From positions 1 to 48,794 of the IMG/VR virus record IMGVR_UViG_3300042463_000998: a DNA stretch of 48,794 bases, one strand, 5' to 3'. The notes beneath the pieces were generated by a model. It saw nothing but the letters and a program-made list of their open reading frames with translations, was not told the DNA's origin and ran no database searches. The stretch comes from a virus. Of the stretch, positions 1-48,794 are shown piece after piece (within the stretch, counting starts at the first letter, position 1; every line of letters starts with the position of its first letter). A program made the translations under genes and the position numbers.

Positions 1-2
1 AG

Positions 3-383
3 GTTGTCCGTAACGGTCAATTGTTCCGTAACGTTTTTGCTGCCTTTCCTGAAGTTCAATTTTACGATTATACCAAAATCTTGGGTCGTAAAGTTAAAGA
101 TATCACCAACTATCAATTGACATTCTCTGCCGCTGACGGTAACGATATGGACGTTATTCGTGCAATGGCCGAAGGCTTGAATGTTGCTGTTGTTTTCGGT
201 ATTAAGAAAACATTGCCAATGCCTGAACAATACTTGGGTCGCCCAGTGTTCAATGGTGATGAATCTGATTTGCGTTTCCTTGATCCTCGTGGTGTTGTTG
301 TTGGACTCTACGCCAAAGGCAAAGCAAAAAAGGACACTAGCGGTTTCGTTAAGTATCCTACCATCATGCTCCAAGCTGCATGA
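3..383 (+). CDS. Gp88-like phage protein (C-terminal part, 5' truncated by window edge)
   Basis: The frame is open from the first complete codon of the window, so the gene begins upstream; the TTG at 21 is internal. The visible part is about 126 residues. It carries QFYDYTK near its start, NYQLTFSAADGND in the middle, and a C-terminal block with GDESDLRFLDPRGVVVGLYAKG followed by KKDTSGFV in pieces. This pattern matches my memory of the phage 'gene product 88' family (DUF7227-like), found in many phages and of unknown function. The N-terminal half, which in that family carries a Cys-containing motif, is outside the window. A promoter follows directly downstream, so this gene probably ends an upstream transcription unit. 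The family call is by recall of conserved blocks, not by a search. Confidence 0.6.
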   Translation, partial: VVRNGQLFRNVFAAFPEVQFYDYTKILGRKVKDITNYQLTFSAADGNDMDVIRAMAEGLNVAVVFGIKKTLPMPEQYLGRPVFNGDESDLRFLDPRGVVVGLYAKGKAKKDTSGFVKYPTIMLQAA

Positions 384-388
384 TTACC

Positions 389-417
389 TTGACAAGTCTA
401 CCGACTTGTGCTATACT
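389..417 (+). promoter_or_regulatory. Sigma70-type (early) promoter
   Basis: A perfect TTGACA (389-394) is separated by exactly 17 bases from TATACT (412-417). It starts right after the stop of the Gp88-like gene and lies 28 bases upstream of the next start codon at 445. The same hexamer pair with the same spacing occurs at 3242-3270, which supports both as genuine host-sigma70-dependent early promoters. It would drive the small-gene/PhoH/exonuclease cluster. Confidence 0.8.
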
Positions 418-444
418 TGTACCATCTTATTATGAAAGTGTTTT

Positions 445-780
445 ATGACTAAACGTATCCGCCTGAGTGCCTGGGAAAAGATTTTTGTAACTCTAATGTC
501 TGGTGAGCCTGTCACCAAAGAATATTTCAATACAACCCTAGGAAATTTGTCCTACAAGATTTCGTCTTACATTTTAGAAATCAAAATCCAAAGCAAAGCT
601 ATCATCCGTGTTGCTAAGGATGGTCGCAAGGTTGTGTCCTATCAGTTGGTGAATCCCACTGAGGCCATGCAATACTGGACAGATCGTGGCATTACACTGG
701 ATCAAATTACATCGTTGGCCGATTTGAATGCTGAACCTGTTGTTGTTGAGGACTATTCCATTGAATCGGAGACTGCGTAA
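445..780 (+). CDS. Hypothetical phage protein, possible winged-helix-like fold
   Basis: A 111-residue protein I do not recognise with certainty. The first 70 residues have the feel of a small helical/winged-helix domain: KIFVTLMSGEPVTKEYF, then LSYKISSYILEIKI, then a basic VAKDGRKVVSYQL hairpin. This could mean nucleic-acid binding, but that is inference. The C-terminal 25 residues are acidic (many D/E, ending SIESETA). It is the first gene after the 389-417 promoter, so early expression is expected. The ribosome-binding site is weak (GAAAG 5-10 bases upstream). No signal peptide, membrane segment or cysteine pattern is visible. Confidence 0.75.
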   Translation: MTKRIRLSAWEKIFVTLMSGEPVTKEYFNTTLGNLSYKISSYILEIKIQSKAIIRVAKDGRKVVSYQLVNPTEAMQYWTDRGITLDQITSLADLNAEPVVVEDYSIESETA

Positions 781-794
781 TTATGGAGTATTGA

Positions 795-950
795 ATGTGG
801 AGACTATGGGCTAAAGCTCTTGGCGAAAAAACCGGCAACACAGATACAGAATCTGATAAAATTGCTTGCATTCGCACGGCAATTGTGTTATGCTACATCA
901 TCACAAACTTTTTTATTGTTGCTGGCGTAATTCGCCACTGGAATAACTAA
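795..950 (+). CDS. Small single-pass membrane protein (MWRLWAKALG family)
   Basis: A 51-residue gene easily missed because of its length. GGAG at 784-787 precedes ATG at 795, and the TAA stop at 948-950 shares its last base with the next start (TAATG). The N-terminus MWRLWAKALGEKTG is followed by an acidic stretch (DTESDK). Residues ~24-46 form one hydrophobic segment (ACIRTAIVLCYIITNFFIVAG), then IRHWNN closes the protein. Very similar short proteins with the MWRLWAKALGEK start occur in many T4-like phages of marine bacteria; their role is unknown. Position in the early cluster suggests an inner-membrane host-interaction role, which is inference only. Confidence 0.8.
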   Translation: MWRLWAKALGEKTGNTDTESDKIACIRTAIVLCYIITNFFIVAGVIRHWNN

Positions 951-1489
951 TGAATATTTTTTACCTACACCACGATGTGGTCAAATGTGCTGAAATGCAC
1001 AATGACAAACACACCGTAAAAATGATCCTTGAATATGCTCAACTACTTTCTACTGCCCATCGTGTTCTTGATGGTAATGCTACTATTGGGTTATCTGATA
1101 GTGGACGAAAAAGAACAACTTTTATTCTCGATTCTCCCCTCAACGGCATTCTTTATTCTGCTACTCACATCAATCATCCATCATCGGTATGGGTAAGACA
1201 GTCGGCTGAAAACTACATTTGGTTGTTTGGACTATTTCAAGCACTGATGACAGAATACACACATCGGTATGGCAAAACACATGCAACTTCCCGTCTGGAA
1301 ATGCATCTCGCTAAACTGCCTAAAAACATTCCACAAAAATCATTCACTGAGCCAACACCAGCAATGCCGGATGATGTAAAGGTGCCTGGTGATTCCATCG
1401 CATCTTATCGCCGATACTACATACAGAATAAGCCACATTTGGCCAGCTGGAAAAAACGTCCAGTCCCGGAGTGGTATTTGACTATATAA
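950..1489 (+). CDS. Conserved phage protein with DKHxVKM motif
   Basis: A 179-residue soluble protein. It has the block MNIFYLHHDVVKCAEMHNDK..HTVKMILEYAQLLSTAHRVLDG near the N-terminus, HPSSVW at about 80, YTHRYGKTH at about 105, LPKNIP...PTPAMPDDVKV, and YRRYYIQNKPHLASWKKRPVPEW at the C-terminus. This order of blocks is familiar from a protein widespread in T4-like cyanophages and other aquatic phages and usually left as hypothetical. Conserved His, Asp and Lys residues (NDKHTVKM) suggest a nucleic-acid or nucleotide enzyme, but no reaction can be claimed. It is translationally coupled to the preceding membrane-protein gene (TAATG). Confidence 0.8.
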   Translation: MNIFYLHHDVVKCAEMHNDKHTVKMILEYAQLLSTAHRVLDGNATIGLSDSGRKRTTFILDSPLNGILYSATHINHPSSVWVRQSAENYIWLFGLFQALMTEYTHRYGKTHATSRLEMHLAKLPKNIPQKSFTEPTPAMPDDVKVPGDSIASYRRYYIQNKPHLASWKKRPVPEWYLTI

Positions 1490-1498
1490 ACATATAAG

Positions 1499-1816
1499 AT
1501 GCCTACATATAATTTCTTAGACACTGACAGTGGTGAAGAATTTGAAAAGTTCATGAAAATATCTGAGCGTGAAGAATTCCTAAAAGCCAATCCCAAGATT
1601 CAACCTGTGTTGACCGCGCCCGCAATCGTGTCGGGCGTATCAACCTCCACCCAGAACCGTGTACCAGACGGGTTCAAAGAAGTCCTCTCTAAAGTTGCAG
1701 AGGCACATCCAGCAAGTTCGGTAGCGGACAGATACGGAAAAAAATCCATAAAACAAGCCAGAAGCGATCAGGTTGTAAAGAAGCACGTGGAGAAAGTGAC
1801 TGGCGTAAAACAATAA
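1499..1816 (+). CDS. FmdB-like small protein lacking the zinc-ribbon cysteines
   Basis: A 105-residue protein beginning MPTYNFLDTDSGEEFEKFMKISERE. The MPTYxF..xxxG..FE opening is that of FmdB-type putative regulatory zinc-ribbon proteins, but the protein contains no cysteine, so it cannot form the ribbon. The middle (FLKANPKIQPVLTAPAIVSG) and the C-terminal VLSKVAEAHPASSVADRYG plus a basic tail (KKHVEKVTG) match the version carried by many T4-like aquatic phages. Function is unknown. It sits 9 bases before phoH, a neighbour relation that recurs in such phages. Confidence 0.75.
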   Translation: MPTYNFLDTDSGEEFEKFMKISEREEFLKANPKIQPVLTAPAIVSGVSTSTQNRVPDGFKEVLSKVAEAHPASSVADRYGKKSIKQARSDQVVKKHVEKVTGVKQ

Positions 1817-1824
1817 GGGTATCA

Positions 1825-2574
1825 ATGGCAAGCAAGAAACCAGCAAACACCAAAATCAACCTTGAAGAAACTGTGCCACGCACAACAAATTCACTCAAGG
1901 TGAGAATTGATGATCTAAAAACATTTGATCCATTAACAGATAATCAAAAATTATTTTTTGATGCATATAAAAGAGGAGACTACTTTGTAGCCCTGCATGG
2001 TGTCGCAGGAACTGGAAAAACATTTTGCGCAGTATATAAAGCACTTGAAGAGGTCTTGGATAAGAGTAATCCATTCAAGAAAATTATCATTGTGCGTTCG
2101 GCTGTTCAGAGTCGTGAAATCGGTCACTTGCCAGGTGACGTTACGGAAAAGATGGAAATCTATCAGCAACCGTATGTACAAATTTGTGATACACTGTTCG
2201 GAAGAAAAGACGCATATCAGCGCCTTGAAGAACAAGGATATATCGATTTCATTTCAACGTCATTTATTCGCGGTATGAGTTTTGATGATGCAATCATCAT
2301 CGTGGACGAAATGCAAAACTTGACGTTTGAAGAAATTGACACAGTTATGACCCGTGTTGGTTATCGCTCAAAGATCATTTGGTGTGGTGACTATCGCCAA
2401 ACTGATTTAAACAAAAAGAAAAATGACATGAGTGGTATCTTGAAATTTTTCGATATTGCTGTACGCATGTCAGCATTCACCAAGATAGAATTTACACCCG
2501 AAGACATTGTTAGAAGTTCTTTGGTGAAAGACTATATTCTCGCTAAACTTGATTATGAAGATGGTATTGATTGA
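1825..2574 (+). CDS. phoH: PhoH-like P-loop ATPase
   Basis: A 249-residue PhoH-family NTPase. After a basic N-terminal tail comes LTDNQKLFFDAYKRGDYFVALHG, then Walker A GVAGTGKT at residues 59-66. IIIVRSAVQSREIGHLPGD follows at ~87-104, and the Walker B AIIIVDEMQN has D161/E162. A sensor-like IIWCGDYRQTDL sits at ~185. These are hallmark blocks of phage PhoH. The family is linked to phosphate starvation in bacteria and to RNA metabolism; its role in phages is unsettled and the gene is a common auxiliary gene of aquatic phages. The stop codon overlaps the start of the exonuclease gene (TGATG). Confidence 0.93.
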   Translation: MASKKPANTKINLEETVPRTTNSLKVRIDDLKTFDPLTDNQKLFFDAYKRGDYFVALHGVAGTGKTFCAVYKALEEVLDKSNPFKKIIIVRSAVQSREIGHLPGDVTEKMEIYQQPYVQICDTLFGRKDAYQRLEEQGYIDFISTSFIRGMSFDDAIIIVDEMQNLTFEEIDTVMTRVGYRSKIIWCGDYRQTDLNKKKNDMSGILKFFDIAVRMSAFTKIEFTPEDIVRSSLVKDYILAKLDYEDGID

Positions 2575-3245
2575 TGTTTGAATTCGTAAAACTACCTGAG
2601 TTGGATTTTGATATGACCGCTGTGACTACCGACTCAGGTAGGGTTTACGTCACACCATCAGGATTTAAGTATGCGTCCGTGACTACGGTTCTCTCCGACT
2701 ACAATAAGAAAGCATTCTTTGAGTGGAGAGAACGTGTTGGTGCAGAGGAAGCTAATCGTGTCTCTCGCCTTGCATCAAGTCGCGGCACTAAACTGCATAC
2801 CGTGTGTGAAAAGTATTTGTTGAATGAAATGACTAGCATGAAACTTGCTAGTATGCTTCCAACGACAAAAGAGTTGTTTTACAAGATAAAGCCACACATT
2901 GATACCAGAATCGGCAAAATCTATGCGCTGGAGCAAGCCCTTTATTCCCACAAGCTAAAACTTGCTGGTCGTGTTGACTGTATCGCTGAGTGGGACGGAG
3001 TGTTATCGATTATTGATTTCAAGTCGTCAACCAAACAGAAAGATAAGAACAACATCGGCAATTACTTCATGCAGTGTACCGCATACGCGAGGATGTTCAC
3101 TGAATTGACTGGTAAGCCATTGGATCAGATTGTAGTTTTGATTGGCACCGAAGAAGGTCCTGGTCAAATCTTTATTGAAAGTGCAGATAAATACCATACT
3201 GAACTTCAAAAATATGTCAACAAGCATTACCGAAAAGCTGGTTGA
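2574..3245 (+). CDS. PD-(D/E)XK family exonuclease
   Basis: A 223-residue nuclease. The ATG at 2574, overlapping the phoH stop, is preferred over a TTG one codon upstream. Core nuclease blocks run in order: SRGTKLHTVCEKYL (~69-82), LAGRVDCIAEW with D135, IIDFKSSTK with D148 and K150, and the helix FMQCTAYARMF with Q167. This is the RecB/Cas4-like PD-(D/E)XK arrangement (D...DxK...QxxxY) seen in the 'phage exonuclease' of T4-like cyanophages. It presumably takes part in host DNA degradation or recombination. Its stop codon lies inside the -35 hexamer of the tmRNA promoter, so the transcription unit ends or hands over here. Confidence 0.85.
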   Translation: MFEFVKLPELDFDMTAVTTDSGRVYVTPSGFKYASVTTVLSDYNKKAFFEWRERVGAEEANRVSRLASSRGTKLHTVCEKYLLNEMTSMKLASMLPTTKELFYKIKPHIDTRIGKIYALEQALYSHKLKLAGRVDCIAEWDGVLSIIDFKSSTKQKDKNNIGNYFMQCTAYARMFTELTGKPLDQIVVLIGTEEGPGQIFIESADKYHTELQKYVNKHYRKAG

Positions 3246-3270
3246 CATTTCGTAATTGTAGTGTTATACT
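3242..3270 (+). promoter_or_regulatory. Sigma70-type promoter of the tmRNA gene
   Basis: TTGACA at 3242-3247, a 17-base spacer and TATACT at 3265-3270 reproduce the promoter at 389-417 exactly in hexamers and spacing. The -35 overlaps the exonuclease stop codon. The expected start site, 6-8 bases downstream (about 3277), fits the 5' end of the acceptor half of the tmRNA precursor. An early, strong, host-polymerase promoter for a structured RNA is what would be expected. Confidence 0.85.
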
Positions 3271-3512
3271 ACATGCTATGGTTGTATGAAGCAACTAGAA
3301 ACGGATTCAAGACGCGGGGGCAGTGCCCGCCAGGTCCACCAAAAGTATATTACCCTACCCAAAGGGTGGCCGACAGTGGTTGGAAGGATCGGCTCTTTTA
3401 GCTTATATGCTAGTAGTATGCTTTTGATGGGCCTGACACAGGATCGATTGGGTCAAGAGTACAGAAGTGGACAACTCACCAGAGTAGGTGTAAAAACTAA
3501 ATCAAAGTAAAA

Positions 3513-3545
3513 GCAAACGAAAGTCGCTTTTTGATGGCTGCTTGA
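3513..3545 (+). other. tmRNA proteolysis-tag reading frame (ANESRFLMAA-stop)
   Basis: Codons GCA AAC GAA AGT CGC TTT, then TTG ATG GCT GCT TGA encode ANESRFLMAA. This matches the usual plan of tmRNA tags: Ala-Asn-(Asp/Glu) start, about ten residues, hydrophobic residues before a terminal Ala-Ala, then a stop (E. coli: ANDENYALAA). The stop lies in the loop of a hairpin formed by GATGGCT 3533-3539 and AGCCATC 3547-3553, as the P5 hairpin of known tmRNAs does. The resume codon is most likely GCA at 3513; AAA one codon earlier cannot be excluded. The -LMAA end instead of -LAA is unusual. Confidence 0.88.
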
Positions 3546-3554
3546 TAGCCATCT

Positions 3555-3596
3555 AGGGTTTTTGACAGTTTACCCTCGTAACAGAATTAAACTGTC
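3555..3596 (+). other. H-type pseudoknot of the tmRNA coding piece
   Basis: Stem 1 is AGGGT 3555-3559 with ACCCT 3572-3576. The loop of stem 1 contains GACAGTTT 3564-3571, which pairs perfectly with AAACTGTC 3589-3596 (8 bp). The interleaved order makes a classical pseudoknot, at the position where tmRNAs carry one after the tag hairpin. Confidence 0.85.
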
Positions 3597-3615
3597 ATCA
3601 TCAAGAAAGGAAAAT

Positions 3616-4173
3616 ATGCGAAGTAAACCAATACTTTTCAGCATTACACTTTCCGCAATGATCGTATTTTTCAGTCTGATTAATATTGATCTACATGGCA
3701 TCCTGCCATTCAAACCAAGTTATGAGTCTCTGACAAAAGATGTTCAGAAGCAAGTCACTTGTTTAGCGGAAAACATTTATTTTGAGGCAGCACATGAGCC
3801 AAAAGATGGCAAAAAAGCTGTAGCATTCGTAACAATAAACAGAGTACAATCAGGTAATTATGCAAACGATATCTGTGGTGTTGTATTCCAAAAGACTGGT
3901 GGCACATGCCAATTCTCATGGTATTGTGACTCCAAGTTTACCGACAGACGGTTGACAATCAAGTCTACTCCGTTGTATAATGAGATTAGAGAGTTGGCGA
4001 TGCATATGATCATCAACTTTGAGCGTATGGAAGATGTTACATCTGGTGCAACATACTACCATGCAGACTATGTAAGCCCTGGCTGGAAATTGGAGAAGGT
4101 TGACAAAATTGGTCGACATATCTTCTACCGAAGCAAGCGGGATAATATTGATAGAAACAAGGAGTTTATATGA
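3616..4173 (+). CDS. SleB-like cell-wall hydrolase (membrane-anchored endolysin)
   Basis: A 185-residue protein; ATG at 3616 is chosen because AGAAAGGA lies just upstream (3604-3611) and the N-terminus then becomes a signal anchor (hydrophobic residues ~7-25). The body is the SleB/Hydrolase_2 domain: CLAENIYFEAAHEPKDGKKA (~49-68) with the conserved glutamate of IYFEA (E57), VTINRV, CQFSWYCD (~98-105), and C-terminal TYYHADYVSPGW then IGRHIFY. SleB enzymes cleave the peptidoglycan glycan strand; in phages they act as endolysins. A start 20 bases after the tmRNA pseudoknot places the gene on the same transcript, and the small membrane protein that follows overlaps it (ATGA). The N-terminal anchor suggests an export-dependent (SAR-type) release mechanism, which is inference. 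Confidence 0.87.
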   Translation: MRSKPILFSITLSAMIVFFSLINIDLHGILPFKPSYESLTKDVQKQVTCLAENIYFEAAHEPKDGKKAVAFVTINRVQSGNYANDICGVVFQKTGGTCQFSWYCDSKFTDRRLTIKSTPLYNEIRELAMHMIINFERMEDVTSGATYYHADYVSPGWKLEKVDKIGRHIFYRSKRDNIDRNKEFI

Positions 4174-4400
4174 GCGAGTCTACTAAAAATTTTGATCTGA
4201 TTACTGTGGTTGTATGTATTGCAATGGTTTGTATTTCATTCATTGCAGGTATCACACTATACAACATCAATGACCGCAACAACATGGCCAAGAACATTGA
4301 AGCTGCAATTGCAAAAGGAATGGATCCACTTGCAGTGAAGTGCTCTTATGAAACTCATCCTGGTGCAATTTGCATCACATACGCCGCAGTTAGAAAATGA
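4170..4400 (+). CDS. Small membrane protein next to the endolysin
   Basis: A 76-residue protein. A short polar N-terminus (MSESTKNFD) is followed by one strongly hydrophobic segment at ~10-31 (LITVVVCIAMVCISFIAG). Then come TLYNINDRNNMAKNIEAAIAKGMDPLAVKCSY and two or three cysteines near the C-terminus. Homologues with the YxINDRNNMxxNIExAIxKGxxPLAV core occur beside lysis or replication genes of aquatic T4-like phages. It overlaps the endolysin stop by ATGA and the next gene likewise, so the three are translationally coupled. A holin, spanin-like or regulatory lysis role is possible but unproven. Confidence 0.75.
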   Translation: MSESTKNFDLITVVVCIAMVCISFIAGITLYNINDRNNMAKNIEAAIAKGMDPLAVKCSYETHPGAICITYAAVRK

Positions 4401-5545
4401 GCAAAAGCGTACAACAACTCCTGAATGAAATTAGGCACGATGGCAGCAAACCGCCAATAACATATCGCCCAAGAGCGAAACGCATTAGAAAAAAACGACA
4501 CTTTGATAGTTGGACTTGGGATTCACTGGAAACACCATCACACATTATGAGCAGCGAAAAAATCTTTATCGGCGCCAACGACTATGGCGATTATCTCTAC
4601 TCGCAACTTCTGGTTGCGCGTGGTGAAAAAGACAAGTCAACTTTCAACCGTGACCTGAAGTTGCACGGCAATCGTAGCAAGTGGACAAACTTTATTGAGT
4701 CCGAGTTTGATGGTGACCATATCATTGAACTGTCTGAGTCTAATGGTTTGATCATCACAGACGATGAAAATTTCATCCGTTATGATGTAAGTTCCAACTC
4801 AATCACTGCCCGCATGTATGGTGATGCAGATTTCAATGCAGAGATTGAAAGACTTCTGTTACAAAATTTTGAAGTTGTTACATCATACATCGAATGGGTG
4901 TACTCAAGCGACGGCAATTCCGTCAACGTTCCATTGAACACTGAGCGTTTGCCTGTGCAAGAAATGTATCCGTTCTTGGGTGAAGAAGCACTTACATCAT
5001 ACTATGATCGTTTCCTAGCATCGCAAGCAAACATTTTGCTGTTGATTGGACCACCAGGTACTGGTAAGACAACATTCATTCGCGGTCTGCTTGCACACAG
5101 CAATTCATCTGCAATCGTGACTTATGATGCGGCCATTCTTGAGAAAGATTATCTGTTTGCTAGGTTCATTGAAGATGAAACTGGTGTTATGGTGTTGGAA
5201 GACTCAGACAACTTTTTGAAAGCACGTAGCGATGGTAACACCATGATGCACCGCTTTCTGAACGTTGGTGATGGTCTTGTGACTACAAAGGGTAAGAAGT
5301 TGATTTTCTCAACCAACTTGCCATCGATTCGTGATGTTGATCCTGCGCTGGTGCGCCCAGGTCGTTGTTTCGACATTTTGAATTTTGCGCCATTGAATGG
5401 TGAGCAAGCTACAAAACTTGCTGACAAACTTGGCACGACATACGACAAGAAAGACAGCGGCACTTACAGTATCGCAGAAATCTTTAACAAGCAACTTGAA
5501 AATAATACCAACCGTAAAGTTGGTAGCAAAATGGGTTTTATCTAA
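4397..5545 (+). CDS. AAA+ ATPase (BCS1-like)
   Basis: A 382-residue AAA+ protein. The N-terminal ~200 residues are unrecognised. The ATPase module carries Walker A GPPGTGKTT at 218-226, a Walker B-type strand VMVLEDSDN at 264-272 (E-D in place of D-E), and sensor-1 asparagine in LIFSTNLPS (N307). ALVRPGRC at 317-324 is the arginine-finger region. This order and the VRPGR signature are typical of BCS1/proteasome-type AAA proteins. The substrate is unknown; phage members are generally assumed to remodel protein complexes. It starts by ATGA overlap with the membrane-protein gene and ends 10 bases before dsbA, whose own AAGGAG lies in that gap. Confidence 0.88.
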   Translation: MSKSVQQLLNEIRHDGSKPPITYRPRAKRIRKKRHFDSWTWDSLETPSHIMSSEKIFIGANDYGDYLYSQLLVARGEKDKSTFNRDLKLHGNRSKWTNFIESEFDGDHIIELSESNGLIITDDENFIRYDVSSNSITARMYGDADFNAEIERLLLQNFEVVTSYIEWVYSSDGNSVNVPLNTERLPVQEMYPFLGEEALTSYYDRFLASQANILLLIGPPGTGKTTFIRGLLAHSNSSAIVTYDAAILEKDYLFARFIEDETGVMVLEDSDNFLKARSDGNTMMHRFLNVGDGLVTTKGKKLIFSTNLPSIRDVDPALVRPGRCFDILNFAPLNGEQATKLADKLGTTYDKKDSGTYSIAEIFNKQLENNTNRKVGSKMGFI

Positions 5546-5555
5546 GGAGTATATT

Positions 5556-5828
5556 ATGGCTGTACAACAATTTTCCATCAATCAAATTTCCAGTGAAGCT
5601 GACCGCAAGAAATTGCTGGACGCAATTCAGGAATGTTCCAACTCTATGATTCGCATCGGTGGTGAAAAAGATTTCATCAAAGAGGCTGTCTCTAAAGTGT
5701 GTGAAGACTTGAAGTTGCCTAAGCGCATCGTCAATCGCATGATCAAAGTTTATCACAAACAAAACTATGATGAAGAAGTTGCAACACACGAACAGTTTGA
5801 ACAACTGTATGAAACCATCGTCAAGTAA
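5556..5828 (+). CDS. dsbA: DsbA-like dsDNA-binding late transcription factor
   Basis: A 90-residue protein; ATG 5556 follows a clear AAGGAG at 5544-5549, and an upstream in-frame extension lies inside the AAA gene and is rejected. The pattern AIQECSNSMIRIGGEKDFIKE...LPKRIVNRMIKVYHKQN.YDEEV...FEQLYETIVK lines up with T4 DsbA (K-ISGYNELIKDI...KMFNRLLALYHKDNRD...VVELYDTVF). T4 DsbA is a small double-strand DNA-binding protein that acts at late promoters. The gene order dsbA-33-59 that follows is that of T4 and strongly supports the call. The stop overlaps the gp33 start (TAATG). Confidence 0.85.
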   Translation: MAVQQFSINQISSEADRKKLLDAIQECSNSMIRIGGEKDFIKEAVSKVCEDLKLPKRIVNRMIKVYHKQNYDEEVATHEQFEQLYETIVK

Positions 5829-6049
5829 TGCCAACAAAAGACGAAATGCACAAGTTCCAACAAGAGATTGAAGCTCTTGTTGAAGGAACTAGCTATAACT
5901 ATATGGAAGCAATTATTGAGTATTGCAACATAACAGGTATGGAAATTGAACTAGCATCAACTCTCGTCAACAAAGAACTAAAAGCAAAATTAGCACTTGT
6001 GGCCGAAGAGTTGAATATGATACCTAAATCTTCACGACTACCTATATGA
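5828..6049 (+). CDS. 33: gp33-like late transcription co-activator
   Basis: A 73-residue protein. The block IEALVEGTSYNYMEAIIEYCNITGMEIELASTLVNKELKAKL matches the core of T4 gp33 (IEKMVEEFGMSYLEATTAFLEENSIPE...IIEKI). In T4, gp33 bridges RNA polymerase and the sliding clamp to activate late promoters. The C-terminal PKSSRLPI resembles the short hydrophobic end used for clamp binding. It is much shorter than T4 gp33 (112 aa), as is usual in aquatic T4-like phages. Its position between dsbA and gene 59 is the T4 order. Confidence 0.82.
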   Translation: MPTKDEMHKFQQEIEALVEGTSYNYMEAIIEYCNITGMEIELASTLVNKELKAKLALVAEELNMIPKSSRLPI

Positions 6050-6633
6050 TGACTGGATACGAAGCATTCTCACTTTTTCATGTATTGAAATTGCACTTTA
6101 CCTCGGATAGTTACGACTATTTTAAATACAATGGTAAGTGTAATATTTCAATTGAAACTTTTGAGCGCCGCCGAGACAAGTTCCATTTTTACAAGTTGTC
6201 TCGCAAATACAGCCATGATGACTTTCGCCAGTTTGTCATCTCCGTGCTGATGCATAATGAAAATGCTTGGGCAGGAACTTTATTGGAAGATGAATCGAAT
6301 CAGGTTCACATGAAGAGGATGGCCACGATCCAATCACTGAGTTACACATTCAAAAATGATTGTGCTGTTATCGGTGAATCTGGTGATACCAATGCACTAC
6401 TCAAAACGACAGGTGAATATCCTGAGCTATTGACGATGGCGTTGCAGAATGTAATAAGTATTGAAACATTGTGCATCCTGAATTCATTCATGAATTTCTT
6501 GCCAATGTGGGCACGTAAGATTAATGATGATATTCGTTGGCCTACTGTCCACAGGAAGCTGGTAAAATATGAACGGTTTATACAATTCAATCGTGAGTTG
6601 TACAAGAAACACGCACTTGAGGAATTGAAATGA
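6046..6633 (+). CDS. 59: gp59-like DNA helicase loader
   Basis: A 195-residue protein (T4 gp59 is 217). Matching blocks are the KYNGKCNISIETFERRRDKFHFYKLSRKY region (T4: KYNW..RVSDAAYQKRRDKYFFQKLSEKY), ISVLMHNENAWAG (ISNLVANQDAWIG), and ALQNVISIETLCILNSFMNFL (LLQSNIISFETFILLDSFLNI). gp59 loads the gp41 helicase on gp32-coated forks. Two adjacent ATGs (6046, 6049) are possible starts; the first overlaps the gp33 stop. The end overlaps the next start by ATGA. Confidence 0.88.
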   Translation: MMTGYEAFSLFHVLKLHFTSDSYDYFKYNGKCNISIETFERRRDKFHFYKLSRKYSHDDFRQFVISVLMHNENAWAGTLLEDESNQVHMKRMATIQSLSYTFKNDCAVIGESGDTNALLKTTGEYPELLTMALQNVISIETLCILNSFMNFLPMWARKINDDIRWPTVHRKLVKYERFIQFNRELYKKHALEELK

Positions 6634-7118
6634 TTGAGAAAATCTATGTGGACATGGACGGTGTGTTGTGCAACTTTGAACGCAGATACTTTGAATTGTA
6701 CAATGAATTGCCTGGATCCATGCGCGACAGAAAAGACTTCAATTTGCATTGGGACGATTTCATTGTAACAAAGCAATTTGAAACTCTTGATTGGTATCCT
6801 GGTGCACATGAATTGGTAGAAGCATGTCATGCGACAGGTCTGCCTATTGAGATTCTGACATCATCTGGTGGTGTAAAAAATCACAATGAAGTTGCTAGAC
6901 AAAAAGTGGTCTGGCTAAATGATCATGGACTTGGCATGTGGAAGCCAAACGTAGTCGCAGGTCGTAAGAATAAAGCTGGGTATGCAACACCAAATACCAT
7001 TCTAATTGACGATACGCCTGACGTTATCCAAGCATTCAATGGTGCTGGTGGTGTTGGTATTCTTCATAAAGAGATTGGTAATACACTGCTGATGCTCAAA
7101 AATCGTATTGCAGTGTGA
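6630..7118 (+). CDS. HAD-superfamily 5'(3')-deoxyribonucleotidase-like phosphatase
   Basis: A 162-residue HAD hydrolase. Motif I is VDMDGVLCNF with nucleophile D8 and acid D10, motif II is ILTSS (~76-79), a lysine-rich NKAGY lies at ~114-118, and motif III/IV is TILIDDTPD with D127/D128. The small cap and the DMDGVLxxF start fit the NT5C deoxyribonucleotidase family, which dephosphorylates dNMPs. In a phage this would serve nucleotide-pool control. It lies between gene 59 and gene 32, and its 3' end contains the -35 hexamer of the gp32 promoter. Confidence 0.83.
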   Translation: MIEKIYVDMDGVLCNFERRYFELYNELPGSMRDRKDFNLHWDDFIVTKQFETLDWYPGAHELVEACHATGLPIEILTSSGGVKNHNEVARQKVVWLNDHGLGMWKPNVVAGRKNKAGYATPNTILIDDTPDVIQAFNGAGGVGILHKEIGNTLLMLKNRIAV

Positions 7119-7136
7119 CTATATACATGATATAAT
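7108..7136 (+). promoter_or_regulatory. Probable promoter for gene 32
   Basis: TTGCAG (7108-7113), 17 bases, then a consensus TATAAT (7131-7136). It lies 45 bases before the gp32 start and leaves a leader of roughly 40 bases. The -35 is imperfect, so an activator-dependent (middle) mode is also possible. An independent promoter for the highly expressed gp32 is expected from T4. Confidence 0.65.
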
Positions 7137-7181
7137 GAACACTGTGGACAAAAACATACAACGTAATACAAGGAAAATACT

Positions 7182-8075
7182 ATGTCTTTCGCAAATCTAA
7201 AGCGCAATCGCGCAAGCCTGGAATCTCTCACCAAGGCTATCGAATCCACCACACAAACCGCAGAAGCTGGGTCTAAAGATGACACACGTTTCTGGCAACC
7301 GACTGTAGACAAATCCGGCAACGGCATGGCTACAATTCGTTTCTTGCCTGCACCTGGTGTTGATGGTGAAGATGGTCTGCCATGGGTTCGCCGTTTTGAT
7401 CACGGCTTCCAAGGTCCTGGCGGTTGGTTCATCGACAATTGCTTGACAACTGTTGGTGAAAAGTGCCCTGTCTGTGAGCACAATAGTGGATTGTGGAACT
7501 CTGGCGTTGAAGCGAACAAGGATATTGTTCGTAAACAAAAGCGCCGTCTGAGCTATCTCGCAAACGTCTATGTGGTCTCCGATCCAGCACATCCAGAGAA
7601 TGATGGAACTGTTCGTCTGTTCAAGTTTGGTAAGAAAATCTTTGATAAGATTTCTGAAGCAATGAATCCAGAATTCGCTGACGAAACACCATTGAATCCA
7701 TTCGATCTTTGGGAAGGTGCAAACTTCAAGATGAAGATTCGTAACGTTGAAGGTTATCGCAACTACGATAAGTCAGAATTCGCCGCACAAGGTGCATTAT
7801 CTGATGATGAAGATAAGTTGGAATCAATCTACAACAAAGAACATTCATTGAAAGAGTTTGTTGAGAAGAAAAACTTCAAGTCGTTCGATCAATTGAAAGC
7901 TCGTCTTGATAAAGTTCTTGGCTACGAAGGTGATATCGTTCCTGCTACCCGCGCAGAGGACGTTGAGCTACCTACAGCAACTCGCGCCGCACCAGTTCGT
8001 GCATCTGCTCCTGTCGCATCAACAACTGATGACGATGACTTGGATTACTTCAAGTCGTTAGCAGAAGCTGACTAA
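7182..8075 (+). CDS. 32: gp32-like single-stranded DNA-binding protein
   Basis: A 297-residue protein (T4 gp32: 301). The N-terminus has a basic KRNRASLESL (LAST-type co-operativity motif). The OB core includes FWQPTVDKSGNGMATIRFLPAPG and a zinc site formed by H74, C87, C95 and C98, with the same H-x12-C spacing as T4 H64/C77. The KRRLSYLANVYVVSDP strand follows, and RLFKFGKKIFDKI. The C-terminus is acidic (DDDDLDYFKSLAEAD), as needed for partner recruitment. It coats ssDNA in replication and recombination and recruits gp59. It has its own promoter and a strong terminator right after the stop. SD is AAGGA at 7169-7173. Confidence 0.95.
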   Translation: MSFANLKRNRASLESLTKAIESTTQTAEAGSKDDTRFWQPTVDKSGNGMATIRFLPAPGVDGEDGLPWVRRFDHGFQGPGGWFIDNCLTTVGEKCPVCEHNSGLWNSGVEANKDIVRKQKRRLSYLANVYVVSDPAHPENDGTVRLFKFGKKIFDKISEAMNPEFADETPLNPFDLWEGANFKMKIRNVEGYRNYDKSEFAAQGALSDDEDKLESIYNKEHSLKEFVEKKNFKSFDQLKARLDKVLGYEGDIVPATRAEDVELPTATRAAPVRASAPVASTTDDDDLDYFKSLAEAD

Positions 8076-8081
8076 ACCATG

Positions 8082-8106
8082 AATCCCGCCCAGTGCGGGA
8101 TTTTTT
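8082..8106 (+). terminator. Intrinsic terminator after gene 32
   Basis: AATCCCGC (8082-8089), loop CCAGT, GCGGGATT (8095-8102), then TTTT: a perfect 8-bp stem with a T-run. It ends the early/middle plus-strand unit. The T-run touches the stop codon of the convergent minus-strand gene (8105-8107). Read on the minus strand the hairpin is not followed by a T-run, so termination is mainly one-way. Confidence 0.92.
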
Positions 8107-10189
8107 ATGCGTACTGGCGATTCAATATTAATCTAGCAACTTCATCGTCCATGACACTGGCCATTGTTACGGTACCGCCCATGCCTGAAACTTGTGGTGC
8201 TGGAGCAGGTGTAGTAACAACGACAGTCTCTGGTTTTCTAGTTATTGCAGAATCTCTGGCAGCATTCACTTCACTTGATGATGTAGCCAATGATTGGCCT
8301 TTATTGCTCGGTGCATTGGCCAATTTTGTGGCATGTGGATTTTCATTTTTCTTCAATCTTCCTGCTAAAGTAGATTCAAATTCTCCTACCTTAAGTTTGT
8401 GAAGTTCTGGATTGTTGCCTATTTTATAACCTTTAGCTGTCATTGCATCCGCAACCGACATATTTGGATTTTTCTGAATTGCTTCATGAACAGCTTTTGT
8501 GCCTGCTGGTCCAATATAGTGTGCCATGTACTGATTACCTGGAGTAATTGGAATATTCATATTTTTCAGGGATGCCGAATTTTGTTCCAAAAGTCTCTTT
8601 TGAAGTCTCTCTTGTATTTCTGGTGTAAACTTTGTTGTGTTGACATCCAGTCCTTCCTGTTGAACTAATCCCGGTATGAGTTTTCCTTTACTATCTTTTC
8701 TACCAAATAGTGTTGTTGTCATAAATTGATATTTACCAACAGCTCCGTTAGCACCACGTGTTGCTTGATATTCCCCAACCTCTTTGAGTGTCATATCAGT
8801 TAATGACTTTCCTGTTTGTGTTTCAGCAATGTTAGTGAACTTACCACTCTTCAACTTCCTATCACCAAAAGAAACATTATAGTTTCCTAATGATTCTGCT
8901 CCACCAATTTGTTGAGATATACCAGTCGGCGCCGTTGCCGCCGGTGGTGGAGTTTGCATTGTGACATTGCCTGAAGACATCCGCGAGGGCGCGTTTGTAG
9001 GCGCAGCAGGCATGTTTGTAGTTTGATCAACAACAGGATTATATGTCGGAGGCTCTGAAGTCACTAATTTTTGTGATGCAGCATTTTTGCCTTGACTCCA
9101 CGACTCCAATTGTTGTTTGGTGTAACCATCATACTCACCAGCATCCAATAACATTTTTGCTGTGCCGGGAGGCATTGCGGGTGCCACGCGAGCCTGTTTT
9201 TCCAGATTAGAAATATTTTCTAAAGACGCATTAGGATTCTCAATTTTATTGGTAATTGGATCATAACCACCCAATTGTTCCCGTGCCGCTTTTTGATTTG
9301 CTGGAGTTTTGATGCTTTGTAATTCTTTTTCTTTCTCAGGTGATAGTTCACCTGCATCTTTTTTCTCTTTCGCCAATTCCAAAAATTTTGCTCGTTTTTC
9401 GTCAACATCACCACGCAATTCTGCAAGCATTGCCCCGGCCGTACCAAGTGCTACTAGTGCCAAAAAGACTGGATTTGCAGCCACCGCACCAGCAAATTTG
9501 ATTATAGTTGATAGTGTATTACTAGCGATACCCATAACTTTCATAATGTTGTCGATGCTAAAAATATTCATAATAGTTTTTAGAGCACCGCCGACAACAG
9601 AACTCAACATGCCTGGAATCTTAGATAAAATTGCTTTCAGACCAGCAAATAAAAAAGTTCCATATTCCAATAATTTGCCTATAAAACCTTTTTTATCAGG
9701 ATCATCGTTTGCTTTTTGACCAAGTTTAGTTGGTTTATTTTTCTCCATGGCACTCTCATACATGGCTTCACGTTCTTTAGCTTTACTGAAAAACATGTCA
9801 GCTTTAGTGGATGGAGTGCCACCCTGTAGTTTAACCAACTTAACAACGTTTTGGCGCATCACGTTCATATCACGTGCCATCATAGGAATACCCATAGTAT
9901 TCTTTGCTGTGATGGTTGCGTTTTGATTGATAGCTTGTAGTAATGCATTATCAACACCCGAAGTTTGACTAGATTGTATTGAACTAGTTGGTGCTGTTTT
10001 CGAAGAAGTTGCTGAATATCCTTTACCGAATATTTTTTGTCCGAGTACGGAACCGATGCCAGAACCACCAAACAACGCATTGCGTATGTCTAGTTTTTCT
10101 AGTGTTTTTTTACCGATAGCACTTGCTGCACCAGTAAGAATTCCCTTAGACTTATACTCATTTTTTAGGATATCTACTATTTTACTCAT
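8105..10189 (-). CDS. Tail tape measure protein with lytic transglycosylase-like domain
   Basis: A 694-residue protein on the minus strand. Residues 1-160 are polar and helical. Residues ~168-258 hold several hydrophobic helices (FLFAGLKAILSKIPGML; PVFLALVALGTAGAMLAEL), typical of tape measures. A Pro/Thr/Ala-rich linker (~375-425) leads to a domain at ~430-620 with E432 in ESLGNYN, GANGAVGKYQFM (~478-490), GLDVNTTKFTPEIQERL, and YMAHYIGPAGTKAVHEA. These are features of phage tail lytic domains of the lysozyme/transglycosylase type, used to open the cell wall at infection. T4 keeps lysozyme in gp5 instead; the gp5 homologue here lacks it. It starts by ATGA overlap with the small hub gene. Confidence 0.72.
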   Translation of the reverse strand: MSKIVDILKNEYKSKGILTGAASAIGKKTLEKLDIRNALFGGSGIGSVLGQKIFGKGYSATSSKTAPTSSIQSSQTSGVDNALLQAINQNATITAKNTMGIPMMARDMNVMRQNVVKLVKLQGGTPSTKADMFFSKAKEREAMYESAMEKNKPTKLGQKANDDPDKKGFIGKLLEYGTFLFAGLKAILSKIPGMLSSVVGGALKTIMNIFSIDNIMKVMGIASNTLSTIIKFAGAVAANPVFLALVALGTAGAMLAELRGDVDEKRAKFLELAKEKKDAGELSPEKEKELQSIKTPANQKAAREQLGGYDPITNKIENPNASLENISNLEKQARVAPAMPPGTAKMLLDAGEYDGYTKQQLESWSQGKNAASQKLVTSEPPTYNPVVDQTTNMPAAPTNAPSRMSSGNVTMQTPPPAATAPTGISQQIGGAESLGNYNVSFGDRKLKSGKFTNIAETQTGKSLTDMTLKEVGEYQATRGANGAVGKYQFMTTTLFGRKDSKGKLIPGLVQQEGLDVNTTKFTPEIQERLQKRLLEQNSASLKNMNIPITPGNQYMAHYIGPAGTKAVHEAIQKNPNMSVADAMTAKGYKIGNNPELHKLKVGEFESTLAGRLKKNENPHATKLANAPSNKGQSLATSSSEVNAARDSAITRKPETVVVTTPAPAPQVSGMGGTVTMASVMDDEVARLILNRQYA

Positions 10190-10371
10190 TTTGTCCTCTG
10201 CATTGCTTTTATACGTTCTCGTTCCTCATCAAGATGCCTTAGTAACATGTTTACATAAAGCTCTTTTTCCCACGGTATCATATTTTCCAGTTCTGTCAGA
10301 CTATACTTGTGGTGTTGCATTAATGCAAAGTTAGTCTGGTAATGATTTCCCAGATTATCGTGACAGAACAT
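10186..10371 (-). CDS. Small baseplate-hub assembly protein
   Basis: A 61-residue protein: MFCHDNLGNHYQTNFALMQHH, KYSLTELENMIPWEKELYVN, and a charged C-terminus with LRHLDEERERIK. The QTNFALMQxHxYSxxELExMxPWE pattern is found directly after gene 26 in T4-like phages of aquatic bacteria. By position it may be the counterpart of a T4 hub-assembly protein (gp28 or gp51 region), but I cannot assign a T4 number. Overlaps with both neighbours (TAATG at its start, ATGA at its end) couple its translation to gp26 and the tape measure. Confidence 0.7.
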   Translation of the reverse strand: MFCHDNLGNHYQTNFALMQHHKYSLTELENMIPWEKELYVNMLLRHLDEERERIKAMQRTK

Positions 10372-11108
10372 TACCCGAAAAAACTTTGGATTCCTTCAAG
10401 CTCAATTTTATCTTCATGATGACATTTGAAACATTTGAAATCCAACGTCTTTTTCAACTTAGGCATCGTATCGAAGAAGTGTTTGATTTTTTCAATATCA
10501 CTCATTTGTAATTGATCAATGAAATCTTGCAATTCCTGTTCAGAAAAATCTTTTGCGTAGTAGACATTTTCAGCATCATAAACATAGTCAATGCATTTGA
10601 TGGTTATACTCAAAACTGCCGAAATGTCATCAGTTGTGTTGATTGCATCCATCATAGTCAAATCTGGATATTTCATAACAACGCCAAATTTTTCTGTGAT
10701 TTGAATTTTTTTATCGTGATCCAATTCGAATTCAGGCACAATCTCTGTCAACTTTAAATCGATCTCTACTAAATTACCACAGGTCTTAGCTTCACTGTTT
10801 TCATTCAATACTTGATTGTTGCATTTGTATTTTAGATTGACAACTTCACCAACAGACACTGCTCTCAGATTTAGAAATAGATATTCAATATCAAAAAGAG
10901 GCAACTTCTCAACTTCAAAATTGTCGGTCAGAATACAATTATTTAAAATTTGTTTGATGATTTTGATAACAGCATCAACATCATCACTTTCGTTTGCCAT
11001 GAGGAACAGCTTTTCCTCTTTAACTGTGAATGGACGATAGTCCAATTTTTGACCATTAGACTTCAAAGTGATCGTGTAGACCGGCACATCAATTTTTGGT
11101 AAACCCAT
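10371..11108 (-). CDS. 26: gp26-like baseplate hub subunit
   Basis: A 245-residue protein (T4 gp26: 208). It starts MGLPKIDVPVYTITLKSNGQKLDYRPFTVKEEKLFLMA, a typical opening of the T4 gp26/T4-baseplate family. ILNNCI, LPLFDIEYLFLNLRAVSVGEVV follow, then CNNQVL...AKTCGN and a C-terminal FKCFKCHHEDKIEL, which together could bind zinc through C-rich pairs. The family forms part of the central hub and assists its assembly. A GGAG ribosome-binding site lies upstream of the start on the minus strand. Confidence 0.82.
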   Translation of the reverse strand: MGLPKIDVPVYTITLKSNGQKLDYRPFTVKEEKLFLMANESDDVDAVIKIIKQILNNCILTDNFEVEKLPLFDIEYLFLNLRAVSVGEVVNLKYKCNNQVLNENSEAKTCGNLVEIDLKLTEIVPEFELDHDKKIQITEKFGVVMKYPDLTMMDAINTTDDISAVLSITIKCIDYVYDAENVYYAKDFSEQELQDFIDQLQMSDIEKIKHFFDTMPKLKKTLDFKCFKCHHEDKIELEGIQSFFG

Positions 11109-11123
11109 ATTATCTCCATTAAA

Positions 11124-11888
11124 TTAAATTATATTTCGGATGCTTGGTATAATACCTCGCAACTGATTTCTGATAGCTTCCGTCGGAACACCAGAAATCA
11201 ATGCTGCACCAAGAACAGCGTCAGCATCATATTTGCCCTGATAGAGCGTTTTGTATTTTCTGTACGAAAATTGTACAGTCAGTCTATGGAAGCTATCCTC
11301 GCCCCAATTCAACGGCTGTGAAGCAATGGATATGGGAAACGCATCAATCATTTCCACTGCATAAATTTGTTTGATGAAATCATCATACTGAATGATTTTC
11401 AAATTTGTAAGGTATCTTGTATCATCATCGTTTGGAAATCTAAGATTGTGTGTGTCGTTTGGCATTATAGCCTCTATCCAACGATCAAACAATTTTCTCT
11501 CATAGAAATCATTTGTACACAGGAACGTCAATGAGATATCAGCAAACTGTGTCTGATAAGGAATCTTATATGTCGGACCATACACTTTAGCGTCTTGGGT
11601 CAATATCGACTTGCCTGGCAACTCAGTGCTTTCACACTGCAATGCAAGATATCGAGATATTGAACTATTTGTCGTTTTTGACTGCTCATCGGTATTGTCC
11701 CGATTGAAGATGTTTGTAATATCGCTAACGATTGTGTTGGGTAAATTCACAATCTGCTCAAGAACGGATTGCCCTATGAACTCATTGATGTACTTAGGAA
11801 TCGGCAAAATTACCTGAAACCTATTCGGTTTAGCTAATCCACCTTTGTTGTTGATGTTCGATAGGAATATGTTTGGGAGAAATGCCAT
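11124..11888 (-). CDS. 54: gp54-like baseplate-tail tube initiator
   Basis: A 254-residue protein with the tail-tube fold signatures: KPNRFQVILPIPKYINEFIG near the N-terminus, LALQCESTELPGKSILTQD (~86-104), YQTQFADISLTFLCTNDFYERKLFDRW (~121-147), IYAVEMIDAFPISIASQPLNW and FHRLTVQFSYRKYKT. In T4, gp54 binds the gp48-capped baseplate and starts tube polymerisation. The companion gp48 is divergently encoded at 12956. gp19-type tube is the alternative, but genome position favours gp54. The start codon overlaps the gp2 stop (TAATG). Confidence 0.72.
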   Translation of the reverse strand: MAFLPNIFLSNINNKGGLAKPNRFQVILPIPKYINEFIGQSVLEQIVNLPNTIVSDITNIFNRDNTDEQSKTTNSSISRYLALQCESTELPGKSILTQDAKVYGPTYKIPYQTQFADISLTFLCTNDFYERKLFDRWIEAIMPNDTHNLRFPNDDDTRYLTNLKIIQYDDFIKQIYAVEMIDAFPISIASQPLNWGEDSFHRLTVQFSYRKYKTLYQGKYDADAVLGAALISGVPTEAIRNQLRGIIPSIRNII

Positions 11889-12466
11889 TACTTTTTCTTT
11901 CTTGAGTCTGCCCAGACTTTATTTTTATTTGCTTTTTCAAATTGCTCAACTGGTAGCAGTGCAGCAATATCCCATTCACTTGCAGAAATTTCTACGAATT
12001 GTCCTTGAACATGATTTCCTAGATATCGCTTGATGCATGGACTAGCCCCATATAGGCGACTGAATGATGCTAGTGCCTGATATGACAATTTCAATCTAGT
12101 CCTATCGTCAAATCGATTATCTGTGGCCAACTCAGATAATTTGTCTAAGAGAAGGATGCGCTGCTTTGGGTGAATGTAGTGTAAATTCAGCCCTAAGAAC
12201 CCGTCTGGGTATAGTTCTATTGGAAAAACCAGGGGGAACCTGTCGTAATATGGCAGCGAATCTTTCGTTTTTGGATCATAGTAAAAGAAGTACAATTTGC
12301 CGATGATGCTCTTTGGAGTATTTCTTTCGGCTGATTTTGTCAACTTATGTGGAGTTGCACGTAAGTCTCCTATCTTGGATTGTAACCAAGTCCTAGCTTG
12401 CTCAGATCGAGCTTTATAACCCGTCTTTGCTAATTGTGCGTTTATTCTGTCTAGTAGATATGCCAT
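11888..12466 (-). CDS. 2: gp2-like DNA end protector protein
   Basis: A 192-residue protein. Landmarks are RTWLQSKIGDLRATPHKL, SIIGKLYFFYYDPKTKDSLPYYDRFPLVFPIE (~58-83 in parts), DGFLGLNLHYIHPKQRILLLDKL, and CIKRYLGNHVQGQFVEISASEWDIAALLPVEQF. These blocks are those of the protein annotated as DNA end protector (gp2) in T4-like cyanophages. gp2 caps packaged DNA ends and blocks RecBCD in T4. It stands next to gene 4, as in T4. It is shorter than T4 gp2 (274 aa), so the assignment rests on the central block and context. Confidence 0.65.
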   Translation of the reverse strand: MAYLLDRINAQLAKTGYKARSEQARTWLQSKIGDLRATPHKLTKSAERNTPKSIIGKLYFFYYDPKTKDSLPYYDRFPLVFPIELYPDGFLGLNLHYIHPKQRILLLDKLSELATDNRFDDRTRLKLSYQALASFSRLYGASPCIKRYLGNHVQGQFVEISASEWDIAALLPVEQFEKANKNKVWADSRKKK

Positions 12467-12477
12467 GGTCTATTTAT

Positions 12478-12927
12478 TCACGAAATACCCAATTCTTTTT
12501 CGGTCAGTATCTGGAATTTCCACCCATGTGTGTGACAGAATTCATCTGCGGCCTTCCATTTCATCTGATTTATTGCATATGTTGCAGCTTCCTGAAGGAA
12601 CCGCTTGGTCTTTCTTTTCTGTACAGGACGCTGAGTTTGTGCAAATGGCTTGACCTCAATTACATGAGTCATAACGGTACCGTCTTTCCTTTGCACTTTT
12701 ATGATGAAGTCAGGAAAATAACGGTGCCTTTTACCATCAACCGGCGACACATATGGAATCGCCAGCTCCTCGGATGACCACCAAATGATATCTGGGTGAT
12801 CGTCAAACCATTTCATACATCGAAGTTCCCAAGAAGATCGATATATGATATTCTCGGCATTTCCGTTGTATTTTTTGGGATTCTGTGGGGTGAATCGACC
12901 CTTATAAGTATTCTTTCCAAATGACAT
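12478..12927 (-). CDS. 4: gp4-like head completion nuclease
   Basis: A 149-residue protein of the TnsA-like PD-(D/E)XK fold. It starts MSFGKNTYKGRFTPQNPKKY, then IIYRSSWELRCMKWFDDHPDIIWWSSEE with the TnsA-type glutamate (E34). RYFPDFII follows with D73, then VIEVKPFAQT with E91/K93. T4 gp4 (gp50/65) completes filled heads so tails can join. The start codon overlaps the divergent late promoter octamer at 12927 and no ribosome-binding site is visible upstream on the minus strand, so its mRNA may begin inside gene 48 or be near-leaderless. Confidence 0.88.
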   Translation of the reverse strand: MSFGKNTYKGRFTPQNPKKYNGNAENIIYRSSWELRCMKWFDDHPDIIWWSSEELAIPYVSPVDGKRHRYFPDFIIKVQRKDGTVMTHVIEVKPFAQTQRPVQKRKTKRFLQEAATYAINQMKWKAADEFCHTHGWKFQILTEKELGIS

Positions 12928-12934
12928 ATAAATA
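12927..12934 (+). promoter_or_regulatory. T4-type late promoter (TATAAATA) for the gp48 operon
   Basis: An exact TATAAATA octamer, the T4 late-promoter consensus. The predicted start site (about 12940) leaves a leader containing AAGGAA at 12945-12950 before the gp48 ATG at 12956. It is read rightwards, and the divergent gp4 start codon overlaps its first base. Confidence 0.78.
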
Positions 12935-12955
12935 TGTAGTCAACAAGGAACAACA

Positions 12956-14122
12956 ATGGCAATTTTTAATTTGACCGATATTGAAATAAAACCAGCTAAT
13001 AGAAGTGGCGTCTATGATGCCGCTGCGCGTGTCTCAAGAACACAATCGGATGAATTGTATAATACTGATATAATGCGATATCCACTAGATGTGGGCGGCG
13101 TGGATAAAGGTCATTATATGATTATTCATATAAACGAACAATATCATACACAATTTCCCTCAGGCTCACTCGCGGCAGATTTACCCACAGTTGCAGCAAA
13201 TGCTAAAAAATATGGCATCAAAAAAATAAATCAGGCGATAGGAACGGTTGTCGGTGCAGTAGGAGATGTTGTGACTGACAGTGGTTTCACAGAAGCACTT
13301 ACACCGCCTATTCGCATTCCCGACACGGCCAGAGACATATTGAACAAAGGCAAAAGTCAATTTGAAAGAATTGCTGATACTGTTGGTGTTAGAACCATAC
13401 GTAGAACTACGGAGACCATTGCATTGTATATGCCGGACACCATGAATTTTTCGCAAGGACAGTCATACAATGAACTAGATTTGCAGAGTCCTCTAACAAA
13501 AACCATGGGAGAAATTGCTTCCCAGGTGGATGCCTACAAAGCTGGAAAGGGTTTTGCTGAGGGTATGGTAAACGGTATCAGTAATTTGTCGCCATTTTTT
13601 GCTAGTTTTTTACCAGGCAATTTGGGTCAAGCTGCGTTCGCTGTTGGTTTTGGCTTGGTTCATAATCCAATGATAGAGATGCTATATTCGTCTCCCCAAT
13701 TTCGCCAATTTCGTTTTGATTTCATGTTCTATCCTCGCTCACAAAAAGAGGCAAAAGAGGTTCAGAAAATTTTGAGGAAACTGCAATTTCACCAAGCACC
13801 TGAAATTAGAAAAGATAGTTACTCAGTATTTCTGATTCCTCCATCTGAATTTGATATCAAGTTTTATTATAATGGTCATGAAAATCCAAACATACCAAAA
13901 ATATCCACATGTGTATTGGAAAACATAGATGTTGATTATGCACCCAGTGGTTTTTCCACATACGAAGTCCCAGGACAATTCAAGCCAACTGAGGGTGGAA
14001 CTGGAATGCCTGTAGCTATAAGACTTAGCTTATCATTCAAAGAGACTGAATTTATGACAAAAGATCATTATCAGAAATCGGATACTAGCTATAGTAGTGA
14101 ATTTAATACGCTTGGGTTCTAA
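12956..14122 (+). CDS. 48: gp48-like baseplate tail tube cap
   Basis: A 388-residue protein (T4 gp48: 364). The RYPLDVGG...KGHYMIIHINEQYHTQFP block (~41-65) and a C-terminal region with MLYSSPQFRQFRFDFMFYPRS, IPPSEFDIKFYYNGHENPNIPKI, and DYAPSGFSTYEVPGQFKPTEGG...RLSLSFKETEFMT match the tail-tube-cap family. A long low-complexity middle (~65-220) is typical of aquatic T4-like homologues. gp48 caps the hub and, with gp54, starts the tube. It is the first gene of the rightward late block. Confidence 0.85.
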   Translation: MAIFNLTDIEIKPANRSGVYDAAARVSRTQSDELYNTDIMRYPLDVGGVDKGHYMIIHINEQYHTQFPSGSLAADLPTVAANAKKYGIKKINQAIGTVVGAVGDVVTDSGFTEALTPPIRIPDTARDILNKGKSQFERIADTVGVRTIRRTTETIALYMPDTMNFSQGQSYNELDLQSPLTKTMGEIASQVDAYKAGKGFAEGMVNGISNLSPFFASFLPGNLGQAAFAVGFGLVHNPMIEMLYSSPQFRQFRFDFMFYPRSQKEAKEVQKILRKLQFHQAPEIRKDSYSVFLIPPSEFDIKFYYNGHENPNIPKISTCVLENIDVDYAPSGFSTYEVPGQFKPTEGGTGMPVAIRLSLSFKETEFMTKDHYQKSDTSYSSEFNTLGF

Positions 14123-14126
14123 ACAC

Positions 14127-14765
14127 ATGTCCAAATATTTCAACTTTTTCAATCAAATACTATATGACAATGTTGGTAATAACACCAACTATGATCTAAT
14201 TACCAACATCACAACGAAATTTTCTTTTGATGAATCATTCAAGAAAAACTCTATAGTTTTTTATCAACACTCGATAACTGACGGTGAAACACCTGAAATG
14301 CTGGCCCATAAAATCTATGGCTCATCGGAGCGTCATTGGATTATATTATCACTGAATGATATTGTTGATCCTCGCTTAGAATGGCCCATAGAGCAAAGGA
14401 GCTTGATTGATTTGATAGATAAGACATATCAAAGCAGAGCAAATACTGCAAACAATCAAACAGGATTATCGTGGGCAAGAACAAACGTCCATTCATACTA
14501 CGTCCAAGAAACACAGATAGACCAGACAAACAATAAAAGTGTCACACAAAACAGAATTGACGCAGGCACATATGCAAACACATCAATTGCAACACAAACT
14601 CTAACGACACCGAGTGGAAGCACGATTACGATTGAAACAAGCAAATATTTGAAAACATACTATGAATATGAAATTGAGCAGAACGACAATAAGAGAATCA
14701 TAAAAATTTTGAAGCCGGAATATGCGCCACTGGTTGAGCAAGAATTTAGACAGGTCTTTAAATAA
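14127..14765 (+). CDS. 53: gp53-like baseplate wedge subunit
   Basis: A 212-residue protein. ATG 14127 is chosen (MSKYFNFFNQILYD); an in-frame TTG at 14097 lies inside gp48. Key blocks are FFNQILYDNVGNNTNYDLITNITTKF, the IVFYQHSITDGETPEMLAHKIYGSSERHWIILSLNDIVDPRLEWP region (T4 gp53: PEELANAIYGNPQLYWVLLMCNDNYDPYYGW), and a terminal EIEQNDNKRIIKILKPEY. The LysM-like 'DTPEMLAxKIYGS' element is characteristic. gp53 locks wedges around the hub. It is followed with a one-base overlap by gp27 (TAATG). Confidence 0.85.
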   Translation: MSKYFNFFNQILYDNVGNNTNYDLITNITTKFSFDESFKKNSIVFYQHSITDGETPEMLAHKIYGSSERHWIILSLNDIVDPRLEWPIEQRSLIDLIDKTYQSRANTANNQTGLSWARTNVHSYYVQETQIDQTNNKSVTQNRIDAGTYANTSIATQTLTTPSGSTITIETSKYLKTYYEYEIEQNDNKRIIKILKPEYAPLVEQEFRQVFK

Positions 14766-16090
14766 TGCAAACAACGACACTTGGGTATGAGATATTAAAT
14801 CTCACGATTGAATCTATTGATGGCAAGAATGGTATAGATATTAGATTCATTTTTGATGAAATCAACATTTTTGAGAATGTCATGCTGCCTTGCATGTCCG
14901 GCAACATCGTCATCCATGATGCGATAGGACTATCCACCAAACTGAACTTTGATGGAAGCGAGTATATTCGCATCAACATCACCAAGGACGATAAAACTCT
15001 AGGCAGACAATTTGATATGAATTTTGATAGACGATTTGTTATCTACAAGTTGTCCAATCGAAAAGAAGTTAATCAGAACTCTGAGATTTACACACTTCAT
15101 TTTGTCTCGGATGAATTCATCCTCTCACAGCAAAAGAAAGTTAGAAAGAATTACAAAGATACTCATGACAAGATGATCATGAGTATCCTGAAGGAATATT
15201 TGAATTTAAAATTTGAGACACCACAAATTGGAAGCATATTTCCAACAAGTGGTGTGCATGAGTTGAATATTCCCAATCTATCGCCGTTTGATGCAATAAA
15301 TTACATCACCAAACGAGCGATAGGGCCATCTGGACGCCCAGATTATCTGTTTTGGCAAACGCCACTGGCCGGATATAATTTTATGCCTCTATCGGAGATT
15401 CTAACATTCGATGCGCCACATACCATAACATTCGGTGCAAAAAATCTACCAGTCCAAACAAAAGAGAAACAATTTTTCAGTGAGTTGTATGGCGCTAGAG
15501 ACTTGAAAATCATTTCACAGTATAACTACTCCGAAAACATCCAAGCTGGAGTTTATGCCGGCAAATTTATCGGTTTCGACACGATAACGCGAAAAATAAA
15601 AACGCATAATTTGTCATACTCAAATGTTTACAACATGGAACCAAATCATGCAAATGAGTATCCACACAATAACAAAATTTTGAATAAAGAATACAATACC
15701 GCAGACACGATGTATGATTCGCGTGTGACACTTTATCCATTCCAAACAAACAGAGCCAATAATTCATATCTACTGACTAACGACACACGTTCAACACAGA
15801 ATATTGATGACACTGAAAAGTACATCCTACAGAGAAAAATGATATTGTCCAATCTAATGCAAAGGAAACTCAATATATCCATGCCTGGCAATTTCCAATA
15901 TGTTGCAGGATCAATGATTGAATTACTTGTGCCTAAGAGAAATAACATCGATAAAGATGAATATACAGATGGTGACAAAACACTAAGTGGAAAATATCTA
16001 ATCACAGGTCTACGACATGTCATAAAATTTGATAAACATGAAACGTTACTTGAAGTGGTGACTGATTCCACTAATTATGGAGCACGATAA
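14765..16090 (+). CDS. 27: gp27-like baseplate hub subunit
   Basis: A 441-residue protein (T4 gp27: 391). The N-terminal half has the jelly-roll/tube-like strands LTIESIDGKNGIDIRFIFDEINIFENVMLPCMSGNIVIHD (~13-53 in parts). LNIPNLSPFDAINYITKRAI follows at ~165-185, and the C-terminal beta-domain ends LSGKYLITGLRHVIKFDKHETLLEVVTDS. gp27 forms the trimeric torus that joins the gp5 spike to the tail tube. The OB-fold gp5 homologue follows with a TAATG overlap, as expected for partners. Confidence 0.78.
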   Translation: MQTTTLGYEILNLTIESIDGKNGIDIRFIFDEINIFENVMLPCMSGNIVIHDAIGLSTKLNFDGSEYIRINITKDDKTLGRQFDMNFDRRFVIYKLSNRKEVNQNSEIYTLHFVSDEFILSQQKKVRKNYKDTHDKMIMSILKEYLNLKFETPQIGSIFPTSGVHELNIPNLSPFDAINYITKRAIGPSGRPDYLFWQTPLAGYNFMPLSEILTFDAPHTITFGAKNLPVQTKEKQFFSELYGARDLKIISQYNYSENIQAGVYAGKFIGFDTITRKIKTHNLSYSNVYNMEPNHANEYPHNNKILNKEYNTADTMYDSRVTLYPFQTNRANNSYLLTNDTRSTQNIDDTEKYILQRKMILSNLMQRKLNISMPGNFQYVAGSMIELLVPKRNNIDKDEYTDGDKTLSGKYLITGLRHVIKFDKHETLLEVVTDSTNYGAR

Positions 16091-17145
16091 TGAGTGAAGA
16101 TTTCGCAGGCAAAAACGGGCACCATTGGTTCACAGGCATCATCATTCAACGTGATGATCCGGCGAAGTTGGCTAGAGTTCGTGTTCGCATAATTGGTTGG
16201 CATGACGCAGGAACTAAGGTAGAAGATTTACCTTGGGCAGAGGTATTACTTCCAATAAACGCATCAAGAAATTTCAGTCTTCCTGCTGAGGGTGAGTGGG
16301 TTCATGGATTTTTCAAGGACGGTATCAATGGGCAACAACCTGTAATCGTTGGGGTATATCCAGGAATTATACCGACGGGAGTGGAGATTACCGATGAGCC
16401 CGCGTATTATCCACCGAAAGCCAACAACTCTCCAAAACTACCCACCGATGTGAAAAATGATCGTGTTGGTGAATCCAATGTTCCTGCGCTAGGAAGAGAA
16501 CTGCTCGTTTCAACAGGAATTGAATTCTCAAATAATAACAGATCACATGCATGTGATACTACATTATATGTGAGGCGCTCAATTGGATATGCCACTGGAC
16601 TGTCAAAGCAAATTGCTACGGCAATTAGAGCCGCAATCAAAGCATTTTTGAAAGCTATTGGATCGGCAACACCCTCCGGCGCAGGAGTTGCTGGCATGAT
16701 CAAAAGTCTAGCACACTCAATCAAGAAACTGACAGAAATAATCAAAAAAATAAATTCAAGTCTGGATGCTTTCGTCACTCAAGTTGCGTATATCAAATCT
16801 GTCATCAACTATATTCTAAATCTTCCAGCAAATCTACTGGCACTATTCAAGAAGTGTTTAGCTGAAGCATATGCTGAATTGAATGCTGGATTTATGCAAA
16901 TAGCATCCGATTTCGATTTGACAACTATTCCTGAAGTTGATGAAATTGTCACTGCTGCAAAAGGCGCACTAAAAGACGTAGTTGATCTAGCAAAAGCCAC
17001 GGGCGAATTAGTGTCGAAGCCTGGTGCTGTAATAGATGCTCTAGGAAACACAACCACAATAACAGATGATCAAGCTAAGGAGTTAGTGGGTGATTTATTT
17101 CCTGGCGCCGAAGCATTTAAACAAGAAAATTTTGAAAGACCCTAA
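16090..17145 (+). CDS. 5: gp5-like hub OB-fold protein without lysozyme domain
   Basis: A 351-residue protein. Residues ~10-105 are the gp5 N-terminal OB-fold: HHWFTGIIIQRDDPAKLARVRVRIIGWH, EDLPWAEVLLPINA, and GEWVHGFFKDGINGQQPVIVGVYPG. T4 gp5 continues with a T4-lysozyme domain and then a beta-helix. Here residues ~165-310 are instead long amphipathic helices (AIRAAIKAFLKAIG; SIKKLTEIIKKINSSLDAF), with none of the lysozyme catalytic pattern. The beta-helix is encoded separately in the next gene. The hub spike is therefore split in two proteins and the lytic activity probably resides in the tape measure gene at 8105. Confidence 0.82.
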   Translation: MSEDFAGKNGHHWFTGIIIQRDDPAKLARVRVRIIGWHDAGTKVEDLPWAEVLLPINASRNFSLPAEGEWVHGFFKDGINGQQPVIVGVYPGIIPTGVEITDEPAYYPPKANNSPKLPTDVKNDRVGESNVPALGRELLVSTGIEFSNNNRSHACDTTLYVRRSIGYATGLSKQIATAIRAAIKAFLKAIGSATPSGAGVAGMIKSLAHSIKKLTEIIKKINSSLDAFVTQVAYIKSVINYILNLPANLLALFKKCLAEAYAELNAGFMQIASDFDLTTIPEVDEIVTAAKGALKDVVDLAKATGELVSKPGAVIDALGNTTTITDDQAKELVGDLFPGAEAFKQENFERP

Positions 17146-17147
17146 TT

Positions 17148-17960
17148 ATGGCAAAAACTGAACAACCAAGTAGATACTCATGGACAGAGCCTGAGTCGGA
17201 CTACAAAGCAAAATATCCATACAACAATGTGATGCAATCTGAATCAGGACATTTTCTTGAATTTGATGACACAAAGGATGCCGAGAGAATACGCCTGCAA
17301 CATCGTGTAGGAACATATACAGAGATACAGGTAGACGGATCAAGCGTCAACAAAATCATAGGTGACAACTACCAGATCGTCCTGAAAGACAACAATGTAT
17401 TGATAAGCGGTGCATGTAATATTACAGTTGAGGGCGACTCAATATTGACGGTGAACGGTGATTGTGTTCAGAGAATAAAGGGCGATTTCTTACAGGAAAT
17501 TGAAGGCGACTACCAACAAGTTGTCAAAGGAAGCATGAGCATAACATCAAAGAATGACATTGATATCACAGCAGGATCAACTGAAGGATCAATCTATATT
17601 ACAGCGCCAACTGTTGTTGACATAACCAGTGATTTGGATGTGGATGGCGCTATAGCGGGAGAATCAATCACATCCAGAAATGAAGTGACCGCTGGTACAG
17701 GTATTCACGCTGGTCTTCCAGGTTCAACTAATCCATTTGCGGGCATATCAACTTTAGGCGGCATGTCTGCTGGATTCATGACACCAGGCATTCCAGGAAC
17801 AATCAATGCTACAGTGAGTGTAAATGCGCCATTGATTTCAGGTATAGTTGTGACAGACATTGTTGGTCCTATGCAGTTGATTCGTCTTCTCTACAACACT
17901 CACACACATTTCCATGCAAGAGGACCAGGATTCACGGCAATGCCAATTCCTATGATGTAA
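17148..17960 (+). CDS. gp5C/VgrG-like beta-helix baseplate spike with HxHxH tip
   Basis: A 270-residue protein. The SESGHFLEFDDTKDAERIRLQH entry (~31-52) is the one that precedes the spike in gp5/VgrG proteins. Residues ~61-130 are octapeptide repeats with V/I-x-G-D spacing (for example ITVEGDSI, LTVNGDCV, QRIKGDFL, QEIEGDYQ, QVVKGSMS), the T4 gp5C triple beta-helix pattern. The C-terminus YNTHTHFHARGPG holds HTHFH (252-256). HxH motifs at the apex of P2 gpV and phi92 gp138 spikes bind an iron ion, so an iron-capped membrane-piercing tip is likely. It lies two bases after the OB-fold partner. Confidence 0.85.
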   Translation: MAKTEQPSRYSWTEPESDYKAKYPYNNVMQSESGHFLEFDDTKDAERIRLQHRVGTYTEIQVDGSSVNKIIGDNYQIVLKDNNVLISGACNITVEGDSILTVNGDCVQRIKGDFLQEIEGDYQQVVKGSMSITSKNDIDITAGSTEGSIYITAPTVVDITSDLDVDGAIAGESITSRNEVTAGTGIHAGLPGSTNPFAGISTLGGMSAGFMTPGIPGTINATVSVNAPLISGIVVTDIVGPMQLIRLLYNTHTHFHARGPGFTAMPIPMM

Positions 17961-17966
17961 TAAATA
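17959..17966 (+). promoter_or_regulatory. Probable T4-type late promoter (AATAAATA)
   Basis: AATAAATA starts at the last bases of the spike stop codon. The predicted start (about 17972) would precede GGAG at 17977-17980 and the ATG at 17989, a sensible leader. T4-like cyanophages use NATAAATA as late element. Confidence 0.55.
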
Positions 17967-17988
17967 TGAGAATAACGGAGACTATATT

Positions 17989-18939
17989 ATGACACGACCA
18001 AATGTATTCAGTAGACTGGAATTTAGCTTTGATACTGCTAAGTTCGGTGATGCACTGGATCTCAATCCAAAGGTTTTGAAATTCCTGGAGCAAGCTGCAT
18101 TGCCACTACCTGACTGGCAAGCTGACGATCTGGCCAATGATGTGGTAACACCAAGTAGATATTTGAAGAATCCACATGAAAATGTCATCATATCACTAAC
18201 GCAATCTGCAACAAGTCTTACTTCATTAGCAAATACAGGAAATACAATATTCCAATATGCATCGGCTGAGGCTGCAGGCCTAAGCACAGCCGCAGCCAAT
18301 TTCATTATAGAATTGCAGCGATTCAAAACTCACACAGATAATATATCTGGTCTAGGAACAATGTCTGAATATGCCAATATTCCACAATATGATATTGCAG
18401 TTGCAATCGGCCAGAAAGTTTTGGAGATCACGTATCGTTCAGACTATGCGGCTCAGCCAAAACAGAATGTGACATACAATTCCATCTTTGATCCCGCGAA
18501 TGCAAATACAGTTGTGGTAACAACATCAAATAATTCTCCAAACGCGGCAACGATGTTAGGATCATTCACAAGTCTGTACATTGGTCCAGACCTGCAAGTT
18601 TATAATACTTTACTGGCAACAGGTGTTTTGACAGTTAACAACTCCCTAGTATATGTTCCGCCTTCGGGGGAGGAGGCAGGATACTGGACATCCAACATCT
18701 CTGTTCCGTCAATCACTACCATATATGACGCAGTGGTCGCGGCGAATACTCTGATCGCAACACGCAGAAATCATGATTGGAATTTCTTTGAAAAGTCTCA
18801 AGAATTGGTGATGGACACAGTTTTTCTAAGCAAGTTCTCTTCAATGGGAAATTCACAAAAATCCATGGTCAACAATCTAATCGGTACAGATTTATTGATA
18901 GACAATATGGCCAACGCAGCAAATTCAATACCCAGTTGA
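17989..18939 (+). CDS. Virion structural protein between gp5 and gp25
   Basis: A 316-residue protein without a T4 name that I can assign. It begins MTRPNVFSRLEFSFDTAKFGD, has ALPLPDWQADDLAN (~38-51), helical middle segments (FIIELQRFKTHTDNISGL, VAIGQKVLEITYRSD) and a Gly/Ser/Thr-rich beta section at ~150-230. A protein of similar size lies at the same place (between the spike and gp25) in many T4-like phages of aquatic bacteria, where it is virion-associated. Expression from the octamer at 17959 with a good GGAG makes it a late gene. Confidence 0.7.
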   Translation: MTRPNVFSRLEFSFDTAKFGDALDLNPKVLKFLEQAALPLPDWQADDLANDVVTPSRYLKNPHENVIISLTQSATSLTSLANTGNTIFQYASAEAAGLSTAAANFIIELQRFKTHTDNISGLGTMSEYANIPQYDIAVAIGQKVLEITYRSDYAAQPKQNVTYNSIFDPANANTVVVTTSNNSPNAATMLGSFTSLYIGPDLQVYNTLLATGVLTVNNSLVYVPPSGEEAGYWTSNISVPSITTIYDAVVAANTLIATRRNHDWNFFEKSQELVMDTVFLSKFSSMGNSQKSMVNNLIGTDLLIDNMANAANSIPS

Positions 18940-18950
18940 ATAAATAATAA

Positions 18951-19355
18951 ATGGCAACATTAAACGCTAATATTACGAAAAGATTCATTGATCTGGATCT
19001 GAACTTCAATAGTCATCCTATCAAAAAGGACGTGACTAAGGTTGTGGATGAGATGGCCGTAATCAATTCCATCAAAAACTTGCTATTGACGAATCACTAT
19101 GAGCGTCCGTTTCAGCCTGATTTGGGTTCAAATGTTCGCAAATTGTTATTTGATAACATGGATCAAATAACAGCATCGGCACTGGAGCGTCAGATAACAG
19201 ACACTCTACGAAACTTTGAGCCAAGGGCACAGATAACGTATATGAATATTTTGCCGGACTTTGATAATAATTCATACAATGTTTCTATGGAATTTAGAAT
19301 CATCAATAAAACTGAACCCATCTCAATACAGTTCTTCCTACAGCGTAGTAGATAA
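18951..19355 (+). CDS. 25: gp25-like baseplate wedge subunit
   Basis: A 134-residue protein (T4 gp25: 132), the GpW/gp25 family. The family signature is clear: AVINSIKNLLLTNHYERPFQPDLGSNVRKLLFD in two parts, then a helix LERQITDTLRNFEPRAQIT and strands YNVSMEFRIINKTEPISIQFFLQR. gp25 forms the sheath-initiating core bundle of the wedge with gp6 and gp7. No strong Shine-Dalgarno is visible; the start follows AATAAATAATAA directly. gp6 follows, as expected for bundle partners. Confidence 0.93.
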   Translation: MATLNANITKRFIDLDLNFNSHPIKKDVTKVVDEMAVINSIKNLLLTNHYERPFQPDLGSNVRKLLFDNMDQITASALERQITDTLRNFEPRAQITYMNILPDFDNNSYNVSMEFRIINKTEPISIQFFLQRSR

Positions 19356-19380
19356 AATAACAGAAAGCAAGTGACTTAAA

Positions 19381-21453
19381 ATGGCAGATCGCTTACAGGT
19401 AACCGAATTAGATTTTGATCAGATCAAAACCAATTTGAAAAATTTCATGAGACAGCAGACTGAGTTTGCTGATTATGATTTTGAAGGCTCAGGACTAAAC
19501 ATTTTATTGGATGTTTTAGCATACAACACACATTACAACGCATACTATCTGAACATGATTGCCAATGAGTCATTCATGGAATCAGCAATGCTTAGGAGTT
19601 CTGTGGTATCACATGCAAAAGCATTTGGATATACACCAAGATCACCAACAGCACCACGTGCAATCGTTCGTGTTGAAGTGGAAACAGGATCATCTGCTGC
19701 AGGTACTTTGGTTCTTCCTAAAGGGTTCATATTCATATCGGATCAAATTGACGATAGAGCATACACATTTGTGACATTGGAATCTTATAGTGTTGCTAAG
19801 GTAGGCACAAAATTCATTTTCAATAATATACCCATCTATGAGGGTAAAATATTTACCTATTCATACACTCACACCGAACTGTCTAATCCAAGACAAATAT
19901 TTGAGCTTCCCGAATCCAATATCGACACATCAACAATAACTGTTTCTGTTAGAGCATCAGCCGCAAACACGGATACTACCCTGTATTCATTGAATACTGA
20001 GGCACTGGATCTAACAACAACATCTGAAGTATATTTCCTCCAAGAAGCATTGAATGGAAATTATGAGGTGTATTTTGGCGATGGAATTTTGGGTAAAAAG
20101 TTATCGGATGGCGCAGTCATAACTCTATCATACTTGACAACCAACGCCGAAGTAACAAATCAGGCCAGCTTATTCAAGGTGAATTCAACCATAGGTGCAT
20201 TCTCAAATATTACAGTTACCACCATAAATGCGGCATCAGGTGGATCACAACGCGAAACTATTGATCAGATAAAATTCGGAGCTCCACTGAACTTGCTGTC
20301 TCAGAACAGAGCTGTTACGAAAAATGACTATATTCGTCTAATACAACAGAGATATCCTTCATGGGAAGCTGTTAACGTATGGGGCGGCGAAGAGAACACT
20401 CCACCAGTTTATGGTAAAGTCTTTATTGCTGGTAAGCCAAGGCTAGGTTTCGAAGTTACTGACACAGAAAAAGAATTCGTCAAGAATGAAATATTAAAAC
20501 CTATCAGTATTCTGACAGTTACACCAGAAGTCGTTGATATCGACTACAACTATCTGAAGATTCAGGCGACAGTTTTCTATGACAAAACAAAGACTACACA
20601 ATCTGATGGTGAAGTCAAAACGGGATTGGCGACCACCATCCAAAATTACTGTGACGAAAACTTAAACCAGTTCAACTCATACTTTAAATACTCTGGGTTG
20701 AAGACCGCAATAGACAACTATGACAGGTCGATTACATCAAACGAAGTGGATTTGTTTATAGGTAAAAAGTTTAGACCTGTGCTGAATAGATCAGATAGTT
20801 ATATTTTGGACTTTGGAGTAGAATTGAAGAGGGGTTCAACAAATGATACTTTCTATTCTTCTCCAGACTTCACCATGCAAGATGAGTTTGGAATTAGTCG
20901 CCAATGTTTCTTTGAAGAGATACCATCATCTTTCACGGGCCTAGAATCTGTTACTGTAATAAATCCGGGCTTCGGATACACATCAACACCAACTGTGGAA
21001 ATTGTGGGTGATGGTTCGGGTGCAAAAGCTGTTGCAGAGATTGTTAACGGAAAACTATATCGTGTTAATGTAACTAATCCAGGCATTGGTTACACAACAG
21101 CCGCAATTAGAATCACTGGCGGAGGTGGAAGTATTGCATCAGCAAGCGCGGTGCTTGAAGGACGTTACGGCAAAATCAGAATTGCTTATTTCAAACAAGA
21201 TGAGGTCAGCAGCCAAAGTACGAAAGTAATTATTAACACCAACAGAAATGGTGGTATTATGGGTGAAATTGACTATGTGCTAGGCAAAATTACACTGAAT
21301 GAGTTCATGCCAAGTGCTGTCAATAACTTCTTCGGTGACATAACATTACACATGAAACCCGCTATAAATATCATACAATCCAAGCTGAACAAGATGCTTG
21401 TATTGGATGCGGACGATACAACGAGTATTGTCATTAAGACAGTTCAAATTTAA
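19381..21453 (+). CDS. 6: gp6-like baseplate wedge subunit
   Basis: A 690-residue protein (T4 gp6: 660). The N-terminus VTELDFDQIKTNLKNFMRQQTEFADYDFEGSGLNILLDVLAYNTHYNAYYLNMIANESFM in parts is the gp6/GpJ signature. NYEVYFGDGILGKKLSDG (~222-239) and RAVTKNDYIRLIQQRYPSWEAVNVWGGEE (~310-340) are further family blocks. Residues ~524-594 form an inserted beta module with paired GFGY/GIGY turns that also occurs in the next three baseplate genes. gp6 dimers join neighbouring wedges into the ring. The stop overlaps the next start (TAATG). Confidence 0.92.
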   Translation: MADRLQVTELDFDQIKTNLKNFMRQQTEFADYDFEGSGLNILLDVLAYNTHYNAYYLNMIANESFMESAMLRSSVVSHAKAFGYTPRSPTAPRAIVRVEVETGSSAAGTLVLPKGFIFISDQIDDRAYTFVTLESYSVAKVGTKFIFNNIPIYEGKIFTYSYTHTELSNPRQIFELPESNIDTSTITVSVRASAANTDTTLYSLNTEALDLTTTSEVYFLQEALNGNYEVYFGDGILGKKLSDGAVITLSYLTTNAEVTNQASLFKVNSTIGAFSNITVTTINAASGGSQRETIDQIKFGAPLNLLSQNRAVTKNDYIRLIQQRYPSWEAVNVWGGEENTPPVYGKVFIAGKPRLGFEVTDTEKEFVKNEILKPISILTVTPEVVDIDYNYLKIQATVFYDKTKTTQSDGEVKTGLATTIQNYCDENLNQFNSYFKYSGLKTAIDNYDRSITSNEVDLFIGKKFRPVLNRSDSYILDFGVELKRGSTNDTFYSSPDFTMQDEFGISRQCFFEEIPSSFTGLESVTVINPGFGYTSTPTVEIVGDGSGAKAVAEIVNGKLYRVNVTNPGIGYTTAAIRITGGGGSIASASAVLEGRYGKIRIAYFKQDEVSSQSTKVIINTNRNGGIMGEIDYVLGKITLNEFMPSAVNNFFGDITLHMKPAINIIQSKLNKMLVLDADDTTSIVIKTVQI

Positions 21454-24242
21454 TGGAAAAAACACTACTCTCAAGTTTGGTGAAAAACCACGTCCCGGGA
21501 TTTGTTCGGGACGAATATCCTACGTTCATATTATTCCTCGAGAAATACTATGAGTGGTTGGAAACGACACAGCAAGTTTCTGAAGAGTTACACAATCTAA
21601 AAAATTCCTTTGACATTGATGCATCCAACAATTTCTACCTGGAACAACTGAGACAGGATCTTCTACCATATTTTCCTAGCGAAATAATGGCAGACAAGCG
21701 TTTGTTCCTGAAATTGATCGGTGCTTTCTATCGCACAAATGGAACACAGAACTCTATCAAATTCCTTTTCAGAGCACTATACAATGAAAATATTGATATC
21801 TATTATCCTAAAGATGACATTCTAATAGCATCAGACGGAAAATGGGTGTTGCCATTGGCACTCAGGATAGATACAAATGATTCCAACATTCTCAATATCG
21901 AGAAAACTTTACTAACTGGCCAAACATCAAAAGCAACTGCGGTTGTTGAAAAAGTTATTCGCTCAGTTGATCGACAGTTAGGCATCACATACATCGAAGT
22001 GTATGTTTCAAACGTCAGCAGGCAGTTTACAACAGGTGAAATAGTCAGCGCGGTATATAACAACGGCACACAAGACATAAGTGTCTCTGGTCGTTTGGTT
22101 GGCGCTTTGTCTGAAATTAGCATTGATCCTAGAAATCGTGGCTTATTGTATAATGGCTATGATGAAACAACTGGTTATCCAGGTGATCCAGTAACTATTG
22201 TTGGAGGTTTAAATCCACTAGCTTCATCACCAGTTGGCGCGATAGCTCACGTGGGACAAACAACTAAAGGTAGTATCACAGATATTGCCATCACGAATGG
22301 TGGCTTTGGATTTAGAAACCAAGATGATGATCCGGATACAATCATATTTGATTTTGTTGGTGGGTTTGATGGATCCATATTCGGCACAGAAGCTAAAGCT
22401 GAATTGTCATTGGTTGATGGAAACAGCAGTCGGACAATTAACGTTGCAACCACAAGTGTAAGCACACTGAATTCCGCACATATCAATATCGCATCAATAG
22501 AGTCAAACACAATCAGTTCTATTACAGGATTTGATTCGTTCAACGTATACTCAATGTCGTTTGTGTCTCTATCAGGCTCTGGTGGCGGATACAGATCAAA
22601 GCCCAGCTTAGAAACATTTAGTCTGTATAATGAAATTTATGATGATTCTCTTGTTATATCGTCTGCAAGTATCATCAAAGGAACAAGAATAATAACAGAC
22701 AACACACAGAACCTGGCAAATTCATTTGAACCAGGTGACTATGTTCGCCTGTTCTTAAATAATCGCTATGAAGAAGTGTTGGTTGTGGATTCAGTAACCA
22801 CTAACACAATAGGTTTTGCTAATGTTTTTCCAAATGACATTAGTGGTGTTTCAGTGTTTAAGGTGAATCGTAACGATTTGTATAAACTAGGATCACTAGG
22901 AAGAATTGTTGTAACGTCAGGTGGCACTGGATATCAACTAAACGATATCATAACATTCACAGGTGGCTCAGGATATGGTGCTAACGCATATGTCTCTGAG
23001 GTGTTCGCTGGCAATAATGGAATCAAAACTGTCACCATTAACAATCATTCATCTGGCGCATATGTCATAGGTGGTGAAGGATATGCTAGAGATTCTTTGC
23101 CGTCATTATCTGTCCAATCAGCTAATGGTGCAAATGCGGTCCTGCATGTGAGTGAGGTTACAGGTGATGGTGAATCACTAGATTTGACCACATCTAGAAT
23201 TGGCTCAATATCGTCACTGAGAATTACCAGCTATGGTTATGATTATGTTGAGACTCCAAAGATTTCTTTGAGAAATGCAGATTTGGTGGTTAGCAACACG
23301 ACGGAAGGACAGCTTTTTGTTTCCAACACCAGTGTTTATCAGGGAGCGTCTAATGTTGCTACAACATTCAAGGCGACTGTTGATAGTTACAATCCTGCAA
23401 CAGGCATTCTACGTGTTTTTGATTATCGCGGCACAGTTGATACAAATATCAAGATAAACAGCGATGATGGAACAGTCAATGCTGACGTTATTTCATCCTC
23501 ATTCTATGGTGATGGTCGTGCTAAGGCTACAGCAGATTTTGAGAATGGTCTGATTAGATATCCAGGACTCTATCTGAATACGGATGGCCAAGTTAGTTCT
23601 GATAAGCGTTTGCAAGATGGTGAAAAGTATCACAATTTCTCATACATCATTAAATCCAGAACTGATTATTCTAAATTTAAGAATCCATTGTATGATATAT
23701 CTCATCCAGTGGGAACAAAAATCTTTGTAACTAGGATTGACGATAATCAAGAAACTGTGCCTTATGGTTCAAATTCACAAACTCTGTTGATCACAACATT
23801 GAACGACAGTTATAATATTTCAAGCAATTCAAATATTGTAACTTCTACGAATGTTTCATCCAATTTGAGATCGACAGTGAATGTTGGTGACTACATAATT
23901 ATAAACAGTATTAACAAGCCAATCCAGAATACAATGAATGTTGTTTCTGGATCAAATGTTATTTTTGGTGCTGCAAACAGTGTCAACTTTATCAATGATT
24001 TGTTAGAAGGTGATGTTCTTAACCTATCAACAGGAAACACAGTCACGATTACAGAGGTGTCAAACTCGACATATGCCACAGTTGATACAATAATTGGTGT
24101 CACATCAGCTTCAGTAACAGCGAACGTGATATATGCGGAAATTAAGAAAGTCTCAGCAGTTACGGCCAACACAATCACTGTTACAACAAATTATAGACAT
24201 AATGGTTCATTCTTGACAGCCAACGTACAGAAACACAGATAA
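21453..24242 (+). CDS. 7: gp7-like baseplate wedge protein
   Basis: A 929-residue protein. Residues ~10-120 include VPGFVRDEYPTFILFLEKYY, EWLETTQQVSEELHNLKN and a helical ADKRLFLKLIGAFYRTNGTQNSIKFLFRAL. These resemble the start of the large wedge protein that follows gp6 in T4-like aquatic phages. By order (25, 6, this, 8) it corresponds to T4 gp7 (1032 aa), the wedge initiator. From ~260 on it is a chain of beta modules: GGFGF (~285), GGTGYQLNDI and GGSGYGANAY (~490-515), GGEGYARDSLPSL. The name rests on order and size more than on motifs. Confidence 0.7.
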   Translation: MEKTLLSSLVKNHVPGFVRDEYPTFILFLEKYYEWLETTQQVSEELHNLKNSFDIDASNNFYLEQLRQDLLPYFPSEIMADKRLFLKLIGAFYRTNGTQNSIKFLFRALYNENIDIYYPKDDILIASDGKWVLPLALRIDTNDSNILNIEKTLLTGQTSKATAVVEKVIRSVDRQLGITYIEVYVSNVSRQFTTGEIVSAVYNNGTQDISVSGRLVGALSEISIDPRNRGLLYNGYDETTGYPGDPVTIVGGLNPLASSPVGAIAHVGQTTKGSITDIAITNGGFGFRNQDDDPDTIIFDFVGGFDGSIFGTEAKAELSLVDGNSSRTINVATTSVSTLNSAHINIASIESNTISSITGFDSFNVYSMSFVSLSGSGGGYRSKPSLETFSLYNEIYDDSLVISSASIIKGTRIITDNTQNLANSFEPGDYVRLFLNNRYEEVLVVDSVTTNTIGFANVFPNDISGVSVFKVNRNDLYKLGSLGRIVVTSGGTGYQLNDIITFTGGSGYGANAYVSEVFAGNNGIKTVTINNHSSGAYVIGGEGYARDSLPSLSVQSANGANAVLHVSEVTGDGESLDLTTSRIGSISSLRITSYGYDYVETPKISLRNADLVVSNTTEGQLFVSNTSVYQGASNVATTFKATVDSYNPATGILRVFDYRGTVDTNIKINSDDGTVNADVISSSFYGDGRAKATADFENGLIRYPGLYLNTDGQVSSDKRLQDGEKYHNFSYIIKSRTDYSKFKNPLYDISHPVGTKIFVTRIDDNQETVPYGSNSQTLLITTLNDSYNISSNSNIVTSTNVSSNLRSTVNVGDYIIINSINKPIQNTMNVVSGSNVIFGAANSVNFINDLLEGDVLNLSTGNTVTITEVSNSTYATVDTIIGVTSASVTANVIYAEIKKVSAVTANTITVTTNYRHNGSFLTANVQKHR

Positions 24243-24249
24243 ATAAACC

Positions 24250-25578
24250 ATGTCATCGTTATTAACAAAAAATTTCAAAATCCTTATGGCCAAGCAAATT
24301 CTGAATTTGCTTGATATTGGCTCAAACGCATATTTGCCAGAAGCTAGGAAGTCCTATGTCTACACATTCATAGGAAAAGCACTGCCGTGGAATTCCGGCA
24401 CAGAAATTCCACCGGCTCCTATAGACTCCGATAACGCAATTAATGAGTATTACAGAAGAGGAATTCTGGCAAAACAGATTTCCTTGGAGAATGCTACCCT
24501 TGTCGTTCCAAGAATAAACTGGCAGGCGAACACAGTTTATTCCACATACACATCAAATACAAATTTTTATGTGTTGAATACCAGTGATCAAGTTTTCAAG
24601 TGTCTATCAAATGTCAGGTCAAATTTGGCATCAACATCACAGCCTGAACTCACACTATCAACAACCTCACTTGAAGAACCATACATTGAAACCGCTGATG
24701 GTTACAAATGGAAATATCTTTACACATTAACATCAACGCAAAAACAGAAATTTTTGGGTGATGAATGGATGCCTGTTACGTTCAACAAATTCGTAAGGGC
24801 GGCCGCAGCACCGGGCTCCATTGATGTGGTGACAATTACAAATAGTGGAAACAATTACACAAATGGTTCAACCCAATCGATCATCTCTATTGAGGGTGAT
24901 GGAACTGGTGCGATATTGAAGGCCAACGTTGCTGGTGGACAAATTCAGGATGTAATTATCCAGAATAGGGGTTCAGATTATACATACGCCGCAATAACGA
25001 TTCAGGATGTTGCTGGTGGTATCGGATCAGGTGGCGCAGCAGTTGTTTCTATTGCACCGCATTCAGGACACGGTTTTGATCCTGTTTATGAATTGAATGC
25101 GTCAACCATCATGTTCAACGTTGAATTTGATGGTGATGAAAATGACACTTTACCGACAGAAAATGATTTCCGTGAAATAGTATTGTTGCATAATCCTAAT
25201 GAGTCTGGCGGTCAAGTACTGGCCGCAGGCAGTTCATATACATTATACACACGAATCAAAACTTCTCCTGGTGTTGGAGATTTCAATACAGACGAAATTG
25301 TATATCAAGGCGCAACTTTTGGAGATGCGACATTTACAGCAAATGTAATTTCATTCGATGAAGTACAAAATTACCTATACATCAATGACGTTCGTGGAAC
25401 ACTGCAACAAAATCAGACCATCAAAGGTCTATCTTCAGGCTCAATTCGTGTTGTTAACTCAATCAAAGCGCCCACATTAGATTTATATACCGGCAAGATT
25501 TTATACATATCAGATAAACTGCCGATCACACGCGATCCCTCACAAACGGAAAGAATCCGTTTTATCCTGAGTTTCTAA
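24250..25578 (+). CDS. 8: gp8-like baseplate wedge subunit
   Basis: A 442-residue protein (T4 gp8: 334). The gp8 signature is NFYVLNTSDQVFKCLSNVRSN...TSQPEL, then EPYIETADGYKWKYLYTLTSTQKQKFL (~107-171). An earlier YVYTFIGKALPWNSGTEIPPAP block is also typical. Residues ~191-278 are the same Gly-Tyr-turn beta module as in gp6 (TITNSGNNYTNGS; IIQNRGSDYTYAAITI), which explains the extra length. gp8 stabilises the wedge between gp7 arms. A GATAAATA string overlaps the previous stop but sits too close to the start codon to be a convincing promoter. Confidence 0.86.
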   Translation: MSSLLTKNFKILMAKQILNLLDIGSNAYLPEARKSYVYTFIGKALPWNSGTEIPPAPIDSDNAINEYYRRGILAKQISLENATLVVPRINWQANTVYSTYTSNTNFYVLNTSDQVFKCLSNVRSNLASTSQPELTLSTTSLEEPYIETADGYKWKYLYTLTSTQKQKFLGDEWMPVTFNKFVRAAAAPGSIDVVTITNSGNNYTNGSTQSIISIEGDGTGAILKANVAGGQIQDVIIQNRGSDYTYAAITIQDVAGGIGSGGAAVVSIAPHSGHGFDPVYELNASTIMFNVEFDGDENDTLPTENDFREIVLLHNPNESGGQVLAAGSSYTLYTRIKTSPGVGDFNTDEIVYQGATFGDATFTANVISFDEVQNYLYINDVRGTLQQNQTIKGLSSGSIRVVNSIKAPTLDLYTGKILYISDKLPITRDPSQTERIRFILSF

Positions 25579-25589
25579 ACGAGGAATAA

Positions 25590-28500
25590 ATGACAACTCT
25601 ATTCAATTACGATCCATATTATGACGACTTCGATGAAGATAAAAACTTCATGCGAGTGCTTTTCCGCCCAGGCTATTCAGTCCAAGCAAGAGAACTGACA
25701 CAGCTACAAACAATATTGTCTAACCAAATTGAGAAATTTGGTAATCACATTTTCAAAAGCGGCAGCCCAATCGTTGGGGGCAAAGTCTCATTAGACGACA
25801 AAGCAAATTATGTCATTTTGCAGCCACAATATGGCAATGAAGATATCGTTGTTACAGATTTCTTAGATAAAATTGTTGTATCTTACGGTTCAACAAAAGA
25901 CGTTCGCGCCAAAGTTATCGCTGTTGAAAGTACAACATCTAATCCTATCCTCGTTCTGAAATATTTGAGCGGAGAACGTTTCGCTGAAAGCGATGATCTT
26001 CGTGTATATGGTCAAAACATATTCGGAACATTGGCTACAACCGCAGCGACTGGCGGTTCATATGTTGCATATCTGCAAGAGGGTGTTTATTACTTTAAGG
26101 GTCAATTTGTTAAAGTTGTTCCACAATATCTAATCGTTGAACTATTCTACAGGCTAGGATCATCATCAACCATCAACTCACAGCCATCATACAAAGTCGG
26201 TATAGAATTTACTGAAGTGTTGGTTGATGAAATTGATGACACTTCCCTGTTGGATCCAGCGCAGGGTGCATTCAACTATCAAGCACCGGGTGCAAATAGA
26301 TTCCAAATTCAAACAGCACTCGCTAAGAGAACATTAGATTCCGCTGACGTTTCATCCTTCTTTGAAGTGATTCGTCTGGTAGCTGGCGTTAGGACAAAAG
26401 AGATTCAATATCCAATATACAGTGAAATTGAAGCATTGTTGGCCAGAAGAACCTTTGATGAATCTGGCAACTACACTGTTGATCCATTTGTCATCTCTAT
26501 TGATGAGGGTGATTCTGCTAATGGTATGTTCAATGTCGTATTGGATCCAGGCAAAGCGTATGTCAATGGATATGAATTCCAAACGATTGCGCCAACAACA
26601 ATCGAGTTAGCACGTGGGCGCGATGTGTCTAATGTATCAAGCTACGATTTACCTACCAATTATGAGTCATCTGTAGTATTGGACAGCATTCGTGGTACAT
26701 TGAATATCACAACATATCCACAGTTAGATATTCACATTGTACCAACAAACTCAATCAACCTGACAACAACAGCAGCATATAACAGCACAAAAATAGGTAC
26801 TACCCGTGCGAATATGATGCGTTATAATGACTCGACAACCAGTACTATTGGTGATACACACTCTTTCACAGTTAACGTTTTCGATGCAGTTGGCTCAGCG
26901 ATAACCGGAACAGTGCCTGCAGGTTCATCCACAACAACAATTAAGTTGCCGACAACATTTTCCGCCACAGCTGGTGCAAACGTGTATGCAAACATGTTGT
27001 TCCGAATTGTTAGTGGTGATCTAGCGGACGATGGTCCATTGCCAATCGTTTCATCGAACGCAACTTACATCACACTATCAACTTCACTGTCTAAAATACC
27101 AAGCACAGCCAATGGTGATTCATTCTCAATTGAATCCGACTTCAAACAAGCTGAGTCCCTGGTAATAACTGATGGCACATCCATCACATTCTCTGGAAAC
27201 ATCAACAGTGATTCTAAGAATTCACTGACTGGCTTTGCATATATTAATGAACCAAAACGTTCCAGCTTATTGTTCAATGTTCCTTATGATGCAATCAAAG
27301 ACGGAACTATCGACAATATGGATTTGTATGCCAGAAAAGCATATCTAAACAGAACAAGTGATGCGGGCGGATCCATAACAATCAACGCAGGTGGTACAGA
27401 CTCATTTGCATTTGCTGGAAGTCCAGGCGTTATTTCAGATTCTCTGATTCTGAACAACATCATTTGTACAGTTCGTAGCGGCGTATCGTCCAACACACAG
27501 TATGGCATCACAGCTAACAGTGTATTGAGTCTTGCAAATAATAACTTTACTGTTACCGCAGTATCTCCAACACAGTTTACAGTCAACTTGGTTGTGCCTG
27601 GTGTTTCGGTGGACTTTTTGATTACAACAAAAGTCAATGATGCAGAGAATGCTTCTACAGGTTCAACTCGCGGCAAACAGATGATACCACTAACTAGTGG
27701 TGCAGACTTACATGCAAAAGTTCCTAGTGAACTTGGTGGCGCAAACACACTGAATGCTGCAAACACTTCAGGTGAAGTCACTACATTCAGTGGTGGTTAT
27801 GTGTTTACTTCAGTTGGTGCAACCAACTTCACAGGCAACGCTATTCTAACTGATCTACGTACTCCAGGTAAACCAGTTAGCCTACAAGTTGCTGATGTGT
27901 ATGAGATTGTTGGAGTATATGACTCTAAGAGTCCTACAGCAAACGTATCAACAGCAATGTTGACGACAGCCACCAACGATATCACAGACAGTTATGAGTT
28001 TGATAACGGTCAGAAGAAAAATTACTATGACCATGCTACCATCAAATTGAAGCGTGGTTATAGTGCTCCGACAGGCACAGTTTATGTGCAGTACAGATAC
28101 CTGAAACACATTGCATCTCCTGCGACTGGTGGTGCTGGTCTATTCACCGTGGATTCGTACCTACAAGCAGGTTCAAATATGTCTTACGGTGACATTTCAG
28201 TATTTGCTAACAACGAAGATCAGAAACTTGTGCCATTGAGATCATCGTTTGATTTCCGTCCAACAAGAGCAGTTGCTAGTACAACACTATCTGGTGCACT
28301 GAATCCTGAGCCACTTGAACAAATTACAATGGACTACGATTACTACTTGAGTCGAATCGACCAAGTGGTTGTGAAATCTTCCAGAGAATTTGCTGTTATC
28401 AAAGGTAAGTCTGCGATCAATCCAATTGCACCTCCAGTCAACAACAAAGACATGTTGATTTACACACTGTATGTTCCAGCATATACAGATTCTGTGAATG

Positions 28501-31500
28501 ATGTTCGTGCAGATTTCAAAAATCATCGCCGCTATACAATGGGTGATTTGCAGAATTTTGAAGAGAGAATCAGTGGTCTTGAGTACTATGTTTCCCTAAG
28601 CACATTGGAGAAAGATGCAGCAGCAACTAAAGTTCTGGACGCAAACGGTCTAGAGCGTTCAAAGTATGGCATCTTGGTAGATAACTTCACAAGTAAAGAC
28701 AATCAAGCAACACGCGATGAAGTCAATTTTGACAACAGAAACTTGATTGAGAATGGTACACTCCAACCTGCATCTCTGATGCGCACGGTCAAGTTGATTC
28801 CTAGAACTGGCGACAACGTTGGTTCAGCATTCATCGCAGGAACAGGCACCAAGAAAGCTATGATGCTTTCTTACACAGCCCGTGAATTTGCAAAGCAGCC
28901 TTATGCAACAAAGTCTATGACAGTTGCAGATGCAGTTTTTGCTAACTTCAAAGGTAAGACAAAGCTATTCCCCGAATTCAGTGGTGATGTTGATACCGGC
29001 AGCACCGCAAAAGTTACACTGAACTCCAATCAGGGAATTTCAAATGCGTTCAATTTTATCAATGACGCATTCAAATACATTTCTGACAAAACTCCGACTT
29101 GGCAAAATGACAAAGATAGTCCTTTTGCAACAATCGCAGACAGTCAGTGGTACAAGACAGTACGTGAAGTTGATAGAAATAAAGCAACAGTCCAAAGTCT
29201 GGGTGGAAACACATGGGGCTGGGTTGCACCAGTAAATGATAACACATATCTGACCGCTGGCGCTGAACTGAAGCAGAAGCAAATATCCACATCTTCTTCT
29301 CAAGTCAATTTAGGTTCATTCGTTACAGATTTGGCAATTCAGCCATACATGAAGTCTAAGCAGATTCTGTTTACTTCTGAAGGTGTTCGCCCTAAAACTG
29401 TAATGTATTCGTTCTTTGATGACACGGATGTCAACAAGTATATCGTTGTTCCTAACCAAGTAACATTGAATACTGCATCACAGACACTAAGAGCTGGTGA
29501 ATCTGTGCTTATCGCAAACACTATTGCTGACTTGGCTGCCAATTTGTCAAGTTTGATTGCGGGCGGCACATCTTATGATCCAGCATTTGTTGTTGTGAGT
29601 GAAAGAGGATCTGCTAACGTTTCCATCATCAATGAAACAGGTAAAACTCTAGCAGGAAAATTTGTTTATGGTTTGGATACAGGAAGATATTATACCATAT
29701 CCACAATCAATGAGCATCGTTCAGGCTTAGGTAATACAACCACCACCACAATTACACTTGATGCTGGTGCGTCTTCTGCCAATGGATACTACACCGGAAA
29801 TACTGTTACGATTGTTCGTGCAGCTAATTCCAATGATGGCCTAGGACAACAACACACAATTACAGCATACAATGGAACAACCAAAGTTGCTAACGTAAGT
29901 GGTACAATTGCAACGACAGGACAAGTTATCTATTCAATGGGTAACAATAAGACCAATAAGCTCGGACAAGTTGGTGGTGCATTCTATATGCCAAAAGCAA
30001 CTTTCCGTTCAGGTCAAAGAACCTTCCGTGTAACCGAGTCGTTCAATAACACATATGATGCCGATTCGATCTCTTTTGCAGATAAGACATATACTGCATC
30101 TGGATTGATTGCGAACAAGACTGAATTGATTGAATCTGTGTTGAACGTTGATGTTGATTTCAAGATCACTGGCACACAAACAAGCGACAAACTTGTAAAC
30201 TCTGTTACAGTTGGATCACAGGTGTTGAGTAGCTGGGCGGTTGATCCACTGGCTCAAACATTCTTTGTTGATGCTGAATTGTATCCACAGGGTCTATTCT
30301 TGGATAGCATTGATTTGTTCTTCCGTGCAAAAGACGACAATCAGTTGCCTGTTACTGTGCAGATTCGCCCAACAGTCAATGGATTCCCATCTTCAGACTT
30401 CTGGTATCCAGAATCTGTTGTGACAAAGTATCCATCGGAAATTGTTGTTTCTGAGTCACCATCTATTTTGGATGCGACCAACACAAACTTCAAATTTGAC
30501 ATTCCTGTGTTCTTGAAGCCTGGTTTATATGCGATGGTTCTGTTGACAGATTCTCCACAATACAGTGTGTGGGAAGCTGAAAAGGGTGGCACAACAAGAA
30601 ACAACGAATATGTTGACAAACAACCATATTCAGGAACATTGTATAAGTCACAGAACGCTAGAGAATTCTCACCGTTCATCAATGAAGACTTGATGTTCAA
30701 AATCAACCGTTGCGTGTTCTCAACAACATCAGCAGTTCACGTTCTACAGAACGAAGGATTGACAACACCAATCAACATGGATAAGATTCGTTTGCTTGAA
30801 ACAGCAATCGTGCCATCAGATACATTGGTAAATGTTGAACGCACAATTTTGACAACACCATTGGGTGGCACAAAAGAAAGCACACCAAGAGCAATTTCAC
30901 CTGGACAAATCTATAGTTTTGCGTCAGATGAATTGTATGCAGTGGGTTTCCGTAGAAAGTCTATCGGCACTCAAAATAGTTTCACTATGAGAGTTGCTAT
31001 GTCCACAACAAACGATGCAATCTCTCCTGTGATATCACTGGAAAGTGCTGCTATCAACGTGTGGGAAAACTTCTTGGATAATGCTGTAATTGATGCTGAA
31101 GATTTCACAATCGTTTCTCCAGGTTCTGGTTACAGCAACTCAAACAACATCACAATCACAAGTTCAACAGGAACTGGTGCAACAGCCAACTTGAGCGTTG
31201 ATGCTAACGGTAATGTTGTTGGAATCTATGTTTCCGCTGGTGGCTCCGGTTATCTTGACGACTTCACAATCTCATATCCATTGGTCGGTTCAGGAACGGT
31301 AACAGCTAACGCAAACATTGTTTTGAACAGTGAGCACGATTCATCTGGTGGTCCATGTCTAGCTCGCTACATCACAAAGCCAATCACACTTGCTGATGGC
31401 TATGATGCGGGCGACTTGAGAGTTTTCTTGGGTGCAAATAAACCAGGTAGCTCAGAAGTTTCTGTTTACTACAAGATTCTTTCCGGCAACGACAATACGA

Positions 31501-31751
31501 CATTCAAAGATCGTGGCTATCAGAAAATGGTGTGTATCAATCCAACTACAACACCATCACTTGATGCATCATTCCGCGAATATGAATATCGCCCATCAGC
31601 GACAGTCAATGCAGTATCATATGTTGGTGAAAATGGTGTAACACACGACACATTCAAAACATTCGCAATCAAGATTGTTTTGACATCCAGTGATCCAGCA
31701 GTTGTTCCTACAGTTAAAGATTTGCGTATTATTGCAACTCCGGCAGAATGA
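25590..31751 (+). CDS. Giant baseplate/fibre-connector structural protein (DUF4815-like)
   Basis: A 2053-residue protein, the largest gene here. It starts MTTLFNYDPYYDDFDEDKNF, MRVLFRPGYSVQARELTQLQ, TILSNQIEKFGNHIFKSGSP, which is the DUF4815-type start shared by large baseplate proteins of T4-like aquatic phages. By position after gp8 it takes the place of T4 gp9/gp10, the pins and fibre attachment. The long beta-rich middle is followed at ~1015-1080 by RADFKNHRRYTMGDLQNFEERISGLEYYV. A further conserved-looking region is WAVDPLAQTFFVDAELYPQGLFLDSIDLFFRAKDDNQLPVTVQIRP in parts (~1548-1595). The Gly-Tyr-turn module appears at ~1836-1913 (PGSGYSNSNN, AGGSGYLDDF). Clear SD GAGGA before ATG. Confidence 0.83.
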   Translation: MTTLFNYDPYYDDFDEDKNFMRVLFRPGYSVQARELTQLQTILSNQIEKFGNHIFKSGSPIVGGKVSLDDKANYVILQPQYGNEDIVVTDFLDKIVVSYGSTKDVRAKVIAVESTTSNPILVLKYLSGERFAESDDLRVYGQNIFGTLATTAATGGSYVAYLQEGVYYFKGQFVKVVPQYLIVELFYRLGSSSTINSQPSYKVGIEFTEVLVDEIDDTSLLDPAQGAFNYQAPGANRFQIQTALAKRTLDSADVSSFFEVIRLVAGVRTKEIQYPIYSEIEALLARRTFDESGNYTVDPFVISIDEGDSANGMFNVVLDPGKAYVNGYEFQTIAPTTIELARGRDVSNVSSYDLPTNYESSVVLDSIRGTLNITTYPQLDIHIVPTNSINLTTTAAYNSTKIGTTRANMMRYNDSTTSTIGDTHSFTVNVFDAVGSAITGTVPAGSSTTTIKLPTTFSATAGANVYANMLFRIVSGDLADDGPLPIVSSNATYITLSTSLSKIPSTANGDSFSIESDFKQAESLVITDGTSITFSGNINSDSKNSLTGFAYINEPKRSSLLFNVPYDAIKDGTIDNMDLYARKAYLNRTSDAGGSITINAGGTDSFAFAGSPGVISDSLILNNIICTVRSGVSSNTQYGITANSVLSLANNNFTVTAVSPTQFTVNLVVPGVSVDFLITTKVNDAENASTGSTRGKQMIPLTSGADLHAKVPSELGGANTLNAANTSGEVTTFSGGYVFTSVGATNFTGNAILTDLRTPGKPVSLQVADVYEIVGVYDSKSPTANVSTAMLTTATNDITDSYEFDNGQKKNYYDHATIKLKRGYSAPTGTVYVQYRYLKHIASPATGGAGLFTVDSYLQAGSNMSYGDISVFANNEDQKLVPLRSSFDFRPTRAVASTTLSGALNPEPLEQITMDYDYYLSRIDQVVVKSSREFAVIKGKSAINPIAPPVNNKDMLIYTLYVPAYTDSVNDVRADFKNHRRYTMGDLQNFEERISGLEYYVSLSTLEKDAAATKVLDANGLERSKYGILVDNFTSKDNQATRDEVNFDNRNLIENGTLQPASLMRTVKLIPRTGDNVGSAFIAGTGTKKAMMLSYTAREFAKQPYATKSMTVADAVFANFKGKTKLFPEFSGDVDTGSTAKVTLNSNQGISNAFNFINDAFKYISDKTPTWQNDKDSPFATIADSQWYKTVREVDRNKATVQSLGGNTWGWVAPVNDNTYLTAGAELKQKQISTSSSQVNLGSFVTDLAIQPYMKSKQILFTSEGVRPKTVMYSFFDDTDVNKYIVVPNQVTLNTASQTLRAGESVLIANTIADLAANLSSLIAGGTSYDPAFVVVSERGSANVSIINETGKTLAGKFVYGLDTGRYYTISTINEHRSGLGNTTTTTITLDAGASSANGYYTGNTVTIVRAANSNDGLGQQHTITAYNGTTKVANVSGTIATTGQVIYSMGNNKTNKLGQVGGAFYMPKATFRSGQRTFRVTESFNNTYDADSISFADKTYTASGLIANKTELIESVLNVDVDFKITGTQTSDKLVNSVTVGSQVLSSWAVDPLAQTFFVDAELYPQGLFLDSIDLFFRAKDDNQLPVTVQIRPTVNGFPSSDFWYPESVVTKYPSEIVVSESPSILDATNTNFKFDIPVFLKPGLYAMVLLTDSPQYSVWEAEKGGTTRNNEYVDKQPYSGTLYKSQNAREFSPFINEDLMFKINRCVFSTTSAVHVLQNEGLTTPINMDKIRLLETAIVPSDTLVNVERTILTTPLGGTKESTPRAISPGQIYSFASDELYAVGFRRKSIGTQNSFTMRVAMSTTNDAISPVISLESAAINVWENFLDNAVIDAEDFTIVSPGSGYSNSNNITITSSTGTGATANLSVDANGNVVGIYVSAGGSGYLDDFTISYPLVGSGTVTANANIVLNSEHDSSGGPCLARYITKPITLADGYDAGDLRVFLGANKPGSSEVSVYYKILSGNDNTTFKDRGYQKMVCINPTTTPSLDASFREYEYRPSATVNAVSYVGENGVTHDTFKTFAIKIVLTSSDPAVVPTVKDLRIIATPAE

Positions 31752-31984
31752 CCATGCACATAAAAGTAGAAGGAACAAATTTTGTAAAAGACACCGGCAC
31801 AAACGCCCTGCTAATGACAGGGCGTGCAGGTCTAACAGAAAATGAAGCTAGAAAAAGATTGGCTGATAGGATCAATGGTAAAAACGATGATATAAATAAC
31901 CTAAAAGTGCAAGTTCAAGACCTGTCTTCTGATATACAGGAGATAAAATCACTATTAGCTTCACTGTTGCAACAGAGTAAATAA
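31748..31984 (+). CDS. Small coiled-coil virion protein
   Basis: A 78-residue protein overlapping the giant gene by ATGA (a second ATG at 31754 is possible). The N-terminal part is MHIKVEGTNFVKDTGTNALLMTGRAGLTENEARKRLADRI in pieces, a conserved start for a small protein placed before the fibre genes in aquatic T4-like phages. The C-terminal ~35 residues form a heptad coiled coil (INNLKVQVQDLSSDIQEIKSLLASLL). A linker or trimerisation role for the fibre base is plausible but inferred. Confidence 0.72.
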   Translation: MTMHIKVEGTNFVKDTGTNALLMTGRAGLTENEARKRLADRINGKNDDINNLKVQVQDLSSDIQEIKSLLASLLQQSK

Positions 31985-31986
31985 CA

Positions 31987-34659
31987 ATGGCAATTCCAAA
32001 TATCACAAGAAATAATACAGTTGATGAGTGGAGAATACAGACCAATCAGTCTGCTAACACACTAAACACATTAGAAACTGGTACGTACACTAAAACAACA
32101 GGTACATTGGCCATCGGAGCTAATGCATCTTTACAAGTTTCAAATACTGCACTATTTTCAACCGACATAACTGTTGGTAGAGATATTACTTTGGGTGTTC
32201 AGGGAACTGCAACTGGAAATTTGGGTGTCGGTGGAGTTGTTTCCATCTATGGTCCAGGAACAGCATTATTCGTTGCAAACAACGTTGTAAGTAATGGTAC
32301 AGTTATTGTTAGAAATACAATAATTGCCAACAACATTACAGCAAACTCAAATGTGGTTGTCGTAGGGACAGCGAACGTAGGATTCTTGGGAGTAGCAAAC
32401 ACTGGTGTTTTCGGTCAATCTGTATCCATAGGAAACAATTTGACTGTCATAGCAAACGCATCAGTCGGTGGTAATATATCGGTGACTCAAGGTTTAAGTG
32501 TCGGTGGCAATTTTAGTGTAACTGGCTCAGCTAACGTTGTTGGTAATTTGGGCATCACTGGAAGTTTAGCAACAGCTACATCATTGAATGTTGGCACAAA
32601 CTCCACCGTCACAGGCAATGGTTATTTTGGTGGAACACTGCAAGCAGTGGGTAATGTTTCTATAGGCGGAACATTACAAGCGAACGGTGCAGCATCGCTA
32701 GGTGACGATCTTTTGGTGGGTGGAGATGCCACAATTATAGGTAACTTGGGTGTTACAGGAAACTTCACGTTAGCTGGCCAGACAATTATTGATACTGATA
32801 CTTTTATTATCGGTGCAACAACTCCTATAACTTCAGGCAATGCATACTTCGGTGTGTATCGGGGCAACACACAATCCACTCTAGGAACAGTGAATGCGAA
32901 CGCATATATTCGTTGGGCAGGAACAGCAAAAGAGTGGCAACTTCGTGATGTTGACAACTCAGATTTGGGCACAAGTTTTTCGAAAGTATTAACGGCTAAT
33001 CTAATCACAACAAGCACAGCGACTGTAAGTAATTCAACTTTCGCAAGTTCGTGGCTAACTAAAAACTATGTTGACAATGCCAACACAAATCTGAAATCTT
33101 ATTCAGATGCATTGTTTGCAATCGCAGCCAACACATTTGTTGGCACATCGGGAACAGCGATTCCAGATAAAGGTGTCATAACATATTCCAGCAACAATGG
33201 AATCGCTATACACGGAACAGCAAACACGATTGCTATCAGTACACCACAAGATTTGAGAATAACTGCGACACCGACATTTGCAGGATTAACTCTTGGCACA
33301 GGTGGTCAGTTGGCCATCCAACATGGCGGAACAGGAGCAACTTCGGCTTCGGCGGCACTTACTGCACTGTTACCAACTGGAACAACTGCAGGTTACGTTT
33401 TAACTACAGGTGGACCAGGTAACTTTTATTGGGCTGCTGGTGGCACAGGAGGTGGAGGTGGTGCTGTACCAGGCACAACAATCAACTCAACAAGATTGTC
33501 ATATACAGGCAACGGTGCAAACACGAGATTTACAACACCAACATTCAATGCGGCCACTCAACTGAGAGCATACATTAACGGTGTTAGACAATTTGAATCT
33601 GAGTATTCAGCTAACGTTGCAAACTCAACAATCAGTTTCTCTGAGCCACCACAAAGTACAGACACAATTTTACTTGAAGTTGATGGATACATTGTAAATC
33701 CATATTACGCAAACAACATCACTTACGGACCAGTGACTGGTGATATTTCAGCAAGTGCAAACACAATTCAATTGGCTATAGATAGTCTTGAGAGTAGAAA
33801 AGCAGCATTAGTTGGCGCACAATTTACTGGCATAGCTACAGGTATTACTGTACCACATATAACGAGTAATACAGCTTTTGCGACAACGCAATTTGTTAAA
33901 GATGTTGTAAACTCAGGTAACACGTTCACGATGAGTGTCAGTGGTAATGCAGGAACGGTGACCAACGGTGTTTACACTAATGGATCATATGCGAATCCAT
34001 CGTTTATCACTTCTCTAGCAAATGCAAAAATTACTGGTCTTGCTGCATCAGCAACAACAGACACATCAAACGCAAGCAATATATCATCAGGCACACTTGC
34101 AGCAGCAAGACTTGAAGCATCTGGTGTAACAGCAAGAACATATGGAACAGCCACTGTTGTTCCAACAATTGTTGTTGATGATAAGGGTAGAATAACCTCC
34201 GTATCAAATACTTCTATCAGTATAGATACAGGCGCAATTACTTCAGGCACACTTGCAGTAGCGAGACTTGGTGGTACGCCAACATTTACTGGTCTAAATG
34301 TAGGATCAGCGAGTGGTGCTGGCACAGGCGAGATTCGTGCATCAAGTGATATTATCGCACACTATTCTTCTGACAGCAGACTGAAAACTGAAATCCAAAT
34401 CATACCGGATGCCCTACAAAAATTAAAATCAATCGATGGTGTAACATTCAATTGGAATAGCCTAGCTGAAAATAAAGACACAGAAAAACGTGAAGCTGGT
34501 GTTATTGCGCAACAAGTACAAAAGGTTCTTCCTGAAATTATCTCAGTGAGAGATAATGGTTATTTGGCTGTGGCTTATGAAAAACTTGTGCCTTTGTTGA
34601 TTGAAGCGATAAAAGAATTGTCCGCTGAAGTTGAAGTATTAAAAGGAAAAAATAAATGA
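31987..34659 (+). CDS. Tail fibre with C-terminal S74 intramolecular chaperone
   Basis: An 890-residue fibre. Residues ~35-265 are short beta repeats of the type VGGNFSVTGSANVVGNLGIT, giving a long beta-structured shaft. DTDTFIIGATTPITSGNAYFGVYRG (~268-292) is a phage fibre module, and an aYINGVRqF module follows at ~505-575. A Gly-rich linker (GGTGGGGGA) sits at ~480. The C-terminal 96 residues from S795 (SSDSRLKTEI, VTFNWNS, REAGVIAQQVQKVLPEI, YLAVAYEKLVPLLIEAIKEL) are the peptidase S74/endosialidase chaperone domain. In known members this domain folds the trimer and cuts itself off at the conserved serine. A late structural gene for host recognition. Confidence 0.88.
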   Translation: MAIPNITRNNTVDEWRIQTNQSANTLNTLETGTYTKTTGTLAIGANASLQVSNTALFSTDITVGRDITLGVQGTATGNLGVGGVVSIYGPGTALFVANNVVSNGTVIVRNTIIANNITANSNVVVVGTANVGFLGVANTGVFGQSVSIGNNLTVIANASVGGNISVTQGLSVGGNFSVTGSANVVGNLGITGSLATATSLNVGTNSTVTGNGYFGGTLQAVGNVSIGGTLQANGAASLGDDLLVGGDATIIGNLGVTGNFTLAGQTIIDTDTFIIGATTPITSGNAYFGVYRGNTQSTLGTVNANAYIRWAGTAKEWQLRDVDNSDLGTSFSKVLTANLITTSTATVSNSTFASSWLTKNYVDNANTNLKSYSDALFAIAANTFVGTSGTAIPDKGVITYSSNNGIAIHGTANTIAISTPQDLRITATPTFAGLTLGTGGQLAIQHGGTGATSASAALTALLPTGTTAGYVLTTGGPGNFYWAAGGTGGGGGAVPGTTINSTRLSYTGNGANTRFTTPTFNAATQLRAYINGVRQFESEYSANVANSTISFSEPPQSTDTILLEVDGYIVNPYYANNITYGPVTGDISASANTIQLAIDSLESRKAALVGAQFTGIATGITVPHITSNTAFATTQFVKDVVNSGNTFTMSVSGNAGTVTNGVYTNGSYANPSFITSLANAKITGLAASATTDTSNASNISSGTLAAARLEASGVTARTYGTATVVPTIVVDDKGRITSVSNTSISIDTGAITSGTLAVARLGGTPTFTGLNVGSASGAGTGEIRASSDIIAHYSSDSRLKTEIQIIPDALQKLKSIDGVTFNWNSLAENKDTEKREAGVIAQQVQKVLPEIISVRDNGYLAVAYEKLVPLLIEAIKELSAEVEVLKGKNK

Positions 34660-35474
34660 CTACAAGGGTAACTGGATCAGTATTAGCTAATACAGCAGTT
34701 ACTGTGGGTACATACGGTGGAGCACAAGCTCACGCTGTATTCACGGTAGATAAGCAGGGTAGATTAACATCTGCGGCCAACGTAACTAGCGGAGTGATAA
34801 CAGCAGGCAGTTTTGGTGACAGTGTGAATATTCCTGCGTTTAGTGTGAATGCCTTGGGACAGGTAACTACAGTCACAAACACTGCGATTAGGACAGCCAC
34901 AACAGGACAAACTGGTATTGTTCAGCTTACAGACTCAACTTCAAGCACAAGTACAACAACAGCAGCCACACCTAATGCACTAAACACATTAAGAACAACG
35001 CTTGCTACATCTAGTCAAAATGGTATAATGTCCAGTACATTTGCAGCTAAGTTGGATGGTATCGCTGCTGGTGCAACAAACGTCACAAACACCAATCAGT
35101 TGACGAACGGTGCAGCATTCATTACGGCAAGCGCAACAACTACAGGCACACATTCCGGTCCATCTACAGGCACACACTCTGGCTTAGTTACCGGATCAGT
35201 TAGAAGAGCAACTTCGGTCATTGGCTCAAACACCAGCGCAGTAGCAGGAACAACATACATACTTACTGCATCATTAACACTGACGTTGCCTGGATCACCA
35301 ACAGCTGGTGACACAATCCGAGTTACTAATTTATCAGGAACATACACTTCAGTTGTTGCGAGGAATGGTCAAAATATTATGGGTATTGCGGAAGATATGA
35401 CAATAGACTTTAATTATATGAGTCTAACATTAACCTATGCTGACGCAACTCGCGGCTGGGTTGTAGCAAATTAA
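34656..35474 (+). CDS. Tail fibre-like protein
   Basis: A 272-residue protein coupled to the previous fibre by ATGA. The N-terminus carries the VGTYGGAQAHAVFTVDKQGR module that recurs in three other fibre genes here. The middle is T/S-rich (TTGQTGIVQLTDSTSSTSTT; GIVQL is a common phage fibre element). The C-terminal ~90 residues (YILTASLTLTLPGSPTAGDT, IRVTNL, VVARNGQNIMGIAEDMTIDF, LTLTYADATRGWVV) form a compact beta domain common at the ends of phage fibres. It could be the distal partner of the S74 fibre. Confidence 0.75.
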   Translation: MTTRVTGSVLANTAVTVGTYGGAQAHAVFTVDKQGRLTSAANVTSGVITAGSFGDSVNIPAFSVNALGQVTTVTNTAIRTATTGQTGIVQLTDSTSSTSTTTAATPNALNTLRTTLATSSQNGIMSSTFAAKLDGIAAGATNVTNTNQLTNGAAFITASATTTGTHSGPSTGTHSGLVTGSVRRATSVIGSNTSAVAGTTYILTASLTLTLPGSPTAGDTIRVTNLSGTYTSVVARNGQNIMGIAEDMTIDFNYMSLTLTYADATRGWVVAN

Positions 35475-35488
35475 CTTTGGAGTATTGA

Positions 35489-36100
35489 ATGTCAAGAGCA
35501 AGTTCATTTTTGGGTTATGGAATACCAAAACGTGTAGTAACATACACATCAGGATCAGGAAATTTTTCCACACTAGAATCAAATTCTTTTTGTAGGGTGA
35601 CTTTAGTTGGAGGTGGTGGAGGCAGCGCATCAGCGTCTGGTGGAGCCATTGGTCTCGCTGGCGGTGGCGGTGCCACAGGAATTCTTTGGTTGAGACTTAG
35701 TGGCACATACGCATATTCAGTTGGTGCTGCGGGCACGGCCGCCGCCGCTGCCGTTTTTCAAAGTTATTGGAATGGATTTAATACTGTGACTGGTTATCCA
35801 TATGGTGGAAATGGAGGTGCGGGTGGCGCAACTACATTTGGTGGCATTTCTTTGGCCGGTGGTGGTGGTGGTGTCGGCTCACAGTACGTGGTGGATCCAC
35901 CAGACGCATACTGGTCATCAGGAAGTGCAGGAAGCTCAGGAACAACAAATATTAGTCCTGGTGCTAGTGCTAGTGGACAATTATCGTATTATGGAACAGG
36001 TGTGGGCTCAGGTGGCGCCATCGCATCTGGCGCGGGCAATCCAGGCAATGCAGGAGTTGTGGGAATTATCATCATTGAAGAATTTGGAGCAATAGGATGA
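35489..36100 (+). CDS. Glycine-rich fibre tip / adhesin-like protein
   Basis: A 203-residue protein with GGAG before its ATG. It starts with a beta hairpin (KRVVTYTSGSGNFSTLESN). The rest is polyglycine motifs: VGGGGGSAS, LAGGGGATG, YGGNGGAGGATTFGG, LAGGGGGVG, GVGSGGAIASGAGNPGNAG. The ending is VGIIIIEEFG. The VxVGGGGGG...GGGGA...YSVGAAG layout matches the Gly-rich domain seen at fibre tips and in gp38-type adhesins, where polyglycine-II sandwiches present variable receptor-binding loops. The stop overlaps the next start (ATGA). Confidence 0.78.
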   Translation: MSRASSFLGYGIPKRVVTYTSGSGNFSTLESNSFCRVTLVGGGGGSASASGGAIGLAGGGGATGILWLRLSGTYAYSVGAAGTAAAAAVFQSYWNGFNTVTGYPYGGNGGAGGATTFGGISLAGGGGGVGSQYVVDPPDAYWSSGSAGSSGTTNISPGASASGQLSYYGTGVGSGGAIASGAGNPGNAGVVGIIIIEEFGAIG

Positions 36101-36363
36101 ATAGAGTACAATTTAAAAATTTATTTGATAAAAATGTTTGGGCAGGCTTCAAAACATCCAATGATGCATACGTCCAAGATTACATAGAAACTTTCAATTT
36201 ATATGATGGTGATATTGATTTATCCGTAAAAGAAAATTTTGATTTTATCATGTATTGCTATAAAGAAGAAATTCTCAGTAAAGAAAAAACTGCTGAAATT
36301 TTGAATATTGTTTTCATTGAGAATGATGGTCCAGCAACAGCAGAGCCAACAAATACTAAATAA
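36097..36363 (+). CDS. Hypothetical protein in fibre locus
   Basis: An 88-residue acidic, soluble protein (MNRVQFKNLFDKNVWAGFKT, DYIETFNLYDGDIDLSVKEN, FIMYCYKEEILSKEKTAEIL) with a Pro/Ala/Thr tail. Predicted mainly helical. I do not recognise the family. Tight coupling (ATGA) to the Gly-rich tip gene suggests a fibre-assembly or chaperone role, as adhesin assembly proteins often sit directly downstream; this is inference from context only. Confidence 0.65.
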   Translation: MNRVQFKNLFDKNVWAGFKTSNDAYVQDYIETFNLYDGDIDLSVKENFDFIMYCYKEEILSKEKTAEILNIVFIENDGPATAEPTNTK

Positions 36364-36385
36364 GAAATAACTCGGAGTTTAAGTT

Positions 36386-36718
36386 TTGGCAGCATTTTCA
36401 GAAATAGTCATAGAGCAAGGAGCAACATTCAGTACAATATTGAACGTTGAGGATAACTATGGGAATGCGATTAATCTACACTCATATTCAGCCAACTCCA
36501 TGATGAGGAAGTCTTATTACTCATCAACATCGTACAGAATAAACTCAAATGTCACAGGAACAGCCAATGGTGAAATCACACTATCTGTCACTGCGGCAAA
36601 CACATCCGTGTTAACTCCTGGAAGATATGTTTATGATGTAGTCATCACATCACCAGCGAGTGTTGTGACAAGAGTTGTTGAAGGAATAGTTACAGTACTG
36701 CCATCCGTTACGAGGTAA
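36386..36718 (+). CDS. Ig-like/BppU-like fibre accessory protein (TTG start)
   Basis: A 110-residue protein starting with TTG at 36386, supported by GGAG at 36374-36377 and by the N-terminus (M)AAFSEIVIEQGATFSTIL, the usual start of this family in aquatic phages. The IEQGATFSTILNVEDNYGNAINLHSYSANSMMRKSY strand pattern and GRYVYDVVITSPASVVTRVVEGIVTVLPSVTR end describe a small beta-sandwich like the N-terminal domain of phage upper-baseplate or capsid-decorating proteins. It is found in fibre loci of many T4-like phages; role unknown, probably virion-associated. Confidence 0.75.
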   Translation: MAAFSEIVIEQGATFSTILNVEDNYGNAINLHSYSANSMMRKSYYSSTSYRINSNVTGTANGEITLSVTAANTSVLTPGRYVYDVVITSPASVVTRVVEGIVTVLPSVTR

Positions 36719-36720
36719 TT

Positions 36721-36978
36721 ATGGCAATAACAGCTAGACTCAGTTCACCCGGCACTATAGGTAAAGTGTCAGTCCGATCAAGCAATCGCACGACTATTGC
36801 TGATCCTAGATTTAAACCCGATCTTGATGTGTCAATTTTTGATTTGAATGATGTGAGCTTGACAACCCGCCAAGAGGGAGATGTTTTGGTTTATGATGTT
36901 ATAAATGATGATTATGTGTCATCACCACTAACACAAGCACAAATTGATATAACAAACATCAATGGCGGCGCATTCTAA
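36721..36978 (+). CDS. Conserved small fibre-locus protein
   Basis: An 85-residue protein. MAITARLSSPGTIGKVSVRS, SNRTTIADPRFKPDLDVSIF and DLNDVSLTTRQEGDVLVYDV, then NDDYVSSPLTQAQIDITNIN GGxF. The last part (TRQEGDVLVYDxxxxxYVSxPL) matches a tail-fibre N-terminal attachment motif often found in aquatic phages, here as a free-standing protein followed directly by a fibre gene. It may mark the connection between fibre and baseplate, but this is inference. Confidence 0.72.
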   Translation: MAITARLSSPGTIGKVSVRSSNRTTIADPRFKPDLDVSIFDLNDVSLTTRQEGDVLVYDVINDDYVSSPLTQAQIDITNINGGAF

Positions 36979-36999
36979 AAGAATAATAAAAGGAAATAA

Positions 37000-38616
37000 A
37001 TGTCTAATACAGTCATTCAATTAAAATGGTCGGAAGTAACTTCTACACCACCATCGTTAAACGTAGCTGAACCAGCTTACTCAAACACATCCGGCAAACT
37101 ATTCATAGGTTTGTCAGACAATTCAGTTATAGCCGTTGGTGGTAAATATTACACCGATATCGTAGATGCTGCAACGTCTGCTAATACGTTCTCAACAATC
37201 GTTAAGCGTAACAACATTGGTGGTTTTGATGCAACGTATGTTCAAGCAGCATTGTATGGTAATGCAAATACTGCGACAGCACTGCAAACACCTAGATTCA
37301 TTCGCGTATCCGGTGACGTTGATTCTCAAAACGTAGTTTTTGATGGAACAGCGAACGCCGATATTACGCTAGAGTTAACTAACACAGGTGTAACCGCGGG
37401 CGTTTATGGTGGTCAAACACAGATACCAACATTTACAGTTGATGCTGACGGTAGAATTACTTCTGCTGCAAACGTATCAGTTGCAACAACACTAGGTATT
37501 GCAGCAGACACAGGAACAGACTCAATAGATTTATTGACTCAGACACTTACCTTTACTGGTGGTGATGGTATCACTACAGCAGTTCTTAGCGCAACCAACA
37601 CAGTTGAAATTAACGTTGATAACACCGTTGTAAGAACAAATGGCACAGGATCACAAACCATTGGTGGTGATTTGGCTATTACTGGTAATCTGGTAATCTT
37701 GGGTGAAACAGTTACACAAAACGTAACCACTATCACTACAGAAGATTCGTTGATCAAGCTGGCGAACAATAACGTAGCAGATGCACTTGATATTGGTTTC
37801 TATGGTGAATACACAAACGGCGGTACAAAGTATGCTGGTTTGGTGCGTGATGCGACCGATGGCATCTTCAAGTTGTTCGTTGGTGAAACATCTGACCCAA
37901 CATCAAACGTAGTTTCTTATGGTGCAGAAAATCGTGCAACATTGGAAGCTAACATTACAGGCGGTAACGTTTCAGCGTTGTTCTCTGCTATTGCTGTAAC
38001 TGATGGTGGTACAGGCCAAACATCGTTCACATCAGGTTCAATTCTTGTTGGTAATTCAACAGGTGCTCTATCTGTATTAGCTAACACTGGAACAGCAGGA
38101 ACATACGGTTCAGCTTCCAACACACAGATTATCACAACTGATGCATATGGTCGTGTTTCAGGTATTACAAACAGCGCAATCCAAATTAATGCAACAAACG
38201 TTGTTTCTGGTAAGTTGGCTATCGCACAAGGCGGTACTAACAACGATACGTACACAACAGGCGCAGCCATCTATTATGATGGCACAGCAATCACGACTCT
38301 AGCCAATACTGGCACAGCAGGAACATACGGTAGCGTAAGCAGTGTGCCTATCATTACGACAGATGCTTATGGTCGCGTTTCTGGTGTAAGCAATACTGCA
38401 ATCAACATAGATACAAGTGCAATCACCACTGGCACACTAGGTGTGGTAAGAGGCGGCACTGGTATCAGTTCATATACCGCGAACGGTGTTATTTTTGGTG
38501 GAACAACATCAACATCACCACTGCAATCTGTGGCATCTTCAACTGAAGGTCACATCTTGCAAATCAATTCTTCAGGTATACCAACTTTCTCAATGCTGAA
38601 TGGTGGAAGTTTCTAA
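37000..38616 (+). CDS. Tail fibre protein with duplicated DAYGRVSG module
   Basis: A 538-residue fibre with AAGGA before its ATG. The N-terminus (IQLKWSEVTSTPPSLNVAEPAYSNTSGKLFIGL) is a common fibre attachment start. IGGDLAITGNLVILGETVTQNVTTITTEDSLIKLANN (~225-261) is the phage 'time-evolved' fibre module. Two tandem ~73-residue units, each with TGTAGTYGS...ITTDAYGRVSGxxNxAI, occupy ~360-490. It ends with HILQINSSGIPTFSML. No S74 domain is present, so trimerisation must rely on another partner such as the coiled-coil protein next door. Confidence 0.82.
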   Translation: MSNTVIQLKWSEVTSTPPSLNVAEPAYSNTSGKLFIGLSDNSVIAVGGKYYTDIVDAATSANTFSTIVKRNNIGGFDATYVQAALYGNANTATALQTPRFIRVSGDVDSQNVVFDGTANADITLELTNTGVTAGVYGGQTQIPTFTVDADGRITSAANVSVATTLGIAADTGTDSIDLLTQTLTFTGGDGITTAVLSATNTVEINVDNTVVRTNGTGSQTIGGDLAITGNLVILGETVTQNVTTITTEDSLIKLANNNVADALDIGFYGEYTNGGTKYAGLVRDATDGIFKLFVGETSDPTSNVVSYGAENRATLEANITGGNVSALFSAIAVTDGGTGQTSFTSGSILVGNSTGALSVLANTGTAGTYGSASNTQIITTDAYGRVSGITNSAIQINATNVVSGKLAIAQGGTNNDTYTTGAAIYYDGTAITTLANTGTAGTYGSVSSVPIITTDAYGRVSGVSNTAINIDTSAITTGTLGVVRGGTGISSYTANGVIFGGTTSTSPLQSVASSTEGHILQINSSGIPTFSMLNGGSF

Positions 38617-38634
38617 TTATGGAAGGGCTATATT

Positions 38635-39144
38635 ATGGCTACAGATATTCGATTTATACAAAAATACAATGAAGTACTTCAAGAAAATTTTAGTGCAGTT
38701 CTAAAACAAAATTTATTATTTCAAACACAGATCGCAGTATTAGAGGAAGACGTTAAAGTACACAAAGACTATGAGACTATCAAGTCGGATGTTTCGAGGC
38801 TCATTGAGGAGAATAACTCTCTCCGTAATGAATTGAATAATAAAAACACAATCATACAAAACAGTTCGAATACAGACAGTGAGCGTCACCGTCTACAAAC
38901 CGCACTAAATAAACAGTCAAAAGAACTTTCTGGTGCAATTGAAAAAGCTACTAAACTAGAGGAAGACCTTTCCAAACAAGTTGAGTACATAAAACAATTG
39001 GAAGAAATGTTGCCTAACTCCAAAAAGAAAAAATTGGGTATTGACGTAATAGAGCACAAAGTCACGACAGTGGACGGCTCAGAGGAAGTCCAAGTACTTT
39101 CCAATGATGTGGTGAAAGTAGAATCTGCTGGTGGAAACTTTTAA
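38635..39144 (+). CDS. Coiled-coil protein between two fibre genes
   Basis: A 169-residue protein with GGAAGG before the start. Nearly the whole of residues 10-130 is coiled coil (VLEEDVKVHKDYETIKSDVS, LIEENNSLRNELNNKNTIIQ, LQTALNKQSKELSGAIEKAT), followed by a KKKK stretch and an acidic beta tail ending SAGGNF. No enzyme motif. It may be a fibre neck, linker or assembly factor. It overlaps the next fibre gene (TAATG). Confidence 0.7.
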   Translation: MATDIRFIQKYNEVLQENFSAVLKQNLLFQTQIAVLEEDVKVHKDYETIKSDVSRLIEENNSLRNELNNKNTIIQNSSNTDSERHRLQTALNKQSKELSGAIEKATKLEEDLSKQVEYIKQLEEMLPNSKKKKLGIDVIEHKVTTVDGSEEVQVLSNDVVKVESAGGNF

Positions 39145-42100
39145 TGTCAAATACAACTATTGCACTCCGTTCTTCGGGTGCTACGGGCAATGTACCTAAT
39201 GCCCTTAGTTTAGCTTATGGTGAGTTTGCATTAAACTATGCAGACGGCATCATCTATTATAGAACGGACAGCGATACAGTAGGTTCAATCCTAACTACGC
39301 AACCAAGTGGATTGGATAAAGAAATCCAATTCAATGACTTGGGCAGCTTTGGCTCAAGTGCAAATCTATCATTCAATAAGACAACAGGACTACTTTCTAC
39401 ATCCAGAATTTATGTCTCTGCGAATGCTCAGGTTGTTGGTAACGTCACAGCAAGTAAACTCATATCAAACAACTCCATCGGTGATTCTGGTGGTGAGGTG
39501 TTGTTGGCTAAACCAGCAGCAAATACTATACTGGATGGTCTTGGCATAACGATTGATGCATTCCAGAATAAGATAAGATTTTTTGAGCAGGGTGGCACCA
39601 ATCGCGGTGCTTATATCGACCTAACTGAAGCTGCGGCTAACGTTGGCACAAATCTGTTGACCGCGGGTAGTGGTAGTGGCAATAATGCACTACAGTACCG
39701 CAGTTCATACACAGCAAACAGTGGACAAACTTCATTTGCTGCAACATACATTCCAGGTTACGTTGACACATTCATAAACGGTGTGAAACTAACACCTGGC
39801 ACAGACTTCACTGCAACGAACGGCACAACAATTACATTGAGTGAAGGCGCAGTTGCAAACGACAGTGTAGAAATTATTGGATATGTCACAGTATCCACTA
39901 CACTACCTGATGCAATCCAACATCGTTACAACTACACAGCTAACGCAGCACAGACGACATTTGCTGCAATATATGTTGCACCATATGTTGACGTATTCAA
40001 GAACGGTGTTCGTCTATCACCCACAGCCAACTATATTGCAAATAATGGCACAGAGATTATACTAACTGCAGGTGCAGCACTTGACGACTTGATTGAGATC
40101 GTTGGTTACAGTAGTTACACAGTCACAGAAGTCACAGCAGATCAACTTACAACCGGTCGTACCATTGGAATGACTGGTGATGTGACATGGACAAGTAACA
40201 GTTTCAATGGTACTGCTAACGTAACAGGCACATCAACTCTTGCAAATACTGGAGTTACCGCAGGCACTTACACTAAAGTCACTGTTGATGCTAAGGGTCG
40301 TGTGACTACAGGCAACACATTGTCATATAGTGACTTGCCATCGTACTCTGGCAACTTGACATTCACAGGCACAGGTAATCGTATTCTTGGCGACTTCAGC
40401 AATGGAACATTAACTAGCCGACTGGCATTTCAAACAACCACGGCAAACAGCCTCACAGCATTAACCGTCATTCCTAATGGAACAGGTTCTGCTTCTCAAC
40501 TAAATCTTGAGTCTGATGCTTCACAAGCAAACGGAGTCTCATTTCAAATTCTATCAAACACCGCAGGTGCCGAAAATCGTTTGCAATCAGGCATTCGCGG
40601 CACCGGCACATATCTCCCTATGACCTTTTACACCGGAGGCGGTGAGCGTGTTCGGATTGATACGGCTGGTAACGTGGGTATCGGATCAATTTCTCCCACA
40701 TATCGTTTATCAGTAAAGCAATCAGGTAACACCAGCACTGCATCACTTGGGATTGCATCCATCAACTCAGCTAATGACACATTCATTGGTATGGGATATG
40801 ATGCGACTTCAGATACAAGTAGAATTTTTGCATCTTTTGTTTCAACTGGAGCATTTAAGCCTATTTCATTCTGGACGTCCGATGCTGAACGTATGCGTAT
40901 TAACGCCGCAGGTAACATAGGTATCAACACAAGTTCTCCAACAGCAAAACTAGATGTCAATAACCAAGACGCCGCAGACACCTTTCCGTTGGTGCTTTCA
41001 AACTCAATTTCTGGCACTGATGCTGCAAGTTCTGGAATTGGATTCAACGCACACGGCGTTAGATTTGCTCAGATAGTCGGTGGTCAACAAACATCCGGCA
41101 CTTTTGCTGACGGCAACTTGAGATTTTCCACACGAAACGCTGAGACTGTTGCTGAACGTATGCGTATCACATCCGCAGGTAACGTGGGCATCGGAACAAA
41201 TGCGCCGGCAGCAAAACTCACAGTAGCGGGATCGTTTGCTACAGGTGGCATTCGCATTCAAGACACAGATGCTAGTCAAGCTGCACCTGCGCTTGAAGTC
41301 ATTGGACAGCGCAGTGATGGCAACGGCAGCGTCAGCTTTTCAGGCAAAGCGTTGTTGGCCAGACACAGAACAGATGCTGCAATAACGTCCGGAATTAGCA
41401 TTGGTGGTATTTTGTTTGGTGGAAACCACACTAGCAACAGCGCCAGCAACATCCTGTACTCAGCATCAATCACTGGTTATTCCGAAGGAACATTTAGTTC
41501 TTCATCTAGTATGCCAACAGGTCTTGCGTTCTTGACGGGTTTTCCGGGCATAAGTCCAGATACAGCTAACGCGAGTGCGGGAAATGAACGTATGCGTATC
41601 GACTCCATCGGAAATATTCGAATGGGAGATGCGTCTGCTGCTGATACTGCAGGCAGATTTTTTGACATTTACAACACAGGTTCAAGTTCCGGTGCTTATG
41701 CAATCACTCGCCTTATTACTCAGCAGGTTGCTTCATCATCTACAACATCTGCTGATATTGTTAAATACAAAAACGGTACTCTTGCGATTAACAACAACGA
41801 CACAAATTCTGCAACTGCCACAGTTTTCGGCATCGGCGGCTCTGAAAGAATGCGTATCGACTCCGTGGGTAACTTATCATCAGCGGGCGGCCAGTATCTC
41901 ACAAGATACTATCAGACAGGATCGATTACACCAACCAGCACAAAGTGGTGGCGTATATGTACCCTTCCTGCTACCAATCAAACACAATATGTTGAATTTT
42001 TGCTCACTAATCCTGGCGTACATTTAATAATGAAAGTAAAGTTCAGTAAGAGTACGGCGGGTGGATTTGCAGGTGGCGGTGTGCTTGAGGTTGAACAACT

Positions 42101-42440
42101 TGGGTCTTATGCTTACTGGAACTACTATCCATTTGATTGGAGACTAGTTGATCTGGGAACCAATAGTGCCAGTCATATTGATATACGTTTTCCACACAAT
42201 GCCAGTGAGCCTTTCGCTTATCGACTTCAGGTTTTGGATTCATGGAGCGCGGAGACTACCGTCCATGCAACATTCCCATTTAGTGACCAGGGCACAGGTA
42301 CCACAGGAAGTTATTATGCAAATATGGGCAACAATACTGCGGGATGGACAAAACAATCGTTTAAAATGACTGGAGGCCGATATGCATTTTATGACAATAC
42401 GTTAACATTATCGTCTGGCCAAACACCACCAACGGCATAA
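39144..42440 (+). CDS. Long tail fibre with ERMRI repeats
   Basis: A 1098-residue fibre. After MSNTTIALRSSGATGNVPNA, LSLAYGEFALNYADGIIYYR (fibre attachment module) come two tandem ~75-residue modules at ~188-330. Each reads YxANxxQTxFAAxYxxxYVDxFxNGVxL...DxIEIxGY. Five copies of a (A/G/S/N)ER(M/V)RI-x-x-x-GN-(V/I)-x-(I/M)-G element follow at ~500-910, the usual shaft element of phage fibres. The last ~170 residues (WWRICTLPATNQTQYVEFLL, MKVKFSK, YRLQVLDSWSAETTVHATFP) form a distinct globular, probably receptor-binding head. No S74 chaperone is seen. Confidence 0.82.
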   Translation: MSNTTIALRSSGATGNVPNALSLAYGEFALNYADGIIYYRTDSDTVGSILTTQPSGLDKEIQFNDLGSFGSSANLSFNKTTGLLSTSRIYVSANAQVVGNVTASKLISNNSIGDSGGEVLLAKPAANTILDGLGITIDAFQNKIRFFEQGGTNRGAYIDLTEAAANVGTNLLTAGSGSGNNALQYRSSYTANSGQTSFAATYIPGYVDTFINGVKLTPGTDFTATNGTTITLSEGAVANDSVEIIGYVTVSTTLPDAIQHRYNYTANAAQTTFAAIYVAPYVDVFKNGVRLSPTANYIANNGTEIILTAGAALDDLIEIVGYSSYTVTEVTADQLTTGRTIGMTGDVTWTSNSFNGTANVTGTSTLANTGVTAGTYTKVTVDAKGRVTTGNTLSYSDLPSYSGNLTFTGTGNRILGDFSNGTLTSRLAFQTTTANSLTALTVIPNGTGSASQLNLESDASQANGVSFQILSNTAGAENRLQSGIRGTGTYLPMTFYTGGGERVRIDTAGNVGIGSISPTYRLSVKQSGNTSTASLGIASINSANDTFIGMGYDATSDTSRIFASFVSTGAFKPISFWTSDAERMRINAAGNIGINTSSPTAKLDVNNQDAADTFPLVLSNSISGTDAASSGIGFNAHGVRFAQIVGGQQTSGTFADGNLRFSTRNAETVAERMRITSAGNVGIGTNAPAAKLTVAGSFATGGIRIQDTDASQAAPALEVIGQRSDGNGSVSFSGKALLARHRTDAAITSGISIGGILFGGNHTSNSASNILYSASITGYSEGTFSSSSSMPTGLAFLTGFPGISPDTANASAGNERMRIDSIGNIRMGDASAADTAGRFFDIYNTGSSSGAYAITRLITQQVASSSTTSADIVKYKNGTLAINNNDTNSATATVFGIGGSERMRIDSVGNLSSAGGQYLTRYYQTGSITPTSTKWWRICTLPATNQTQYVEFLLTNPGVHLIMKVKFSKSTAGGFAGGGVLEVEQLGSYAYWNYYPFDWRLVDLGTNSASHIDIRFPHNASEPFAYRLQVLDSWSAETTVHATFPFSDQGTGTTGSYYANMGNNTAGWTKQSFKMTGGRYAFYDNTLTLSSGQTPPTA

Positions 42441-42453
42441 CGAAAGAATTAAA

Positions 42454-42789
42454 ATGAATAATTACAAACAAACTTCTGTAACCGGTGAATCATGGATCCG
42501 AGCTTACCATTTCAGCATTAGTAATCCACAAACAGGATTAAAACAGATAAATTTCCAAGAAGAAAAAGTAACAGTTCTTGATAATGGAGTAAAGTCTGGC
42601 CGTGTGAGTGAAGTTTTGGACGAATTCACTGAGACTGGAGCAAGCACAGAATTTTCATTATTAGATCCAGAAACCGGTGATGTTGTTGGTACAGCAAATT
42701 ATGATGATCTTTATAACATGTTACATAGTCTGTACATACATCTTGCACAAAAACGCGATGATGCAGAAACTACTCCATCAACAGAATAA
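42454..42789 (+). CDS. Conserved fibre-locus accessory protein
   Basis: A 111-residue protein: WIRAYHFSISNPQTGLKQIN, FQEEKVTVLDNGVKSGRVSE, FSLLDPETGDVVGTANYDDL, YNMLHSLYIHLAQKRD. The pattern of a small beta domain plus a C-terminal helix (YDxLYxxLxSLYxxLAxxRD) is recurrent in fibre loci of aquatic T4-like phages. No catalytic motif. Presumably a structural or assembly accessory of the neighbouring fibres. Confidence 0.7.
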   Translation: MNNYKQTSVTGESWIRAYHFSISNPQTGLKQINFQEEKVTVLDNGVKSGRVSEVLDEFTETGASTEFSLLDPETGDVVGTANYDDLYNMLHSLYIHLAQKRDDAETTPSTE

Positions 42790-42809
42790 TAAGTAGAAAA
42801 GAAATTTAA

Positions 42810-45494
42810 ATGTCAAAAGCAGATGTTCTTGCCAATTTAGTTAGTACCGGTGGAATTTTGGCTGATGGCGCAATAACGCCTACCAAAATTAGTGCTTTGC
42901 ATACTGATGGTGGCACAATGAATGGTGCCATCACCTTTGCTAATACCCAAACATGGCCAACGTTTAATCAGAATACCACAGGTAATGCAGCAACAGCAAA
43001 CAATTGGACTACGGCCCGCACACTATCACTCGCTGGTGATGCAACAGGTAACGTAAGTATAGATGGTAGCGCAGATGCAACACTAACAGTCGCAGTTGCT
43101 GATGACAGCCATAATCACACAAGTTCAAGTGGCAACTTTAGTGTTGGTGGTAATCTGTCCGTTACGGGCAACCTAACTATCAATGGCACAACCACAACAG
43201 TCAACAGTACAGTAACCACAGTTGATGATCCTGTTATCACTTTGGGTGGTGACACTGCTCCATCTTCGGATGACAGTAAAGATCGTGGTATTGAGTTCCG
43301 TTGGCATAACGGCAGTGCTGCTAAGACAGGTTTCTTCGGCTTTGATGACAGCACTGGTTACATGATGTTTATACCAGATGCTACTAATACTAGTGAAGTA
43401 TTCAGTGGCACACTAGGCGATATTCAAGCTACAAACTTCCGAGGTGCATTGTTCGGTAATGCTAATACAGCAACTACACTAGCCACTGCACGAACAATCA
43501 ATGGCGTAAGTTTTGATGGAAGTGGAAATATTACAGTTGCTGATAGTACTAAACTACCATTAGCTGGTGGTACATTGACTGGCGCATCAACAGTCAGTGT
43601 TGCGACCTGGCAAAAGTGGATTCTCGAAACGACCGGTGTGACTGCCAAGGCGCGCCAAGGCTCAGACAGCAACGGACTAAACTTTACAACAAACGCACTC
43701 TGGAACGGTAGCTGGGTTGAAGATGACTCTACCAAAAAGAAGTTTGCATATATCCAGCATCTCGGCAACGGTCGCCATGAGTTCAGAACCGCCGCTACTG
43801 GTACTGGTATTTCTTGGGTAACTAGCCTTACGGCAGATGAAGCTGCCGTAAACTCACTTGTTGCACTTCAGCAGGGTGGCAATCAAGTATTACACGCAGG
43901 CAATTATAACAGTTATGCATTACCGTTGAGTGGTGGTACCATGACTGGTGCAATTAGTTTCGCTGCTGGTCAAACATGGCCTACATTCAATCAAAGCACA
44001 ACTGGCAACGCAGCAACTGCCACAACATTACAGACTGCACGAACAATCAATGGTACCAGTTTCAGTGGTTCAGCAAATATTAAAGCTACAGAGTGGTTTC
44101 ACTCAGACAGAGATTTTGCTGCGGGAACGCTTGTAACAACCGATATCAATTACGCAGTTTCTTCGGGTGATCCATTTATCCTAGAAATTCGTGGCAATTC
44201 TTACGGTGATGCTGTTCCATACGATGTTCAATATCAGGGTTATATTTACTCAGATACGATTATTAACCACGGCGGATATTCGAACGGAACAAATATTACA
44301 GGTCTTGTTGCGATAAATGTTGGTGGTAATCTTTGTTTTTGGTGGCCAAGACAATCTTATTGGAATGGATTTAATGTACGGGCTTACACAGCTTATGCCA
44401 CATACGCAGTTAATAGGGTAACAAGTATTACTAGCACAGCTAAACCAACATCAACTAAAGAAGTAGCACTATCAGCAAACATTCGTCAATCTCTACATAG
44501 CAGCAATTTTAGTTCATATGCATTACCAGCAAGTGGAGGCACTATCGCAGGAAATGGATCAATAGATTTTGGTCCGAACACTAGCTGGAGCGCAACATTA
44601 CGTGTTGGTGGCAACGGTCACGGTGGAACAGGAAGAGCAAGTGTAGTTACAACTAACGGAAATTTACATCTTGATGGTGCGGCAAGTAGTGGAATATATT
44701 TAAACTGGTATGCTACTAGTACGCCGGGAGTATATTTTGGAAATGGTGCTGCTGGACAAGTGGGTCGTGTAACTGCCGCTGGGCTTGCTTCATTTGCGAC
44801 ACTTGGACTAAATAATGGCTTTGAAATTCAGCAGGGTGGAAGTAATTACGGACAGTTCAACACTTGGGTACATTTAAACGGACATTATGGTCTTTACGCA
44901 GGCACCAACGGTGCACATTTTTATCCTAATAACGGAAGCTATGGTTCGTGGAAGATTGATGGCAGCCGAAACGGCTGGGCAGGTATCGAGTTTGGTACAG
45001 GTACTAGCCTAATGATGAATGATGATGCTTACGGCTTTCACAGAAATACTAGCGGTACATGGAAATTTTATGTTTCTGGTGGTAATGGATACTTCCCCGG
45101 CAACGTGACGGCGTACTGGTCAGATGCCCGACTAAAAGAAAATTTACGCGAAATTAAACATGAGTCGTTAGATATCCTTAGCGCGTTTACTGCATATCGT
45201 TTTAATTGGAATGCCAAAGTTGCGGAGATTGGTAGCACAATACCGGTAGGTAAAGAGGAAATAGGTCTTATTGCACAACAAGTGCAGGCCGCCCTACCTG
45301 ATGCAGTTGTAGTTAATAAGGCCGGTGCCAAAATTGGTGATAGTGGTTTCGACTATTTAACTATCAACTATGATCGTATTACTCCACTGTTGGTGGAAGG
45401 TGTCAATATACACACACAAGAAATAAAAGATTTGAAATCACAAGTCAACGAACTCAAAGAACTGGTACAACAACTCATGAAGGCACAGCAATGA
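42810..45494 (+). CDS. Second tail fibre with S74 intramolecular chaperone
   Basis: An 894-residue fibre. The N-terminus MSKADVLANLVSTGGILADG, AITPTKISALHTDGGTMNGA is a fibre attachment module. The FxQTWPTFNQ(N/S)TTGNAATA cassette occurs twice (~48-67 and ~380-400), and again in the fibre at 47227. GNLSVTGNLTINGTTTTVNS leads to a DDPVITLGGDTAPSSDDSKD module. Residues ~270-750 hold variable beta domains. From S771 (WSDARLKENLREI, RFNWNAK, EEIGLIAQQVQAALPDAVVV, YLTINYDRITPLLVEGV) the C-terminus is an S74 chaperone ending in a coiled coil. Overlaps the next gene by ATGA. Confidence 0.87.
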   Translation: MSKADVLANLVSTGGILADGAITPTKISALHTDGGTMNGAITFANTQTWPTFNQNTTGNAATANNWTTARTLSLAGDATGNVSIDGSADATLTVAVADDSHNHTSSSGNFSVGGNLSVTGNLTINGTTTTVNSTVTTVDDPVITLGGDTAPSSDDSKDRGIEFRWHNGSAAKTGFFGFDDSTGYMMFIPDATNTSEVFSGTLGDIQATNFRGALFGNANTATTLATARTINGVSFDGSGNITVADSTKLPLAGGTLTGASTVSVATWQKWILETTGVTAKARQGSDSNGLNFTTNALWNGSWVEDDSTKKKFAYIQHLGNGRHEFRTAATGTGISWVTSLTADEAAVNSLVALQQGGNQVLHAGNYNSYALPLSGGTMTGAISFAAGQTWPTFNQSTTGNAATATTLQTARTINGTSFSGSANIKATEWFHSDRDFAAGTLVTTDINYAVSSGDPFILEIRGNSYGDAVPYDVQYQGYIYSDTIINHGGYSNGTNITGLVAINVGGNLCFWWPRQSYWNGFNVRAYTAYATYAVNRVTSITSTAKPTSTKEVALSANIRQSLHSSNFSSYALPASGGTIAGNGSIDFGPNTSWSATLRVGGNGHGGTGRASVVTTNGNLHLDGAASSGIYLNWYATSTPGVYFGNGAAGQVGRVTAAGLASFATLGLNNGFEIQQGGSNYGQFNTWVHLNGHYGLYAGTNGAHFYPNNGSYGSWKIDGSRNGWAGIEFGTGTSLMMNDDAYGFHRNTSGTWKFYVSGGNGYFPGNVTAYWSDARLKENLREIKHESLDILSAFTAYRFNWNAKVAEIGSTIPVGKEEIGLIAQQVQAALPDAVVVNKAGAKIGDSGFDYLTINYDRITPLLVEGVNIHTQEIKDLKSQVNELKELVQQLMKAQQ

Positions 45495-45661
45495 ACGAAC
45501 AATTAAAAACACAAGTACTGGAAGCTAAAGAAGCACTTAATCTTGCGATAACTGAAGCAAGAGATGCTGGATTGACTGTAAACTTATGGATTGTTGGTAC
45601 AGGAGCAGCGGTCATTGAACCAAGTCGGGTTGATCTAGATTTTGGAAATTCTGAAGGCTAA
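45491..45661 (+). CDS. Small hypothetical protein in fibre locus
   Basis: A 56-residue protein, coupled by ATGA to the S74 fibre and too short for most gene finders. MNEQLKTQVLEAKEALNLAI begins an amphipathic helix, then TEARDAGLTVNLWIVGTGAA and a beta tail VIEPSRVDLDFG. The helix plus strand composition resembles a fibre-tip or assembly fragment, but no family is recognised. Confidence 0.65.
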   Translation: MNEQLKTQVLEAKEALNLAITEARDAGLTVNLWIVGTGAAVIEPSRVDLDFGNSEG

Positions 45662-45664
45662 TAC

Positions 45665-45778
45665 ATGGTAATGCCAGCAAGTGGTGCAATTTCACTGAAC
45701 CAAGTTAACGTAGAACTTGATAAATCAGGCACAGCAAGTATTTCTTTAAATAATGTCGCACTAGAGGCGAAAGGATAA
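45665..45778 (+). CDS. Mini-protein resembling the N-terminus of the downstream adhesin
   Basis: A 37-residue frame (ATG 45665, or the second ATG at 45671, to TAA 45778): MPASGAISLNQVNVELDKSG and TASISLNNVALEAKG. The MPxSGxxSLNQxxxE start matches the first residues of the 382-aa protein that begins four bases later (MPLPTSGTLSLNQIQTEFG). In other phages this short element is the N-terminal cap of fibre proteins. It is either a free-standing cap or a leftover of gene shuffling. Confidence 0.55.
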   Translation: MVMPASGAISLNQVNVELDKSGTASISLNNVALEAKG

Positions 45779-45782
45779 GCAA

Positions 45783-46931
45783 ATGCCACTGCCAACTTCA
45801 GGAACACTTTCGCTTAACCAAATTCAAACCGAGTTTGGTGGAACAAACCCCATCGACTTAAATGAATACTACGCAGGCGGAGAATTTGTGCCATCAGGAA
45901 CATCTGGCACCAATGGTGTAGTGCCGAGTTCGGGCACAATTAGCGCGTTCAACTTTTACGGGACACAGAAAACCCCCGGACAGACTTGGACTTACCGAGC
46001 AGGCCTCCAAGCAACCAGTTGGGGAACAACTAACGCACAAACACGCGCAGTTGTGTGGGCGGGAACACGGTTTGCTGTATTCGGAAACTCTGGTAAAGCA
46101 GCCACATCTCCTGACGGTATTACATGGACATATCAGTCGAACCTTGCTTCAACTGGATGGGGCACAAATACTGGATTTTTTGCGTTATGGACAGGAACAC
46201 AGATTGTCCTAGTCGGTAGCGGCGGTAGCGTAGCTACATCTCCTGACGGTATTACATGGACGTACCAAGCAGGCCTCAGTGCGACCGCTTGGGGTACAGG
46301 CATACCGTTTGGCGGTGTGTGGACAGGAACACAGATTTTACTGGTTGGTATCTCTGGTAAAGCAGCCACATCTCCTGACGGTATTACATGGACGTACCGA
46401 GCAGGCATCAGTGCTTTACCATCATGGGGTACTGCAAACGTCCAAACGGCCTCGTGGTCAGGAACGCGATTCTTTGTGGCTGGAAACAACGGTCGAGTAG
46501 CCACATCTCCTGATGGCGTCACATGGACGTACCAAGCAGGCCTCCAAGCAACCAGTTGGGGAACAGGCGCGCCGTATGCCAGTGTGTGGACTGGGACGCA
46601 GTTTGCTGTGTTTGGAACCTCCGCAGCCACATCTCCTGATGGAGTTACTTGGACGATTCAATCGGGCATGAGCACAGTACTTTCTGGTTCGGCAGTGCAT
46701 TCTGCCGTATGGACAGGATCAAATATAGTAGTAGGAACTTTGGGTGGAGGCGTAGGTGGCGGGGCAGTGGCCACATCATACGATGGCGTCACATGGACGT
46801 ACCAATCAAACCTTAGAAATTTGCCAGACTGGGGCGGAGCGCCTATATTCCTAAACAACCTTGCTTGGTCGGGATCAAAATTGTTGGTGGGTTCAATGGC
46901 AGGAACTGGAAAAATAGCCACATCCCCTTAA
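45783..46931 (+). CDS. Seven-bladed Asp-box beta-propeller adhesin
   Basis: A 382-residue protein. Residues 1-65 are a fibre cap (LPTSGTLSLNQIQTEFGG; SSGTISAFNFYGTQ). The rest is a propeller of ~42-49-residue blades, each with an Asp-box/BNR-like turn ATSPDGxTWTYQ. Turns begin near nucleotides 46104, 46236, 46368, 46503, 46629 and 46773. The seventh is cut after ATSP by the stop at 46929-46931. Its missing half, GQTWTYRAGL, sits at the start of the propeller (~66-75), so the ring closes by pairing N- and C-terminal strands. Such domains commonly bind glycans, so a receptor-binding or saccharide-recognition role is likely. Confidence 0.85.
   Translation: MPLPTSGTLSLNQIQTEFGGTNPIDLNEYYAGGEFVPSGTSGTNGVVPSSGTISAFNFYGTQKTPGQTWTYRAGLQATSWGTTNAQTRAVVWAGTRFAVFGNSGKAATSPDGITWTYQSNLASTGWGTNTGFFALWTGTQIVLVGSGGSVATSPDGITWTYQAGLSATAWGTGIPFGGVWTGTQILLVGISGKAATSPDGITWTYRAGISALPSWGTANVQTASWSGTRFFVAGNNGRVATSPDGVTWTYQAGLQATSWGTGAPYASVWTGTQFAVFGTSAATSPDGVTWTIQSGMSTVLSGSAVHSAVWTGSNIVVGTLGGGVGGGAVATSYDGVTWTYQSNLRNLPDWGGAPIFLNNLAWSGSKLLVGSMAGTGKIATSP
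46098..46928 (+). repeat. In-frame propeller-blade repeats
   Basis: Seven direct repeats spaced 132, 132, 135, 126, 144 and 147 bases. The best-conserved DNA core is the Asp-box segment ACATCTCCTGACGG followed by TATTACATGGACGTACC. The high DNA identity of repeats 1-4 suggests recent duplication or gene conversion and makes the array prone to changes in blade number. Confidence 0.85.
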
Positions 46932-46952
46932 TTTTTAACACAGGAAATCAAA

Positions 46953-47153
46953 ATGGAAATCAAGAAAATTCACTCAATGCGCTGGGCAACACCGGACCAT
47001 ACTTTTGTAGGTTTGGTTGCAGACACCGACACTGGCAATAACCAAGATATTGGGACGCCTTACAATGGCACGTCAATTATCTGGGAGGCTGTACAGGCGT
47101 TTCCAGTAAACGAAATTGCGGAGTACATCGAACCACCACAGGAGCAACCATGA
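46953..47153 (+). CDS. Small fibre-locus protein
   Basis: A 66-residue protein with AGGA before its ATG: MEIKKIHSMRWATPDHTFVG, LVADTDTGNNQDIGTPYNGT and SIIWEAVQAFPVNEIAEYIE, then a PPQEQP tail. Short proteins with an IxxIxxxxW....xxxAxFPxxxIxxY ending are frequent companions of phage fibre genes. Function unknown; possibly a fibre connector or chaperone. Confidence 0.65.
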   Translation: MEIKKIHSMRWATPDHTFVGLVADTDTGNNQDIGTPYNGTSIIWEAVQAFPVNEIAEYIEPPQEQP

Positions 47154-47188
47154 AACTACTTGCCATTGCCGTCTGTACCACGACATAA
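47150..47188 (+). pseudogene. Possible remnant of a truncated gene (12 codons)
   Basis: ATG overlaps the preceding stop (ATGA) and opens MKLLAIAVCTTT before TAA at 47186. MKLLAIAV looks like the start of a real protein cut short just before the late promoter and the next fibre gene, as expected at a recombination joint. It could also be chance. Confidence 0.3.
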
Positions 47189-47191
47189 ATA
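47184..47191 (+). promoter_or_regulatory. Probable T4-type late promoter (CATAAATA)
   Basis: CATAAATA (NATAAATA class) lies 36 bases before the fibre start at 47227; a start site near 47197 would leave a ~30-base leader. It is one of three octamers in the window with leader-compatible spacing. Confidence 0.5.
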
Positions 47192-47226
47192 CCAAGTATA
47201 ACGAATAATAGGTAAGCAAAAATACC

Positions 47227-48794
47227 ATGACAAAAACAAGAATATTGGGCGGATTAGTTTCAGACACAGGTTTGCTTGGTGACGGCACGATAACAGCAAC
47301 CGAAGTTGGTGCTTTACCCATCGGCGGCGGAACACTAACTGGTAACGTAACTTTTGCTGCTGGTCAAACATGGCCAACGTTCAATCAGAATACGACAGGC
47401 ACTGCTGCAAACATTACAGCAAATACAAACTCAACACTCACCACACTAAGTTCTTTGAGTTTGCCTGGTTCTCAGGTCAGTGGTAATATTTTAGGTAGTG
47501 CTGCAAACGTGACGGGCACTGTAGCAATTGCTAACGGTGGTTCAGGACAAACAACAGCACAGACAGCAATGAATGCGTTTGCTGGTGCTAATACTTCCGG
47601 TTATTTCCTTCGCGGCAATGGCACCAACGTTGTGATGGCAGCAATTCAAGCTGCTGATGTTCCAACACTAAATCAAAATACAACAGGCACTGCTGCATCA
47701 GCAACGAATATACTGGGCGGTAGTGCAGGCACAATTCCATATCAGTCTGATGCAAATACTACGGCATTTTTAGCGGCAGGAACTTGTGGTTATTTCTTGA
47801 AGTCAAATGGTGCTGCTGCTCCAAGTTGGGATCTGGTAGCCACATCTTCGGCATTCAACGTTTGCAACACGACAAACATTGTAAGTTGTATTAGCGGTAC
47901 TGGTGGTACTGGTACCAACAACTTCTTTGCGGGTAGTTGCGCTGGACTTTGTAACACAACGGGTAGTTTCAACTTCTTCGCTGGCCAGTGTGCTGGTACC
48001 AGCAACTTATACGGCAATAATAATACGTTCATTGGCGACCGCGCCGGCTTTTGCAATACAGCAGGTAACCACAACAACTTCTTTGGAAAATATGCTGGTT
48101 ACAACAATATAGGAGGTTATGTCTTCATGTATGGAGACACAGGTAACTATAATAACTTCTTTGGTTACACTGCAGGTTTCAACAACACAATTGGCAATAA
48201 TAATAATTTCTTTGGTGCTTCGGCTGGTTTCCACAACTCAACTGGCTGCAGCAATAATTTCTTTGGCCCAGGCGCTGGGTGCAAAAACACAACAGGTAGC
48301 TACAACATATTCATGGGGTTGCGCGCCGGCTTTTGCAATACCACAGGCAACTACAACAACTTCTTTGGCAGATGTGCCGGAGCTTACAACACAACAGCTA
48401 ACCACAACAACTTTATAGGTCAATGTGCCGGAGCTTACAACACAACAGGTGGCTACAACAACTTCTTTGGCAGATGTGCTGGTATACTCAACACAACAGG
48501 CAGTTATAACACATTCATTGGATTACGAGCCGGCTTCAGTAACACATTTGGAGGCGACAACTTCTTTGCTGGTCGTTGTGCTGGTCGGTTAAACACAACC
48601 GGCAACAACAACACATTCTTTGGATGCAATGCAGGATGTGCAGTAACAACTGGTTCTAATAACTTAATCATTGGTTCAGTTGTTGGTTCTGCTGGCTTAT
48701 GTGACACTGTTATATTGGCTGCAGGCACATGTGAAAGATTAAAAGTTGATGCTACTGGTTTAAGTATCAATGGTTCACCATTTAGCGCACCAAG
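47227..48794 (+). CDS. Tail fibre with 17-residue NTFIG-type repeat array (3' end beyond window)
   Basis: Open from ATG 47227 to the window end (522 codons, incomplete). The N-terminus MTKTRILGGLVSDTGLLGDG, TITATEVGALPIGGGTLTGN is a fibre attachment module. AAGQTWPTFNQNTTGTAA (~44-61) is the cassette shared with the fibre at 42810. VAIANGGSGQTTAQTAMNAF (~98-117) and GTIPYQSDANTTAFLAAGTC (~164-183) are standard fibre elements. From ~231 there are about 14 copies of a 17-residue repeat (NNFFGRCAGAYNTTGGY type), then DTVILAAGTCERLKVDATGLS. An S74 or similar C-terminal domain can be expected past the edge. Confidence 0.85.
   Translation, partial: MTKTRILGGLVSDTGLLGDGTITATEVGALPIGGGTLTGNVTFAAGQTWPTFNQNTTGTAANITANTNSTLTTLSSLSLPGSQVSGNILGSAANVTGTVAIANGGSGQTTAQTAMNAFAGANTSGYFLRGNGTNVVMAAIQAADVPTLNQNTTGTAASATNILGGSAGTIPYQSDANTTAFLAAGTCGYFLKSNGAAAPSWDLVATSSAFNVCNTTNIVSCISGTGGTGTNNFFAGSCAGLCNTTGSFNFFAGQCAGTSNLYGNNNTFIGDRAGFCNTAGNHNNFFGKYAGYNNIGGYVFMYGDTGNYNNFFGYTAGFNNTIGNNNNFFGASAGFHNSTGCSNNFFGPGAGCKNTTGSYNIFMGLRAGFCNTTGNYNNFFGRCAGAYNTTANHNNFIGQCAGAYNTTGGYNNFFGRCAGILNTTGSYNTFIGLRAGFSNTFGGDNFFAGRCAGRLNTTGNNNTFFGCNAGCAVTTGSNNLIIGSVVGSAGLCDTVILAAGTCERLKVDATGLSINGSPFSAP
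47917..48675 (+). repeat. 51-bp in-frame tandem repeat array in fibre gene
   Basis: About 14 units of 17 codons with consensus N-(N/T)-F-(F/I)-G-x-x-A-G-x-x-N-T-T-G-x-(Y/N). One unit near 48100-48140 carries an insertion of about nine residues (YVFMYGDTG). Many units hold one or two cysteines at fixed positions (for example GRCAG, FCNTTG), which is unusual for this repeat class. The regular period suggests a beta-helical shaft. Nucleotide similarity between units is high enough for slippage or unequal exchange. Confidence 0.88.

Follow-up and report, generated by a model that had tools for sequence, protein, structure and literature searches.

Among the described systems closest to the locus analysed here are the Asp-box propellers. 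The regular form of their motif is S-x-D-x-G-x-x-W (Quistgaard & Thirup 2009, PMC2716378), while the short Asp-box has been defined as S/t-x-D/n-x-x-x-W/f/y. By 2009, structures had shown the short form one to three times in five-bladed GH32/GH43 propellers and once in a six-bladed sialidase (PMC2716378). In Asp-box propellers, a 1+3 Velcro closure is normal, no more than n-1 boxes have been seen in a propeller of n blades, and a conserved bottom is combined with variable, functional top loops (PMC2716378). A second group, the highly repetitive propellers, includes reported arrays of 15 (7+8) and 47 (PMC9218822).

The window, that is, the whole stretch of DNA under analysis, comprises the 48,794 bases of an IMG/VR virus record. 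One of its genes likely encodes a virion adhesin, in which a seven-bladed propeller sits on an N-terminal attachment module, evolves by whole rings, exposes a receptor face and is served by a helper protein (Table 1). The ORF calls agree with the first-pass annotation on the open reading frame, its coordinates and its strand, and the start is preceded by a good Shine-Dalgarno sequence (AAAGGA-N7-ATG). The protein consists of an N-terminal part of approximately 64 aa followed by exactly seven units of about 44 aa (range 42-48), which start at residues 68, 114, 158, 202, 247, 289, and 337. An HMM of the unit recovers all seven, with E values of about 1e-11 to 1e-21.

Table 1. Features of the propeller locus (positions in the window).
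Feature	Position	Strand	Description and basis
37-aa mini-ORF	45665..45778	+	MVMPASGAISLNQVNVELDKSGTASISLNNVALEAKG; upstream of the propeller gene; SGxISLNQ motif common to the N-terminal module
Propeller gene	45783..46931	+	382-aa protein with an N-terminal module and a predicted seven-bladed propeller; ORF call, Shine-Dalgarno
N-terminal module, aa 1-64	45783..45974	+	phrog_30374, E=5e-7; AF2 of low confidence, helix 11-18 only
Blade unit 1	45984..46121	+	TWTY strand as putative N-terminal closing strand; unit list, unit HMM, AF2
Blade unit 2	46122..46253	+	Unit list, unit HMM
Blade unit 3	46254..46385	+	Unit list, unit HMM
Blade unit 4	46386..46520	+	Unit list, unit HMM
Blade unit 5	46521..46646	+	Unit list, unit HMM
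Blade unit 6	46647..46790	+	Divergent, Gly-rich 2-3 loop, box ATSYDGVTW; unit list, unit HMM
Blade unit 7	46791..46928	+	Terminates in ATSP (first half of the split box), stop codon next
66-aa conserved partner protein	46953..47153	+	Candidate assembly chaperone; 21 nt downstream of the propeller gene

The array had been described as six complete ATSPDGxTWTY turns plus one motif split between its two ends. The split is indeed present, as GQTWTYRAGL opens unit 1 without a preceding ATSPDG and the terminal ATSP abuts the stop codon. The six intact boxes are also found, but only four of the six turns fit the exact pattern, since unit 6 is preceded by a turn ending in TWTI and unit 7 by one with ATSYDG. 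Moreover, the motif is not the regular Asp-box but the short one, S-x-D-x-x-x-W. The box sequences are SPDGITW, SPDGVTW and SYDGVTW, each shorter by one residue than the regular form; all six satisfy the short definition, and no regular Asp-box occurs in the protein. The viral relatives hold 377 matches to the short box versus 10 to the regular one, and many of their seven-unit proteins have exactly six boxes. With six boxes per seven units, the window protein follows the n-1 relation of the Asp-box superfamily and falls outside the five-blade, one-to-three-box pattern of the GH32/GH43 propellers.

The seven-bladed propeller proposed in the first-pass annotation, with structure prediction named as a check, was borne out by AF2, by the Foldseek matches and by the blade counts of the relatives. 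The AF2 model (17 sequences, pTM 0.78) consists of a ring with one N-terminal strand and seven sets of three (1 + 7x3); residues 67-382 are mostly above 90 pLDDT per ten-residue block, the weakest blocks, at about residues 320-360, having values of 70-82. The best solved structures in Foldseek are those of YCF48 (2xbg, 5ojp), with E values of about 1e-11 and TM scores of 0.69-0.74 by target length. Other seven-bladed rings, including RACK1 and the designed seven-bladed WRAP proteins, are also matched, as are many predicted phage proteins. By sequence, searches of the PDB returned chance matches only, and neither Pfam nor PHROGs recognizes the whole window protein. The protein is thus predicted to be a closed ring of seven four-stranded blades in which, judging from strand order alone, the first and last strands would pair at closure. 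This N-terminal closing strand, which is supported by AF2, Foldseek and the blade counts, had been described as a strand exchange that locks the ring; it would correspond to an ordinary 1+3 Velcro. A model of the 14-unit relative L002 (pLDDT 78.7, pTM 0.53) matches the tandem seven-bladed structures 2ymu and 1nr0.

Relatives were drawn from viral contigs, bacterial and archaeal genomes, and phage records, and for each protein the unit count relied on an HMM rebuilt from that protein's own units. Multiples of seven account for 55 of the 63 contiguous arrays in closed ORFs (39 with seven units, 15 with 14 and one with 21), a count obtained with short peptide patterns as seeds, which exert no selection on the length of an array, and with a full-ring ranking that favours seven or more. 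The other eight arrays hold 5, 6, 9 or 13 units. When only arrays of at least eight units are considered, 16 out of 19 are multiples of seven. The binomial P values for the counts in sevens (2e-11 and 4e-38) ignore shared ancestry and are indicative only. Synechococcus phage B23 carries seven units and Limnohabitans phage DC31 carries 14, both arrays ending in TSP. L005 reaches 35 units (hand count from the unit lists; 35.08 periods), and L136 shows in its gap list three blocks of about 14 units each with linkers between them. Blade number had been expected to vary; it does so, but by whole sevens instead of single-blade steps. The persistence of these multiples across many divergent phages implies, on sequence evidence only, that evolution retains a ring when it is whole.

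Several of the off-seven arrays leave space at their ends for a missed unit, and L038, L096, and L120 still depart from sevens. Two proteins with a count of eight, L111 and L118, were not accepted as eight-bladed because they seem to follow a different split register, with seven gaps plus a partial unit and an array length of about 7.4 periods; L121 is similar to them by appearance. One extra unit match in the window and another in L098 are isolated and were considered spurious. Two further observations concern propeller genes as such. In L037 (3863-6927), three successive genes encode one seven-unit propeller each, and a PF16778 chaperone gene comes after the last. In Synechococcus phage B23 (L172 5839-6810; MN695335.1, about 214658-215629), the propeller is a 323-aa, seven-unit ORF on the + strand that is unannotated, since the annotation of MN695335.1 places there two hypothetical genes, gp328 and gp329, on the opposite strand.

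In proteins with more than one ring, those of L027, L110, L109, and L147, the linkers come after unit 7, where they separate one half of the box from the other, and inter-ring linkers place 97-268 aa between unit starts. This position favours self-closure of each ring and argues against an exchange of strands between rings, in which the N-terminus would close the second one. An ATSP at the stop codon is found in about 12 proteins. In the 14-unit proteins L002, L003, and L006, units 1 and 8 both carry a first-blade signature (DDLSK, DGLSK or similar), suggesting that the start of a ring is under its own constraint. Duplication of a whole ring was considered as the origin of the 14-blade proteins; nevertheless, blade identity plotted against offset lacks a general peak at seven, indicating that they arose mainly by some route other than recent ring duplication. 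Blades seem instead to be shuffled, with mainly complete rings surviving.

At the DNA level, the blades are very similar, as the first-pass annotation had stated, and beyond what protein similarity requires. Identical residues in different blades use identical codons in 55% of cases, compared with 37% expected from codon usage, and the 216 identical codons observed exceed the mean (145) and the maximum (203) of 2000 simulated redraws. Likewise, the longest exact repeat among blades reaches 42 nt, whereas none of 200 synonymous redraws gave one above 30 nt. Blades 1-5 are the most alike, while blades 6 and 7 have diverged, and blade identity in the protein ranges from 35 to 76%. This excess similarity, closest in blades 1-5, is consistent with these blades having undergone recent duplication or gene conversion. 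The array goes unreported by Tandem Repeats Finder and hence differs from a simple tandem DNA repeat.

The N-terminal module is present in 52 phage records and is joined to different, unrelated C-termini in L176, L177, and L178-L182; in L178, L179, and L182 (4001 onward), a Gly-rich C-terminal domain replaces the propeller. With such varied C-terminal parts, the module appears to serve for attachment and to accept different heads. The product of the mini-ORF located upstream weakly matches phrog_26817 and phrog_26746 at their N-termini, and it possibly belongs to the same cassette as the module.

On the downstream side, homologues of the 66-aa protein are encoded directly after the propeller genes of L002, L013, L069, L076, and L078. 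An alignment scan of 2.9 million viral contigs found this family in propeller contigs only (8/8), and it was absent from 50,697 phage records at the sensitivity of the scan, which relies on exact peptide patterns that diverged homologues may escape. The protein has no Pfam match, including PF16778, and no convincing PHROG match. A small same-strand gene directly downstream of the propeller gene is seen in many lineages, and in the loci of nine relatives it encodes a tail assembly chaperone of the PF16778 family (Phage_tail_APC). The 66-aa protein probably assists the folding or mounting of the propeller.

The window carries a T4-like baseplate and tail-fibre region. Tail-fibre genes are located upstream of the propeller gene; family matches are found for the neighbours at 42810-45494 and 31987-34659, and two of the upstream genes have a C-terminal region matching long-tail-fibre families. 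The gene at 47227-48792, which runs off the window, encodes a Cys-rich product with repeats of approximately 17 aa (NTTGxYNNFFGxxAG; 51-nt and 102-nt repeats in the DNA). The phages of L001, L051, and L062 share phoH, a nuclease and other early genes with the window phage, and their propeller genes (L001 4992-7061, L051 2376-4529, and L062 3395-5116) adjoin phoH or the nuclease gene; that of L001 sits between the two, outside the tail cluster. The matching phoH/nuclease site of the window (1825-3245) holds no propeller gene, and the window copy lies in the tail-fibre cluster. As related phages carry it at differing sites, the propeller appears to be mobile, which suggests a mobile adhesin cassette.

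The best guess that the sequence allows is that the propeller is probably a receptor-binding tail adhesin. This reading is based on the tail-fibre neighbours, the downstream PF16778 genes of the nine relatives and the restriction of the 66-aa family to the vicinity of propeller genes, and the Gly-rich C-termini also carried by the N-terminal module fit the same context. The placement of the L001 propeller gene outside the tail cluster and the lack of a PF16778 match for the 66-aa partner count against it. Variation in sequence and length (entropy, indels) is concentrated on loops 4-1 and 2-3, while loops 1-2 and 3-4 are conserved, so that the variable face matches the variable functional face of the Asp-box propellers (PMC2716378). 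In the proposed mechanism, the short N-terminal module would mount the C-terminal propeller on the tail apparatus, each of the seven copies of the blade having its strands 3 and 4 joined by a short Asp-box hairpin. The first strand of the chain would be the outer one of the last blade, the final strand would be the third of that same blade, and the seventh hairpin, completed non-covalently, would close the ring. Blades would be copied and homogenized as DNA, with mainly whole-ring arrays persisting, as may be the case for the relatives with 7, 14, 21, and 35 blades. The face formed by the 4-1 and 2-3 loops is the probable binding site for a host-surface receptor, and the 66-aa protein would help to fold or mount the propeller. 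We infer from this context both the virion location and the receptor binding; that the receptor is a glycan, as had been suggested, is a guess.

Other explanations have been weighed against the adhesin. It is rather unlikely that the propeller is a structural or decorating protein of the virion (baseplate, collar or capsid) rather than a receptor binder. Such a role would agree with some of the viral fold matches, which include a baseplate wedge initiator from Synechococcus phage S-SSM7 and, from Vibrio phage VP2, an "outer capsid protein", and with the presence of the N-terminal module in KVP40-like proteins annotated merely as hypothetical or mannoprotein; however, it accounts poorly for the tail-fibre neighbours, the chaperone encoded downstream in many lineages and the high variability of one propeller face. 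An enzymatic role, for instance as an endosialidase or another glycan depolymerase, is considered improbable. Although the endosialidase of the K1F phage tailspike is a regular Asp-box propeller (PMC2716378), Pfam gives no glycoside-hydrolase match here (propeller families GH33, GH58, and GH74), the blades are alike with no obvious unique active site, and the nearest solved fold, YCF48, is not an enzyme. Least credible of all is a non-propeller structure, such as a beta-solenoid or an extended fibre, in which seven would be a coincidence: the neighbouring gene that runs off the window does have short repeats of a possible fibre-forming kind, but the AF2 ring, the fold matches, the counts in sevens and the positions of the linkers all speak against it. 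The adhesin is therefore retained as the preferred reading.

A DNA free to gain or lose single blades nonetheless keeps mainly whole rings, and questions about propeller evolution, such as whether partial rings are tolerated or how tandem rings close, become testable by sequence. The locus further indicates that many phage proteins for host recognition form a large class still lacking annotation, and that a new chaperone family may exist. It is conceivable, albeit still tentative, that they represent a widespread, undescribed family of phage adhesins with all-short-Asp-box propellers, evolution by whole sevens and a small folding or mounting protein, with the 66-aa protein as a new class of propeller chaperone.

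With respect to the known systems, the window protein resembles the Asp-box propellers (PMC2716378) in the box between strands 3 and 4, the n-1 boxes, a putative 1+3 Velcro, and the conserved bottom and variable top loops, but its boxes are all of the short form. YCF48/Hcf136 (2xbg, 5ojp) offers the nearest solved fold, also seven-bladed; nevertheless, it is a photosystem II assembly factor with only 13-15% identity, and the window protein has no match to the Pfam family. The relatives L003 (30.6 bits) and L012 (29.5 bits) exceed the cut-off of 29 bits for Pfam DUF6242 (PF19755), whereas the window protein, with 11 bits, remains under it. Amplification of blades within a gene and tandem rings are shared with the highly repetitive propellers (Pereira & Lupas 2022, PMC9218822; 2ymu), although the phage arrays described here keep to multiples of seven, and the blade identity in the window is partly under the 60% median threshold used in that study. 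The gene order equals that of phage adhesin and chaperone pairs (PF16778, Phage_tail_APC) in nine propeller loci, but the partner in the window is an unrelated 66-aa protein. Compared with all these systems, the predicted closure itself is textbook, and what is new is the composition of short boxes only, together with evolution by rings of seven and a small partner that is conserved.
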